Assembly (NCBI GenBank): GCA_964019425.1
Contig: OZ025785.1
Location: forward strand, 1,449,501 to 1,513,500
DNA length: 64,000 nt
Direction: 5' to 3'
From: Flectonema sp. DT1601
Taxonomy: Eukaryota; Euglenozoa; Diplonemea; Diplonemida; Diplonemidae
Within the stretch, counting starts at the first letter, position 1. Every line of letters begins with the position of its first letter. The position numbers were made by a program, and so were the translations under genes. Shown piece after piece: positions 1-64,000 of the stretch. A model generated the notes under the pieces. The model worked only from the letters and a program-made list of their open reading frames with translations. It made no database searches and was not told where the DNA came from.

Positions 1-747
1 CGAATTATTATATTTTTTATTTTTTCCAATACTTCCTCTGACTCGTTTCTTATTTTCTTCCCCTCTCTTCTTTTCTTTCTCCCTTCCTTGTCAAAAGACA
101 AGACAAATACGATGCGAGTGATATAAAATTATGCTTTCTTGGTTGTGAATAATCTGTTGCTATGGCAGCTTTGATTGAACACAGTCACTATTGATAATGA
201 TTGTCTTCTCCTTCTTGCTCTTTATATTCTGCGTCACCGTCTCACGGAAATATGTATCGTAGCCTTTTATTTGTTTTCTTTAATTCCTTCTGTGGATTTA
301 TCAACGTATTCTAACTATTGTGAGATAATAGATTCTGTGCACTCTAATTTATTATTGTTCTGTCTAATAACCAAAACATGATTAGTTAACTAAGATAAAG
401 TCAGATCTATTATTGTCTTCAATAGTGTGTTCCCATTTCCCACTCTTTTGATACGATGAGCCTTAAACAAGTTCGTTCATGTGACTGTTAACGCGCGTCT
501 TTTGCTTGTTTCCGTATTTCGAAATCTACGTTAAGTCTGCTACGTATCATAATTGATCCCCTCCGTATGAATAAAGTTTATTTTAGTCACTTAGAACAAG
601 AGAAGCTCAGATAAGATTGAAACATTACGATTTGTTGTTCTCTTGTTTACGACTTCTTTTATTTTGAGAATCGTGTCGTTGTGTAGTTGGCTTTGAATGT
701 TTATGTACCTACTTGTTACTGACAGGACCGAATTCAAAATAACGAAA
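1..747. other. AT-rich non-coding stretch upstream of the first gene
   Basis: I see no convincing gene here. A 68-codon ORF at 175-381 has no recognisable domain and lies in low-complexity AT-rich DNA. Pyrimidine-rich tracts followed by AG occur near 50-95, and an AG at 723-724 lies 23 nt before the ATG at 748, which could be the splice acceptor of the first gene. Confidence 0.5.
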
Positions 748-2409
748 ATGTCGCAGCTTGCTCGGGTTGATAATGCTCGCCAAGCATTTAATTGTTACCA
801 TGGCATAGTAAGAAAGGACAACTTTATTGATCCTCATTTCAAGTATCTGATGGGTAAGTACGGGATGAAGGAATCGTTACCAAAGTTTGCAAAATTCGGA
901 AAGACATGTGCCACTGATATAGATCGACTCTCAAGGATAACAGGAACTCCAACTCTTCAGAGATTTGATGGATTTGGTAACAGAATAGAACACATCGCAT
1001 TCCCTGAAGACTATCACAAAACAGGAAGACTCGCATATGCGAGTGAAATTCTTTCTCTGTATAAATCAGGTAAGCATACAGACGCAACCAGCTCACTTGC
1101 ATTGCACTACATTCTATCACATTGTGGAGAAGCAGGACATGCATGTCCAATTACTTGTACTGTTGGGTTGTCAAGATGTATTGAGAATGAGCTAAAGATT
1201 AGCCCAAGTGAGAGTAAAGCGAAAACCTTAAAATATTGGCTATCAAAGATATACAATTCTAACTATGATGAACACTACCATGGATCTCAGTTTATGACTG
1301 AAGTTCAGGGAGGATCTGATGTTGGTGCTAATGTGTTGACAGCTGTACCAGTTGAGGAATCTGACTCTGTATTTACACACAAACTTCATGGTGAGAAATG
1401 GTTCTGTTCTGCTGTTGATGCTCATCTGTGGTTAGTAGTAGCCAGACCTGAAAACAGTAAAGATGGTACTCCAGGATTACGTGGGTTTATTGTACCAAGA
1501 CACCTTGATGATGATCCATTAAAACCAAACTACTATGCTATCAGAAGGCTTAAAGACAAACTCGGAACCAGATCAATGGCCTCTGCCGAGCTTGATTTCA
1601 ACGGCGCCCTAGCAATGCAACTGACTGGGACATTTAAAGATATTTTATCTCTGGTTATTGACACTTCAAGAGTTTACAATGCCTTAGGTGATGCAGGTAT
1701 GATTAACAGAAGTTTTCTAGAAGCCAGAGCATACGCTCACACTAGACAAGCCTTTGGAACTCCAATTATTAACTTTCCTCTTATTAAGGAACAGGTGTCC
1801 AGACTTAATGTTGCTGCTCATGCTTCCAGGTCTGTTGGATTTTTTGTTGCGTCGTTAGACGTTACGACAATCACGAAGACAGAACATAATGCACGTCGTA
1901 TGCTTGTAAACCTAAACAAGTACTGGGCTGCTCATGATTCGATCGCATGTGCACACCAGGCTATTGACATATTGGGTGGCAATGGAGCCATTGAAGAGTT
2001 TAGTGTGCTTCCTAGACTTCTTAGAGACTCAGTTGTGTACGCTCAGTGGGAAGGTCCTCACAATACTCTTTGTGCGCAAGTCCTAAGAGATTGTCAAAGA
2101 ATTGGCCTTCACAAAGACTTGTTTTCGTTGTTACTTAAAGTGAACAAGTCTCGGGATTCTTCTTTAATTAAAACTACTGCTGCTCTTTGGGATAGATTAG
2201 TGACTCTTCCTGAAGGGGCTGCGTCATTAGTTGTCAGAAGTCTTGTTGACCATCTGGCTTATGTTGTTCAGATCACATTAATGTTAGATGAGGATCATCC
2301 GAGTTCACTGGCTGCTGCTGAACATTTATCAAAGAGAATTCCAAACGTCGAATCTGACTTTGACAGATGCCTCAATGCCCCAGCCTGTGACAGCCTCAGC
2401 AAGCTGTAG
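748..2409 (+). CDS. AidB-like acyl-CoA dehydrogenase family protein with C-terminal SKL
   Basis: The product (553 aa from the ATG at 748) belongs to the acyl-CoA dehydrogenase/oxidase fold and resembles bacterial AidB most closely. Family-typical segments are seen in order: FMTEVQGGSDVG (flavin/substrate loop), GEKWFCS, RLKDKLGTRSMAS, ARAYAHTRQAFGTPI and AIDILGGNGAIEE. AidB proteins are FAD enzymes of about 540 aa, so the length fits. The last residues are SLSKL, a canonical PTS1, so I infer import into peroxisomes or glycosomes. The reading frame opens upstream at 697, but I prefer 748: it has an AAA-ATG context and follows a TTACTGACAG acceptor-like site at 724, and the upstream codons look unlike coding sequence. 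The substrate cannot be read from the sequence; a mitochondrial-type dehydrogenase is the alternative, but SKL argues against it. Confidence 0.85.
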   Translation: MSQLARVDNARQAFNCYHGIVRKDNFIDPHFKYLMGKYGMKESLPKFAKFGKTCATDIDRLSRITGTPTLQRFDGFGNRIEHIAFPEDYHKTGRLAYASEILSLYKSGKHTDATSSLALHYILSHCGEAGHACPITCTVGLSRCIENELKISPSESKAKTLKYWLSKIYNSNYDEHYHGSQFMTEVQGGSDVGANVLTAVPVEESDSVFTHKLHGEKWFCSAVDAHLWLVVARPENSKDGTPGLRGFIVPRHLDDDPLKPNYYAIRRLKDKLGTRSMASAELDFNGALAMQLTGTFKDILSLVIDTSRVYNALGDAGMINRSFLEARAYAHTRQAFGTPIINFPLIKEQVSRLNVAAHASRSVGFFVASLDVTTITKTEHNARRMLVNLNKYWAAHDSIACAHQAIDILGGNGAIEEFSVLPRLLRDSVVYAQWEGPHNTLCAQVLRDCQRIGLHKDLFSLLLKVNKSRDSSLIKTTAALWDRLVTLPEGAASLVVRSLVDHLAYVVQITLMLDEDHPSSLAAAEHLSKRIPNVESDFDRCLNAPACDSLSKL

Positions 2410-2492
2410 ATTAATGAACACCTCTCATTATAAACACTGATTTCGTTAAATTAACTTAGTGACTGTTTCGGAATAGTAGTTAAGGATTACTG

Positions 2493-2524
<32 letters not shown>

Positions 2525-2634
2525 TTTTGAGATTAATTTCTTTTAATCTTTAAAGCCAATTTGCTGTTTATTTTCATTTATAGTCAACAGTCTTGGCATT
2601 TGTTTACCGTGTCGTTCAAAGGCTAAAACATCTT

Positions 2635-2666
<32 letters not shown>

Positions 2667-3028
2667 GTTTGAAGGACCATGCTTTGTTTACACGTGCAAC
2701 AATATACCTTCTGTAGTATTCCATCTGTCCTCTGAAAATCGTTTGAAACATGTCGACGACAAGATCGGAGACAACAGTCGCAATCATTTGAGGCTTTTTC
2801 TTAAGTCTTTTTTTTTTTTTTTTTTTTTTTTGAATTATTTTTCCGTTATTAATGCCACCTTTTTTCTTCTCATGCGCCAATTTTTGCGAAAACAAAATAA
2901 ATAATCAGCAGCTGCTGCTAAGATGTCGGTCTTAAAATTTTCTAAAAAACATATCTGCTTGCTATATATAGATTAAGGAGGAAAACACTATACGAGTCTG
3001 ATTGGTACTGTTGTTGATCAGAAACTAG

Positions 3029-3061
<33 letters not shown>

Positions 3062-3132
3062 CCATGGCAGTCATTTGTTGTAAATGGTCATTGCGCGTCT
3101 CGACCCTGTTATGTTTTTTTCCCCTTAATAGC

Positions 3133-3164
<32 letters not shown>

Positions 3165-3422
3165 CTTTCAAAAAATTTTTTTTAATTGTGTTTAATCCTC
3201 ACGCATAATGTGTGAAGAAGTCTTACTGTATTTCATTGTGTGTCGTGTAATAATAACAAAGTTAACGTATCTGAATATAAATACAGAGGGAAGTGATGGC
3301 CAAAAGAGTGTGTTTTCTTTCTTTGTATTGGTCCTGCATGTTGTGTTTGTATTGTTTTTTTCTGAAGAAAAAGAAATTACAAAGTGATTCACAATTCTAT
3401 TTATTTAGTCAGCTTCACATGG
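2410..3422. other. Intergenic region with four long T/A homopolymers
   Basis: This 1-kb gap has no supported gene. It contains pure runs of T near 2502-2528, A near 2638-2662, and T near 2810-2831, 3036-3061 and 3139-3164. The short ORFs here are translations of these runs (poly-Lys or poly-Phe) and are not credible. An AG-rich stretch at 3406-3412 just before the next gene may be its acceptor. Confidence 0.6.
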
Positions 3423-6400
3423 ATGTCAACGTGTTCAGAACCACTATCGGAGTTTCGTATTCTGCGACATCTAGCGACGGTTTTTACCTCTGGAGATGGG
3501 CTTGAGATACCAGAGAGTGGGACGAGTGAGGCAGCTATTAAAGAAATGTGTTCCTTATTAGGTGGTGGTGAACCTCAAGTAAAAAAACTTTTACAACATC
3601 ACGTAGCAACCGGTGATGAAATAGCAGATTCTGTTACGGCAAATGGGATTCTGCGAACATGCAGAAATATGATTTGTGGTAAAACACGAAAGACACGTGT
3701 TCGACTTGTTAATATATTAAAGACTGAAACACGATCAAAACATGATTTAGATGGTCAAGTGCTACTTATCCACGACATCGGTATCATCTTACAACATAAA
3801 GTTAATGATTTATATTACATTCAAATAACCCAATCAGCTGACATTGAGTTCGCTTCTAACAGAGGCTCATGGCTTCAAATAGGTTCGACGCCAGCTACTA
3901 CCTGTTGTGTGATTCCAACTCCGCCATGGTCAGGTATTGACAGTCGATTTGTTGTTGCAGTATTCACACAGATGTCAGTGGATATTATTATTCCTAAAGG
4001 TGGAAGATGTATTTATGCATCTCTTCAACTGTCTAATGAAGAAATCTACTTTACGAACGCGACGTATGATCCTCAACATCGGGTGTTGTATTCTTATTGT
4101 CAAAATACTCATGCGGTGTTCTGTTGGAAACTTTTATTTTCATCTCAACCTGACCCTGACATGCAATGTTTATGTCAACCTGTTATTGTATCTGTAGCAC
4201 AACACCATGAAGATGATAATTCAATCCAAGAAGTGAAAGTAGAAAATGAAATTTCATATCAACTAACCTTTGAGGATACTGCAGAGCTTGTAGAATCAAA
4301 AAACATATCAAAAGAGGTTAGCGACAGTACCGAGAATGTTGTACTAAAGACTGCAGTTGGTTATGATTTCTCTGTACTGTTTATGTTGTGTGCTGGTTGT
4401 ATTCATGTTTTGGTATTTAATTTAATTTCTAATTGCGGAGAATTTATTGAGAGGGTTATTGACCTGTCGACCCTTTCACGAAACTCTAAGAGTAAAATAT
4501 CCATAACCGATTTCTCGATATCCACGAACCATCATTCGTTAGTATGTTGCACTGAACATAGCGTTGTGTTATGTTATTTACCGTATGGTGATTTCGTCTG
4601 GAAAACTCACATCATAAAACCCTCCCTTCTATTTGATTCTAGTAAAGGAACAGCGTACTCATCTGTTTCTATAAATGATCTACTAGGTCTCATTATTGTT
4701 GTTTGGAGGAGTAGACAAGCTACTGTAACAACTTTTCATATCGATTGCTTTACTTTTGATCAAAAAAAGCAAATTGGAACCCACATTGTTCACAAATACG
4801 CAGGTATGAAGCAATCCTGTTCAGAACCTTTTAATATAAATATTATTTCGGATCTCACGGGAGGCAGGGATTGGATTTCAGTGATTCTTCATTCAAAAGG
4901 GGATGTAAAATGTAGTAATATCGTTCTTTTTGATGTTCAGCTTTCATTCTCTGGAAGAGACGTATCGCCATACTACTTGACAGAAACGACAGAAAAATTG
5001 ATCGCACACAGAATCGATCTTATGACTCCAATGGTAGGAATTTACGGCATGGAGAAGTACGAGTTGATAGCGACGGCGTTTGTGAACTTGACGTCGTTTT
5101 CAGAGAAGAGTATAACTGCGATGAGTATAACAAATGATGTGTTATATATTGGAATAGGAGGTGAGGCACACCTTTACAATACTTATAGTGGCTTACAAAG
5201 AGGATTGTTTGTAATTCCTAACAAAGGAAATTGTACTGCTTCTTACCAAGAAACCATCATCGCCCTCCGTCACATTAGTTCCCACCGGGAAACTTATAAT
5301 AATTTATTCACAGTAATGTTACTTAATTCGTCTATTATTGTGATACAAGAAACTGGTTTACAAAATATTAAAAAGACGTATCAAGCAGTGCAACACTTGA
5401 CTGTATCTAAGCAAGGCATGAGTACAGCAGCAGCCTTGTTTGATATTATCCTCGATTGTCTTATTGCTGTGGTGAGTACTATCGGGGGAAGAGTGAAAAT
5501 TAGATTCTGGAAATCGGATAATTGCGTTGCTGGGTTGAGGCATGCGGTTTGGAACCCAACTCAGCCTTCGTTGATATCCAACCAGGGAACGCAAAAAGGA
5601 TCATTCAAAATAACAAACATTACTGGATTATCGACACACTGTGCTGCAGCGACATTAGATTCAACAGGTTGTTGTCGTGTTTATCAATTATGTCCTCATT
5701 CTAATACTGAAGTCATTCAAATATTGGAATTCTCGGTTGCTGAATTATCTGCATTCACACCTCCGTTAATAGCAACATTCGATACTAAGAGAGATATGTT
5801 GTCATATGCTTCTACGTGTACAGCAGCGTTGGTTTCTTATTCACTTCACGATGCTCTTTTTCGTGTTGATAAACAAGACCCTCCTGTGTCGTTAAAGTGG
5901 AAGGGTGAAGAGGATCACGCAGTTCTTCCGGTGGCGGTGTATGGAGGGAGATGTCTTGTAGCAGTTGGGGGTCAGAATTGTGGTATTTTGAAAATTCCAT
6001 CGGGGGAGGTGGTGTTCGCATATGCTGCAAAACAACGATGGTCTGTTGCTAAAGTGAAGGAAGAGGAAAATAATTTTCATTCATTACCATTTGACTTTAA
6101 AAGAAAGATTACAGCAGTTCTTGGAAGATCTCGTAGTGACTTATCAATGTTGGATAGAACATCTCGCTCACGAGCAGCGTCTGTTAGCTCCTTAACGAGT
6201 TTTGTAAAAACTCCTGACACGACTTCATCAACACCAATGGCAAAGTTACTCCTGTCTCTTTCAAACCCTGAGGAGGTTAGTAAAACTGTGATTTCTGATT
6301 CTTACATAAATCATACACTTTGTAATAATACTTTATTAGAAACAAGAGTTATCCCAGTTGGTTCACTCATACAACCAGAATACAGACCGAAGACATGCGG

Positions 6401-7301
6401 TTCAACAAAGTTGCTTTCTTTTGGAAGTGAAGACTGGAGTAGTTGTCCACAGCAACGGCCAAACTCATCGTTTCCAAAGAGAGACAGAATCGGTTCCGCC
6501 GGTCTTTTAAAAAAGATTCCTGACAGAGCTGCTAGCGCACAGAGTGCTATTCTGAGTTCGAATGTTGAAGGATTGCAGGCTGACACTTCAACACACAGAT
6601 GCCCGTTTGATGAAATATCAGTAACGACTGGCATTAGATCTCCACTCTCAGTACCTCATACATTAATAAGACCCAGAGTTAAGAAGAAACAAAACAGAAA
6701 ACCAACTTCTTGTTGTTTTCTTTGTCTTGATTTCCTTCCAGTTATACTTGATAATGGAGGAAGTGGATCGCTCTACTGTGACACCTGTGGTGTTGCTTTC
6801 TGTGGTCAGTGTTGTTCACAAGATACACAACGGGGAAGATACAGATGTCCAAATGCTGCTGCCCACTGTGTTACACTCCGACCTGCAATTAAAGATTTAA
6901 ATCAAGTTACTGTAATAACTGAACGGCAAGGAATTTCCTGCAGCCTTTGTCTGGATGTGCTTGAGGAGGATCTGTTGTGGTGTAAGTGCTGTCGAATGCG
7001 ATTTTGTGAGAAGTGTACGAACACCAGTCAATATGAAGCTCAATATATTAATAATCGTCTTCTTACCCAATTCGATTCTAATCCGAATGCTGTCATCCAT
7101 CAGAAGTATGCGACTCGTGTCTACTCTGAACCGTTTGTTCCTTTACTGCTTCGGAAAGCTACTCATCCACTCCGATCTGCAAGCCGACGTGGAAGAAAGT
7201 TTCCACCAACACGACGGATTAAAGTTAGTGGAATGCACCTAAACGTGATATCTCAACCAGGGTCTCGATATACATCTCGAATATGGCAAGAAATGTATTA
7301 G
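3423..7301 (+). CDS. Large protein with two C-terminal CxxC zinc fingers, possible beta-propeller body
   Basis: The product is 1292 aa from the ATG at 3423; the frame is open upstream to 3384. The first ~850 residues alternate short hydrophobic strands with polar turns, as beta-propellers do, but I cannot assign a named family. After a Ser/Thr-rich linker come two similar zinc-binding modules. One begins at about 6713 (CxxC, long loop, CDTC, then CGQC, with later C/H residues). The second is at about 6940-7015 (CSLC, CKCC, CEKC; spacing C-x2-C-x11-C-x2-C-x4-C-x2-C). The pattern is RING/FYVE-like, so ubiquitin ligation or membrane recruitment is possible but unproven. An ATG at 3419, four bases upstream in another frame, opens a 28-codon ORF overlapping the start, so initiation may be leaky or the true start may differ. 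Confidence 0.7.
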   Translation: MSTCSEPLSEFRILRHLATVFTSGDGLEIPESGTSEAAIKEMCSLLGGGEPQVKKLLQHHVATGDEIADSVTANGILRTCRNMICGKTRKTRVRLVNILKTETRSKHDLDGQVLLIHDIGIILQHKVNDLYYIQITQSADIEFASNRGSWLQIGSTPATTCCVIPTPPWSGIDSRFVVAVFTQMSVDIIIPKGGRCIYASLQLSNEEIYFTNATYDPQHRVLYSYCQNTHAVFCWKLLFSSQPDPDMQCLCQPVIVSVAQHHEDDNSIQEVKVENEISYQLTFEDTAELVESKNISKEVSDSTENVVLKTAVGYDFSVLFMLCAGCIHVLVFNLISNCGEFIERVIDLSTLSRNSKSKISITDFSISTNHHSLVCCTEHSVVLCYLPYGDFVWKTHIIKPSLLFDSSKGTAYSSVSINDLLGLIIVVWRSRQATVTTFHIDCFTFDQKKQIGTHIVHKYAGMKQSCSEPFNINIISDLTGGRDWISVILHSKGDVKCSNIVLFDVQLSFSGRDVSPYYLTETTEKLIAHRIDLMTPMVGIYGMEKYELIATAFVNLTSFSEKSITAMSITNDVLYIGIGGEAHLYNTYSGLQRGLFVIPNKGNCTASYQETIIALRHISSHRETYNNLFTVMLLNSSIIVIQETGLQNIKKTYQAVQHLTVSKQGMSTAAALFDIILDCLIAVVSTIGGRVKIRFWKSDNCVAGLRHAVWNPTQPSLISNQGTQKGSFKITNITGLSTHCAAATLDSTGCCRVYQLCPHSNTEVIQILEFSVAELSAFTPPLIATFDTKRDMLSYASTCTAALVSYSLHDALFRVDKQDPPVSLKWKGEEDHAVLPVAVYGGRCLVAVGGQNCGILKIPSGEVVFAYAAKQRWSVAKVKEEENNFHSLPFDFKRKITAVLGRSRSDLSMLDRTSRSRAASVSSLTSFVKTPDTTSSTPMAKLLLSLSNPEEVSKTVISDSYINHTLCNNTLLETRVIPVGSLIQPEYRPKTCGSTKLLSFGSEDWSSCPQQRPNSSFPKRDRIGSAGLLKKIPDRAASAQSAILSSNVEGLQADTSTHRCPFDEISVTTGIRSPLSVPHTLIRPRVKKKQNRKPTSCCFLCLDFLPVILDNGGSGSLYCDTCGVAFCGQCCSQDTQRGRYRCPNAAAHCVTLRPAIKDLNQVTVITERQGISCSLCLDVLEEDLLWCKCCRMRFCEKCTNTSQYEAQYINNRLLTQFDSNPNAVIHQKYATRVYSEPFVPLLLRKATHPLRSASRRGRKFPPTRRIKVSGMHLNVISQPGSRYTSRIWQEMY

Positions 7302-7519
7302 TTGTTAGCAGTTACTCTTTTTTACTATTGGAATGCTTTGATTGAGAAAACAAGAAGATCTTCCGATCTCACTCTTGTTGCTCAGTGGTTTTATTATTTA
7401 CACGGGTTTTCAGTTTTGGATGTTGTGCAGTGTTATGTTTACATTTTTTTCAACAGCGTTCGGGAGGGGTGGAGAGGGGGTAAGAAAGGGGGAAAGGAAA
7501 AAAAAAAATAAGAAAAAAA

Positions 7520-7777
7520 ATGGTAAAAAGTGGTAAATCTCATTTCATGTGCTCCCATTGCAGAAAAGCTTGCTTTGACTCTTATAAATATAATTATACA
7601 ATAAGACAACACTGTCCAATTTGTAGTGAGGTTACGCCCTTCAAACAAACTAAGGTAAGAGACTGTACTTCTGAACACTGCTATCACAAACTAGCACAGT
7701 ATATGAGTCAAGGAAGCAGTGCAGATCCATCTGGTTGGAGCAGGAGTTCTCGTGGTGGAAGTGGATATTGGCAATAG
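7520..7777 (+). CDS. Small zinc-ribbon-like protein, 85 aa
   Basis: This short ORF reads like real protein: CSHC and CPIC pairs about 23 residues apart form a likely zinc ribbon, followed by CTSEHCYH, which could supply further ligands, and a Gly/Ser/Arg-rich tail ending in GGSGYWQ. A pyrimidine tract ending in CAACAG at about 7457 precedes the ATG by some 60 nt, consistent with its own acceptor site. It lies 218 nt after the large zinc-finger gene. No family was recognised; RNA binding is only a guess from the tail. A run of A immediately before the ATG makes the exact start slightly uncertain. Confidence 0.55.
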   Translation: MVKSGKSHFMCSHCRKACFDSYKYNYTIRQHCPICSEVTPFKQTKVRDCTSEHCYHKLAQYMSQGSSADPSGWSRSSRGGSGYWQ

Positions 7778-7984
7778 CCGTGTTGAATATGTCGAACGTC
7801 AAATTATCATCCACAAAAATAAACAACAAAACTATAAAACACTAATAATATAGATTACGAATTCTTCAAATTTGTCTCATCATGTTTACGACTAAGTACG
7901 ACAACTTCACTATTATTATTATTATTATTTTTTCACCCCTCCTTCTACAGTGACACAGTCGCAATATATAACAATATTATAAAC

Positions 7985-8331
7985 ATGACTATGTATGTAA
8001 GATGTAAGAGGGATACCAAGACGTGGTTCATCCATTGTAATCCTATTGACAAGGTTGCTCAAGTTATAGATGACATCGCAAATATTGAGTCTAAGGAATG
8101 TATGGTGCTATTCTAGTTTTTTTTTTTTTTTTTTGACAAAAAAAAAAAAAAAAGAACAATAAAACAGCATCTGATCTCCGCCTTCTCCGAGACAATGAAT
8201 CTGCTCTTGACAGGGAGAACTCCCTTTGTGAACAAGATGTTGCCAATGCTGCGTTGTTATTTATTGTCTACAAGAAGAATGATGGCTCTTGGGAACCTGT
8301 TGAAATAAAGAAACCAGTCTATTCATCTTAA
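7985..8331 (+). CDS. Elongin-B-like ubiquitin-fold protein, two exons
   Basis: Exon 1 is 7985-8099 and exon 2 is 8168-8331; joining them splits one codon and gives 92 aa. Neither exon makes a full protein alone. The predicted product starts MTMYVRCKRDTKTWF and continues with SDLRLLRDNESALDREN and a hydrophobic AALLFIVYKK strand. Order and spacing resemble elongin B (strand, helix, an 'RLxKDxxxLxD' turn, then a 'VGLAF'-like strand before a Glu-Pro tail). Elongin B pairs with elongin C in transcription-elongation and cullin-RING ligase complexes; human elongin B is 118 aa, so this is short. An acceptor-like CTTCTACAG ends at 7950, 34 nt before the ATG. Another small ubiquitin-like protein is the alternative. 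Confidence 0.6.
8100..8167 (+). other. 68-nt GT-AG intron with T18/A16 complementary tracts
   Basis: The intron starts GTATGG and ends AAACAG and is required to join the two elongin-B-like exons in frame. It carries 18 T (8117-8134), GAC, then 16 A (8138-8153), which in RNA would form a nearly perfect A-U hairpin with a three-base loop. Confidence 0.65.
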
Positions 8332-8799
8332 AGCGTTCTTTCTTAAGATAGGAAGTGGATTCTTTTTTTTCTGTTCTCTTGTTTCTTTCTTTCAGTAGAA
8401 ATCAGTTATAGATCTTATCGTGAGAAAAAAAAGAAAAAAAATGAAATAAAATAAAACAAAACAAACAATGTAGTTAAGGTTATGATTCTTTATTATAATA
8501 TGAAAGAAAAAAAAAAAAAAAAACCCTTCTTCGATCCGAAGGCTCAACTGAGAACGCTGCAACAGTCTGTGAATGATGGCAGCATGAAGTCAGTTGCAAC
8601 ATGTTAGTTTATTACATTAGAAATAAGACACATTGCACAAAAACGTTTTTTTGATGACTGTCGATTATATTTCCTTTTCCCGCTTTTCCAGGAAAGATAA
8701 CCCAAAGCGAATAGAGTTGTTTCAGACAATTAGATATTCTGTTTTGTTCGTATTCATAATCTTCTTCACAGTCTAATAGCACAAAAAACAAACTAAATA
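8332..8799. other. Gap with one possible 35-codon ORF
   Basis: ATG 8500 to TAG 8605-8607 encodes a Lys run followed by PFFDPKAQLRTLQQSVNDGS, which looks protein-like although very short; it is entered separately as low confidence. A pyrimidine tract ending in CTTCACAG at 8771 is the likely acceptor of the isomerase gene. Confidence 0.4.
8500..8607 (+). CDS. Possible microprotein, 35 aa
   Basis: The ORF starts at 8500, reads in frame through an A run (Lys codons) and ends after SMKSVATC. The segment after the A run has protein-like composition and balanced codons, unlike the surrounding AT-rich DNA. It may instead be an exon or a gene remnant. No homologue was recognised. Confidence 0.25.
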   Translation: MKEKKKKKPFFDPKAQLRTLQQSVNDGSMKSVATC

Positions 8800-10644
8800 A
8801 TGTCCGCAGGTGACTCAACTCTTCCATCACACGAACATGTGACCGCATGGATGGCAGAAAACCACATCGTGAAAGTCGTCGATGAAATGCTTGCTCAGGC
8901 AGCTAGAGGAAAGCCATCAGGAAGTGCTATTCCTAAAGCAATTGGGGATTGGGGTAGAGTTACTTCAGATGTTGTAACAGAAGACGGATGTTGGAAGGAA
9001 CTTCAAAAATACTTCCTTGAGACTGGTAAGTTCTTAAACATGTCGAAGATGTTCTCTCAGAACTCCAACAGATTCGAAGAATTCTCAACTCGTTTCGAAC
9101 TTGACGACGGCAACTTCGTATTTGCTGACTACTCAAAAAACATCGTCGATGAGAAGGCAATGGAACTACTATTCGCTCTGGCGAAATCACGTAACGTAGA
9201 AGAGATGCGTGACCGTATGTTTGCAGGTGAGAAGATCAACTTCACAGAAGACAGAGCAGTCCTTCACACTGCCCTCCGTCACCAGGGAGATGAACCTATT
9301 ATGGTAGACGGTAAGAATGTCATGACTGACGTAAAGGCCGTCTTGGCACACATGAAGGATTTCTCTGACAGAGTCCGCAATGGTGACTTTGTAGGTCACT
9401 CCGGAAAGAAGATCAACCACATCGTCAACATCGGTATTGGAGGATCTGATTTAGGACCACTGATGGTATACAACGCTCTCCAGCCATATTGTCATGAGAG
9501 AATTAAACTTCACTTCGTATCAAACATTGATGGTACTCACTTAGCAACAGCATTAAAGGATATCGACATCGAGTCCACGCTATTCATTGTAGCGTCGAAG
9601 ACCTTTACGACTGCAGAGACCATCACGAACGCAACGTCAGCGAAGAACGCTCTTCTAAAGCACTACAAAGACAACGGTGTCGATACTGAGGGTTGTATTG
9701 CTGCTCATTTTATTGCTCTCTCAACTAATGCAAAGTCTGTTACTGCCTTTGGAATTTCTGAGGAAAACATGTTTCAGTTCTGGGACTGGGTTGGTGGACG
9801 TTACAGCGTCTGGTCAGCGATTGGACTCTCTGTTTGTATTGCCATCGGTTATGAGAATTTCAATGATTTCTTAGATGGAGGTTATCAGATGGACCAGCAC
9901 TTTAGAACTGCTCCAATGGAGAAGAACATTCCAATGATACTCGCGCTTGTTGGTATTTGGTACAACAACCTCCACGGGGCTCAGACTCAAATGATCCTTC
10001 CTTATGACCAGTACTTGATTAGATTCGCTACATACTTTCAGCAGGCAGACATGGAGTCTAACGGAAAGTACGTCGACAGAGATGGAAAGGTTGTGAAGTG
10101 CTCAACAGGACCAATCTTAATGGGTGAGCCAGGTACTGGTTCACAGCATTCATTCTTTCAGTTGATTCATCAAGGAACCAAACCAATTCCATGTGACTTT
10201 ATTGCATGTCTTACAACTCACAACCCAATATCTGAAGGAAAGCATCATAAGATGTTAATGGCTAACTACTTCGCACAAACTGAAGCTTTGATGACTGGAA
10301 ACAACGAACCAGATGTACGCGCAGCACTAGCAGCTGCAGGTACCCCTGCTGAGGCTATTGATAAGATTACTCCACACAAAGTGTTTAGTGGAAACCGTCC
10401 TACGAACTCTATTTTGGTTAAGAAATTGTCACCGAAGTCACTCGGTGCTCTTATTTCTATGTACGAGATGAAGATTTTCACTCAGGGAATTATTTGGAAT
10501 ATTAATTCATTTGATCAGTGGGGTGTTGAGTTGGGTAAGGCCCTTGCTAAAACTATTGAAGCTGAGATCCAAAAAGATTCTAAAGTGGCATCCCACGACA
10601 GCTCCACCAACGGTCTCATTAATTTATTTAACTCACACTTGTAG
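8800..10644 (+). CDS. GPI: Glucose-6-phosphate isomerase, predicted glycosomal/peroxisomal
   Basis: The enzyme interconverts glucose 6-phosphate and fructose 6-phosphate in glycolysis. At 614 aa it is about 55 residues longer than animal enzymes because of an N-terminal extension (residues ~1-60), as in trypanosomatid isomerases. Hallmarks seen: NIGIGGSDLGP, VASKTFTTAET, the signature GGRYSVWSAIGLS, GEPGTGSQHSFFQLIHQGT, GKHHKMLMANYFAQTEAL and SFDQWGVELGKALAK. It ends in NSHL, an accepted PTS1 variant also found at the end of the T. brucei glycosomal enzyme, so I infer an organellar location. Codon use is more biased than in neighbouring genes, fitting high expression. The ATG at 8800 lies 29 nt after a strong acceptor-like CTTCTTCACAG. 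Confidence 0.95.
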   Translation: MSAGDSTLPSHEHVTAWMAENHIVKVVDEMLAQAARGKPSGSAIPKAIGDWGRVTSDVVTEDGCWKELQKYFLETGKFLNMSKMFSQNSNRFEEFSTRFELDDGNFVFADYSKNIVDEKAMELLFALAKSRNVEEMRDRMFAGEKINFTEDRAVLHTALRHQGDEPIMVDGKNVMTDVKAVLAHMKDFSDRVRNGDFVGHSGKKINHIVNIGIGGSDLGPLMVYNALQPYCHERIKLHFVSNIDGTHLATALKDIDIESTLFIVASKTFTTAETITNATSAKNALLKHYKDNGVDTEGCIAAHFIALSTNAKSVTAFGISEENMFQFWDWVGGRYSVWSAIGLSVCIAIGYENFNDFLDGGYQMDQHFRTAPMEKNIPMILALVGIWYNNLHGAQTQMILPYDQYLIRFATYFQQADMESNGKYVDRDGKVVKCSTGPILMGEPGTGSQHSFFQLIHQGTKPIPCDFIACLTTHNPISEGKHHKMLMANYFAQTEALMTGNNEPDVRAALAAAGTPAEAIDKITPHKVFSGNRPTNSILVKKLSPKSLGALISMYEMKIFTQGIIWNINSFDQWGVELGKALAKTIEAEIQKDSKVASHDSSTNGLINLFNSHL

Positions 10645-10719
10645 GAGGGTGATGGAATGATAAATTTTGCTCTATTAGTAGGACAATTTTTTATACATTT
10701 GAAAAAGAAAAAAAAATAA

Positions 10720-10750
<31 letters not shown>

Positions 10751-11371
10751 GGGAGGGAGGAAGAAGAAAAAAAAAAGTTTTTCCGTAATAGAAGCTTTTT
10801 ATAATCTGGCAGTTTGCGTACTACCAGAAATGATACAATGCAATTATGAAGTTCTCGGTTGTCGTGTAGAGTGTTTTTCTTTGCGTATTTTTTTTTCCCC
10901 TCTTTTTTTCAAAAAAGAAAAAATTCCTTCCTCTCAGGAAGAATCTCTATTGGTGCGTTTTTCGCCTCCCTTATCTTACGAATAACAAATATTTTGCATA
11001 ATTTAATTTTTTTGCCAACCGATATGCCGAAAAAGAAAAAAAAATACCCTTATTTTCTGTATTTTTTTTCTTAGTGGCCACAAAAAAAAAAAACCTGGAG
11101 TCTGGTGTTGTTTATGTGATTTTGTTCACCAAAAAAAAACCACACTATGGAAATATATAATACTTACTAAAAATACTGCGAGTAGTATTGAGCTTTTTCT
11201 TTTTTGCAACTATTTTGAACCCACTTGATCGTAGTGCACTGCATACACGTATAGAAAAGTACGTTTTTTTAATTTTTACATTTGTTTCTCTGAAGAGCGA
11301 CTTGTTTTTCTGTACACGTGTCCCAATTCACGAATGGTAATTAGGCAAACATGCGATTCAGAGAAAAAATG

Positions 11372-11404
<33 letters not shown>

Positions 11405-12149
11405 TGTGCTCGAAGCGTTCTATTCAAGTTTTGGGTTTGGTCGCTTATTATTCTTCATCGCAGCGATTTTGAGTATATTTTTTTTTTATTTTTTAAAAAA
11501 AATTACTTTTTCATTCATCTTTTTTGGGATAGTCACACATGCAGATTCTGTGTGCTGTTAACTACTCCGTTCCTCAGCCGAATGTTTTCTATTTTTAAGT
11601 ATTCGCTGTGAGTTTTTTTTTCATTTCTTTCCCTCTATAGTTTTTTTCCGCTCTCTTTTTCATTTCTTGTTTAACATCTATGTGACTGTGCGATGGCAAA
11701 GGAAAAAAAAAAAAAATTACACGTTTTTAATACGTGCAGCTGCTTGGTACCTTTACTTGCTCTTCATTATTGTTAGTGCTCCCTAGGAAGGGGCCCCCCG
11801 ATAAATGAGTTTTGCGTTAAAAAAAAAAAAAAAAAAAAAAAAAGAATTTTTTTACAGAGATAAAAGACATGTTGTAAGAGAAGAACAACGTCAAACTGTT
11901 TTAAAAAAAAAGCTCTATTTAAATTTTTCGTAAAACTACAAAAAAAAAAAAAAAAGAAAAAAAAAAATAAAAATTAAAAATTAAAAGGGGGAAACAAAAC
12001 AAAAAAAGGATCTACTTTAAAAAAAAAAAATAAATTTGAAAATATTGCCTTCCAGAAAACAAAAAAGAACAAAAAACCTGAAATTAAAAACAAATTCACT
12101 CTAAAACAACACTATACATTACACTATTCAGATAATACAAATCATTTAT
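10645..12149. other. Gene-poor AT-rich region with many homopolymers
   Basis: No gene is supported. A and T runs of 12-30 nt occur near 10727-10750, 11370-11401, 11701-11716, 11820-11843 and 11940-11955. Short ORFs here are homopolymer translations. An acceptor-like CTATTCAG near 12130 precedes the next gene. Confidence 0.6.
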
Positions 12150-12878
12150 ATGAATCAATCTCTTCGACAACAATGTGAGCATCGACTGTCAGAATTAGGA
12201 AGAACTCTAAAACTCGAAGAACGAGTGAAAGAAGAATTACGGAATCTGGAAAGCGTTGAAAAAGCCGGCATGGGAGAAAACGCTGTCGCAGGAGCAGCAG
12301 AACAAATGGAAGACGAAGGCAGAGCATTGATGCAACAAGTAGAACAAGCTGAAGTGGTATTACGATGTATGTTGAACCCATTCCCACTAAATAGCACTTC
12401 GATGGTTGTCGAGCATCGAATGAGATTATTACCGATTCTGAATTCTGATGTGTCGTATTTGGTATCAGCATTCCTACCACCAGAATCTCTTTGGAGAATA
12501 CGACTTGTCTCTAGGAGTTGGTATACAGCTGCTTACTCTCAGGCGTTTAGATTTAGTATCGTAGACTTTAACAGACATATTGATCATAAAGAAGTAGTCA
12601 TCAGTTCGTATGAGACTCGTCTGTCTCGAATCACAACTCAATCTGAAGGTCATGTTCTGGTAGCAGAACTTGGTAGAAGAGTCCATCAAATATGGTCTTA
12701 CTTAGCATTCCTCGTAATCGACCTTCGAAAACGACGGCAATGCGTCCCCAAAAAAGTCCAACGAAATCACACTGACACACTGAATGCACTGCACGCTGCT
12801 ACAAAAGAAATCCGTTGTCGTCTTCACACTAGACAAACTCAGATCGCACTTATAAAACAAGAATTGAGTATTCCGTAA
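12150..12878 (+). CDS. F-box-like protein with N-terminal coiled coil, 242 aa
   Basis: Residues ~1-85 are charged and heptad-like, suggesting a coiled coil. Around residues 92-125 lies an F-box-like segment: LPILNSDVSYLVSAFLPPES then LWRIRLVSRSWYTAAYSQ, with the expected Leu-Pro start, hydrophobic core and 'RxVSRxW' end. F-box proteins bind SKP1 and select targets for cullin-1 ligases. The C-terminal third is again helical and basic. It is uncertain whether the module is a true F-box, since the N-terminal position is less usual. The ATG follows an acceptor-like CTATTCAG by about 20 nt. Confidence 0.5.
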   Translation: MNQSLRQQCEHRLSELGRTLKLEERVKEELRNLESVEKAGMGENAVAGAAEQMEDEGRALMQQVEQAEVVLRCMLNPFPLNSTSMVVEHRMRLLPILNSDVSYLVSAFLPPESLWRIRLVSRSWYTAAYSQAFRFSIVDFNRHIDHKEVVISSYETRLSRITTQSEGHVLVAELGRRVHQIWSYLAFLVIDLRKRRQCVPKKVQRNHTDTLNALHAATKEIRCRLHTRQTQIALIKQELSIP

Positions 12879-13491
12879 ATCAGCAATATGTTTTTTTTTT
12901 TTTTTTTTCGCTTGCCTTATTTAGTTCATCTCCGCCTTTGTTACTTGTCACTGTGTGCGTGTTCTTCTCACAGTTCTCGGTTTTCGGTTTTTTTTTTTTT
13001 TTGTTAGTTTCTTTTGGTTTGGTTTTTTGTTTTGTGTGAATATTATCAGAATTCGCAAAAAAAATGTATGTTCTTAATTTTTCTAAGTAGCATCAAACTC
13101 TCGAATCCAATTTTTCTTATAAAATTAATTGTTTTCAACCAACTGGTACTGAGAAGAACTCTACTAGTGGTGATTAGTATTTATTAGAATCTAAGTACTA
13201 TGTTAGACAGCCTTATAAAAGGTTTCAACTTTACTTCACTTACCCGACGAAGACATTTTTTTGTGTTTAGTCCCGCAAATTATATTATTGTGTATGGAAG
13301 AATATCTGAGAAAGAAAATATGTAGAAATATTTTTTTTGGAACGGCAAGAATAAAATCTTCTGATTAGTTGGATTTTAGTAAGCAAGTTCTCTGCGCAAC
13401 TAATCTCGGAGTCTCCGCCGGAAGAAGGTATTTCCAAATGAAATTTCAACATAATTTTTTTTTTTTTAAAGGTATTTTCCCTCGATTTACC

Positions 13492-13523
<32 letters not shown>

Positions 13524-13694
13524 TTATAATTTTTAATGTGAAAAAATTGTATTTTAAGAAATATAATAACAATTATCTATTAACAGAGTACACCAATTGA
13601 TCAGCTAATGACCAACGATAGCAGAGCACGTCGACAGTTCATAACAACTATTTGAATTATATTTCTCAATAAAAGGTGAAGGAACACAAATAAA
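12879..13694. other. Intergenic region
   Basis: No gene seen. T runs lie near 12893-12908, 12987-13002 and 13492-13518. A 95-codon minus-strand ORF here crosses a homopolymer and is not credible. Acceptor-like TTAACAG near 13586 and GATCAG near 13602 lie before the next gene. Confidence 0.55.
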
Positions 13695-14828
13695 ATGGAT
13701 CTTGATTTGGGTCTTGGCGGACCCCTCGCTGCAGCATACTCCGGGTACAGCAATCCCAACCCTCCATCTGGGAATTCTGGTGATACTGTTAAGGTTGGTT
13801 ACTTGACTAGTAGTCAGTATAGGGGAACTGTTCTTCACTTTTTTCAGACAATTGAAGTTGTTGAACAACGAATTGATTTAGTTCACAGGCAGAGAAGAGT
13901 ATTCGCGATCGTAGATGACTTTGATTATGAAAAAGATGTTCATGCTGGAGTGACTCGATGCATTTCCCTGTCGAGAGTTGAAGAATTGAAACTACCACAG
14001 AATGAAATGAAAGCTCTTCTAGGACCATTTACAGAATTTGACGTCTTAATCCAGGGTAGTTGTATTCTCGACTTCATCAGAACAATAGGAGCGCTGTACT
14101 CTCCAAATGTTTCTGGTAATCAAATGCTTCTTCTCGAAATTGACGAAATGACTTCAAAAACAGTAAAATGTCACTTATATACTAGGGATATAGGAAACAA
14201 ACAACACAATCAGCAAGTTAAGATAGCACAACAACAGCTACCAGCATTACAAGATAGGCAATTAGGCTCATCAAGTGGTCTACATGTTGATGAATATGTT
14301 GATGATTTGGTCATGCATCCGTCGATGAAGAGTATTGCGTCTCGTCCTGCATCTCATCTTCCACCACCTCCAGAACCACCTGCATCATTTGTTGGGAGTG
14401 TTGGTAGGAATGAATCGGGTGAGTTGAAGGGTAGAATTAGGGAATTGGAAATGGAATTATCTCAGGCAACTCGTGGACATAAACAGACTGAAGATATGCT
14501 GAAAGGTGAAATAAACAATCTCAGAGTTGAAATTACCAGCGCCATGCGACAGCAGCAACAAGGTCAACCTGTTGCTCAGATGCAACCTGCTCCACCAGCA
14601 GGAGGACCTCCAATGTGGTTACAACCACACCATGATAATATAGACAATCAATCACAATCAGGTGGTAGAATTATGAGCTCAGCTGGTCTATTTAATACAC
14701 CGTCATCATCTGTACCTCCTCCAGCAGGAAATCGTAACATCTCTCCTTTCAAGACTGTACAACCTCCTATTGGTCAAATGTCACCTGCTTTGAACTCCCC
14801 TTCACAAGGTTCTATATGGGGATTTTAA
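13695..14828 (+). CDS. Possible PH-like / coiled-coil protein, 377 aa
   Basis: No family firmly recognised. Residues ~35-175 alternate strands and helices; segments such as RRVFAIVDDFDYEKD, TRCISLSRVEELKL, FTEFDVLIQGS and LDFIRTIGALYSP resemble the strand-turn-helix order of PH-like domains that open with 'RxFxITD'. Residues ~235-285 form a heptad-rich coiled coil. The rest is Pro/Gln/Ser-rich and probably disordered, ending SQGSIWGF. A membrane- or cytoskeleton-associated adaptor would fit this architecture but is inference. Confidence 0.5.
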   Translation: MDLDLGLGGPLAAAYSGYSNPNPPSGNSGDTVKVGYLTSSQYRGTVLHFFQTIEVVEQRIDLVHRQRRVFAIVDDFDYEKDVHAGVTRCISLSRVEELKLPQNEMKALLGPFTEFDVLIQGSCILDFIRTIGALYSPNVSGNQMLLLEIDEMTSKTVKCHLYTRDIGNKQHNQQVKIAQQQLPALQDRQLGSSSGLHVDEYVDDLVMHPSMKSIASRPASHLPPPPEPPASFVGSVGRNESGELKGRIRELEMELSQATRGHKQTEDMLKGEINNLRVEITSAMRQQQQGQPVAQMQPAPPAGGPPMWLQPHHDNIDNQSQSGGRIMSSAGLFNTPSSSVPPPAGNRNISPFKTVQPPIGQMSPALNSPSQGSIWGF

Positions 14829-15427
14829 TAATAAGAAATAAAATTGTAATAGTTTGTTATGATGCCCGTCAGGTAGTTAGAGTTCTTTTTTTTTGTTTTT
14901 GTAGATTGTATTCGTTCGCATTGTACCGCTCCCCCTGATGCGCATTCCCCTGTTGCTTTTTCTTTTAGTTGTGAAGTGACTTACTTTAATAGCCTTACCT
15001 TCGAGTGCAGGACTTTAATAAGATGGACTTGTATTTATAGAGGGCGGAGATGAGTTCCTTAATATAGTTTTATAAAGTTTAATCAATATCGCCCCCCATT
15101 AGCTAAAATACGGCAGCTAGTCCGGCGTGGTGTCCCCCTCTCCCGGTGTGAATTATGAGGAATGTTCTACTCACCCTTTTCTAAATTTGGAGCGGCATGA
15201 CCGAAGACAATCTTTCTTTTTTTATTATTTCCAACGTCGCCTCTGGGGAGTTCAATTGTAGTGACTAGCCATGTAGGGCATTTTGATTTCTGTCAAGTTC
15301 TCGATATTAGTTTTGTTTTTAATACCTACTGTTTTTACTGTTTTTTACATTGTCAAATTACCCCCCCCGTTCAGAGTTCGATTCAAATACAAATAAGGAA
15401 TCAAAATATCCGAAAATAAATTACAAA
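14829..15427. other. 3' flank and 5' leader between two genes
   Basis: No gene seen. Short C-runs and T-runs occur; CCCCCCCC followed by GTTCAG at 15361-15375 looks like an acceptor for the next gene, 53 nt before its preferred ATG at 15428. Confidence 0.5.
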
Positions 15428-18400
15428 ATGAGAAGTTTTATTCTCTTATGCGCGATGATCGCGTTGCCTCTGTCAGTTTCGGGGAGGAATGATTCTTCGA
15501 TTGTGAATAGATTACTTGATGGTTTTGATATTAAAATTCCGGGACCATTCAAAGCCAAGAGTGCGACGATTAAAAACATAGAACTGAAGAACCTGCAACT
15601 CGGAGACGTTGATTTTGACTTTACTGAAAGTAAAGACAAAATGTCAACTTTGTTGGCATTAAAGCTTAACCAACTTGGTTTGTATACCAGTGCAGAATTT
15701 CACGATGTTATTAGCGGATCAGCAGACCTTACTATTATAACGTCTGGTTTAATCGAAGTGGATTTCAACTTGTCGACGACGGCAAAGTCTGGAATTACAT
15801 CATCGGCACCTGAAAAAGTAGTCATCACAAAACTTGCAATTGACATTGGTGACTACAAGTGTACTGATCATATCGTTTTTAAGGGAAAATGCACCGATTT
15901 GGTTGAAAAGATCATCAAAAGTGTGGAATCAAGTGAACCGATTAAGGAGAGTATCGCTAAGGCATTGCAACCAACTATCACAAAGCTTCACTTGATGTCT
16001 CACTATGTAGAGCCTGAGTCTGCGAGTGTCATCGCTCAGAAATGGGAAGATGATTTCAGCGGGTTACACTCAGCTGATATATTCAATTTTACCAACTCAA
16101 CAGGATTTAATTTAGTATCAACCATCATTAACAAAGTGTATGGTGAAGTAGACGACATGAGTGGAAAGACTGGTCTTACTGTTCTTTTAGATAGATTTCT
16201 CCCTCTTTCTGTAAACGTTTCTCTTCCAATCCTAAACAAGTACAACCAAAAAGTTACCCTTTCAAAGATTGATGTGAAGGCAGCAAACATCTCATCATTG
16301 GTTTTAAAACCAGTTGGAACTTATACCTTTCAATTAACGATGGATATTCCACATGCTGAAGTGTATGTGTTTGCTGATACTGAGATGAATTCTTTTGATA
16401 AAAAATTCCACTACACGGAACAATCTGAGATTTCAGCAACTACATCACTGACGTTGGATATGACTTTTTCAGCTGTTGTTAATAAAACACAATTTGCGAG
16501 TTTACATTTTGGAGATTTACACCTAACCAAACTGGTTGACATTTTATCTGATCTTGAATGTTGGATTGATCATCCAATCATCGCGTGGGATGTCACTTCA
16601 ATGATCGTTAACTTGGATACGTTTGATTTCAAAGCAGAGAAACTACTCTCAAAAGACGTTGAAAGACTTGTATCTGAAACCAACACAATCGTAAACACTC
16701 TTTATTTGAAAACTGTTGAATCACTCATTGCTAATGAAACCAGCATTAAGTTAGTAAATATGATTAATGAAGTTTTACACATTCCAAAGATTAATCAGAC
16801 GACACCAAATCCTTGTATTGGTCACGATCCTAAGATTAAAACAAAGCATTCGGAAACCTGGTTTAACGAAAGCAAACTTGTAAGTATTATGGATTACACT
16901 GTCAATGAGTTCATTGGATGTCAAGACGCCGCAGGTATCAACAGTTATATTAAAGTTTTGGGTGATATGATCCCACCAATTAACGTAACTGGATCGGTTA
17001 CGTCAGACAAATACTTTGGAACAATCGGTTGGCAACTTACAAACCTAAAGCTCAGCGCTGATACAGTTTCAGAGTTGGATGTCATGATTCCAAACGCTAC
17101 ACATGCAACACAAGTTAATCAGCATTTTGCTTTAGATAAATTAAGAGTTTCGATTGATGTGTTTTTCTTTGTTGGTGGTACTCATCAAAAGTACTTTTCA
17201 GACAACATGACTATTTGGGTTGAATTGGACACCTTCGAAGTCCAGTCAACAATTGACGCGTCAATCAACAACACTCGTCTTCTTGAACCAGAGATTGGTT
17301 CATTCAGTACTGATGGTTGTCCTGTCGGAACTATGGATTCTCTACGATTTCCTTGGACAGAAATGTTTTTAAAGACCTTTCGTATGAATATCGAATGCAA
17401 AAAGAACCAATGCATGTCACCATTATTTTATCAAATTCCTGGAATGATGACCAGTCCTAATGGAGTAAGGCAGATGACTGAAGGAGTCGTTTTTATTTTA
17501 GACCAAGTAAATGATATTTTGAACAATGAACTTGTTCAGAATTTCTTAACAGCAAAAACAACTGGTGAACGTGACTTGTGTGACACAGGTGTGAAACCAA
17601 CACCCCCTGGATTCGGTGGTAAGAAGTCAGGTACAATGACTAACTGGAAGGCGTACCTTATTGTTTGGGGGATCTCTGGAGGATATGCCGCCTTCTTAGC
17701 CATCTTCACAATTGTGAAGTTCAACAAATGGAAGAAATTACGTATCGCTGAAGACGGTGAGGACTTCGTTTGGAGATCCAGTGATTATCCATTGATATTA
17801 CATCCTTCAATGAGTATTTATGTTAGAAGTGGTGTATTTATCGGATTGTTGGGAACACTTGCCATGTTCTTCTCATCAAACATCCCTCCTGTCGGTGTTG
17901 GAGCGATTGTCCACGCGGTAGTCAACCTCGGAGGTGACAACATTCAAATTGAGAACGTTTTCGTCTACGCTCTTGCAAACACTATCAGAGACATGTGGAA
18001 TGGTGGAGTATACCCATTGTCTATTCTTGTGTGTGTGTTTTCTGGAATTTGGCCATACAGTAAGATGGCTGGTTTAATTTGGGCGTGGGTAGTTCCTCCA
18101 TGTGTTATCGGACACAGCAGAAGAGAATCTGTTTTAAGAGTTCTCGACTTCTTCGGTAAATGGAGTTTAATTGATTCTCTTATGGTTGTTATGATGATGG
18201 TGGCATTCAGACTTCACATCACTACTCCAGACTACTGGGAGTTCGTACCAAACAACATTTTCGTATTGGATATCGTTGTGACTCCTTTCTGGGGATTATT
18301 TGGTTTCATGACAGCAGCTATTCTCTCTCTTACTATTAATCATTACATGGTCCTACTTCACAGAAACAGTGTTGAATACGACGAGACAGGTGGAGCAAAC

Positions 18401-19243
18401 AACGGATGGTTCGCTGCCGTCGATCCCGAATTCGAAAACGAAAAGGAAATCTTAGCCACTCACTCTGTATACGGAGAAGATAAAAAGAAAACAAGAAGAC
18501 GTGCTATGATTCTTGTTGCTGCTCTGATTTTGTCATTAGTTCTTTTAATCTGGGGAACTGTGGAGGATACATTTAAGTTTCAGTTCGAGGGACTTGCCGC
18601 ATTCGCACTTGATGTCGATAATCCAGACTCACAAACTAACTCATACTCGCTGCTTGCGTTGGCTCACAATGTTCTCAACCAGATTGATATTAACAAGGGA
18701 CAGCCTCCTGCTGAATTCTGGTATCTTGTTATTGGGTTTGTTATCTTTACTTTTGTTATGCCTATTCTTCAGGTTCTTGGTTTGTTGGTGTTGTGGTTCG
18801 TTCCGATGACTTTGACTCAGCAAAAGATTATGTTCTTCGTGAATGAAGTTATCTCTGCTTGGTGTGCTCTTGAAGTGTTTGTCGTCGTGTTGATTGCTGC
18901 ACTTCTCGAAATTTCAAAGTTGGCTCAATTCTTAATCGGAGGTAACTGCGACGCTATCAACTACTACATGAAGACAGCCATTCAGCCACTCGGATTCTTA
19001 ACGCAATACAAGGCAACGTGTTTTGATGTTAAGGCAACACTTTCAAGAGGTTGCTGGCTACTATTCGCCGCATGTCTCGTCAGCAACTTTGTTTACATTA
19101 GAGCGTGGAAGACAGCTGAAGAAGTTATCAAGGCGAGACATCACCATCAAGAGTCCCTGTCACCTCTTAACGTTCAGGGTAAGGGAACCGCATTTAAGTC
19201 TGTTGGAGATGCTATTGAAGAGGAAGAAGAAGAAGAAGAATAG
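15428..19243 (+). CDS. BPI/LBP-like lumenal domain fused to PqiA-type membrane domains
   Basis: From the ATG at 15428 the product (1271 aa) begins with a clear signal peptide (MRSFILLCAMIALPLSVSG), so I prefer it to the in-frame ATG at 15350. The next ~700 residues are a secreted/lumenal region; the opening (FDIKIPGPFKAKSATIKNIE) has the look of the BPI/LBP/CETP lipid-binding fold, with many NxS/T sites. About eleven membrane segments follow from roughly residue 740. Two blocks resemble paraquat-inducible protein A: GIWPYSKMAGLIWAW with RVLDFFGKWSLIDS, and a later MPILQVLGLLVLWFVP region. In bacteria PqiA works with MCE lipid-transport proteins, so lipid transfer between membranes is a reasonable inference. 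The tail is about nine Glu residues. Confidence 0.75.
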   Translation: MRSFILLCAMIALPLSVSGRNDSSIVNRLLDGFDIKIPGPFKAKSATIKNIELKNLQLGDVDFDFTESKDKMSTLLALKLNQLGLYTSAEFHDVISGSADLTIITSGLIEVDFNLSTTAKSGITSSAPEKVVITKLAIDIGDYKCTDHIVFKGKCTDLVEKIIKSVESSEPIKESIAKALQPTITKLHLMSHYVEPESASVIAQKWEDDFSGLHSADIFNFTNSTGFNLVSTIINKVYGEVDDMSGKTGLTVLLDRFLPLSVNVSLPILNKYNQKVTLSKIDVKAANISSLVLKPVGTYTFQLTMDIPHAEVYVFADTEMNSFDKKFHYTEQSEISATTSLTLDMTFSAVVNKTQFASLHFGDLHLTKLVDILSDLECWIDHPIIAWDVTSMIVNLDTFDFKAEKLLSKDVERLVSETNTIVNTLYLKTVESLIANETSIKLVNMINEVLHIPKINQTTPNPCIGHDPKIKTKHSETWFNESKLVSIMDYTVNEFIGCQDAAGINSYIKVLGDMIPPINVTGSVTSDKYFGTIGWQLTNLKLSADTVSELDVMIPNATHATQVNQHFALDKLRVSIDVFFFVGGTHQKYFSDNMTIWVELDTFEVQSTIDASINNTRLLEPEIGSFSTDGCPVGTMDSLRFPWTEMFLKTFRMNIECKKNQCMSPLFYQIPGMMTSPNGVRQMTEGVVFILDQVNDILNNELVQNFLTAKTTGERDLCDTGVKPTPPGFGGKKSGTMTNWKAYLIVWGISGGYAAFLAIFTIVKFNKWKKLRIAEDGEDFVWRSSDYPLILHPSMSIYVRSGVFIGLLGTLAMFFSSNIPPVGVGAIVHAVVNLGGDNIQIENVFVYALANTIRDMWNGGVYPLSILVCVFSGIWPYSKMAGLIWAWVVPPCVIGHSRRESVLRVLDFFGKWSLIDSLMVVMMMVAFRLHITTPDYWEFVPNNIFVLDIVVTPFWGLFGFMTAAILSLTINHYMVLLHRNSVEYDETGGANNGWFAAVDPEFENEKEILATHSVYGEDKKKTRRRAMILVAALILSLVLLIWGTVEDTFKFQFEGLAAFALDVDNPDSQTNSYSLLALAHNVLNQIDINKGQPPAEFWYLVIGFVIFTFVMPILQVLGLLVLWFVPMTLTQQKIMFFVNEVISAWCALEVFVVVLIAALLEISKLAQFLIGGNCDAINYYMKTAIQPLGFLTQYKATCFDVKATLSRGCWLLFAACLVSNFVYIRAWKTAEEVIKARHHHQESLSPLNVQGKGTAFKSVGDAIEEEEEEEE

Positions 19244-22200
19244 AAGCACTCGGCTCTCTTATATTCGGTTTTTAAAAATTGGCCGTGCGTTCCGAAAATT
19301 TCGGCAGCTGCATTTTAATGTGTCGGCGCAAATGTATTTTCAACAAGAAATGTGTCAGGTGGTAAACTATTACTTCACGCACTAAACAGTTAGCTGCAAA
19401 CGTTTGGTATCACGAAGTTGTAACGCAGCTTGCAACACTAATAATAAATTTTACAAAAAAAAAAAAAAAAAAAAAAAAAAAACAAGCAAAGCATGTTATT
19501 TTGAATTTCATTATTTTTTTATTTCATTTTTTTCTGTTTTTTTCTTAATCGGAGGACTACCTCAAATTACATGAATTCTATTCTTTTTTATTTTTATTTT
19601 TCAAATAATCTCTGAGCTGGCATTGCTTACCTTGCGTAATGTGCGCTCTTCTCCCCGCGGACTCATTCTTTCCTTTTTTCTTTTTTGTTGTCGAAATTGC
19701 GTTTTTCGATTGCGGCAAATCAGATTTTCCCTTTTCACCATCCTTTACTTTGCTTTCTTTTCTTTTTTCCCTTTTTGTGATTCTTCCAGGACTCAACATC
19801 CCCCCGACACCGGCAACATCGCTGAGGGAGACACGGTTTGCTGAGATGCAGGTGAGAATCTGGGATTACCTTTTTATTCTTTTTCTTTGTTGCTTTCCCT
19901 GTCAAGAGGGAAACACAGCAGCATGGTACAGCTGGATAATCGTCCCATTTTTTTTTTTGATAAGTTAAGGAAAGCAAATTTACAAAGAGGAAAAAATAAC
20001 CCACGCCCAATCCTGGTGTTGGGTGTTAGTAAACTATTCTGCAGTTGTTTTTAAGAGTGTCTATCTACGGAAAAATTCAAAAGAAGACCAGTAGATCTAG
20101 CGCACGACAGTTGTTTTATGTTTTGTATCAGTTCGATACGTTGAGGTTTATTTAGGAACAACATATTTTTTCATATGTTGAAATACTGTTTTGAATTCCT
20201 TTACTTATTCGTCAATACAACTTTCAGTTTCGTAGTTGAGTTTCGTTGATGGCTTCAGCCCAATATATATTGTACATAAAAGTGTTACTGGAATCACATG
20301 CTTGTGTTTTCTTTATCAAGTCAAGGTAGCTCTCCCGTTGTGCCTCTATATTCATGTTTCCTTTTCCGGTTTTTTTTTAAAAATTAAGATTGTTACAACA
20401 AAAAAAAGAAAAAAAAATTAAATATAAATACAGATTCCATCGTGAGATCTGATTTTTTTTTTTTTGCTTTTTGTTTTATTCTTTTTTTTTTTTTTTTCGA
20501 TGTTTTCTCTGAATGGAGGCTACTCGAAAGAGGAGGAAAAAAATTTAAAAAAAAAATTCAAAGCCCCTATTTCGGGGGAGGAAAAAATAAAAAGAGGGGT
20601 TCAAGTGAGAATATCATGAAAACAAAAAAAAAAAAAGCAAAAGGAAAACGCTTCTTTTTGTTAATAATTTTTTCTTTTGTTTGTTCTTGTAGAAAAAACA
20701 GAGTCAGTTCCTTTTAGACTGAAGCCTTGAAGAAGTCACTTTAGAGCACCATTGGAAGGTGCGTGACACTCATTCAAAGCTACGAGAGAAGAAAGAATAG
20801 AACAATATTTTAATTACCTGCTTAAATAATAAATAAATGCTTTAACTAACTTACAACTCAAGAAAAGAGTAGCCAGCCAGTTTATGACACCTACTTATTA
20901 TGTGTGGAGTGCACTTCTCGTTTTTTAAGAAGTTTTTTTTTTTTTTTTTTTTTTTTTTTTCAATACAGTACTGTTTTTACTAACTTTTTTTGAAAAGTGA
21001 GAAAATAAATTCGCATCGCGATTTGTTGGAAGTTTTTCGTCGAATACCTTCATATTATTTTGTACTTTCCGTGTTCCATGCGGAGGTCATTCTCTCGTTG
21101 ATTTCTATTGCACATGTTGAGTGACGCTCACTGTCACTTGATTTGTCTATTTGTCACGGGGAGCCGATGGAAAACAAATTCCAGATGCATCGTGTTTTTT
21201 TCCTTTTCAATTTTTTTTTTTCCATTTGGCAAGTGTCTTGTGTTTTTAGGCAATATGAGATGTAGGCAACACCTAAATCCTTTTTTTTTTTTGGGTTTAG
21301 AAGTTTGTATATAAAGAGAGAATGTGATTCCTATGCGTGTCTATTTTGCCGTTTTTTTGTTTTTCCTGTTCATCACTCATGACTGTGTGTGTTTTTTTTT
21401 GTTATCTTGTGTCGATCAAAAAAGAAAAAAAAAGAAAAGAAAAAAATTGAATTCTTCATCAAAGAGCCTCAATAAGTTAAAAAAAAAAAATACAAAACCG
21501 GCCATTTTTTTTATTTTTTACGTCAAGTCTCCAAGTCTCTTTTGCGCGGTTTTATTTTATTTTATTTTATTTTATTTTTTTTTGGATAGACTCTGTCAGT
21601 GTCAGTGCCACTACTGCTAATATTTTTATTTTTCCCTCCCCAACTGTTGGTCTCTTTTCATCGCATACAGATTTGGCCGAACCCTATATTGTTTTAGCCA
21701 GATTCAAGTTGCTTTATATTTAATCATAGTATCGAATTACTCCCCTTTTTATTTGACTCCGTTCCATGCTGTGGAAAAGTATTTGAGCTTCTTTTACAAT
21801 AATAACGAATGAAAGTTTAAGTACTTCCATTTCTATGTTTTGTTTGGGTTGTATCGCTTTTTTGTTGTGGTTTCGTAGTCGTTTTTTTTTCATTCTCAAA
21901 AAAAAAAAAAAAAATTCATTTGGTTGGAGAAAAAGGGGGGAAATCCCTCTTTTTTTTGTTGGGTTCTTCGGTATCTTTCCGCGCAAGAGAAACACTTCAA
22001 TTTAGTATCTTTCAAACTACTGTAGCCCTACCCGAAACTCTCATAAGTGAGAAACTATTGCTCTTGTCTTTTGATGTTGTTGAGAAGAGAAGAAAAGAGA
22101 GCGAAGAATATGGTGCCTGTGTTACTTCGAATGATGAATTACATGGGCAAACTCATTGCTACAATTATTGAATTCCTCAGTTATTTCAGGTTTATCTAAA

Positions 22201-24532
22201 TATTCTTTTTCTGTGAAACTCGGTGAGGTAGTTTGGAGAAATTGACGATTCTCTTTGCTAGCCACCCTTCTAAATCAAAAAAAAAAAAAAAAAGAAAAGA
22301 AAAAAAAAGAATTAAATTGTTAAATGTTAAATGTCAAAAACAAAAACAAAAACACCAGCACAGCTGTCGTCCGAGGATCGGTCTCGCGTACACAGCGCTA
22401 GATGTTAACTTTATATAATTCAGAAGGACCAGTCTCGTTATTGTTTGGCTTCGGTTGCATCTTCCATCATAGTTTTTTAATTACGGGTTGGTAACACGAA
22501 GACCTACGTAAGTACTTTTCTTCTGATAAAAAAAAAAATCTTTTTTTTTTTTTTTTTTTTTTTTAAAATAGTAAACCACTACGTAATAAAAGTTAAAAAA
22601 AATTTAAAATCCCCCCTTCAATTCTCATAACTGATTTCAGAAATACATTCGCTCTTAACTAATTGGGAGGCAAAATAGCAGGTAAATGAGTAGAAAAAGA
22701 AATTAGCTATCAACAGCGGTTGGTACTCTGTACCACCTCTTGTCTCTACGTGTGTGTCATATTGCTTGTTTTTTTTTGGGGGACTTGTTATTACTGACAA
22801 CACCCTTCCATATTATTTATTGTACTGCTGACATAGTTTTGGCTGAAATTAAGAACGGGGGTAAAACAACGAATATGGAAATTTAAGAAAAAACAAAATA
22901 AGTGAATTCTTTTTTTTTTTTTCTGTGGTGTGTTTATATCGTACAGTGAATGCTCACTTAAACTGTTTATAATGCGTGTGTTTTCACTGTGTAGTTGCTA
23001 CTCATTGGTATCCCCTTATTATTTATTCTGCCGGAAATGTGTTGAAATCTTATTTTCTGAGCAGATAAATTTCCAGAACTTTTTGAGGGGATTTAAAATT
23101 TATTAAAAAAAAAAAAAAATTTTTAAAAAAAAAAAAAAAATAAGGTTGTATTATTATCCCCTTCTTTTTTTCTTTCCTCATTTTGAAAACTTTTTTGAAA
23201 TAATTTAAGAAAAAAAAAAAAAAAAAGGTTGTTGTTGTCCTTTTTTTTTAATTTTTTTTTAAAACAGTATTGGCGTGTGCCGTGTTCGTGTTTTTGTGAA
23301 AGTTTTTCAATGCATCAATCGGGTTGAAATGAAAAAAAAAAAAAAAAAAGAAATTACCACCCCCCTCGATGGATGTTATTTTTTTCTTACACAACACCCC
23401 ATAATGAATGGTTTTTTTAGAACTATAAATAAAAAAGCAAAGAAAAGAAAGAAAAAAAAAAAAGAACACCTACCAAATAGTCAGATGGGTAGCAACAGAC
23501 ATGTCGCATCCTTGTTTTTTTGTTTCTTTTGGCGTCAATTCTGAACTTGTCTGTACCGAAGTAGTGGGGGAAAAAAAAAAAAAAAACCAAATTTATTGTG
23601 TTTGACTTGGAGAGAGGGTAATATATCTCTCTCCCGTCTGTCACTCTTAATACTTAACCAGATCTTTTGCAGGCTTTAGGTGTCTGGATAAATTTTTTTA
23701 TATTTAGGAATGCTTTAGCGTCCTATTTTCAATAAATAATTTGTATCGCGCTCACCAATGTCTACATTTTTTTCTGTTTATTAATATAGACACAAGCTGT
23801 TGTCTGCTTTTCCTATGTTTTTTTTTAACGTCGTCATTTTTTTTTTTTTTTTTCCATTCGTGAGTTCAAAATCGTTTTTTTTGCGGATGATGTTATATCT
23901 TTTTTGGTTTAGGGTTGTCCAAAATGTGTAATATAAAAAGGCTTTTTTTTCTTCTTCTTCTTGTTTTTACATTTCATTCCCATCTTTTTTTTTTTTGTTA
24001 TCGAGCCTTTTTGTCTTTTTTTGGAAATTCTAAGAACATTGAGCACTCTTTTTCTATTATCCACCTTTATTTTTATTTTTATTTATTTTATTTTTTTCTT
24101 TTGATAAATATGCAGTATGTTGACTTTTCTAGCATATCGTAAGTTAGTTTCTTTACATATGTGGTGCGGTGAAGCTGAGAGGCCAACTGCTAACGATAAC
24201 TATAAAGTAATAACTTACAAAACATTGCGGTGGTCTATTTTATTTGCATTCGTCCGAATTGTTTTTTTCGGAGAAGAAGACGATTCGGATAACGGAATTG
24301 AAAATTCTTTTTATTTAATTGTCCGCACCCATCCACTCCCAACCCTCCCGTCTCCCCCCGCAGCATATCAGATTTGGAGGCTTTGAATGTGGTTTATATT
24401 GTGATGAAGTAATTCAGAAATTTACTATTCTACTAATCAACAACAGGTTCACAAAACACAAAACAAAAATTAATTATTTTACAACACCTTAAACAGGTTT
24501 TTTTTTTCTTTTTTTTTCCATCATCAGTTAGA
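19244..24532. other. 5.3-kb gene-poor region
   Basis: This is the largest gap in the window. I find no supported protein gene; ORFs of 60-120 codons are built from T or A runs. Points of note: a pyrimidine-AG site at about 19790 followed by a compact non-homopolymer stretch and a GTGAGA donor-like site (19791-19851), a (TTTTA)n repeat near 21550-21576, T/A runs near 19455-19481, 20935-20960, 22540-22564 and 23105-23140, and a CCCCGCAG acceptor-like site at 24363. A short-exon gene or non-coding transcripts could be hidden here. Confidence 0.5.
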
Positions 24533-25591
24533 ATGGAAATATGGCACGAGCATGATCCCATCACCAGAGAAGACTTCGAACGTAAGTGTCTCCAGACAAA
24601 TACATTAGGACTGGTAAAAGGTTTATTAAAAAGAAGTGATGGATGGGAAGAGTGTACTAATTGGATAAAAGATGGAGAGTTCAATTCGACAGCATTCACT
24701 GAGTTTGTTGGAGACGAATTAATAGACAGCGAAGTTGACATTATAACATCTTCAGAGGAGGAGGGTGAATATCGATCAGAAGACTCAAAGATCCGACTAA
24801 TTGAGTTTTTAAATACTTTGAAATCAACAACGGGAAGCTATCTCAAGGATTGGCATTTACAACAAAAAATATCAAAACAATTCTACCAATTACCAACATT
24901 TCTTGGACATGATTGGCTTAATGAATACCAACACAATACGACTGACAAATCTTTTGGTGATGGATCTGACTATCGATTTGTATATTTAGGATCAGACAAA
25001 TCTAGCACACCATTTCACGTTGACGTGTTCGGTTCATACTCATGGTCGGTAAACCTTATCGGTATAAAGGAATGGTGGTTTACTGAACCTTGTGAAGTTT
25101 CTAAGTTGGGAATGTATCCTGATCAGGGTATTTTTATTCAAAAACACCTTGAAATATTTTCTCCACCTCCAAATACTGATGATGGCACTGTGCAAGAGTT
25201 ACTTGTTAATACAGAACGGGGAGGATCAATTAGGGTTTTGCGATTTTTTCAGTATCCTGGAGACCTTGTCTTCGTTCCAAGTGGATGGGGACATCACGTT
25301 TGGAATCACGGAATCTGTTTATCTGTGAACCATAATTGGTGTAATAAACATAATATTGTTTCAATGACGAAAGTTTTGGTTTCCGAAGTCTCTTTTGTTA
25401 TTCGTCAGCTTTCCGACTGCCGACTTCAACTTGAAGAAGAACCAGGTGGTTTCTCCGCTCATTGTGAATGGCTGCTACACAACTCTTCGAATTGGAATAT
25501 TGCAACGTGGCTTTCTCTCCTTCACTTCTCTGCGAGACAACATCCAAAGGCAGCGCCAATCATACAAAACTGCTTAGAATTACTGACCTAA
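24533..25591 (+). CDS. JMJD4-like 2-oxoglutarate/Fe(II) oxygenase (JmjC)
   Basis: The 352-aa product has the cupin-type JmjC domain of the JMJD4 branch. The iron-binding HxD motif is in STPFHVDVFGSYSWSVNL (H162, D164), and the distal His is in VFVPSGWGHHVWN (H254), followed by the JMJD4-typical SVNHNWCNKHN. Human JMJD4 hydroxylates a lysine of the release factor eRF1 and promotes translation termination; the same role here is inferred from family. Residues ~1-110 are an acidic helical N-terminus. The length fits the family. A long pyrimidine tract followed by CATCAG at 24527 is only 5 nt before the ATG, which fixes the start well. Confidence 0.85.
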   Translation: MEIWHEHDPITREDFERKCLQTNTLGLVKGLLKRSDGWEECTNWIKDGEFNSTAFTEFVGDELIDSEVDIITSSEEEGEYRSEDSKIRLIEFLNTLKSTTGSYLKDWHLQQKISKQFYQLPTFLGHDWLNEYQHNTTDKSFGDGSDYRFVYLGSDKSSTPFHVDVFGSYSWSVNLIGIKEWWFTEPCEVSKLGMYPDQGIFIQKHLEIFSPPPNTDDGTVQELLVNTERGGSIRVLRFFQYPGDLVFVPSGWGHHVWNHGICLSVNHNWCNKHNIVSMTKVLVSEVSFVIRQLSDCRLQLEEEPGGFSAHCEWLLHNSSNWNIATWLSLLHFSARQHPKAAPIIQNCLELLT

Positions 25592-25829
25592 TTTACCAAC
25601 ATGGTTACTTCTCCAATATTGCTTTCACTTCCAGTGAATGAAACGAACTAACAACAAGTTAAAAATCCTTTACAGTTAGAATCGTCTACCTTCTATCTTT
25701 CTGTATCAAAGCTTATTTTTTTCTCTCTTTTCTTTTCTTTTTTTTTTTTTCCTTATTGCGATTAATTATTTTTATCTTCCACAGCCTGGACCAGTCTTAA
25801 AGAAATTTAAGAACTGCTAGGGAGACAAA

Positions 25830-27149
25830 ATGCCTGGAAAGAAGAAGCAAAACAAGGCAAAGGGGGAGGAGGCTGTTCAGGGAGGAGGACCACTGCTGGA
25901 AATGCGACTGGCGTGGGATGCCTTATTAAAAGCGAGACAAATGAGAAATTTCTTTCAGTTGGAGGGAGCAAAGATGAATGGGTTTTGGGAAATATCAAAA
26001 AAGGAACTCGACAGCGTGAAAGCAGCCCTTCGTAACAAAGAACGTGAGAAAGAAGAGATGAAAGAACGGCACCAAGTAGAGATGAAAGTCTACAAACAAA
26101 AGGTCAGACACCTCCTCTACGAACACAAAGTACAAGTAGCTCAACTAAAGACTGAAGCCGAACGCGCTCTGAAGAACAAACTAGAAGAACATTTAGGTAA
26201 AGAAGGTGATCACAAAAGAGATAGAAGACATTTATTAAAAGAGAAGAAATCTCAAGAACTTGAACACAAAGACCAAGTTCATAGAATGAAACTAAACACC
26301 TTTAAAGAGCTAACAATACTAAACCAGGCATATGAACGACAAATGAAAGAAATACAAGCTAAGTATGAGAAGAAAATAAAAACTCTACGGGAAGAGATGG
26401 AAATGAGACGGAAAATGGAGATAGATGACATTGAAAAGAGAAAAACCGACCACGTCAAAGACCTAATGTCCCAACACGACAGAGCATTTCAAGATATCAG
26501 AGATTACTATAATGACATTACTTCTAATAATTTAGAAAATATAAAATCTCTTAAAGAAACTGTCAATCAAATGAAAAAAACAGAAGCATACCAAGAAAAA
26601 GTCATGTTTGAAATTGCACAAGAAAATAAAAGACTAACAGAGCCCTTAGCAAAAGCACTAAAAGAAGTGAACCTTTTAAGACATGAACTTCAAGACTATG
26701 AGAATGACAAGACAAGTCTTCATACTGCAAAGCAATCACTTCTAACATTAGAGCAAAAGATGAAAACATTATCATGGGAACACGAAGTATTGGGACAACG
26801 ACATCATAAGTTGGAAGAAGAAAGAGATTTGATATTTAAGAAATATCAATCCATGACCAACGAGATTCAACAGAAAGCTGTCTTTAAAGGTGTTGTCTTA
26901 CATAAAAACGTCGAAGTACTCACTGCACAACTTGAAAAGAAAGATGCTCAGCTTGGAGAAGTTCTAAAGGCTTCGAATATCGAAGGTGTTGAAGAGGCTG
27001 AACGTAAACTAGAAGACATGTTAGAACAAAAGAATCAGGTTATAGAAGAAATCCAGCAACAATTATCACTAATAACCCAACAACACGATGATGTGACCGC
27101 TGCTTATGAAGAATATTTCAAACAAAACGGAGTTCCTGACTTGGGATAG
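25830..27149 (+). CDS. DRC4: Dynein regulatory complex subunit 4 (GAS8/trypanin family)
   Basis: The 439-aa product is almost entirely coiled coil, with the family-typical opening: a basic Lys-rich start, then RNFFQLEGAKMNGFWEISKK. Further hallmarks are KVRHLLYEHKVQVAQLKTE, RHLLKEKKSQELEHKDQVH and SQHDRAFQDIRDYYNDITSN. DRC4 is a core subunit of the nexin-dynein regulatory complex that links outer doublets in motile axonemes, so the organism builds a motile flagellum. Length is close to the usual 450-480 aa. The ATG follows a TCTTCCACAG acceptor-like site at 25784. Confidence 0.93.
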   Translation: MPGKKKQNKAKGEEAVQGGGPLLEMRLAWDALLKARQMRNFFQLEGAKMNGFWEISKKELDSVKAALRNKEREKEEMKERHQVEMKVYKQKVRHLLYEHKVQVAQLKTEAERALKNKLEEHLGKEGDHKRDRRHLLKEKKSQELEHKDQVHRMKLNTFKELTILNQAYERQMKEIQAKYEKKIKTLREEMEMRRKMEIDDIEKRKTDHVKDLMSQHDRAFQDIRDYYNDITSNNLENIKSLKETVNQMKKTEAYQEKVMFEIAQENKRLTEPLAKALKEVNLLRHELQDYENDKTSLHTAKQSLLTLEQKMKTLSWEHEVLGQRHHKLEEERDLIFKKYQSMTNEIQQKAVFKGVVLHKNVEVLTAQLEKKDAQLGEVLKASNIEGVEEAERKLEDMLEQKNQVIEEIQQQLSLITQQHDDVTAAYEEYFKQNGVPDLG

Positions 27150-27486
27150 TGACGTAAATTCGTCTTTTTTTTCTTTTTTTTTTTTCTTTTTTTCTGATTT
27201 TAATCTAGTTATTACCAATTTTTTAAAAAAAAAAATATGTGTTACTCTACTCCTCTGCTAGTTTCTGCTGGTGTATATCTACATTTTCCCAACACATATT
27301 TGATGTTCATACTTATTATGTTTCTGATAGTCATAAAGAGTGACTAGTTTTGGATTTCAAATTATAATCGTTCTCACCCCCTACACAGATTCAGGGGTGG
27401 AAGTGCATCCATCGCCCATCATGAAATACACTTTTATTTTTTATATTAACTCTTTCACTAAATAGGACTAATTATAAAACAATAAG
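27150..27486. other. Short intergenic region
   Basis: No gene seen. T and A runs are near 27164-27191 and 27224-27235; CACTAAATAG at about 27465 is a possible acceptor for the next gene. Confidence 0.5.
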
Positions 27487-28413
27487 ATGGGTGTAATGGA
27501 TACGACTCTTAATGAAACGCTCTCTGGTGCGAGTCAAATTGTTGAGAACGTGTTGTTTACTGAGAGTGGCGTTAATTTGACTGGTTTAGACTTGTCAGAA
27601 ATCCATACTTTGAGTGATGTAGTTCCGTGGTTGTTTTTACCAAAAACTCCTGCAGACGCTGGAATTTTAGCAGAGATACTTGGAGTGTACGCTCAAGCAA
27701 ATTATTGGAACTGTGTGATCACGATGTTCTTCGTGTTTGTTACTCTTCAGTCATTCAACATTCCCGGAACTATATTCCTCAACCTAATGATGGGATGTTT
27801 ATTTGGATACGTTGAAGGTGTCACATTGGGTGTAATGTCTGGTACCTGTGGTGCAATGATCGCCTTCACTATTTCAAAACGCTGGGGAGGCTCTGTAGTC
27901 AACGGGATCGTGCAGAAAACTGGAATGCAAGACAAGATGGACTGGTTTAGAGTACAAGTTGCTGCTAATGATAACATCGACTTATTGTTGTTTTTAATAT
28001 TCCTCAGAATATCACCCGTGCTTCCTAATTGGTTTATCAATGCTGTATCTCCTCATGTTAATGTTCCAGCTGTTCCATTGGCTGTTGCAACAGCAATTGG
28101 GATCGCTCCGCAAACAATTATAGCAGTTCATGGTGGTGTTATAATCAGAGACCTTATTAACAGTGGTCGGTCTCATCCATTGGGATATAAAGAATGGGGA
28201 ATTCTGTGTGGTTTAGCTTTGGGTGCTCTTGTTCCTTTAATCGCAAAGAAATCATTTGAGAGAAAACCTTCAAAGTCTCGGGAACCATCGCGTAGCCCGT
28301 CTGTCCAAAAAGAGGACTCACTACAACCAGAATCTGAACAGGCAACTGACAAGAACATTTTACGCGGTGGTTCTGTAACTGCTGCTGATTGTGAACATGA
28401 GAAAATAGAATAA
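27487..28413 (+). CDS. TMEM41/VTT-domain membrane protein
   Basis: The 308-aa product carries a VTT (SNARE-associated Golgi/DedA) domain of the TMEM41 type. Seen in order: a hydrophobic helix with FNIPGTIFLNLMMGCLFGY, a glycine-rich helix, then LFLIFLRISPVLPNWFINAV, the TMEM41 hallmark, and GIAPQTIIAVHGGV. Animal TMEM41B is an ER phospholipid scramblase acting in autophagy and lipid mobilisation; that role here is inferred from family. The C-terminus is a polar, probably disordered tail, and there are several NxS/T sites in the N-terminal 40 residues. Confidence 0.85.
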   Translation: MGVMDTTLNETLSGASQIVENVLFTESGVNLTGLDLSEIHTLSDVVPWLFLPKTPADAGILAEILGVYAQANYWNCVITMFFVFVTLQSFNIPGTIFLNLMMGCLFGYVEGVTLGVMSGTCGAMIAFTISKRWGGSVVNGIVQKTGMQDKMDWFRVQVAANDNIDLLLFLIFLRISPVLPNWFINAVSPHVNVPAVPLAVATAIGIAPQTIIAVHGGVIIRDLINSGRSHPLGYKEWGILCGLALGALVPLIAKKSFERKPSKSREPSRSPSVQKEDSLQPESEQATDKNILRGGSVTAADCEHEKIE

Positions 28414-28964
28414 TCAAAAAATGTTTTTATATAAATACCTATCCGTCTGTATTGAAATTCAGAACCTTGCCAGCAATGAATCCCGAGTAGGGATTCCTCT
28501 CTACGTTAGAAAGTAATTATGACCCTCTTTGTTACCTCCTTTTGTTGTTTTTTTTGAACTGACGGACAACACTTGGATTCCTATTTGTTATAAATTGTTC
28601 TCAAAAAAAACAACCAACCCCCATCTTGTTGGTTTTAAATAATGGTTTCCCTATCTTTCTTGGCAGTCGATAGTGTGGTAGTTCTTTGTCAGCAAGTAGT
28701 CAAAACTGATTTAGTATTTACCTGTGTGTTTGATATATGAATGGCGATTTTGCTTCCGTCAAATATTTCAGCTTTGTGCGTACCACGTGGATACAATCTA
28801 CCCCGTTGTGATGTATCCTGTGTATCGTATACCTGATCAAATTAGAAAGAGGAGTCAAAAAAAAAAAAAAGAAAACTATTTTTTTTTTTTTGAAAGCCTT
28901 TATAAACATATTGGTTAAACTCCGTAACAATTATCTTTCTTGTTAGAAAAAAAGAAAAAAAAAC
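28414..28964. other. 3' flank of the TMEM41-like gene
   Basis: No gene seen. It contains a perfect 7-bp inverted repeat (GAATCCC/GGGATTC, 28478-28496, 5-nt loop) about 65 nt after the stop codon and an A13/T11 pair near 28857-28889. Confidence 0.5.
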
Positions 28965-29052
28965 GTGACAGCTTCTAACATGGTGACTTTACTGCTCAAA
29001 ACTCTCCTAGCAGGAGGTTGCCATACTACCATGTTGTGAGAATATATTTTTT
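28965..29052 (+). ncRNA. Candidate structured small RNA
   Basis: The ends of this segment pair perfectly over 8 bp: AACATGGT (28977-28984) with ACCATGTT (29028-29035). Inside is a second hairpin, CTCCT-AGC-AGGAG (29004-29016). A run of about 10 T follows directly and could be a Pol III terminator. No protein frame fits. I cannot assign a class, and the strand is chosen only by the T run. Confidence 0.35.
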
Positions 29053-29056
29053 TTTT

Positions 29057-29175
29057 GCACCGACGAAGTCGGAGAAGAAACTATTCAGATTAAGAACCGT
29101 TATTTATTATATTTCCCTGTGCCGCCAGTAAAACTAGCTGCGATCAACAAAATATAAGGCTGTTTATCTGAATGG
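29057..29175 (+). ncRNA. Candidate structured RNA, copy A of a two-copy family
   Basis: A 5-bp hairpin (CCGAC-GAA-GTCGG, 29060-29072) is followed by the block AGAAGAAACTATTCAGA (29073-29089) and, after a variable middle, a 3' end containing AAGGCTGTTTATCTGAAT. ATTCAGAT near the start pairs with ATCTGAAT at the end, closing the molecule. The same blocks in the same order recur at 60354-60473. The class is unknown: I find no tRNA boxes, no U6 ACAGAGA and no clear C/D pair. Confidence 0.5.
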
Positions 29176-29301
29176 TTTTTTAATCAATTTTAATCTGCAT
29201 TCTGATAGATGTGTTTTTTAATGAAGTTTTTTTTTTTTTTTTGAAAAATAAATTTATTTTTTTTCCCCCCCAGATAAAGAAATCCTTTCTGTTTTCTTAA
29301 C

Positions 29302-30816
29302 ATGGAGATTGGCGTAAGTGACAACCATGTTGGAACTACTTACTTTATAACAATCTCACCAACCGATACAGCTGGTGATATAAAGAACAGAGTTGCCTTA
29401 GAAGGAGAATTGGATGATCAGTATTTCGATTTAGTTTCTGAAGGAAGAGTATTACAAAACCAAGACTCTGATTATGACATTCAATCACTAGAAGTAGAGC
29501 TATCGGATAAGGGAGTTGCGGTATTGGAATTGAGGCGACTTGGATTTAAGAAATCAGAAATATCCCCATCGACGCTTCACGATTCAATCTTAAACGACAA
29601 CCTCCATTTAACAACACAACTTTTATCGGCAGGTGTCGATGCTAATGCTGTTTGCTTTGATGAAACAGCTCTGTTTGCTGCTGTTCTACGAGACCGTTTT
29701 GATCAATGCCGTGTTTTACTACATCACGGTGCTCTTCCTGACCCGATCACTCAAACAAACAGAATTCCACTACATTGGGCAACTGGTAACCTAAAACTTG
29801 TTCAACTCTTAATAGAATTCGGAGTCGATCTTAACAGAAGGACAGCATCAAACGAAACCGCACTCCACGCAGCAGCAGTTCATCACGACCGACTAGCCTG
29901 TGCAGAAGTATTAATCGATTACGGGATTGATGTTAATACAAAAAGTAAATGTGGCATAACAGCAATTCACAAAGCAGCAAAGTCTGGTAATTATTTAATG
30001 TGTGAGCTGTTAGCTAAGAGGCAAGCTGATGTGAATTGTCAGACAGAAACAGGTGTTACAGCTTTGCACTATGCGGCAGAAAGCGGACAGTTGCAAACAT
30101 GCAGAAGTCTTCTTGATAACGGCGCTGATGCTAACTCAACAAGATGTGATGAGGTGACTCCATTGCAATGGGCTGCAGAGAATGGGTTTTCAGACGTCTG
30201 TGATATCCTCCTACAGTACAACGCTGATGTAAATATACTCCGAGCAGATGGAACCACATCTCTCCACTGGGCTGCCTTGAAAGGTCACTTAGATGTCTGT
30301 AAAGTATTAACAGCTACTAACACTGATATTATACAGACGCGTACTGATAATGGAATGTCACCTCTTCATTGGGCTGCCAGCAACAAACATCATGAGATAT
30401 GTGATTTATTATTAAATAAAGGAGCAAGTCCCCAAGTACAAAGAGACGATGGTCTTACTCCCCTTCACTGGTCAGCTAAATCAGGTTGTACTGAAACAAC
30501 AAATTTACTTATTAAGTCTGGCGCAGTGGTTAATGCTGTAACAAAAACATCTAATTGTTATTTCTACTGTGGTGGCGCAATGATACCTGGAGCTAAACAC
30601 CACAGTGAAACCCCACTACACTACGCGGCATCACGAGGATATTTAAATGTTTGTCAGATGCTAATCGATTGCGGAGCCGATATCAATATAAAAACTGAAA
30701 TTGGAGACACAGCTTCTGACTATGCTGAACAGAACGGATACCATGACTTAGCTAAACAGCTAAAGGTACCTGAGGTTCATGTGGATCCTCTTTCTGATAT
30801 TATTTGTTGTGAATAA
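29302..30816 (+). CDS. Ubiquitin-like plus ankyrin-repeat protein, 504 aa
   Basis: Residues ~1-80 read as a ubiquitin-like fold (TYFITISPTDTAGDIKNRV, FDLVSEGRVLQNQD, then a late beta strand). From residue ~93 to the end there are about 11-12 ankyrin repeats, many near-consensus (for example TALHYAAESGQLQTCRSLL and TPLHWAASNKHHEICDLLL). One repeat near residues 415-440 has a Cys-containing insertion (SNCYFYCGGAMIPGAKHH). Ankyrin stacks bind other proteins; with a ubiquitin-like head, a link to the ubiquitin system is plausible but not shown. A C-rich pyrimidine tract ending in CCAG at 29273 lies 28 nt before the ATG. Confidence 0.8.
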   Translation: MEIGVSDNHVGTTYFITISPTDTAGDIKNRVALEGELDDQYFDLVSEGRVLQNQDSDYDIQSLEVELSDKGVAVLELRRLGFKKSEISPSTLHDSILNDNLHLTTQLLSAGVDANAVCFDETALFAAVLRDRFDQCRVLLHHGALPDPITQTNRIPLHWATGNLKLVQLLIEFGVDLNRRTASNETALHAAAVHHDRLACAEVLIDYGIDVNTKSKCGITAIHKAAKSGNYLMCELLAKRQADVNCQTETGVTALHYAAESGQLQTCRSLLDNGADANSTRCDEVTPLQWAAENGFSDVCDILLQYNADVNILRADGTTSLHWAALKGHLDVCKVLTATNTDIIQTRTDNGMSPLHWAASNKHHEICDLLLNKGASPQVQRDDGLTPLHWSAKSGCTETTNLLIKSGAVVNAVTKTSNCYFYCGGAMIPGAKHHSETPLHYAASRGYLNVCQMLIDCGADINIKTEIGDTASDYAEQNGYHDLAKQLKVPEVHVDPLSDIICCE

Positions 30817-31347
30817 ATTCTGTTTTGTTTATTCTCTGGTATTTTGAATTGTTCTTACTCTTCTATTGATTAGTATACTATCGTGTGCCAATTTCTTTTT
30901 TCTTTTCTTTTTTCTTTAATTATTAGAGTCACCTCGTGTAGATTTTTAAAGAACGAGACTGCTAGTCCGTTTCTTTAACAAACTGTTCGCAGTTAGGATT
31001 CTTTTTTTTTCTTTGTTCTTTTTCTCATCTCTTTATTAAATCCCAAAAGAAAAAGAAATGTGAAGACAATAAACTTCTTTATTATTATTATTATTTACCC
31101 ACATAGTAGTCATACATATACGTTTGTAACTTCAGTGTAACTGACATGAACTTATCAGTCACTTTGATGTTATTATTCATAATTATTTATTATTCCCTTT
31201 TAACTGTGACTTGTTGAATGTTTTTTGTATTTTTACCCCAATTACCCATCATTTTCTTTACAATATTGAAAAAATGAGAGGAGAGTGAAAAAAATAATAA
31301 TAATATTATATAGTTCCTTAACCAGAGTACACCATAAAGACGGTGAA
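30817..31347. other. Intergenic region
   Basis: No gene seen. It is T-rich with interrupted pyrimidine tracts (30895-30920, 31002-31035) and an ATT repeat at about 31080-31095. Confidence 0.5.
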
Positions 31348-32511
31348 ATGTTTCGGTTTTTGAGTCAGCTTCTTGTGATTTGTTTGGTAACGGGACATAC
31401 GACATCTCATGTGACTACCATTGGAAATGTCACTGTAGTAGAGCTGTCAGGAAGTTATTACGAAATGGGAGTCAGTTATGGCAAAGCACTTCAATCAGAC
31501 TTGAAGCGATCTCTTTCGATTCTATTAAATCACTATGTCAATGAGAAAGGGTTTAGTTATGAGCAGGTTGTTGGGCAGGCGGAGTTGTTTTATCGGAGAT
31601 TCCCTCGTAGATATCAACAGTTTATCGAAGGATACGTTGGGTCTGCAAACATAACACTGAGCGACGGGAAGATTCTTCACGCGATGGAAACTCTCGGAGA
31701 GCTGAATGGGAAAAAGCTACCGCAGTGCGCATTCACATTTTCACCTCCAAAAGACACTGCCAGCCACAGCTCTCTCATTGGTCGTAATTACGATTTCGGA
31801 GCTCCTTGTAATAAAATATCACAAAGACTTGTCGTACCAATCCTAAGAGGTGATGGTACAGAGCAAGTAACAGCACTTATCACAATGCCTGGTCAGGTTT
31901 ATTGTCCCTCATGCATTAGCTCTAAGGGAATATTTATTGAAATGAATAATGGAATGCCTTCAGGAGGATTTCAAGTTAATCACACGACCCAATCACTTCT
32001 AATTGATATGCTTATCGCATTACAGAATTCAACAACAGTCAATGATGTTAAAGATCATTTAATGAAAATAGAATATCCTGACTATTCACTTATTGTGAAC
32101 ATGGCATCAGAAAGCGAGTGTTATTCGTTGGAGTTCTCATCAAACGCGTCACTTGGAATGAAGGTAACGACACCCCCATCTGATGAAGTTTTTGTATCGA
32201 CTAATTTTTATCAAAATACTTCTTGGGGTAATGAGATACCAAAACCGACAGATGCTACAACGTGGATTGGAGTTACTCGCAGGGATCATTTGATTCATTT
32301 ATTGAGTTCTCAGTCGAGTCAGACGACTACAACTCTTCAAAAAGACATGAGCAAAACCATCATTCAAGGTGGAGCACGATGGATGGAAACTATCTACCAA
32401 ATTATATACGACACAAAAGCAAGAGAACTATTTTTAAAACCTCGAAATGATCCATCCTGGACATTTATCCCAATTGGAAAGGTACTTGATAACGGCTTGC
32501 AATCCTTATAA
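31348..32511 (+). CDS. Secreted or lumenal Ntn hydrolase of the C45 (acyl-CoA:6-APA acyltransferase-like) type
   Basis: From the ATG at 31348 the product (387 aa) starts with a signal peptide (MFRFLSQLLVICLVTGHT). The frame is open to 31285, but that extension is polar and spoils the signal. The Ntn core is visible: a candidate nucleophile Cys at residue 127 (LPQCAFTF), then SLIGRNYDFG, the family's 'GRNYD' motif, and SKGIFIEMNNGMPSGG, which contains the expected Asn. Members self-cleave before the Cys and hydrolyse or form amides. The substrate is unknown; a lysosomal or secreted amidase is the likeliest role. There are eight or so NxS/T sites. Confidence 0.8.
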   Translation: MFRFLSQLLVICLVTGHTTSHVTTIGNVTVVELSGSYYEMGVSYGKALQSDLKRSLSILLNHYVNEKGFSYEQVVGQAELFYRRFPRRYQQFIEGYVGSANITLSDGKILHAMETLGELNGKKLPQCAFTFSPPKDTASHSSLIGRNYDFGAPCNKISQRLVVPILRGDGTEQVTALITMPGQVYCPSCISSKGIFIEMNNGMPSGGFQVNHTTQSLLIDMLIALQNSTTVNDVKDHLMKIEYPDYSLIVNMASESECYSLEFSSNASLGMKVTTPPSDEVFVSTNFYQNTSWGNEIPKPTDATTWIGVTRRDHLIHLLSSQSSQTTTTLQKDMSKTIIQGGARWMETIYQIIYDTKARELFLKPRNDPSWTFIPIGKVLDNGLQSL

Positions 32512-32837
32512 TAACAATTTGTAGTCTTACACTTCTGTTTTTTTTTTTTTTGCAAATATATGCCCTCTGACCTTTTTTTTGACCATGACCTGTTTTTCTC
32601 TTTTTCTTTTTTTTTTATTGAAATATCTCCCAAAAACAAGAAGTAAAAATGTATCCTTCTATCACAGGAATACTGGAGAATTTTTTTTCCTGACTTTTTT
32701 TTTAATTTTTTTTATACCTTAAGGACTGCAGGTTACCGTTTATTTTAGTTAACTCTCGTACAATACAGATGTTTATTTCAATTCCCTTGTTCATTGTCAA
32801 TCATATGTTTTTAAATAAACAGATTTTAAACAAATAA
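32512..32837. other. Short intergenic region
   Basis: No gene seen. It is T-rich; TAAATAAACAG at about 32821 is a possible acceptor 17 nt before the next ATG. Confidence 0.5.
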
Positions 32838-33992
32838 ATGGCTTATGAGAGTGTGAGACATGTTCCAATGGGGTTTCCTGCATCGTATTCGGAGTTGATG
32901 CATAATGCAACTCAGTGGGAGAGTCCGTTTCGACAGAGAGGATATGAAATGAGTCAAAGTTATCACACACCTGCAGGATTAAATACAACTCCTCATGTTG
33001 AAAGAGGTGGTGGTGTTTTTTCAAATCAGTTTCAAGATATAGTTAGGAATGCAACAGAATGGGAGAGTCCGTTCAGAACCCGCCAACCAGCTGCCACTCC
33101 ATTCCAACTCCCTTCAGTATCAGGTAGCCCAGGTAGACAACAATACTACGGAAAGGATCAACGATTTAATTCACCTTCAAGAAGTCGAATTGATGATAAT
33201 AATAATTATGTTGGTCTCGATGACACAAACAGAAATAAATCTCCTCACAGAGACCCTCGCTGGCGTGGATACGCTAATGCTCCTCCTCTAAATAGAACTG
33301 AGTGGGAACAAAGACTTATATTAGAAGGTTACATTAGAGGTCCTGAAAGACCTGATAATCTAACGAATACAGTTGATACTTCAGTAGCTCCTCCAGTCAG
33401 TCAAAAGGCGAGGGATTTGGAAAAAGAGGTCAGCGTCTTAGAGATGGAAGTCGATGTAGAAAGTACACACATCGAAAACATGCTCGCTATTGACGCTGAT
33501 GCTGACCGCATGGCGAGAGCCTTAGCAGTAGCAAACAGGCTTGGCATAGATGTTAACAATATACCTGGCGGTGGGGGTGGTGTTGGTGGTGGCGAACAAC
33601 AACAACCCGTAGCACCAACACTAAATGAAGAAGACGAAGACGCTCTAATAGCTTCAATAATAGCAGAAGAACCTCTTGAGAATGACCTTGACAACATAGC
33701 AACTGATGCTGAAGAAGAAGCACTCATCGCTTCTGTAATAAAAAGTGAAGCAGACGAAGGACAAGACGGTGACCCAGAAGCAGTTGAAAACAACGACAGC
33801 ATCCCTCCTGGGGATGAAAATCCACCCCCGAGCATTGCAGGAAGTATTCCTGCGAGTGTTATCAGTGCGACAATAGAAGGAGATGGTGTTAAGGAAGGAA
33901 GTATACCTGGAAGTGTACCTCCGAGTATTCCACCAACTGGCGTTGATTCCATTGCAGCGAGTGAGCATACAGAACCTGCAGCTGATCAATAA
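32838..33992 (+). CDS. Unknown acidic protein with NAT[QE]WESPFR repeats, 384 aa
   Basis: No family recognised. The N-terminal part contains two copies of the same motif, ELMHNATQWESPFRQR near residue 23 and DIVRNATEWESPFRTR near residue 66, with a weaker third (LNRTEWEQRLILEGY) near residue 152. Residues ~185-210 look helical and acidic. Then come a Gly run, two copies of an acidic motif (EDALIASIIAEE, EEALIASVIKSE) and a Pro/Ser/Gly tail with repeated SIPxS elements. The design suggests short linear binding motifs on a disordered scaffold. Confidence 0.65.
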   Translation: MAYESVRHVPMGFPASYSELMHNATQWESPFRQRGYEMSQSYHTPAGLNTTPHVERGGGVFSNQFQDIVRNATEWESPFRTRQPAATPFQLPSVSGSPGRQQYYGKDQRFNSPSRSRIDDNNNYVGLDDTNRNKSPHRDPRWRGYANAPPLNRTEWEQRLILEGYIRGPERPDNLTNTVDTSVAPPVSQKARDLEKEVSVLEMEVDVESTHIENMLAIDADADRMARALAVANRLGIDVNNIPGGGGGVGGGEQQQPVAPTLNEEDEDALIASIIAEEPLENDLDNIATDAEEEALIASVIKSEADEGQDGDPEAVENNDSIPPGDENPPPSIAGSIPASVISATIEGDGVKEGSIPGSVPPSIPPTGVDSIAASEHTEPAADQ

Positions 33993-34257
33993 ACACAACC
34001 ACACAATACTCTCTAAGTAGAAACTAATTTAATGTGAAGCTTTTTAAACCTGTATCTGTATTTGTACCATAATTACTACACTGTTTGTATCCTGATCCTT
34101 TTTTTTGTGATTTTCTTATTTAAACCACAGAGTCACATAATATGGTAAGCAGCGGATATGTAGGAACAGTTCCCTACAAAAACCTCTTTTACAAAAATAG
34201 ATCAAAAAACTTTTAATTATTTGTTTCTTCAGGGAAGGGTTAGTTGGATATAATAAA

Positions 34258-35708
34258 ATGAGCGACAACAACGGATGCTCTCTAAAGAGGACGAATACAG
34301 GACTAGCAACCCCATCGGACAAGTTACGCGATGCTGCAAAGAATTATGGACCGTTAGTGTTGTTTGAATTTGAGGTTTGGATCTTTTTTTTTAAAAAAAT
34401 TGTATATAGATTCTGTCTGTTTTTCAATTTCAAAAAAAAGAAAGAAGAAAGAAAACCAAACAACACACACACACACACAGGGAGTAAGCGCTTACGAAAT
34501 AATAAAAGGTACTCGAAAGCTTGTCGCGGATAGTAAACCGTGTGACGGTTTAAAGGTACGTTGTTGTTTTTTATAGTTTATGTTTATCAAATTAACATTA
34601 TCACAAACAGTACGCTGAAGCAGATTTATCAGCAGGTCTGATTGCTGACCTCCGACCGCAACCAACTGTAGAAACAGTTGATTCTTGTTACGTTATGATA
34701 TGCGGAAGTGCTGTAGTCAGACTAATAGATGAAAAAACAGTAATTATAAGAAATGGTAAAAAGTACACTGCTGTTCTTGATGGTGAGTTTATAGAATTTT
34801 GTTTTGATAACATACCTGACGATGTACTTGCGGAAAAACTTGATCCGATACTCAGGCAAAACTCCGCTCTTAGGTTTAAAGGTCAGGCAGTACCAGAGAA
34901 TACGATTCCAATTCGAATTTCACCGGAAGGATATTTATTGCAGGAAGGAATTGGCGAGAAATTGGGAAAAGAAATAAGATCATCAGCACATTACTTAGCA
35001 AAGCGAGTCTCAGAACACCGAGCTGAAGCCATGGAAAAACTGCTGACAATCGCACAACTCGCAAAAAAAATCCTCCCAGAGTGCCAACAAGGAATGGAAC
35101 TTCGAGTAACTGATGAGCAGCTTCAGAAGATTAAGACTGCAATTGTTACTGCTGAACGGGCTTCAGGTCAGATTTCTTCAATTACCAAGAATGGGTATCG
35201 GAACCAAGCTCGTGAATTTGGAATAAAAATGGGTACAGAAGTACACGAGTCTAAAACAGGACAATATTTAACAAGACATCGTGGATTACGTGAAATCAGA
35301 CGAATCGGATTAGCTCTGTCTTTAGGAACTGATGAGCTGTTTAAATCAGCTGAAGAGATTCCACTTGAAATTGTCAAAACTGTCGGCCGAGTCATCATCG
35401 AAGTCATTAGTCACGTCTACGGAGAAAGAGTAGCGATGTGTGGAACTGGAGGTTATGCTGTTCTTATAGGATTTCTTAATGTTAAATGGGCTTATGCTTG
35501 GGTTGAACCTTCGTCACTAATCCTTCACTCAATTAAAACATCTATAACAACATTTTGTGAGAATCCAAATCCAAAAGCTCTCGACCACATGACTGCAAAA
35601 AGAGCAGCGGCAGAAGCAGAAGCCACGTTGAGAAATGACATCCTACGATCTCTTGGAAAAGATGTTAGTGAGTCTTCACAAACAGATAATGCACCAGATG
35701 CTGAGTAG
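34258..35708 (+). CDS. Spartin/senescence-domain-like protein, three exons
   Basis: The exons are 34258-34374, 34481-34555 and 34611-35708, all joined in phase 0, giving 429 aa. The first two exons are too short to stand out alone. The C-terminal half reads like the senescence/spartin domain (IGEKLGKEIRSSAHYLAKRV, AERASGQISSITKNGY, a later Gly-rich helical stretch with GGYAVLIGFLNVKWAY). The N-terminal half has a short beta-rich module (CGSAVVRLIDEKTVIIRNGK). Spartin proteins bind lipid droplets and endosomes and act in lipophagy; plant ERD7 proteins share the domain. The ATG follows a TTTCTTCAG acceptor-like site at 34232 by 25 nt. Confidence 0.6.
34375..34480 (+). other. Intron 1 of the spartin-like gene
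   Basis: The 106-nt intron runs from GTTTGG to CACACACACAG. It holds adjacent T9 and A7 runs near its 5' end, and a CA-dinucleotide repeat forms the 3' end. Joining across it keeps the frame. Confidence 0.7.
34556..34610 (+). other. Intron 2 of the spartin-like gene
   Basis: The 55-nt intron has GTACGT at the 5' end and CACAAACAG at the 3' end; in-frame stops in it would otherwise break the protein. Confidence 0.7.
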
Positions 35709-36040
35709 TTCTATTTTATATTTAGTTGTTGACATGTTTGGGAGCCAAACTAACTGCTGCTTCCACAGCTTCTTCTTATTGACGATGGAGGATTACTAAG
35801 TCGTCTATTTGAAACACATTCGCAGGTTTGCAATAAATTTAACCAACTCACTTGCCGTGATTCATCTGTTTCGTTTATTATCTTATTACTGTTTCGTTGT
35901 TTAGAATTGTTTTGTGATGTTCTACTTCTGGTATCTTTTTATACAATATTTTAATTTCAGCAGGTAATGCATACAGTGTTGACTTAACAGAGATTGAAAC
36001 GACAGTAATGTAATCTACTTTTCACAGGTCCGAAGGCAAT
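35709..36040. other. Short intergenic region with several acceptor-like sites
   Basis: TTCCACAG (35769), TTTCAG (35960) and CTTTTCACAG (36027) are present. The segment 35770-35826 reads openly (LLLIDDGGLLSRLFETHSQ) and could be an exon, but I could not attach it to any gene. Confidence 0.4.
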
Positions 36041-36220
36041 ATGCTTCGCTCCGGAATAAGAGGAATGAGAAGGGGAATGGTCAGTTCATTTCAAACTGCT
36101 CCGTACAGCATCGCAAAAGTTCGCTCCCCAGTTAACGTTCAGCAAATTGATGGTCTATCAGTTGCACTGAGAGGAAGCTCAATAAGGATTGTTGAGGAGC
36201 TTGAGGGAGAGACCGTATGA
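36041..36220 (+). CDS. Small protein, 59 aa
   Basis: The ORF begins 13 nt after a good acceptor-like site (CTTTTCACAG ending at 36027) and ends at TGA 36218-36220. Its composition looks coding: an Arg/Gly-rich start (MLRSGIRGMRRGMVSSFQTA), then KVRSPVNVQQIDGLSVALRG and an acidic tail. No family recognised. It could also be the last exon of a longer gene. Confidence 0.45.
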   Translation: MLRSGIRGMRRGMVSSFQTAPYSIAKVRSPVNVQQIDGLSVALRGSSIRIVEELEGETV

Positions 36221-36762
36221 ATTTAAACATAATAAAGTATAATAAGGATACTTTTATAACCAAAAAACCACAACAAAACAGACGCTTATTAACTTGTTAA
36301 ACATTTCATTTGATCACTGGCAGCTTTCTCAATGAACCAGTGTTAACAGCGATGACTTTCAAATAAAAGAAGAAAAAAGATACGGAAAAACGAAACATAG
36401 TCGAACAGGTAAATGACGTATTAAACAGAAAGTGTATTCCCAAGCGAGTCTGCTGGTTCGCGGGTCTGTTTTATGTCATCAGGCTCTCTGACTTGGACGT
36501 CATTACTAAAAGGTCGTGACGTGCCTGCTTTTTTATAATTATTACATTTTTTTTTACATAAATCAATGAACGAATTACTACGACAAAAAAAGGAAAAGAA
36601 AAAAAAAAAGAAACAACAACTTAGAAACAGGAAATGTACCCATCGAGGCGGCTTTACGACGACCTCAAAGGATGTCCTTCAATGATCCTTGTTTTGATAC
36701 AAAGTTGTGTTGTAATTAACTTCCTCTCAAAGCTATACACAAACCCCTACAAGGAAATAAAA
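36221..36762. other. Intergenic region and leader of the protease gene
   Basis: No gene seen. The protease frame is open from an ATG at 36634, but the 43 residues it adds would bury the signal peptide. A-rich DNA lies at 36590-36620, with acceptor-like AACTTAG/AAACAG near 36622-36628. Confidence 0.5.
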
Positions 36763-39126
36763 ATGAGATCCTCACTTTGGTGTCTGCTGTTAACGCTTCC
36801 GACGTTGGTGTCCAGTCAGCAGATTTGGAATTCGATCAACTGCCCGGTGACAGGAAACAGCTGTTCGTACACTAACGACAAGGCAGTGGATGAGGCGGTG
36901 ACACTTTTCTTCCAAGCGGAGCAGCAATCTGGAGTGGCATCGATCTCGTGCACAGTCGGTAATGCCGTTCCCTGCTACAGATCGTACCCGAACTCAGACA
37001 CGGGGAGTGCAGGAGGATGCTTTTTCGTTATACCGGCTGGAGCTGAGATGAGCTGCGATGTGCAGGGAACCGTCAAAGTTATCGGAAGCCACGTGTCACC
37101 ACTGAAGGGAGCGTTGCTGGACACCAACACGAAGACCATTTCGTGTGATAATGGAGACTGCAGCTACAAGAACTCGGGAGGTGCGGATCTCTGGGTGACC
37201 CAACGCTTGGCTGCCCGCGGTTATGGAATCAACGAATTCAGCTGCAAGTACGGAAGCATGGAAGTCTGCGCCTACGCCGTCAACGGTACTCAGGGAGGGT
37301 TCTCCTGCAACTTCATCCTTCCGGCGGGAGCGGACCTGAAGTGTGAGATCAAGAGCGGTTCATTTGACGGTACTTCTGCTGCGTTTCCATTCAAAAAGAA
37401 TGTCTTGCAATTGGACTCGCAGACTGTTCCGATGAACTGCCCGAACGTCAGCTACCCGAAACCGAACATGTGCGACTGCGCGTACACGAACGACCGGGAA
37501 AATGATTTGGTGGTGTCGGTAGTGTCGTCGAGCACCAACGAGGACTACAACGCGTTCCACTGCTACTACGGAGGAGCGAATGTCTGCTCGTGGGGATCAA
37601 ACCGCAACGACAAGGGAAACCGTGGAGGGTGCTACTTCGTGTTGGCTGCTGGGCAGGACTTCAGCTGCGCAATGCAGTGGGGAGCAGCTTCGTTCTCGGT
37701 GACGGTGGCGAAGCAGTTGGAAGGGTCTCTCTGGGGAGCTTCGTTGGAGACAGCAAGGAAGGCGAACCCAACGAGGCTGCCTCCCCGTGCTGCTCCTCTG
37801 GAGGAACCAGTTGACCAGTCGAAGAGTCTCAACCAGCACCGGGAACTCTTTGCGAAGTGGAAGGCGCACCACTCGAAGACCTACTCATCGAAGGCTGAGG
37901 AAGAGAAGCGGTTCAACAACTTTCGCAAGCACTTGAGTCTGTTTAATTCGAAGGAGGGACTTCCAAACAACCTCGCGGATTGGTCGAAGGCCGAGTTCGA
38001 GACGCACCTGAGAGACTGCGCGTTCCCAACTGGAGACCTGCCGCCACCACCTGCTGAGCGAATGATCACTGAGGAGGACATTCGCAGCATGCCGGAGTCA
38101 GTCGACTGGAGAACAAAGGGAGTAGTGACCCCAGTGAAGGATCAGGGACAGTGCGGTTCTTGCTGGTCGTTCTCCACCACGGGAGTGACTGAGTGCGCGT
38201 GGGCAATCGCCGGAAACAAACTGCAGAGCCTGTCAGAGCAAAAGCTAGTGAGCTGCGACACAAAGTGCGATGGCTGCAATGGAGGATGGCCGTACCAGGC
38301 GATCCAGTGGACTGCTGAAAACGGAGCGGACACCGAGGCGTCGTACCCATACGTATCTGGCAACGGTAACGTGCCTGGGTGCCACGCAGGGAGTCCAGCG
38401 GATGTGAAGGTGACTGGATACTACAGCGTGAACAGAACAGAGGAGGCGATGGCCGCAACTGTCGCAAAGTACGGACCCATCTCAATTGCTCTCGACGCGA
38501 TGACTCAGATCTGGTGGCCATACACGGGAGGTATCGTCAGCAACTGTTGCAACAAGCAAGCCGACCACGCTGTTCTTATTGTCGGGTACGGTATCGACAA
38601 GGGTCAGAAGTACTGGTTGATTAAGAACTCGTGGAACGCAAACTGGGGAGAGAATGGATACATCAGACTGGAGAGAGGAAGTGACCAGTGTGGTATTACC
38701 TCTGCTCCAGTCCAAGCGCTTGTCCAGGGAGGTGTCACTCCACCACCAAGACCGCCACCTTCGACCGCATGCCCTCCGGAGACCACCACGACCGTTGTCG
38801 GAAACACTCACACATGCACCTGGACCAACAACACTAAGGGAGTGAAACTTCCACCTGGTACATCACAGCTCCATGAGTACTGTGACTACTTCTCAAAGGG
38901 AGGATACTTTGGGTACTCGTGGAGTGTTGCAAGTGCCAGTCACTTCGACTATCCTTGTCCTCCACACTCCCGCTTCGGGACCGCCACCGGTAACGTCGGA
39001 TTCTGCACCTTTCAAAACGGATCTGACCCAACTACTGGCGTCTATGTGCCGACTGGTGGAACTGTCGACTGCAGCAAGTTGGCTCAGGGAACTTTTTCCT
39101 ACAGCTTCACTGCCGATAAGTTTTAG
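36763..39126 (+). CDS. Papain-family (C1A) cysteine protease with Cys-rich repeats at both ends
   Basis: The product is 787 aa from the ATG at 36763, chosen because it starts a signal peptide (MRSSLWCLLLTLPTLVSS). Residues ~20-330 hold three Cys-rich repeats about 100 residues apart (CSYTN, CSYKN, CAYTN, each followed about 45 residues later by a Gly-rich CFFVIPAGAEMSC-like segment). An I29-type inhibitory propeptide follows (HRELFAKWKAHHSKTYSS), then the mature protease, with catalytic Cys467 in QGQCGSCWSF, His602 in ADHAVLIVGYG and Asn622 in KNSWNANWG. A Pro-rich hinge leads to two related C-terminal modules (CTWTN, CTFQN). The enzyme is likely lysosomal or secreted. The repeats may bind sugars or surfaces, which is inference. 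Third-codon positions are much richer in G/C than in neighbouring genes. Confidence 0.9.
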   Translation: MRSSLWCLLLTLPTLVSSQQIWNSINCPVTGNSCSYTNDKAVDEAVTLFFQAEQQSGVASISCTVGNAVPCYRSYPNSDTGSAGGCFFVIPAGAEMSCDVQGTVKVIGSHVSPLKGALLDTNTKTISCDNGDCSYKNSGGADLWVTQRLAARGYGINEFSCKYGSMEVCAYAVNGTQGGFSCNFILPAGADLKCEIKSGSFDGTSAAFPFKKNVLQLDSQTVPMNCPNVSYPKPNMCDCAYTNDRENDLVVSVVSSSTNEDYNAFHCYYGGANVCSWGSNRNDKGNRGGCYFVLAAGQDFSCAMQWGAASFSVTVAKQLEGSLWGASLETARKANPTRLPPRAAPLEEPVDQSKSLNQHRELFAKWKAHHSKTYSSKAEEEKRFNNFRKHLSLFNSKEGLPNNLADWSKAEFETHLRDCAFPTGDLPPPPAERMITEEDIRSMPESVDWRTKGVVTPVKDQGQCGSCWSFSTTGVTECAWAIAGNKLQSLSEQKLVSCDTKCDGCNGGWPYQAIQWTAENGADTEASYPYVSGNGNVPGCHAGSPADVKVTGYYSVNRTEEAMAATVAKYGPISIALDAMTQIWWPYTGGIVSNCCNKQADHAVLIVGYGIDKGQKYWLIKNSWNANWGENGYIRLERGSDQCGITSAPVQALVQGGVTPPPRPPPSTACPPETTTTVVGNTHTCTWTNNTKGVKLPPGTSQLHEYCDYFSKGGYFGYSWSVASASHFDYPCPPHSRFGTATGNVGFCTFQNGSDPTTGVYVPTGGTVDCSKLAQGTFSYSFTADKF

Positions 39127-40271
39127 TGCCTTTTATTTCAGGTGATTAATTCGCAGCGTCGAGTTTGACTCTTTACTCAGCAAAGTGGGTTAAGTAGTAA
39201 ATATGTTTTCATGTAAGTAATTTATAGTTTTCAGTGAGGAGGTGGGGAGCCCGCCTTCTCACTGTTTGCTCTAATTTGTTTCTGTTTTGACGTTTTCCCT
39301 TTATTTATGTTTTTTTCTCTCTCTCTATTCTTTCTATTAGCAAGACAACTTTCCTGCGAAGAAAAGGGACCCGTTAGCAATGAGAAATCTTTCATACTTC
39401 AACAAAAGTAATGATTTCATTGTTGTGATCGTTATTCCGGCTTCGTTGCCAGATGTTCACGTGTGTATTTATTGTTCGTTGTTAGAACTTATGTGTTGCA
39501 GTTGGCAGCGTGCTGAGCATGTCAGCTAGTTTTGTGATGCGGGTGTTGTTTGTGTCTTCCTCTGCGGCGACAAACTCAGTCACTCCATCTCGAAAGAGAT
39601 AAGTGATTTATACATACGCCACAGGGTGGGACAATCGATGTGTTTGTTTGTTTGTTTGCTTCCTCATTATGAGCTGAACCACATATATGGCAAAGTATGA
39701 TTGCCTTATTCCCTTTTACACTCACAGTGTCTAAGTGATTCCTTGAGCTGGGATATATTCTTTATCCGATATACTCATCTGATTGGGGGCATCGTCTCCC
39801 AGCTGATGTGTATTTGCTCTGTTTGTTTCTGACTCTTTGAAGTCAACTCTCTCTCTCTTTCCATTCTGCGATGAAAGCTGCAGCGGATTCTTGATAGCAA
39901 TTCTTGATACAATATTTGTTGTACAGTTTTGGGGACTTCAATGGTTACCAAGTTGCTGTAGTTGCAACAGCATTATTATCGTTATATCTATCCGCATAAG
40001 TTTCTGTAGTCGCTCTCGTTGCCCTTGTCTTTCCCTGCCCTACTACACGAACTACTCTGATTCGGTTTTTTTCGAATCGCGTCTTGTTGGAGTTTACAAA
40101 TGAATACCTACCTGATGGTAACTTTTAACTTCCTTTTACAGGTGACTAGGATTTGTTATTCACTATTGTCGAGATGTGTTGAGTTGATATATTTGTGTTA
40201 TAACAATAAACCTTTTTCGTTATCTTGCTAAGTAAAAGAATATAATTTTATTTCTTCACAGATGGCTACAT
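39127..40271. other. 1.1-kb intergenic region
   Basis: No firm gene. A 49-codon ORF (39380-39529) follows a pyrimidine-rich TTTCTATTAG acceptor-like site near 39340, but its composition is not clearly coding. An 88-codon ORF at 39837-40103 is Cys/Ser/Ile-rich and unconvincing. TTTCTTCACAG ending at 40261 is the likely acceptor of the next gene. Confidence 0.45.
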
Positions 40272-43200
40272 ATGGATGGGTACCACCCACTGCGTGATGC
40301 TAGGCGAAATAGCGCAGTGTTCCAGCAATCGTCACATGTGGAACCCCAAACAATGAAGGTGGTGTATCCACTTGAGAAGAGGACTGGGTTAGAGAATTCT
40401 GTTGAGATGTTGAAACAGAGAAATCAACAGATAAACAAAACTATCGGATCTCCGTTTCCTCTGCCACCAGACTTTGCTGACAGTGAAACGCCATCTGATC
40501 AAAAGTCTTCAGGACAGACATCACCACTTGTGAGACTTTTGAACGAGTTGCAAGACTTTGATAAAACACCTCAAAGAACTCCTTTGAGAGATTTATCACT
40601 TTCATTTATTAATACTCAGGGAACACAAGTGTCTCCTGATCATAATTTTTCAACCGACTTACTATCAGACGTTCAACTCAGCTGTCCAAGACCCCCAGCA
40701 CTTGCTGCATCTCCACCAGCTCCAGTACCAGCACCGATGCTTCGATTCAAAAAGGATCCGGGTAATGGAGAATTCCACCTAGTGAGGAGGACTGGAGACT
40801 CTGACGTAATGCAATTTGCTTCGATGTTACACACGAATATTCGCCAACTAAAAGCAAGAGACTCGGGTTTCGACTGGCAAACCCCAACAGATAGTGAACA
40901 AGATTACTCACAAGTACCCTGCAGGAGATTCAACTCTGATAATTCTATTTATGATTCTTCAAATCAACACAATGAGTACTCTGATAGCTCAAGAAATGAT
41001 TCTTTCATTAGCTATCAGGAGAGCTCACAGTTGGAATGTCAGCGAAGAGTTAGTTCTCTTTCAGGTTCAAAGCAGACTAATCACAAGAGAATTCGACGCG
41101 TTGAAAAGCTCTCCGTCGGAGGAACGGAAGAATCAGAACAAATAAACATCAGCGTTTCATTACCAAGAAAGAGAATTGACCAATGCAACAGAGCTCCACT
41201 ATCAACTTTAAACAAAAACCAACATTTGATTCAACGCAGTTCTACTGCAGCAAAGGATGAGAAGATTTCATCGAAAGATGACTATCACGCGAAGCAGATA
41301 TTAAAAGAAATAACTTCTTCACAAATTGATTACAAACAACGTGGTGAAGTAACGGATCAAAAAGTTGATACCAAAGAGAACTGCGCATCACATCGACAGT
41401 CCGACAGTTGTAATAATAATATAAATCGCGGTATTCACGTAGCCGACACTGTCACCAGAGGTCAGAGTGGTGTAGAAGTTGAAACAGACTCAGAAGCCAG
41501 CACTCAATTAACAATGAGAGAGACTGAAGTCAAACAGACAGGTCCTCTACTGAGAAATAGTAGAAACCATCACCCTGTTGATTCCGTTGTGTCATTACCT
41601 GAGAGACAGCAAGAACCTCACTCTCAACTCACTAATCTGAGTGGTGTGGAATTCGAAACCGATTCTAACAGCAGCACTCAATCAGCACTTCAAAATAACA
41701 CTTTTCTACTGCACTCCTTACAGAGTGCAACAGGTACTCAAGAAGCAGACAGTACGTTGGTAATATTATCTCCTGAAAGCGTGTCGGGCGATGTGAATTC
41801 CGACTGCAGCACTCTTTCGAATATTAACAAACCTACAAAGTCAAAGAACAAACTTCTCCACCCAGTACACGTGTCGGTACCTCAGATGAAACAATTCCTC
41901 GATAAGGATGAGAAATCATTTCAGAGATCGGGAATATTATCACCTGAAAATGCCAATAGGAAACCAAAACAAACTACACCAAAACCGGTTAGGAAGCAGG
42001 GCAGTAAACAACAAGTGAAAACTCGAAAACTGCAGCGAGGGAGAGTTATAAATCAAAAAGCACAAATGCCTCGATCACCACCCAGTCACTATCCTGAAAA
42101 AGAACGAACTGATGTACTATCACCATTGGGCAGACGGAAATCACAATCACATCCGGCATTCTCACCTGAGCAGAAACATTATTATGACAGTGAGAAAGAG
42201 AATGATGTGCATCAGAGTTCAACAGTAGCCCTCTCACCAACAAATCACTTCAATCATCAACTGCAGTGTGATAATACACTCGAGGTATTGCCACTTGAGA
42301 ATGGAACTCTGCTTTCAACTTCTAGTCAGAATCGTTTCATTGAAGATGTGGAGGGGGACTTGTCTACAATGTTGTCACCACCAGCAAGCAGGAGAAAATC
42401 ACATCCGGCATTCTCACCTGAACAGAAACATTACTTTGAAGAAGACGGTGAAGTTCATTTAGTAATGTCACCCGAACCCGATGTGAGAAGACGAAAATCA
42501 CATCCGGCGTTTTCACCAAAGCAAGTTCATCATTTTGAGAGTACTGAAGGGAGTGATGTGAGAGACTCGTTTCTTGAAAACACACTTGACGTTGATAACA
42601 CGTCTTCTGTACAAATAAAATTACCGAATAAAAGTTTACAATCTTCAGCCTCAAAAGATTATATTCTTGAAGATAGTCAAATACTAACTAGAGATGGAAT
42701 GTTGAGACCTGTTGATCCTGAAACGCCTTACAAACAAGCTGTAAAAGAACAGCTTAGGCAGGCAGCCTCAAATACTAAAACTCCGAATCGATCAGTTCTT
42801 GACGATCTCAGTACATCTCAACACAATCGAGACTTGTCGTATGTAAAGAAACGAACTGGCCGTCCATCAACATGGGCGGAGCAGCAAGAGTTGATGAATT
42901 CCGTATTAGCAGATGACTTTCAATATCACTCGAAAAGTACAAAAGACAGCTCCTGCTCACCGATAAAGTGGAATAATAAAACAACAGCAACACAAGTATC
43001 TCCAACAAGAACAGAGTGTAACACCACACAGACGTCTCAGTGGGAATTTGTTAATAGAAACGGTTGCTACGGTCCAATAGAACAAATGGCCCCACCGCCT
43101 GTCAGCAGCAGATCTGTCTCAGCGTCAAGTAGAGTGACGAGTGCTGATGGTCGAGTTCCAATCAAGTCGAAAACATCTCGTGGACTTATCCAGCAGGCAG

Positions 43201-43463
43201 CTTCGAAATTACGAAAGGGTTCACAGCCGGCTACTCGAAAGTACAGAAGGTCAGTTAAAGTGTCACCAGAAAGGAAACCAACAGAGGATTGTGAGGCAGC
43301 TAGTCTTGGGTGGTCTGTCAAGACGACTCGAAGTTTGGACAGCAAAGATGTTTCGAGACCTAGAAAAGTAGCACCTGTAACGCCACCGACTCTCTTTGAT
43401 ATTCGTACGGCAAAACACCCGAAGAGAGTTCGGAGCCGATCTTCTGGTGCAACTCGAAAATAA
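40272..43463 (+). CDS. Unknown repeat-bearing protein rich in SP/TP sites, 1063 aa
   Basis: No family recognised. Most of the chain is polar and probably disordered, with dozens of SP and TP sites suitable for cyclin-dependent or MAP kinases. Three copies of RRKS(QS)HPAFSPEQKHY-type repeats lie near residues 622, 707 and 741, each followed by an acidic stretch; the first is followed by a KEN sequence (EKENDVH), a possible APC/C degron. A different repeat, SGVExETDSxxSTQ, occurs near residues 402 and 456. The C-terminus is very basic (KHPKRVRSRSSGATRK), suggesting DNA, RNA or microtubule binding. Together these hint at a cell-cycle-regulated scaffold, as inference. An acceptor-like CAG lies 10 nt before the ATG; an out-of-frame ATG intervenes. 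Confidence 0.7.
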   Translation: MDGYHPLRDARRNSAVFQQSSHVEPQTMKVVYPLEKRTGLENSVEMLKQRNQQINKTIGSPFPLPPDFADSETPSDQKSSGQTSPLVRLLNELQDFDKTPQRTPLRDLSLSFINTQGTQVSPDHNFSTDLLSDVQLSCPRPPALAASPPAPVPAPMLRFKKDPGNGEFHLVRRTGDSDVMQFASMLHTNIRQLKARDSGFDWQTPTDSEQDYSQVPCRRFNSDNSIYDSSNQHNEYSDSSRNDSFISYQESSQLECQRRVSSLSGSKQTNHKRIRRVEKLSVGGTEESEQINISVSLPRKRIDQCNRAPLSTLNKNQHLIQRSSTAAKDEKISSKDDYHAKQILKEITSSQIDYKQRGEVTDQKVDTKENCASHRQSDSCNNNINRGIHVADTVTRGQSGVEVETDSEASTQLTMRETEVKQTGPLLRNSRNHHPVDSVVSLPERQQEPHSQLTNLSGVEFETDSNSSTQSALQNNTFLLHSLQSATGTQEADSTLVILSPESVSGDVNSDCSTLSNINKPTKSKNKLLHPVHVSVPQMKQFLDKDEKSFQRSGILSPENANRKPKQTTPKPVRKQGSKQQVKTRKLQRGRVINQKAQMPRSPPSHYPEKERTDVLSPLGRRKSQSHPAFSPEQKHYYDSEKENDVHQSSTVALSPTNHFNHQLQCDNTLEVLPLENGTLLSTSSQNRFIEDVEGDLSTMLSPPASRRKSHPAFSPEQKHYFEEDGEVHLVMSPEPDVRRRKSHPAFSPKQVHHFESTEGSDVRDSFLENTLDVDNTSSVQIKLPNKSLQSSASKDYILEDSQILTRDGMLRPVDPETPYKQAVKEQLRQAASNTKTPNRSVLDDLSTSQHNRDLSYVKKRTGRPSTWAEQQELMNSVLADDFQYHSKSTKDSSCSPIKWNNKTTATQVSPTRTECNTTQTSQWEFVNRNGCYGPIEQMAPPPVSSRSVSASSRVTSADGRVPIKSKTSRGLIQQAASKLRKGSQPATRKYRRSVKVSPERKPTEDCEAASLGWSVKTTRSLDSKDVSRPRKVAPVTPPTLFDIRTAKHPKRVRSRSSGATRK

Positions 43464-43682
43464 GACTTTATCTGCTGGCCGTTTGTTTTCTTTTTCTTTT
43501 TTTTTTTTCTTTTAGTAGTTTTTTCTGTTATTTCAACAATTTGTTACAGCGGTTCAAATACGTATCGCCAATTAGATTATTAGATTCTTTGAGATGGATT
43601 GTTTTGGTAATTTATTTCGGTTATCACTTCTAACTCTCGCAGGATAAATAAAAAATAATATTCCATCCCACCATAGAACACG

Positions 43683-44189
43683 ATGAGGAAGCCTCCAACA
43701 TATTCTGCAGCGGATGTTGATGTTGATGTGAAAGTATTATCAGAGCATCTTGGAAAAGAGTTTGATGAATGCGGTAAAAAATATGTCGTCGATACGATAG
43801 CTGGAAGTAAACGACGAGTGACATTTAGTAAAATGATCGGAATGATGAGATGGTCGAACGCCATCATGCTCTGGGTAAATGTAAACAAGGATGAAAATTT
43901 TAACAATGTATTTTCTAAAAATAAAAAAGATGAACATTTTATGACCTTCTATGCATCAAAATCTATGAAACCAAAATCACTACTCGTGCGGAAGGTGATC
44001 GAAACGACAACAGACCCAAATCAACACATCCTTCTAATGTGTCGTTGGCCAAGGAAACCTTACGTTTTCTGTGGAAGATGTAAGTGTGTAACATATAAAC
44101 TTGATGAGCAACCAATTTATTTTAATCTTCAATTGCTTGATGGTAAGAAAGTCCATCAATCTTGTACGTCATACGCTGAATTGTTCTGA
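43683..44189 (+). CDS. Unknown 168-aa protein
   Basis: No family firmly recognised. The order of segments, HFMTFYASKSMKPKSLLVRK then ILLMCRWPRKPYVFCGRC and PIYFNLQLLDGKKV, vaguely recalls the small DUF3427-like fold found at the ends of some bacterial helicases, but this is a weak impression. The start (MRKPPTYSAADVDVDVKVLS) is reasonable: an acceptor-like CTCTCGCAG ends at 43642, 40 nt upstream. Confidence 0.55.
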   Translation: MRKPPTYSAADVDVDVKVLSEHLGKEFDECGKKYVVDTIAGSKRRVTFSKMIGMMRWSNAIMLWVNVNKDENFNNVFSKNKKDEHFMTFYASKSMKPKSLLVRKVIETTTDPNQHILLMCRWPRKPYVFCGRCKCVTYKLDEQPIYFNLQLLDGKKVHQSCTSYAELF

Positions 44190-44275
44190 TTGTGATTTGC
44201 GAAAAAGTTTTTTTTTTTTTTTTTTTTTTAGATAAGTTTGATTTATGTAAACACCATACACACACACAGGATGAA

Positions 44276-44305
<30 letters not shown>

Positions 44306-44309
<4 letters not shown>

Positions 44310-46533
44310 TAAGGAATGCGGGGAGGAGGTATATTGCTGCGGGATCGTTCATGTCGGGACCTTCCTCCTTGAACGAGCAAATTGTGGTACCGGAAACCCG
44401 TGAAACACATCATCAGTACAAGCAAGGTCCACGTAGAAAGTTTATCGTTAGGAAACCAAAACCGGTCAAAGTGGAGTTACTAGAAATGTCAGAAAAGAGT
44501 TCCGAAGAATTAGAACAAATCATTCCTTTTGAGGAACCTGTTGACACTTTGAAAATAGAAGCTGAGGAGCTAATTGAACGGAGTATTGTAAATATCGATC
44601 TTCCAAAAGAAGAAATGCATCCCTCAAAACCAAATAGAAGACTGTTTCGTAAATATGAAAACTTTGAAATAGAACATTTCCCTGCTGCAAGTCAGTCTGA
44701 TTACACTCCTGAAAAAATGTATGACACCTACCGTGATAACACTTTAGCAAAAGGAGAAATTCAAGTAACAATTCCAAGACCGTCAAGTGTTACTTTTTAT
44801 AAAAGTAAACGGGTATCTACCTCTACTCACCATAATGTTGCTCTCCATAGTACGAATACTAAGAGTATTGTACCACTTATGTTTAGTCAATCACCTTTGT
44901 CTTATTTGGGTTCATCGTATTGGGCAAAGCACAACAGAGATAGATTTAAGTGGGAAACAGATCCTTTGGCAACTTCCTGGGATATGCTTCTTGATGAGCC
45001 GACGAACCCTTTACTATCAGCACCGATAACATCTTGGGTACCCTTACCACTTGATGGTGAGACCTTACCTCCTAATGAAATACGTGATGAGTCAGTGCCT
45101 CGGACTGTTCAAGTTGACGGTCAGGAATTCACTGTCTCTCCCAATGATGAAGTAGATATCTTACCAGTCTCGGTAACACCAAAACCTGGACATTGGTTTA
45201 AGCAATACGGAATGCCGATGGATAAAGCTATTGGACCTATTCAGTGGGACAAAGAAACGGTACCTGCAATGAAATTAATCAGAAGTGTAAAACAAGGATC
45301 TCTCACTAAAGATCCGAAAAAGCCTGGTCAAGACATGAGAATATTATGTGTTGGTGATAGCTTAACTCTTGGTATCACAAAAGGATCTGATAAAACTTAC
45401 TACTCAAAAGGAGAGAAGACGAGTCTAAATATGGAAGACGAAGACTTGGATCCTAGAGAGCATCCGTATGCTCTACGACTTCATCATCTACTTAATGCTG
45501 ATATTGATATACTTGGAGTCCCTCGAGACACTACTGACCTAATGAGGGATCGCATGCTACTAAAAGTAAAAGAGCAATTCGAAAAAGGAATGCCTTATGA
45601 TTTAGTAATTATTTGGGGAGGTATCTGGGACTTGTACGACCCCAACATGACAGGTCACGAGGTCGCATTAAATCTAACAAGAATGCATCACGTATGTCAC
45701 TTGTACGGAGCCAAAACACTGGGTTTGACACTACCACAACTTCCTAATAAGCCTCATGGAAAATATATGAATGGTCGTGTTATTGACACCAATGAGCAGC
45801 TTCAAGACTTCGCAAAAGGAAAAAGACGAGATATGTCAATAGTTGATATCCACAGATTAATACCATACTCAGTTCACACATTTAATATTGCTCTCGCTGC
45901 GGACCAACCCCTAATTGCTAAACGTAACTCTGCGATAAATCCTATCTGGCACTCTGCGGCAATCGAAATGACTCCACTAGGATATGACAGGGTTGGTGAA
46001 TTAATTTTCAAGCAACTAAAACACATGCCAGGATTCCTTCAAAAGGCAATCCCAGATCGATTTTATAGCCATCCATGCAATGAACCTCATAATAAAAATA
46101 TACATGATCAAATCAAGAACGCGGTTTCCTTGAGGAGGACGAGGTCCAGAGTCAAATCGCAAGCAAATGCGACTCCATATGGATGCACGTATCATAATAA
46201 AATGTATTTTTTTTTTTTTTTTTTTTTTGTTGTATTTAAAAAGTCTATCTTTCCAACGAGAATTATGTTTCACCGTGAAAAAAAAAAAAAAAAAAAACAG
46301 ATCACCTTGGACCGAAGGAAGGCTCCACGAGTACGATGACCACGACGACAGACTGCAGGTTTGTATTTATTTATTTATTTATTTTGCTTTTGTTTATTAT
46401 CTCATTCAAACATTCTAAAAACTAACATCAGATGGCTATGTCAAATTCTTACATGGTAAGACACCCAATGACAAAACCCAGAAAAGGAAAGATCACAAAC
46501 GACGCATATGCCCGACAATATTCATTACTGTAA
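44306..46533 (+). CDS. SGNH/GDSL-fold protein, likely inactive, three exons
   Basis: The exons are 44306 to 46203 (or 46188), 46301-46358 and 46432-46533, giving 685 (or 680) aa. The unspliced frame runs through a T run and an A run and would end in poly-Phe/poly-Lys, which is not credible; splicing gives a natural tail ending ITNDAYARQYSLL. Residues ~345-590 form an SGNH domain: block I ILCVGDSLTLG with Ser352, block II near ILGVPRDTTD. Block III reads WGGIWDLYD where GxND is usual, and block V reads AAIEMTPLGYD where DxxH is usual, so the Asn and the catalytic Asp-His appear lost. The first ~330 residues match nothing I know. A binding or structural role is likelier than hydrolysis. Confidence 0.7.
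46204..46300 (+). other. Intron 1 of the SGNH gene, with T22 and A20 at its two ends
   Basis: Two donors keep the frame: 46189 (GTATCA) and 46204 (GTATTT). With the second, the intron reads GTA, 22 T (46207-46228), a middle, 20 A (46278-46297), CAG, so its ends are complementary almost to the splice sites. The acceptor is AAACAG ending at 46300. Confidence 0.6.
46359..46431 (+). other. Intron 2 of the SGNH gene
   Basis: The 73-nt intron runs from GTTTGT to ACATCAG and contains a short (ATTT)n repeat. Both flanking exons join in phase 0. Confidence 0.65.
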
Positions 46534-46966
46534 ATCGCTCATTTCTGCAATAAAAATACGTCTGTTGCCATTGCAACGGATATTGGTTTCTCAGAGTTGT
46601 ATTTTAAAAAGCTGTACAACTTATTATCGATTATGGTATTATCAACATTATCACTCAAGTGGAGTGACCTGCTGCACTTTGGGTAGCAAAAAACAGATGC
46701 CTGAGAAACATTTGTACTAAAAAAAAAAAAAAAAAAATTCTTTTTCACCCCCTATCAAGGCGTTTTGGTTATTCATCAATTTTATACAAAAACTGCTACG
46801 GTAACATAGGCAAATGGCGCTGTCCCTGACAGTCAAGATTGATCCGACACATTGTTGTTTCTTTGAGCTTGATAGCACAGTATGTTGAGAAGAGAATCAA
46901 AGGCAAAAAGAAAATTTTTTTTTTTTTATAAAATACTATTTTTAGCTTAATAATAATAACAACAAC
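46534..46966. other. Intergenic region
   Basis: No gene seen. An A run is near 46720-46737 and a T run near 46916-46927; the acceptor-like TTTTTAG ending at 46945 precedes the next ATG by 21 nt. Confidence 0.5.
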
Positions 46967-49294
46967 ATGACTACCTCAATACTTCCGCAAGAAGAAATAT
47001 TCAACTGGGATTCCAAAAGACTAGGAATGTGTCTAAGAGCCCCAATGACGTGGGGTATCGACAACGCATCGGATGATGAATTCGGACTTCCAGGAAACCC
47101 TTCGTGTGTCGTGTTAACTGATCGATGGGGTGGTATAAGAAAATCTCGGGATCAAGAAACAGAACACGACGACCCCAACGATACAGAAGTCTATGATGTA
47201 GTTCCGAGATCACTCGCATTCTCTATTAGAGAATTGAACGATCCGATGGAGTTGAAGACGCTGTGTAAAGAGACGTTAAAAAGTGTTTTATCTATTAAAG
47301 GACTCTCTGAAATAGACGGCAATACTAACCTCAGAGCTATAACTGTTGGGAGGAAGGCTCAGACGCAGTGTATGTTAGCTGGTCGGACTGCTTTTGGATT
47401 TTCGTATTCTGTTAACGGAAACAAGAGTTGGGAAGGTTGTTATGTTATCGGAACATATGAACCTACTCGAAAACTAGCCCTCCTCGTTACAATAAAATGT
47501 CAATCATCTGACGTGTACACAACACTACCACAATATGCTATCGATTTATCAAGTCATTTCGGAGATGTTTCAAATTTATCTTTTTATGAACCCGGTCATC
47601 AAGTTGAAGATACAGAACCAGATTCCTTATTTAACAGACCTCTTGGTGTAGATGCAAAGTGGACAAAGGGAGTAATGACATATAGAAATCCAACAGCAGC
47701 TATTGCCTTTGAGTTACCAGCGTATCCAATGACAATAAGAGAAGGAGTGTCGTTGACGAGAAGTAATCCTTCAGTTCATATTTATAACTTAACAATAATA
47801 CTAAAGGTACATCCTCCAGACATTGCTGGAGAAGAGGAGATTGGTATGACTGCATCACATCAACCAGTTGAGGTCTCAATTGGTATCGATATTGAAGACA
47901 CAGTCAGAGCAAAGCATCCAACGATAATGTCTGCTGCTGAGTATGGTACGCTAAAGATGAAAGTTATAATGCATGAGTTCGCTAATTCAAAACCAAGCGG
48001 AACACCACTTACTAATTTTATAGGAAATCGTAACGGTGTTTCATATCTCTGGACAGGAAATGTTTCTTCAGAATTACGAAGTAAATTCTGCAAGGCGATG
48101 TGCTGCGTGACTCTAAACAACAACAAAGGAATTGTTGTCAGCTACTTCACTAGAACTGGACAAGGTCTCTTTGATATGAATTTACATATCATGCAAGATC
48201 TTCTCAAAGATATTTATTTCATTCCAGAACGTGAGGCTGATGGAAAGTTCTCTCGAGACCAGGCAACATCAATTCTGTTGCAGACTTCTGATGACTTTTC
48301 ATCGACATTTGAAAAAGAAGGAAGATCACAACAATTATCCAGATACGTCTTCCTCGCATCATGTAGTACAGGAGGTGCACTCCAAGGATATACTGGAGCT
48401 TCAGTTATCCCATTCCCTTCAGAGGTAAAAGATGAAGAGGAAGTCACAAAGAAAAAACGCAACAAGAAAGCAGCCGATAACAGACTCGCTGAAAACGACA
48501 CCGACTCCGTTATCGACGTCTCAGATATTCCACACTTCGCGTTACCAGTTGAAGAGACGATTGAAAGTGAAGATGAAGGCAGTCAGAAGTCTGACAGAAA
48601 TGAAACTCCTGAAGAAGAGCAACAACCAGACAAACAAGAAGCAGCAGAGTGCATAGAAGAACAACTCACTTCACCTGAAGCTGATGCAAGTCTTCAAGAA
48701 GCTGATGCGACAGTTGAATGCAACTCACCAGAAGCTGATGTCCCGACGTCTCAATCTCCGCCACCAACAGGAATGGTACTAAAACAAGACGATGAGTCTG
48801 ATGATGAAGTTACTGGAGTCTCTCTGAAGCAGATCTACACGAAAGCCTGTTCTCGACACGGCGTTAAATCTAACAGTCGATTACTACAGAGACTTCCAAC
48901 AGAAAGTTTATACGCATTCTCTATTGAGGAGTTGGACTTGTCGCTGAACTACTTTGGAAAAGGTTTTGAAGCGGCCTGTTACTTATTTAAATTCATGCCG
49001 AAACTAAGAACACTTCAATTTAATGAAATGAGTATTGGAAATGAAGAAGTCAGAATACTGGCATCGTATTGTGAGAAGGTTCAGACTCTCACTCATCTCT
49101 CTCTTCGATCCAATCCAAGAATCTCTCTGGCGTCGTCAAAACCATTGTTAGGTCTGCTCAAAAAGAATCAAAATATAACATCGATTGAACTTTTGGGTAC
49201 TTCTGTTGGAAATGATGTCGTTAAGCTGCTAAACAGCCAGACTGAAATAAATAAAATTGAAAAAACCAAGGTTGAAGAACAACAAAACACTTAA
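46967..49294 (+). CDS. Leucine-rich-repeat protein with acidic linker, 775 aa
   Basis: Residues ~1-480 are a globular region of unknown family that may contain two related halves (for example GCYVIGTYEPTRKLALLVTI and MCCVTLNNNKGIVVSYFTRT). Residues ~490-625 are a highly acidic, probably disordered linker with three EADA/EADV-type repeats. The C-terminal ~145 residues form a tropomodulin-like LRR module: LKQIYTKACSRHGVKSNSRL, then IEELDLSLNYFG, LRTLQFNEMSIG, LTHLSLRSNPRIS and ITSIELLGTSVG. Such 'YxxxCxxxxVxxNS' LRR tails are frequent in protist proteins. A scaffold or flagellar role is possible but not shown. Confidence 0.7.
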   Translation: MTTSILPQEEIFNWDSKRLGMCLRAPMTWGIDNASDDEFGLPGNPSCVVLTDRWGGIRKSRDQETEHDDPNDTEVYDVVPRSLAFSIRELNDPMELKTLCKETLKSVLSIKGLSEIDGNTNLRAITVGRKAQTQCMLAGRTAFGFSYSVNGNKSWEGCYVIGTYEPTRKLALLVTIKCQSSDVYTTLPQYAIDLSSHFGDVSNLSFYEPGHQVEDTEPDSLFNRPLGVDAKWTKGVMTYRNPTAAIAFELPAYPMTIREGVSLTRSNPSVHIYNLTIILKVHPPDIAGEEEIGMTASHQPVEVSIGIDIEDTVRAKHPTIMSAAEYGTLKMKVIMHEFANSKPSGTPLTNFIGNRNGVSYLWTGNVSSELRSKFCKAMCCVTLNNNKGIVVSYFTRTGQGLFDMNLHIMQDLLKDIYFIPEREADGKFSRDQATSILLQTSDDFSSTFEKEGRSQQLSRYVFLASCSTGGALQGYTGASVIPFPSEVKDEEEVTKKKRNKKAADNRLAENDTDSVIDVSDIPHFALPVEETIESEDEGSQKSDRNETPEEEQQPDKQEAAECIEEQLTSPEADASLQEADATVECNSPEADVPTSQSPPPTGMVLKQDDESDDEVTGVSLKQIYTKACSRHGVKSNSRLLQRLPTESLYAFSIEELDLSLNYFGKGFEAACYLFKFMPKLRTLQFNEMSIGNEEVRILASYCEKVQTLTHLSLRSNPRISLASSKPLLGLLKKNQNITSIELLGTSVGNDVVKLLNSQTEINKIEKTKVEEQQNT

Positions 49295-49525
49295 AAAAAA
49301 AAAAAAAAAAATCCACTTCTTTACACTTTACTTAAGAATTGTTTCTGTTTGTAGGAGTTAATTTAATATACTGGTCTAATATTCTGTACTCATTTGAGTT
49401 GATTGAAGTACAGCATTTCTATGTTGTTATTCATTCAGTTTTATAACAAGTTGGAAATTTAGGATTCACATTTTTTCTTTATTCAGGTTTTTTTGTTTTT
49501 GTTTTATACAAAAAACTCAATACTC

Positions 49526-50065
49526 ATGGGATGCTCACACTCGTCTTCGAGGCTATCTCGGAAGGGTAACACCACAACACCGACTATAAGAGTGCCATTT
49601 GGTGCGAGTAGTAAACCACAACAAGGGAATAAGAAGATTCAGAAAAATGAAGTACCTGAAAACAACAATCCGACGTCAGATTCGACGCTTGATAACTACT
49701 TATGTAGGGGTCAGAGGTACTTAGCAAAGGGAAGACAGAATGATGCTTTTGATATGTTCTGTATGGCGAGGGATATCCTTGAAGAGACTACACCTGATAG
49801 TCTTGACTTAGCAAGTGTCTATTATGAATTGGGAAGAATGTTAATGGCGAAGAATCAAAATAACGCAGGCACAACTCAACTTAAAAAAGCCCTTCTAATA
49901 CTAGAAGACGTTCCCCCTTGTCATGAAGCAGCTCAGGTGCTAAATATTTTATCAAAATCTCCAACAGTTTCTATACTACAATCAAAGCAGTACAGACAAC
50001 GTGCTGCAGATATAGTCAATGAGTTGCAAGGCTCTGAACAAGATGAGGAAGAGCAAAAAGAATAA
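49526..50065 (+). CDS. Predicted myristoylated TPR-like protein, 179 aa
   Basis: From the ATG at 49526 the protein starts MGCSHSSSRLSRKG, which fits N-myristoylation at Gly2 and palmitoylation at Cys3, so membrane anchoring is likely. The frame is open upstream to 49493, but that start would hide the signal. Residues ~55-145 contain two to three TPR-like helical pairs (GQRYLAKGRQNDAFDMFCMA, ASVYYELGRMLMAKNQNNAG, TTQLKKALLILEDVPP). The tail is acidic (GSEQDEEEQKE). TPR proteins bind partner peptides; the partner is unknown. An acceptor-like CTTTATTCAG ends at about 49487. Confidence 0.7.
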   Translation: MGCSHSSSRLSRKGNTTTPTIRVPFGASSKPQQGNKKIQKNEVPENNNPTSDSTLDNYLCRGQRYLAKGRQNDAFDMFCMARDILEETTPDSLDLASVYYELGRMLMAKNQNNAGTTQLKKALLILEDVPPCHEAAQVLNILSKSPTVSILQSKQYRQRAADIVNELQGSEQDEEEQKE

Positions 50066-50729
50066 ATAAAAGAAAAAGATAGCATTTACCTACTATTCCT
50101 CTCTTTGTTTTTTTTTTTTTTTTTTTTTAATATTATGATTCTTTTGTTACACCCTTTTTTTTTTTTTTTTTTTTTTTTTTCGCCGTCCTCCGAATAGCTA
50201 AATCATTGTTATGTATTATATTAGTTTTCGTTTTTTTTTTCCTTTTTTTTTTTTTTTCCTTCTCACTCGTCCCCTTTAAAAAATTAACTTAAAAAAAAGG
50301 AAAATTGCTTATGCTTCTCCCTTTATAGAGCCACTCGGAGAGCTACCATCTTTTTTTTTAATAAAGATATGCACCGTACGGTAGCTCACAATCTAAAAAC
50401 CTTCTTAAAGCCATTCTGGTGGTGACAGATTTTTTTTTTTTTTTTTCTATTAAAAGTTCGTTAGTTAAATTTCTTTTTATCCATCCATAAAATAATCTCT
50501 TTTTTTTTTTAATCACGAACGTGAAAAAAAACTTTGGAGGAAAAAAAAAAAAAAAAATAATAACATATCTTAACTGTGACTATACTATTGTGGATGTTGT
50601 TGTAGCTTTGAGTTGGGTTTTTTTTTTTTTTTTTTTTTTTTTGTACAGGAAAATGAATTGAAAACCATGTGAAGTAAGAATGTAATGTGCACCACCTGTT
50701 ATATTAATCACATCATTTATTACAGGTAC
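50066..50729. other. Homopolymer-rich intergenic region
   Basis: No protein gene seen. T runs lie near 50109-50129, 50157-50180, 50429-50447 and 50619-50642. A perfect 8-bp inverted repeat (GAGCTACC 50340-50347, GGTAGCTC 50380-50387) precedes the T run at 50429, a possible small RNA. ATTTATTACAG ending at 50725 is the likely acceptor of the channel gene. Confidence 0.5.
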
Positions 50730-53700
50730 ATGCAAAATGAAAAAACCAGAGCTGTACCGTCTGGAGGAAACACCGCCGTGGTGCTGTCGTCACCAGGCTA
50801 CCGATCAGCTGCTGCATGTGCCGATCCTTATTTAGAGAAAGACGCACTTCGAATAACATCTTTATTGTCGTCATCAGGTTTCACTGTCCATTTACTTCTT
50901 GGAGATGCAGCCACAGCTACTCAATTCTTAGCAGTTTTAAGTGCTATTGCAAAAGGTAAGTCTTCAGATAAAATTTTGGTTTTTATATTTGCACCTGGCA
51001 GGATAAACAGTAAGGGAGATCACTGTCTATTGTTATACAACTCAACTCTAAGAGATGAGAATACTTGGCTTCGCATGAATGACATTGGAGTTGCTTTTAA
51101 TAAGTTACGATCCTCACTTCGAATAGCATTTATTTTATCTCTAGATATTGCTGCTTCTCCTGTTGCTGCTGCTCGTGTTGCTCAAAGGAAGAGATTTCCA
51201 TCAGCTGTACCTAAAGGGACATCTTGTGGGTTTGTTCAGATTTTAACTAGAAATGGAAAACATCATTCACTTACTTCTGGGATAGCTCCAGCTATTACTC
51301 ATGGGATTATTATTGCATTGTCTGGTCATCGTATTAGAAGACGTACTATCAGACTAAAGCATCTCATTGAACTCTTGCAGTCGAGAGGTTTACAAGATCT
51401 CAGACTACCACATCAAAGAGATGCAGAGTTAGTTATTGTTGACTCCCCTCAAGGACATGAAAAGTTTCCAACTGCTAGTTCACCGTCGCATGCCAACGGG
51501 AATGGAATCTCTGGAGCATTAGTGGCCTCCGCTGTAATTAATTTTGTAATTATCGATGCGCCCACAACAAACATCGTCGGACTAAACAAGTTCGGAGCTT
51601 CCTTCGCAAAGAATGCCTGCGCTGAGATGGCTGGCATCAGTCCAGATTACCTTTCATCTGTACCAGTTCTTCCAATGGGACCAAGTCATGGTGAACATTG
51701 GGTAGTCTCAACAAGAAGTAGTGAAGCGGAGACGTTATTGCTTTCAATTTGTAGAGTTCACGAGTCGGTTACTTTAGTAAAGTGTTGGGATGTCAGTGAC
51801 GGTACACTCGCTCTCTGGTTCGCTTCCGATTCAGGGATAAAATCAAAGATCCGATTCGCTGGTATAACCGGACCATTTACCCTCGGAAGTGCTCGGGTAG
51901 ATATGTCACCCGACATCTTATATCAACTGGAGAGTACTGTTCGTGACTCATGGCCAGTATGCCCTCCAATGCCTGCTAATAGTGGCATACCTGAAGTTTG
52001 CTTATTAACTCTCAGCAGGTATGATGTGTCTTTGAAAGATTTGGGTCCTTCAGTACAAAAGACTTCTGCTGCTGAACTTGTCAACAAGTTGGAATCAAAA
52101 GATTCACAACCGACTCTATTAGTTCAAAACAATGGTATTAAATGTTCTTCATTTACGTTGAAACCTCCGCAAATCGACACCAGGAGTTCTTCTGAACGCA
52201 GAAAAGAGTTAGAGACTTACGCAGCTAAGTTACTAGAAAACAGTCACATCGAAGTTGAAGAAGTTTCCAGCGAACCCAGCGATGAGGAGGATGACGAACC
52301 CGACCCAAAACCAACAATAAGGAAAAGAGTGCAACTCTCACCACCACTTGGTAACTCTCCTCTTGGGAATTCTCAAAACAATGTTTATACTCCATTGTTC
52401 ACTCCAATACAACATACTGCTTCAGGGATATTTGGGAACAGTTCTCCAAGTGGTACCTTAGAACCAGGAGGAGGGATCACAAACACGTCTAGCGGTAATA
52501 TTAGCAAACGATTTGAGACGAAGCAGGTGTTACCAAATTTTGGTGAAAAACAACCGAAATTAGACTTCTTAAAGATGGGTGATAAGATCAGTCTGATGTC
52601 TCTTTGTAGTGAAGAAGGATTACTGTCTTCACAATGGTATGGAGATGTGTGCTATCCTTGTACTAGAATATACTTCGGAAAGTCATCTATTCCTCGAAAT
52701 TTTGAAAATTGTTCATTTCAAATAGAACGTAGCACTGACGACATTCAATTTAGTAGTAAATCAAAAGGACACAATTCCTTGAATCACAACTTCGTTGCTT
52801 ACGGAGATGTCGTCAGACTCGTCAACGTTCTCTCAAGCCGAAACCTTTGCGTTCAACCAACAGGCAAACCAGAATCACCATATCGGTTAGCTTTATTACA
52901 CAAAGAAGATACAGTTGGAAGTGAAACATGTTTGTCCTTCAAATTCACACCAGCATCGAATATGAGAGTAGAAGGTGAGAAGGTCCGCGTAGGTGACAGC
53001 GTTGATATCGTTTCTTCTCTATCAAATTGTTTAGTTAGCGGAGCTCCAGGTAGTAGTTCTACACAACAGAGTAAGAGTAATGGAAAAGTACCTGAGAACA
53101 TGGCTCGATTAGTTCCGATTCAGAAAAACGTCGGAAAACGAGCATCAACAGATCGAAAGAGAAATAAAAACAGCAACTGGATGATCGGCGCCTACCACAT
53201 TCGTAATATAGACGACGCTGGCGATACCGGTAACGAAGATAATTTACATACAGGACATCCTGTTCTTCTATTTCATAAGGAGTCTGAAGGATTTCTAACT
53301 GCTGATGTTGAACTACCCGACAATCAGATCCCCTGTTTGAGTGGAGACCTTTCAAACAAAAGACCAGATAGAAATGTCGCCAAAGCCTTTGTATCTGACA
53401 CAGCTGAAAACCACACAATCTACTACGACATTCAAGAAAGTCGAAAAGAGTCGTCAACATATGTGGTTAGTGACTTTCCACACTCATCTAATGCTATATG
53501 GCTTATTGAAGGCATTGATCCAACACGGGGAGGTCCAGTTCATTGGTTACACCAAAGAAAAGCATACAGAATAAAACATGTTGCCACATCGGGTTATTTA
53601 TGTGTTTCGGAATCGCAGGTAGATAGAACTCCAAAGTTAACGATCGTCAACTCACCTGATAACTGTCATACTGTAGTAGTATTTTATCCTGTCAATGCTG

Positions 53701-56700
53701 TTATAGGAACACCAGAAGAGGCTGGAATGCTTGTGACAAGTTCTTATTGTAGAATTCAATTTGCACATTCTCGTCTGTGGTTACATATTGACGGTAATCA
53801 CGGTGACACACTGGGATCATCAGCGACATCTGCTGTTACAAGAGCAGTAAAAGTATCGGTACAGCCAACCTATGATGCAGTCTTTGCGATACGACTTGGA
53901 TCTAAATTGGAATTTGAAAAACTGACATCAATATGTTCAATGAGACGTGATCTCGGAAAGTGTATCAGTAGTTGGATTATCGGATCTTTAACTGGAAGAA
54001 AACCAGCTTATAAGAATCGTAAAGAAACCCTTCCTTCACTTATAAGACGTGAATCATCTGGCTCTTGGAGAAGAGACAGTCTGGATACCTTTCCGAAGAT
54101 AATTGAAGACACTACAGATATCCTAACAAACTTAATAATGTTCGGATGTATGACTGGTGATCAAAAAGAAGAATTGCAGGACTCAGCATCTCTTGATCCG
54201 TTTTCTTTCCATAGTGCGGCAGATCCTGATAAACAGCACATGTTATTCAGTCAGAATATCCATTTGTGGGTTCTCAAAGCAATTCAAGTTCCCTTTCAAA
54301 TGAATGAGTCAAACAGTCCTGACCAATCTCCAAGCAGCCGAAAAGACGATGAAACTTTATTCGATCCTTCAATTACTCACATTTATAAACTTTGTTATCA
54401 TTTATTGAAGGAGATGGTTCGTGGACAACCTGCTTTAGCTTTGCGATTATCTCCGTTTATTCCTTTTATTGAGAGTCAACTTTCTTATGATATAAATGCA
54501 ATGCATACTTTAGTACAAATATATAAAGGTAACTATCGGTTGTTATGTGGATTGTCAACTGGACAGTTGGAGTCGTACATGCGACCAAGTCCTTTCTTGG
54601 AACTGCTATCGTGTTCGTGTGTCAGCAGCACCGTCGACGATGTCGAAAGTGGCATCCAACGAAATCAGAATATCATAATGTCTCTTCTTGAGAAGTACAG
54701 TATTGTATTTCCAACTAGGACGCATAAAGGTCAAATATGGATTAAACCATCAAAAGAGTTACTTTCAAGAAAACCAAACCCAAATCCTCGATCAAACAAG
54801 AAACACGCTCACAAGGAAAGGAAATTTTCTTTTGGTAGTATTCCTGTTCATAAATCGTTTAAGCATGTTAAAGGTAAAATGATGGAAATTGTCAGAAGTG
54901 ACAGTTCATCAGGCAGTGACTCCTCTGTAATTGACTCGGCTGAAGAAACAGATGACGATGTTCAATTCTCGTCTGATGATGAAGATATTAATGAACTCCT
55001 AAAGAGAGCACCACCACCATCACCACCACCTCGAAGAGGTTCAAAAGAATTACTTATCAATCATAACAATGTTCCTACAGATGATGACTCCGACATGGGT
55101 TCATCTCCACCAATTGATACGTCTCAACGACAGGGTTGGAAAGTTGTGAATTATTTCATTACTCACGATAACATTCGTTATATAAATCACTTTCAAGGTA
55201 CTCTTATGCTATTCTCAATGCTTTGTGTTGATTGTGATCCTGCGACACGTTCAAAGGTTTCGAAAGAGATATCCTTTAAGGAAGCTCTCATTGGTATTTT
55301 TATGGATTTCAAATCCCCAGAGTGCGACAGCATCAGAACAGCGTATGCCACTATTGCGAGGTATTTATATATTTATCCAGCGAGACTTGTTGTTGGGAGT
55401 CCACCACAGAGAATTCAACGAGTCAACATCCAACTTGATGGTGATTCTCATAACAGCAATTCAAGTAAACCTGACTCACAAAAACAAAAACCGGATTCTC
55501 AGTTAAGAAGTCTGTTACGCAACACAGCAGCATCACCAACATCATCTGAGGGAAGCCCTCGTGAAAGCAAACGAGACGGAAACATCAGAGCACTAAAAGG
55601 AATATTATCTCAGATACTAAAAGAAAATCAGATTCAGGTCACTGAATGCACTCAAAGAAATGCACTTTTGACTGAAGTTTTCAAATTAATTTTAGAAATG
55701 CTACGGGGCGGACTCTACAAACCAAGTGAAATAAAAGACTTGCTTCCATCTGTACTTGGCTTACTGGACCCGGCAACTGATGTAGTGGCTTGTAAAGACG
55801 TTGATAATCCGCCTTATAAAATTCAACTAGGCAGGAAAATGCTTCGACACTCATCGATGTGGTTGAGTTCGGTTTTGATGAAGAGCAAAATGAGTAGGAA
55901 ATCGGTTTGGCAGAGGAGTCCAACGAAGAAGAATCTCAATAGAACTTTTCCTTCGATAAAAAGAAAACAAGCACAGACACTTGATTCTTCTACAGCACCA
56001 ACTTGTAGTAAGTTTGACTACAATGAAATGTCAACCCTAGTTATGCAAACTAAAACAGAAGCATGCCGACTTCTAACAACTGTAATAAATAATGAAAACG
56101 TCGAAGGGTACAATTTCAGAAGATGGATGTCTGAGATTGAAATTAACGGAGTTAGAGGCTACACTCTTCTTTCGAATATCCTTCTTGAAGTTACTCTTTA
56201 TCAAGGGAGTACAGTTTTATTTACTACAGCACTCGATACTCTTTATAGAGCTTTATCTGAAACTCTCGGAAGGAATGTAAATGGAAGTCGCATAGAACAC
56301 GTCTCTGAAGTCGATCAGTCTTCAGTTGACGCAATGGCTCGACTCCTGAGTGGTAATATTACTGAACCGCGAGCAGGTGTGAAGCCCCCAACGAAGATCA
56401 CTAATTTGTTCAAACACCTTCGGGAGGTTTCTAAAGCTGATCACCTCTGTGTGGCGCTATTAAGAACCTTCACAACGGTCTTGAAATTTGCTTCCGAGAA
56501 TGAGATTACTTGCGCTGATGGTGAGCCGCTGTCTCTGATTCGATGCCAAAATGCTCTCAACAAGTTGGGATTCACCATTGACTTGGCGATCCTCATCGAA
56601 GGCAATCCCGATGGAGAAGTCGTACGTCACGCTCTAGAGTGTGGTACTGCAATGTTGGAAGGTGGAAACAAACATGTTCAGGAGTCACTTTATAATTACT

Positions 56701-59700
56701 TTCTCGCGAGGGACGATGAAGTGCTGTTCTTGAAACTCATCAACAGGCTACGAACTGCAATGACATTTGTAGCTGACGTTGAGCAAGGAGGAACTTATCA
56801 GAGAACTCGAAGGCAGAGTATCCGTCTTAAGAAACCTCCACTTACACCATTGTTACCACGAGGTGACGCTCCTTCATTCCCTTCAGCCTCTTTGTCATTT
56901 GGTACTAGCAGCACAGCCAGCAGACGTCGTGGTGACGGAATTCTTGCAGCAAATGTTTCCTTTTTACTCAGCGGTAAGGATTTGATGAGCCAACTGGATG
57001 CCAACATCGATTATCAAAAGATTGATTATTACAAATCAAAGAACCTCTTTCATACGAGAGAAGTGATGAGGTATCTTCAACTGTTTTGTGAAGGACACAA
57101 TACAAAACTTCAAAACTACCTCAGAGTTCAGGGAGATAACGTACACTCGTTTAACTTAGTAAGCGAGTCATTGACGTTCTTGGAATGTATTTTACAAGTC
57201 GAGCATATGGATGAGTTCATGGCTGGAGTGGTGTTACAAACATTTGACTCACTAACAGAATACTGTCAAGGTCCTGTACCAGAGAATCAAGTGACATTAG
57301 TAAATGGAGGTGTCTGTTTGGCAGTGACTGCTGCGTTTCAAGGTCCGAGTGATGGAGGAGTTGACTTTTCAATTGTTCAAAATACAACACCAGAATTAGT
57401 TGAAAAGATCCGAACAGCAGCAGTCGCAACAGTCTTATCTCTACTAGAGGGAGTAACAGATAAAGCGATAGCTGAGAAGATGCTGTCTCAACATAGTAAT
57501 GTTGGTCTTGATGTTAATGTTTTCAGATCAGCTCTTGCAGATGTTTGTGAAATACGTCAGCTTGCTGAAGCTAATGAAGACACTGGTATGTTGGAATACG
57601 CGCTAGAACTCGGATTCTCAATTTATATTCTGTTTAAAACTCTCCATGCTTACATCGATCCATCCGTCAAGGACTTTGTTGATGATGTTGAAGGCACTTC
57701 CTACTTCGCTGAGCGAACTGGTCGCATTGAAATCTGTCGAGGGATTGATCTTGAAAGAGTTTATTTCAGAATACCTGAAATTTGTGTCGATCCCGGACTG
57801 AGTAACCGAACGAAGTACCAATTGCTTTGGTCAGTTAGAAGAAATACACCTTCTGAAAGAATAGTTGATTTCTTTGAGAAGGGTGACTACCTGGTTTATG
57901 AAGTAGAGTACACTGAGAAATGGTTTCAAAGAAACGAGTCTGTGCCTACGATGTTACTTCAGATATTAACGTCGTCAAAGTTTAGAGGAAAGTCATGTCG
58001 GACTTTGTGTCGAAGGTTTGGAGGGACTACAGAAATCACAATGGTTTACTTAGCGATATTTGTAAACTTTTTAATAATCTGTCAAGATTCTGGGATGGGA
58101 AAATTAGACATCAGTATCCAAATAGTAGCTGGACTTCAAATAGCCCTCCTGTCGATTTCATTGGCATCCTTCTCTGTTACTGAAGTTCCTCAGTTGGCTT
58201 ATCGGAGGTACAGAGAGTTAGTTAAGAAGAGAAAGTTTTTACAACAAAGTGCTATGGCTACTCAACAATTCAATACAATGTATGATAAGATGTTAGCACT
58301 TCAGGAAAGAAGTAATTCAATCACCGCTACTGAGAGTAGCGATGAAGAATGCTCATCCGAAAGTGAAATCTTAGAAACCGAAGTCATCAAACAAGAAGTT
58401 AAACATGATACCCCACCTCCACCTCCACATCAAGTTACATTCTTAAACTCTGTTAAGGCTTTCTTAAAAGTCGATCCTCGTATATTCTTAAAGGCAGTTC
58501 ATAACTACATCCTTGAAGCAGAAGATCCCGAAGAAAACCCTGCCAAAGCAACCATTCAAATATGCATAACAACCCCAACGTTCTACTACTACGGTATTAT
58601 GATGATTTTTGCTCTTGCTGGATTCTTTATTGAACCTCTATTCTTGTCTGTTCATCTAATTAGCATTGCTCGTGCTTCAGACGTGTTGCATAATGTAATC
58701 CGTGCAGTTACTCAGAATGGAAAGGCACTAATATTGACGTGTATCTTGGGAATGGTTGTTATTTATTTGTTTTCTGTCGTCGCTTATATTTTCTTTCAAG
58801 ATGCGCTTAGGAATTCTGAAGGTGACCGGGTCTGTGATAGCCTTATTCATTGCTTTATGTATGCTCTTACTCACGGCGTGAGGAGTGACGGAGGTCTTGG
58901 TGATCACATGGCTGACCCACACTGGTCAAGTGGATTCTATGGAATGCAAATGGCATTTGAAGTGTTGTTCTTCGTGTTAGTAATTGTTATCTTACTTAAC
59001 ATTATCTTTGGTATTATTATTGATACTTTTGCTGAACTTCGTTCACAAAGACAATCTGTTGAAGAAGACATCCGCACCAAGTGTTTTATTTGTGGAATTG
59101 AATCATCCGAGTTTGATCGCCATGCGGAAGGCTTCCAACGTCACATCAAAGAAGATCATAACATGTGGAATTACGTCTTCTTTTTACATCATCTTCGTTT
59201 GAGAGACACGTCTGAATACACCGGACAAGAATCCTACGTCGCTGAGAAAGTCAAACACAGCGATCTATCATTCTTCCCGCTCAACAAAGCGCTAGCTGTT
59301 GATCACAAAAAACAAGAAGAAGACGGTATGTAATATTGTTTTGTGTGATAGTACTTCCTACTATTTGTTAGGTACATAAAAAATAATAATAAACAGAAAT
59401 GGTAGAACACATGCACAGCCAAGACGTTATGAGACAACTGGAAGAATTAGATGTCAGGGTATGTGAATGGTTGTTGCGGTGATTTAACAATCAAAATAAT
59501 AAAATAAAATAAAAACAGTTGGGAGAAAGTATGGCAATTAGCAGTAAGGATGTTCAGGACATTAGAAACCAACTAGGAGAGGTCAGCAGGCTACTGCGAG
59601 ACGTGTCGTCATCAGTGCATCAACACAAAGGAATTGAAGGAAAGAAAGCAAGTAGTAGACACAGTTTACTAACACCAGCGACATCCGGACAACTGTCGTT

Positions 59701-59758
59701 TGCGATATCGAGGAGAGACCATAACAGTCAGTTTGGAGGTAGTTTTGCCTTCACATAA
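50730..59758 (+). CDS. IP3-receptor/ryanodine-type Ca2+ channel with N-terminal caspase-like domain
   Basis: The exons are 50730-59325, 59397-59458 and 59519-59758, giving 2965 aa. The ATG at 50730 follows an acceptor-like site by 4 nt. Residues ~15-220 resemble the caspase fold: strand AVVLSSPGY, SLLSSSGFTVHLLLGD, strand ILVFIFAPGR where SGHG is expected (87-91), FILSLDIAAS where DAC is expected (138-143). Then an unassigned region (~220-600), an Ins145/suppressor-type domain (~610-780, GDKISLMSLCSEEG), MIR-type region (~815-1050), RIH (~1120-1270), RIH-associated (~2100-2190, MRYLQLFCEGHN) and about six membrane segments (~2445-2775). The pore has DGGLGD near 2721. A zinc element (CFICG, HIKEDHNMWNY) and EYTGQESYVAEK match IP3 receptors closely. 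A coiled-coil tail is supplied by the last two exons. Predicted to release Ca2+ from internal stores; IP3 gating is inferred. Confidence 0.9.
59326..59396 (+). other. Intron 1 of the Ca2+ channel gene
   Basis: The 71-nt intron runs from GTATGT to AATAAACAG. It splits a Glu codon; reading through it stops after three codons. Confidence 0.75.
59459..59518 (+). other. Intron 2 of the Ca2+ channel gene
   Basis: The 60-nt intron runs from GTATGT to AAAAACAG in phase 0. It connects VMRQLEELDVR to LGESMAISSKDVQDIRNQLG, a continuous heptad pattern like the C-terminal coiled coil of IP3 receptors. Confidence 0.75.
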
Positions 59759-60220
59759 AATAACTCTTTTATATTGGGGATTGAAACGGTTTTCTTCCTC
59801 AAAAATATCATTTGTGCTAACGTTGAGCATCACTTTTAAATTTTATTTTTTAAATCTGATATTTCTATTTCAACATAATTAATGATGTATCATAGCAATG
59901 ACCCTGTCAATGTTTTTCGAAAAAAAAAAGAAGAAAAAAAAAAACACACTTCCAGACGCACGTAGAAAAACTTATTGTATAACTTTTTTTTATTTTCCCA
60001 TTTTTCCCTTATTCCTTTTTTTTAGAATTTTATTTATTATATATTTTTCATAACTGTTTCTTATTCATAGTTTTACAGCATTAATAGGTAACATGTCGTA
60101 CTTAGTAGCATGTTGTCAACCAATTCACTCTCTTGAATTCACAACAGCTGTACAACTAGGAAACAGCCTTGTTGAAGAAAGCACGACGGTCTAATTTCGA
60201 AAGTACGTGCTTGGATTATG

Positions 60221-60258
<38 letters not shown>

Positions 60259-60350
60259 ACGCTGGTCATACATTTGAATCATACATTGTCACAGGAGTCT
60301 CTTTAGTTACTGATTTTGAATTTTTTTTTTTTGATTTTCTTTTTGTTGTT
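59759..60350. other. 3' flank of the channel gene with a possible microORF
   Basis: T and A runs are present near 59920-59943 and 60221-60254. One 33-codon ORF (60093-60194) is listed separately. Nothing else is supported. Confidence 0.5.
60093..60194 (+). CDS. Possible microprotein or first exon, 33 aa
   Basis: ATG 60093 to TAA 60192-60194 encodes MSYLVACCQPIHSLEFTTA and a short acidic end. Composition is protein-like in an otherwise AT-rich gap, and acceptor-like TTATTCATAG/TTACAG sites lie just upstream. A GTCTAA at 60189 could be a donor, so it may be a first exon. No homologue recognised. Confidence 0.3.
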   Translation: MSYLVACCQPIHSLEFTTAVQLGNSLVEESTTV

Positions 60351-60353
60351 GTA

Positions 60354-60473
60354 TCGACATCCGTGTTGGAGAAGAAACTGTTCAGAGATTAAAAGCCGAT
60401 ATAACTTATCTTCCTTGCGACAAGATAATCCTGTCTGACCGCGTTCAACGAAATAAAAGGCTATAATCTGAAT
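60354..60473 (+). ncRNA. Candidate structured RNA, copy B of a two-copy family
   Basis: It has a 6-bp hairpin (TCGACA-TCCG-TGTTGG, 60354-60369), the block AGAAGAAACTGTTCAGA (60370-60386, 16 of 17 identical to copy A) and a 3' end with AAGGCTATAATCTGAAT, followed directly by about 13 T. TTCAGA pairs with TCTGAA and AGCC with GGCT to close the molecule. The 5' hairpin is kept although its sequence differs from copy A, which supports RNA structure. The class is unknown. Confidence 0.5.
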
Positions 60474-60828
60474 TTTTTTTTTTTTCAAATAATTTTTTTT
60501 AGCATTTTAATTCAACTCTTGCAGCAAAAAAAAAAAAAAAAAAAAAACATAAATAATAATAAAAAAAAAAAAAAAAAAGTCATGCTTTTTTTGTGCAGTT
60601 TAAAAACATCACGACGACTTTTTTTTTTCTTTTTTTCTTCCTATTTGTTATGATATTTGTTTTTTTTTTTTTTTTTCCTTCTTCAATATTAATCATCAAA
60701 TCCCTTTTTTTGTTGTATGGAGACAAATTGTATTGGTTTTTATTTTTTTATTTTTTTCTTCTTCTTACAACTACAACTGATATTCATCGTTATTTTATTA
60801 TTTATATTCACTCAAACAGTGTGAGGGG
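60474..60828. other. T/A-rich gap before the last gene
   Basis: It has A runs near 60525-60547 and 60562-60578, T runs near 60620-60636 and 60660-60676, and an acceptor-like ACTCAAACAG ending at 60819, 9 nt before the next ATG. No gene seen. Confidence 0.5.
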
Positions 60829-63252
60829 ATGAGTGGAATATTAAGGGAAATAGAATATGCCCCGGAGCCCGAACTAGAGCCGGGAATGTTATTGGAGTTA
60901 GATGAGAATTCCCAATTATCATCTACATGTGATGTTAAGATGGAGGGTCTGTGCTACCATGGGATACCTATGAGATCGTGTGCGAATTGTAGCATGGCAG
61001 CACCATCAACACTCGGTCCTTTTAGAAGTGGTCTTGGTAATGGTCAATTTAGTGAGATGTCGGCAGCAACGAGAATGGCGAGTAAGATTAATAAGATTCA
61101 TCCTGACTTACTTGGGGCTTGTCCTCCTGCAGAAGCACAAAGAAGAGCAGCGAAGATATTAAGAGAATTGGCACCACAACCAGCAAGAGGTTATGAGCAG
61201 CCTATTAGACCTTCTCAGATTGATGAATCAAGTGATGAGTCATCAGAAGAAGAAAGTGAAGATATTCAGCCAGCTGCTGTTATTAAATCTCCAGCTCCGC
61301 CTTTCATAGTTCCGACTTATCGTCAAAACCAAACCCCAGTTAGAATTCCTCGTCAAACACCTCCACAACAACGAACACCTGAAACTTATAATGCGCATAC
61401 TCAAATGACTCCAAATACAACAATTCGTTCATCTCAACCTGTTGTTACACCTGTCCAACAATCAGCACCTACTCCAATGCCACCAGTCGTTATTAAGCAA
61501 GAAGATCTTAATGATCGATCTGTTTTTAATGTACCTCAGATTATTCAAGTTCCTGTTCATATTCCAGTACCAGTTCCAACTTATACTCCGATGACATTAC
61601 CCCCAGCACCTCGTAAGTGTGGACATGCAGAACGAGTTGCCAAGAGACAGGAGGAGGCAAAGATTGATGCTAAAGTAGATTTTCAAAAAGACTTAATTGA
61701 ACAGGCAAAGAGAGAACGAAGACTTGCTGAACAGGCAGCACAACACGCGGCAGCACAACGGGAAGCTGCAGAAGCAGCACTTCAAGCTGCCTGCATTCAT
61801 TCTAATGATATGGCTCATGTATTACATGCTAAACAAGAAGAGATTATGGCCCTCGCTCACAGAGAGCGACACGTTAATGAGACTGCAGCACTGCAGGCAC
61901 TGAGTAGACAGGAATTCGCCTTATCACGAGTTGAGAATGACAGAGCTGTGGTGGCTGCAGCAGCAGTGTCGGCACAAGAAGACAGAAAGAGAGCTGAATC
62001 AGCAATGCAGCAGGCGGGTAATTTAGTGGACGTGGCAATGAAGTTATTGACCGCTGCGAATGGACTTCAAAATACCCAACGCCATCCACCACCTGTTGTT
62101 CCTCAACTAGCTCCTGTTCTTGCCCAACCAGAGCCGCCTATGCCACAGCCTACAGTGTATCCTGTTGCTGATTTGAAGTCACCTGCCCCTTCTACAGTCT
62201 CCGTTGGCGAACAGCAGCCGTTGAAGGCTGAGATTTCAAACAGCGGGTTTTCCATCGACACAGAGTCTGATGGTCCGTCTCCACCTGACGGCAGCGACTA
62301 CCAACACACTCATCACACGATTCCTTCTCAACGTCAGCCTTCTGATTTAAATATTTCAGCTCAGGCTTCTGCAGAGTCTCAGTTACCAATTATACCAACT
62401 GACCCGAGTAGAAGTGTATTCATGTCGAGTGTTGCTCCACTCGCACATGTTAGTGGAACTGTGACACCTACAAACTCTTCGTACAATTCAATACCTCCTC
62501 CCTACACTACTGTTGAATGTTTTAGAGGTTTACAACCCTCAGAGGTAATCGCATCAGTTATTAATGGACCACCTGGTGTGCCTTCGCAATCTTCTATATC
62601 ACATCAAAAGATAAGAAGTGGATTAAAGATGCCAGTGTTGAAGATGCCATCAGCACCAGGAACTACTGTCGGGTCTGACAGCTGCAGTTATTCAGTTCCA
62701 CCAATTGAAGTTGATGAGCCTCGTAGTGAAGATGTTTTGAGACATCAAATTATTGTTCAGGAGAAGTCTTTTATCTCAATGAGTACTTCACTTCCATCTC
62801 AAGTAGAAGCAGATTTCATACCTCGAGACATGGAGTCGTTTAGAGATGAATCACCACCTCCAATCCCAGCTCATATAACTGACTCACCTCCTATTAGTCC
62901 TGGTGCTGTTAATATTTCTAAGAAATCAAATCAACATGAAGCTCTGGTCTCGGCTCTTCAAAAGGCAGAAGATCAACGACTTGAAGCAATCCTCAGAGCG
63001 AAGGAACTTGAGAGACGAGCATCTCAGGCAGAAGAGAAGTTACGATCGATGGAAGTGAATAAAGAAAATATTGCAAGCAGTCCAAAGGCTGCGACTACCT
63101 CAACAGTTCCATCTGCTGTTGGTCAACACATGAGAGGAATCAGTCCGAGTCGTAAACCTGCAGCTCCAAAACAACAGCCAGTTGTTCAAAAAAAGTATTG
63201 GAAAGATTTTCTAACAGAATGGGATCGACAAGCCAACATGCACAATCCTTAA
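60829..63252 (+). CDS. Unknown coiled-coil protein, 807 aa
   Basis: No family recognised. The N-terminus is acidic with a small Cys cluster (CYHGIPMRSCANC), then a conserved-looking segment (MASKINKIHPDLLGACPPAEAQRRAAKILREL). A Pro/Gln-rich stretch with TP sites follows. Residues ~265-405 form a long Ala/Glu/Arg-rich helix (for example EQAKRERRLAEQAAQHAAAQ), and a second shorter coiled coil lies near residues 700-745. The C-terminus ends KKYWKDFLTEWDRQANMHNP, a compact aromatic motif possibly used in docking. The architecture resembles cytoskeletal or basal-body scaffolds, which is inference only. Confidence 0.65.
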   Translation: MSGILREIEYAPEPELEPGMLLELDENSQLSSTCDVKMEGLCYHGIPMRSCANCSMAAPSTLGPFRSGLGNGQFSEMSAATRMASKINKIHPDLLGACPPAEAQRRAAKILRELAPQPARGYEQPIRPSQIDESSDESSEEESEDIQPAAVIKSPAPPFIVPTYRQNQTPVRIPRQTPPQQRTPETYNAHTQMTPNTTIRSSQPVVTPVQQSAPTPMPPVVIKQEDLNDRSVFNVPQIIQVPVHIPVPVPTYTPMTLPPAPRKCGHAERVAKRQEEAKIDAKVDFQKDLIEQAKRERRLAEQAAQHAAAQREAAEAALQAACIHSNDMAHVLHAKQEEIMALAHRERHVNETAALQALSRQEFALSRVENDRAVVAAAAVSAQEDRKRAESAMQQAGNLVDVAMKLLTAANGLQNTQRHPPPVVPQLAPVLAQPEPPMPQPTVYPVADLKSPAPSTVSVGEQQPLKAEISNSGFSIDTESDGPSPPDGSDYQHTHHTIPSQRQPSDLNISAQASAESQLPIIPTDPSRSVFMSSVAPLAHVSGTVTPTNSSYNSIPPPYTTVECFRGLQPSEVIASVINGPPGVPSQSSISHQKIRSGLKMPVLKMPSAPGTTVGSDSCSYSVPPIEVDEPRSEDVLRHQIIVQEKSFISMSTSLPSQVEADFIPRDMESFRDESPPPIPAHITDSPPISPGAVNISKKSNQHEALVSALQKAEDQRLEAILRAKELERRASQAEEKLRSMEVNKENIASSPKAATTSTVPSAVGQHMRGISPSRKPAAPKQQPVVQKKYWKDFLTEWDRQANMHNP

Positions 63253-64000
63253 AAAAAATATGTGAATTTTTCTAATTTTATTGAATTTGGGTTGTTCTTG
63301 ATTTTTTATTTTTATTTTTTACTCCTGTAGCCGCTGCTTTTCCTGCTTAATGATTTACTTCAGGTATTTCCATTAGCATAGTGAATATTAGCGAAGCTAT
63401 TTACTGTTTTTTTATTTTCCCTCCTATCACAAGAAGTTGTTTAGAGCTGTGGTGGTGTTCTGTTTCTTGTTGATCAGATTTGTTTACCATCACATGTCAT
63501 CACTCCATGCGAACTTTAATGTTTGCGCGCGACCGTATCATTCCTTCGTGAGAATAAAGGGTGTAGAAAAAAAACTTTTATTCATGTCTCTGAAAATAGA
63601 AAAAAAAAAAAAAAAAATTAGTTTTTTATAATAAATTATTATATGTGTGATGTTGTTGTTATTTATTTTAATTTTTTGATTTTAATTTTTTTTAAATTAA
63701 TTTAACCCAAAAATAAAAAAAACGGACCAATTCTTTTGCAGTTCATGTCGCTTCCTTGAGATCTCTCTCCTCTGGGCAGCCAGCACAAGTTGTTTGTGCG
63801 CTTCAGTGCTCACTTTGATTATAATAAGATGGTTGTTTCCATTCGTAGTGTAGGAGCCTGATAGTCAAGGACTAACTAACTGCGTGTATATATTATATTT
63901 TGTTAAGAACAAAAACCTGTTTTAGTATCGGTGTTGTTGCTTTTCTTCCTCAAAAAAAACTCCTGTTCTCCTTCCCCGCCCCAGATAAATCTTTTCGTAT
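63253..64000. other. 3' flank and probable leader of a gene beyond the window
   Basis: No supported gene. Acceptor-like sites occur at about 63330 (TACTCCTGTAG), 63742 (TTTTGCAG) and 63984 (CTTCCCCGCCCCAG). The last suggests that another + strand gene starts just past the end. A 64-codon ORF at 63437 runs into an A run and is doubtful. Confidence 0.45.

Follow-up and report, generated by a model that had tools for sequence, protein, structure and literature searches.

The N-termini of IP3R/RyR channels face the cytosol. Dead caspase folds are known from other proteins: Trypanosoma brucei MCA4 is a metacaspase pseudopeptidase that forms a separate flagellar-membrane protein and not a channel, and cFLIP-type pseudo-caspase regulators, which are animal death-domain proteins, act by binding caspases. 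Type I metacaspases require Ca2+. In the titles and abstract openings of the literature searched, no report of a caspase domain on an IP3R was found; no literature was retrieved for Diplonema combined with metacaspase, and the publications on diplonemid genomes and caspases include, to judge by their titles, none on such a fusion. Pseudo-caspases and IP3R-type channels are both known, and what appears new, on the strength of these titles and abstract openings, is their presence in one protein.

The gene described here lies in a 64,000-nucleotide stretch of the diplonemid Flectonema sp. DT1601 (the window), and its product is referred to as W. W shares with the IP3R/RyR family five domains in the same order and a GGxGD-like filter, and differs from it in carrying some 600 residues first (a putative pseudo-caspase domain and a second conserved domain) and at six positions presumed to contact IP3 in animals. 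MCA4 resembles W in being metacaspase-like, euglenozoan and devoid of peptidase activity, but it stands alone in the flagellar membrane, whereas W is a channel fusion. With the metacaspases of family Peptidase_C14 (PF00656) the W domain has in common a predicted caspase fold, and it resembles two C14 proteins encoded in this genome, but it has neither the catalytic His nor the catalytic Cys, stays below the Pfam cut-off and is fused to a channel. cFLIP, an animal death-domain protein with no channel, may serve, by analogy, as a model for how the W domain could bind.

Gene structure

The original prediction described an uninterrupted open reading frame from 50730, headed by a pseudo-caspase domain and continuing as an IP3R-type channel. 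The frame does run from 50685 to 59333 on the forward strand (2882 codons, no internal stops). The ATG at 50730, from which residues are numbered, is its probable start codon, because the orthologous proteins P0003, P0004 and P0006 start within a few residues of the equivalent place. The frame is only part of the gene, which extends on through two introns, with splice sites set by matching the tail of the orthologue P0002:

50730–59758, forward strand: whole gene, 2965 amino acids
50730–59325, forward strand: exon
59326–59396, forward strand: intron, 71 nt
59397–59458, forward strand: exon
59459–59518, forward strand: intron, 60 nt
59519–59758, forward strand: exon, including the stop codon that ends at 59758

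Two features precede the start codon:

50618–50648, forward strand: run of 25 T (50618–50642), then the first AG (50647–50648), a candidate trans-splice acceptor
50674–50725, forward strand: intron-like stretch of 52 nt (GTAAGA...TTACAG) between the candidate acceptor and the start codon, with a presumptive role only

All 18 open reading frames of at least 300 codons in the window (1–64000) are on the forward strand, and long T runs occur in those window spacers that were read. The strand bias and the T run with AG before the gene are what would be expected of a trans-splicing euglenozoan. A 46-base intron-like stretch (GTAAGT...CAG, 50956–51001) in the pseudo-caspase coding sequence, over the APGR motif, was rejected as an intron, since splicing it out would break the reading frame and the alignment with P0003 continues across it with only one-residue gaps.

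Channel domains

Five Pfam families, all above cut-off, follow one another on the one reading frame:

52716–53021, forward strand: Ins145_P3_rec, the N-terminal trefoil region of IP3R/RyR, best stretch (E 7.8e-12)
53397–53786, forward strand: MIR domain (E 8.9e-7)
54120–54719, forward strand: RIH domain (E 9.6e-7)
57051–57326, forward strand: RIH_assoc domain (E 2e-24)
58611–59054, forward strand: Ion_trans pore region (E 1.7e-16)

With these five domains in one protein, W belongs to the IP3R/RyR family, and in the tree described below it falls among IP3R-like proteins. The predicted IP3R-type channel is thus borne out by the five families, with the correction that the single reading frame is not the whole gene, which has two introns and its stop at 59758. 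Within the Ion_trans region, GVRSDGGLGD resembles a selectivity filter by comparison with GGGVGD of two fish IP3Rs. At the six positions that we take to be the animal IP3 contacts (R504, K508, R511, Y567, R568 and K569), W has P, H, F, Q, P and A, and animal-type contact residues were not found there. This does not set W apart, because the YRK triad is also missing from 22 of 23 non-reference rows, protists and fungi included, and is unaligned in the remaining one (Naegleria); some of these rows retain one or two of the other contact residues. The loop R265–R269 aligns too poorly for IP3 contact to be judged from it. 'IP3-receptor-type' therefore refers to architecture, and gating of W by IP3 is unsupported by these residues.

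Layout and predicted fold of the N-terminal region

The approximately 600 residues before the channel families comprise two domains and a linker:

50763–51389, forward strand: pseudo-caspase domain (residues ~12–220), from AlphaFold2, Foldseek, VIA-align and a sub-cut-off Pfam C14 match
51492–51959, forward strand: second conserved domain (residues ~255–410), conserved in W, P0002, P0003 and P0006
52002–52514, forward strand: low-complexity linker (residues ~425–595), set by eye from the translation and alignment

An AlphaFold2 model built on the orthologue alignment, with neither caspase rows nor templates, matches caspases in Foldseek and VIA-align; nearly all of the fold matches shown are caspase-type entries, and the order of elements fits. 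Confidence in ten-residue blocks is pLDDT 53–90 for residues 11–140 and 31–57 for residues 141–220. Several values count against a caspase fold: the model overall has a mean pLDDT of 49.5 and a pTM of 0.48, Foldseek TM-scores are low (TMq 0.19–0.29) with an rmsd above 10 in many rows, and the p10-like back half has low model confidence and receives no sequence support from hhalign. AlphaFold2 run on the single sequence (residues 1–237) gave a pLDDT of 34.9, unusable as a fold model. Taken together, the modelling supports a caspase fold for residues ~12–220, with moderate confidence in the front half and low confidence in the back half. The original prediction had read the caspase order of elements from, among others, GFxVxLLL (GFTVHLLL in W), FAPGR and LDIAAS, all of which are present, and the unrelated fold that would have spoken against it did not appear.

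The second domain, barely covered by VIA-align, has no Pfam match, and its PDB sequence matches reach just E 0.78–1.2. It contains invariant His-Trp and Trp-Phe pairs.

Catalytic sites

Two motifs occupy the places of the catalytic residues:

50991–51002, forward strand: APGR, which stands where SGHG would be expected, with Pro89 in the position of the catalytic His
51141–51158, forward strand: LDIAAS, which corresponds to the DCCHSG motif in an alignment made by eye and lies on the model's fourth main strand

The His register was taken from hhalign against the caspase profile and from the same-genome protein L043, which has His there. The corresponding motifs are APGR in W, APCR in P0003, APCQ in P0004 and AQGR in P0006, so that the His place holds Pro, Pro, Pro and Gln. 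In the three proteins that have the region, the catalytic Cys place holds Asp (W), Pro (P0003) and Pro (P0006), with the register set by eye; none of the three has a Cys inside the motif equivalent to LDIAAS, and in P0006 a single Cys precedes the place by six residues. Metacaspases at eight loci of the same genome, by comparison, read SGHG (six), AGHG (one) or CGHG (one) at the first site and DCCHSG (seven) or DCAHSG (one) at the second. The predicted absence of both His and Cys is supported, and the lack of the His-Cys dyad of active caspases and metacaspases points, at the level of sequence, to a catalytically dead domain.

Sequence relationship to caspases

Peptidase_C14 is the sole Pfam family reported for the N-terminal piece from the window, but its matches (12.2 and 13.3 bits; E 0.15 and 0.069) lie below the gathering score of 21.4. 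When the rows of the alignment were searched, C14 appeared in two of five and DUF3572 in one of five, the latter at E 0.054, slightly better than the best C14 value, which counts against the assignment. Aligned by hhalign with 16 caspase domains from this genome (the permuted L008 dropped; L045, L046 and L047 left out), the four-row pseudo-caspase alignment scored 42.2 (P 1.4e-5), against 18.1 for the best of 100 column shuffles and 15.3 for the reversed alignment. Taken one at a time, the rows had P values of 2e-4 (W), 9.9e-4 (P0003), 0.094 (P0006) and 3.8e-4 (P0004). The score fell to 29.7 (P 0.0016) without L043 and L036 (14 rows), and with four other dead caspase domains it was 21.9 (P 0.024). 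Against nine active-looking metacaspase rows it was 18.9, a value equalled by 8 of 300 column shuffles, which likewise counts against the relationship; the second domain, used as a control, scored 14.9 against the active-metacaspase profile.

The search with the four-row profile covered 2236 open reading frames from 29 loci and the window; this set, like that of the reverse search, was chosen as C14-rich, so that the E-values do not hold for the genome as a whole. The four-row pseudo-caspase profile found L043 at E 6.3e-7 and L036 at E 0.003, both of which exceed the Pfam C14 cut-off, and besides these and itself nothing below E 0.29. The eight best metacaspase loci (L001–L008), included in this search and omitted from the reverse one, were not found, which counts against the caspase reading. 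In the reverse direction, the caspase-domain profile reached the window frame at E 0.59, in the correct place. The hhalign score depends on L043 and L036, and the chain of sequence similarity to caspases passes through dead relatives, chiefly L043. Among the 29 loci it is L043 that the pseudo-caspase profile matches best, and it has a stretch around 'AAT' in common with W; it differs in being a caspase-like PDZ protein of 296 codons with His at the catalytic His place and no channel domain reported.

Orthologues and paralogues

P0003–P0006 were retrieved with the channel end as query, from the 120 of 178 matches listed; among these, the Diplonema papillatum protein P0004 is the closest named relative of the channel. 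When just the N-terminal 297 residues served as query, there was no match at E <= 10 among 3773 candidates, and a query of residues 1–640 found only W itself and P0002. The tree was given the window gene together with 67 of 119 homologues and with nine paralogue loci; L018 was lost (its match being too short), and 76 rows remained. W belongs to a six-member orthologue group with a support of 100/100, clustering with P0004 and two EukProt transcript proteins.

In BLAST of W residues 1–640 against the 119 proteins, P0002 matched at E 8.5e-165 from residue 300 only, P0003 at E 9.9e-79 (16–639), P0006 at E 2.7e-25 (7–419) and P0004 at E 4.1e-11 (15–118) and E 2.1e-13 (361–639), and P0005 matched only from residue 595, its front, as judged by eye, resembling the end of the second domain. 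The pseudo-caspase domain is thus whole in three of the six members, present as its front half in P0004 and missing from the predicted proteins P0002 and P0005. That P0002, the closest orthologue, and P0005 lack it counts against the explanation preferred below; both may stem from truncated transcripts, and the gap in P0004 could be an error of the gene model. Where present, the domain is 33% (P0003), 32% (P0006) and 37% (front of P0004) identical to that of W, with 14 invariant columns over the four rows, the start Met included; over the entire protein, P0003 is 42.8% identical to W. Retention of the domain at such depth suggests selection.

The genome contains ten loci with an RIH_assoc domain of IP3R/RyR type (L009–L018), the window gene included. 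The frames of eight of the nine others begin near the trefoil region, as judged by eye, and L035 is split over several frames; no pseudo-caspase match was found in any of the nine or in the roughly 0.4 to 3.5 kb covered upstream of each. The simplest history is probably that the ancestor of one orthologue group gained the domain once. Over the stretch used for the tree, the paralogues L009, L010, L016 and L017 are identical to the ENA proteins P0007, P0012, P0019 and P0036.

Interpretation and alternatives

Given the predicted fold, the loss of catalytic residues, the presence in orthologues and the absence from the paralogue DNA examined, we read W as a Ca2+-release channel of the IP3R/RyR family with a dead metacaspase-like domain and a second domain before the trefoil, the first of which would bind and dock a partner; we give this reading a probability of about 0.58. 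The fusion as originally predicted is supported by Pfam, the model and the orthologues, and the present analysis adds its occurrence across an orthologue group, the second conserved domain and the missing animal-type IP3-contact residues. The preferred reading is slightly weakened by the failure of the profile to find active metacaspases and by the low TM-scores. A conserved regulatory attachment is more likely than an accident, because related channels of other species have the same front end.

An accident is nevertheless the gist of one competing account, in which a chance fusion brought in a metacaspase that then lost its catalytic activity and persists as a tolerated relic, idle or merely spacing or stabilizing the channel N-terminus. 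The frequency of dead caspase-like domains among the C14 matches of this genome (by eye) suits it, as do the half domain of P0004 and the two orthologous proteins without one, but 32–37% identity with 14 invariant columns suggests selection and the P0004 gap may belong to the gene model, and we regard such a relic as rather unlikely. The same two proteins are central to the idea that in this species the front end is made from a separate transcript or only in a longer isoform, the working channel starting downstream near codon 300: P0002 is labelled a complete open reading frame and begins at a Met matching W residue 300, and P0005 matches still later. The domain and the channel are, however, in one frame in P0003, an assembled transcript from a relative; the longest T run between 51003 and 51626 is at most 4, against 25 before 50648; and the P0002 start falls inside a stretch common to W and P0003, as expected of a truncated transcript. 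Continuity, a point of the original prediction, is accordingly borne out by P0003 but not by the predicted proteins P0002 and P0005, and a downstream start appears quite improbable.

The weak sequence scores, the want of any Pfam match over the cut-off for this domain, the modest model confidence and the low TM-scores would all suit some other alpha/beta sandwich that resembles caspases. We consider this very unlikely, as nearly all fold matches shown are of caspase type, the element order fits and L043 and L036 bridge to C14. An active protease using other catalytic residues found no support, and with no His at the catalytic place in four of four proteins and no Cys in three of three, it seems highly implausible.

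On the preferred reading of a docking domain, the pseudo-caspase would sit on the cytosolic face on a flexible linker and act by binding rather than cutting. Its partner would most likely be one of the many other caspase-fold proteins of this genome, and docking could alter channel gating or place the partner at the site of Ca2+ release. A regulatory role is plausible by analogy. Because type I metacaspases require Ca2+, a metacaspase docked at a Ca2+ source is an attractive idea. A bolder version, which we think doubtful, has the dead domain pair with a Ca2+-dependent active metacaspase or the dead caspase-PDZ protein, so that the state of the metacaspase gates the channel, the channel feeds the protease Ca2+, and this input replaces or supplements IP3. 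If that were true, calcium release in diplonemids would be coupled directly to a network of metacaspases. Both the gating of protist IP3R-like channels and the role of euglenozoan dead metacaspases are poorly known, and a conserved fusion joins the two.

Other caspase-type proteins of the genome

Across the genome (89.5 Mb, 92 contigs), C14 gave 23 matches in 20 open reading frames, some with intact motifs and others without, by eye. L036, L039, L040, L041, L042, L043 and L046 are caspase-like with one or both catalytic residues lost, again by eye, and make up an expanded set of dead caspases. L037 (1892–6523) is a frame of 1544 codons that encodes four consecutive caspase-type domains as well as a PDZ domain. 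In the metacaspases L008 (1075–2145) and L047 (913–2103), the p10-like part comes before the p20-like part, an order that we take to be that of type III metacaspases.
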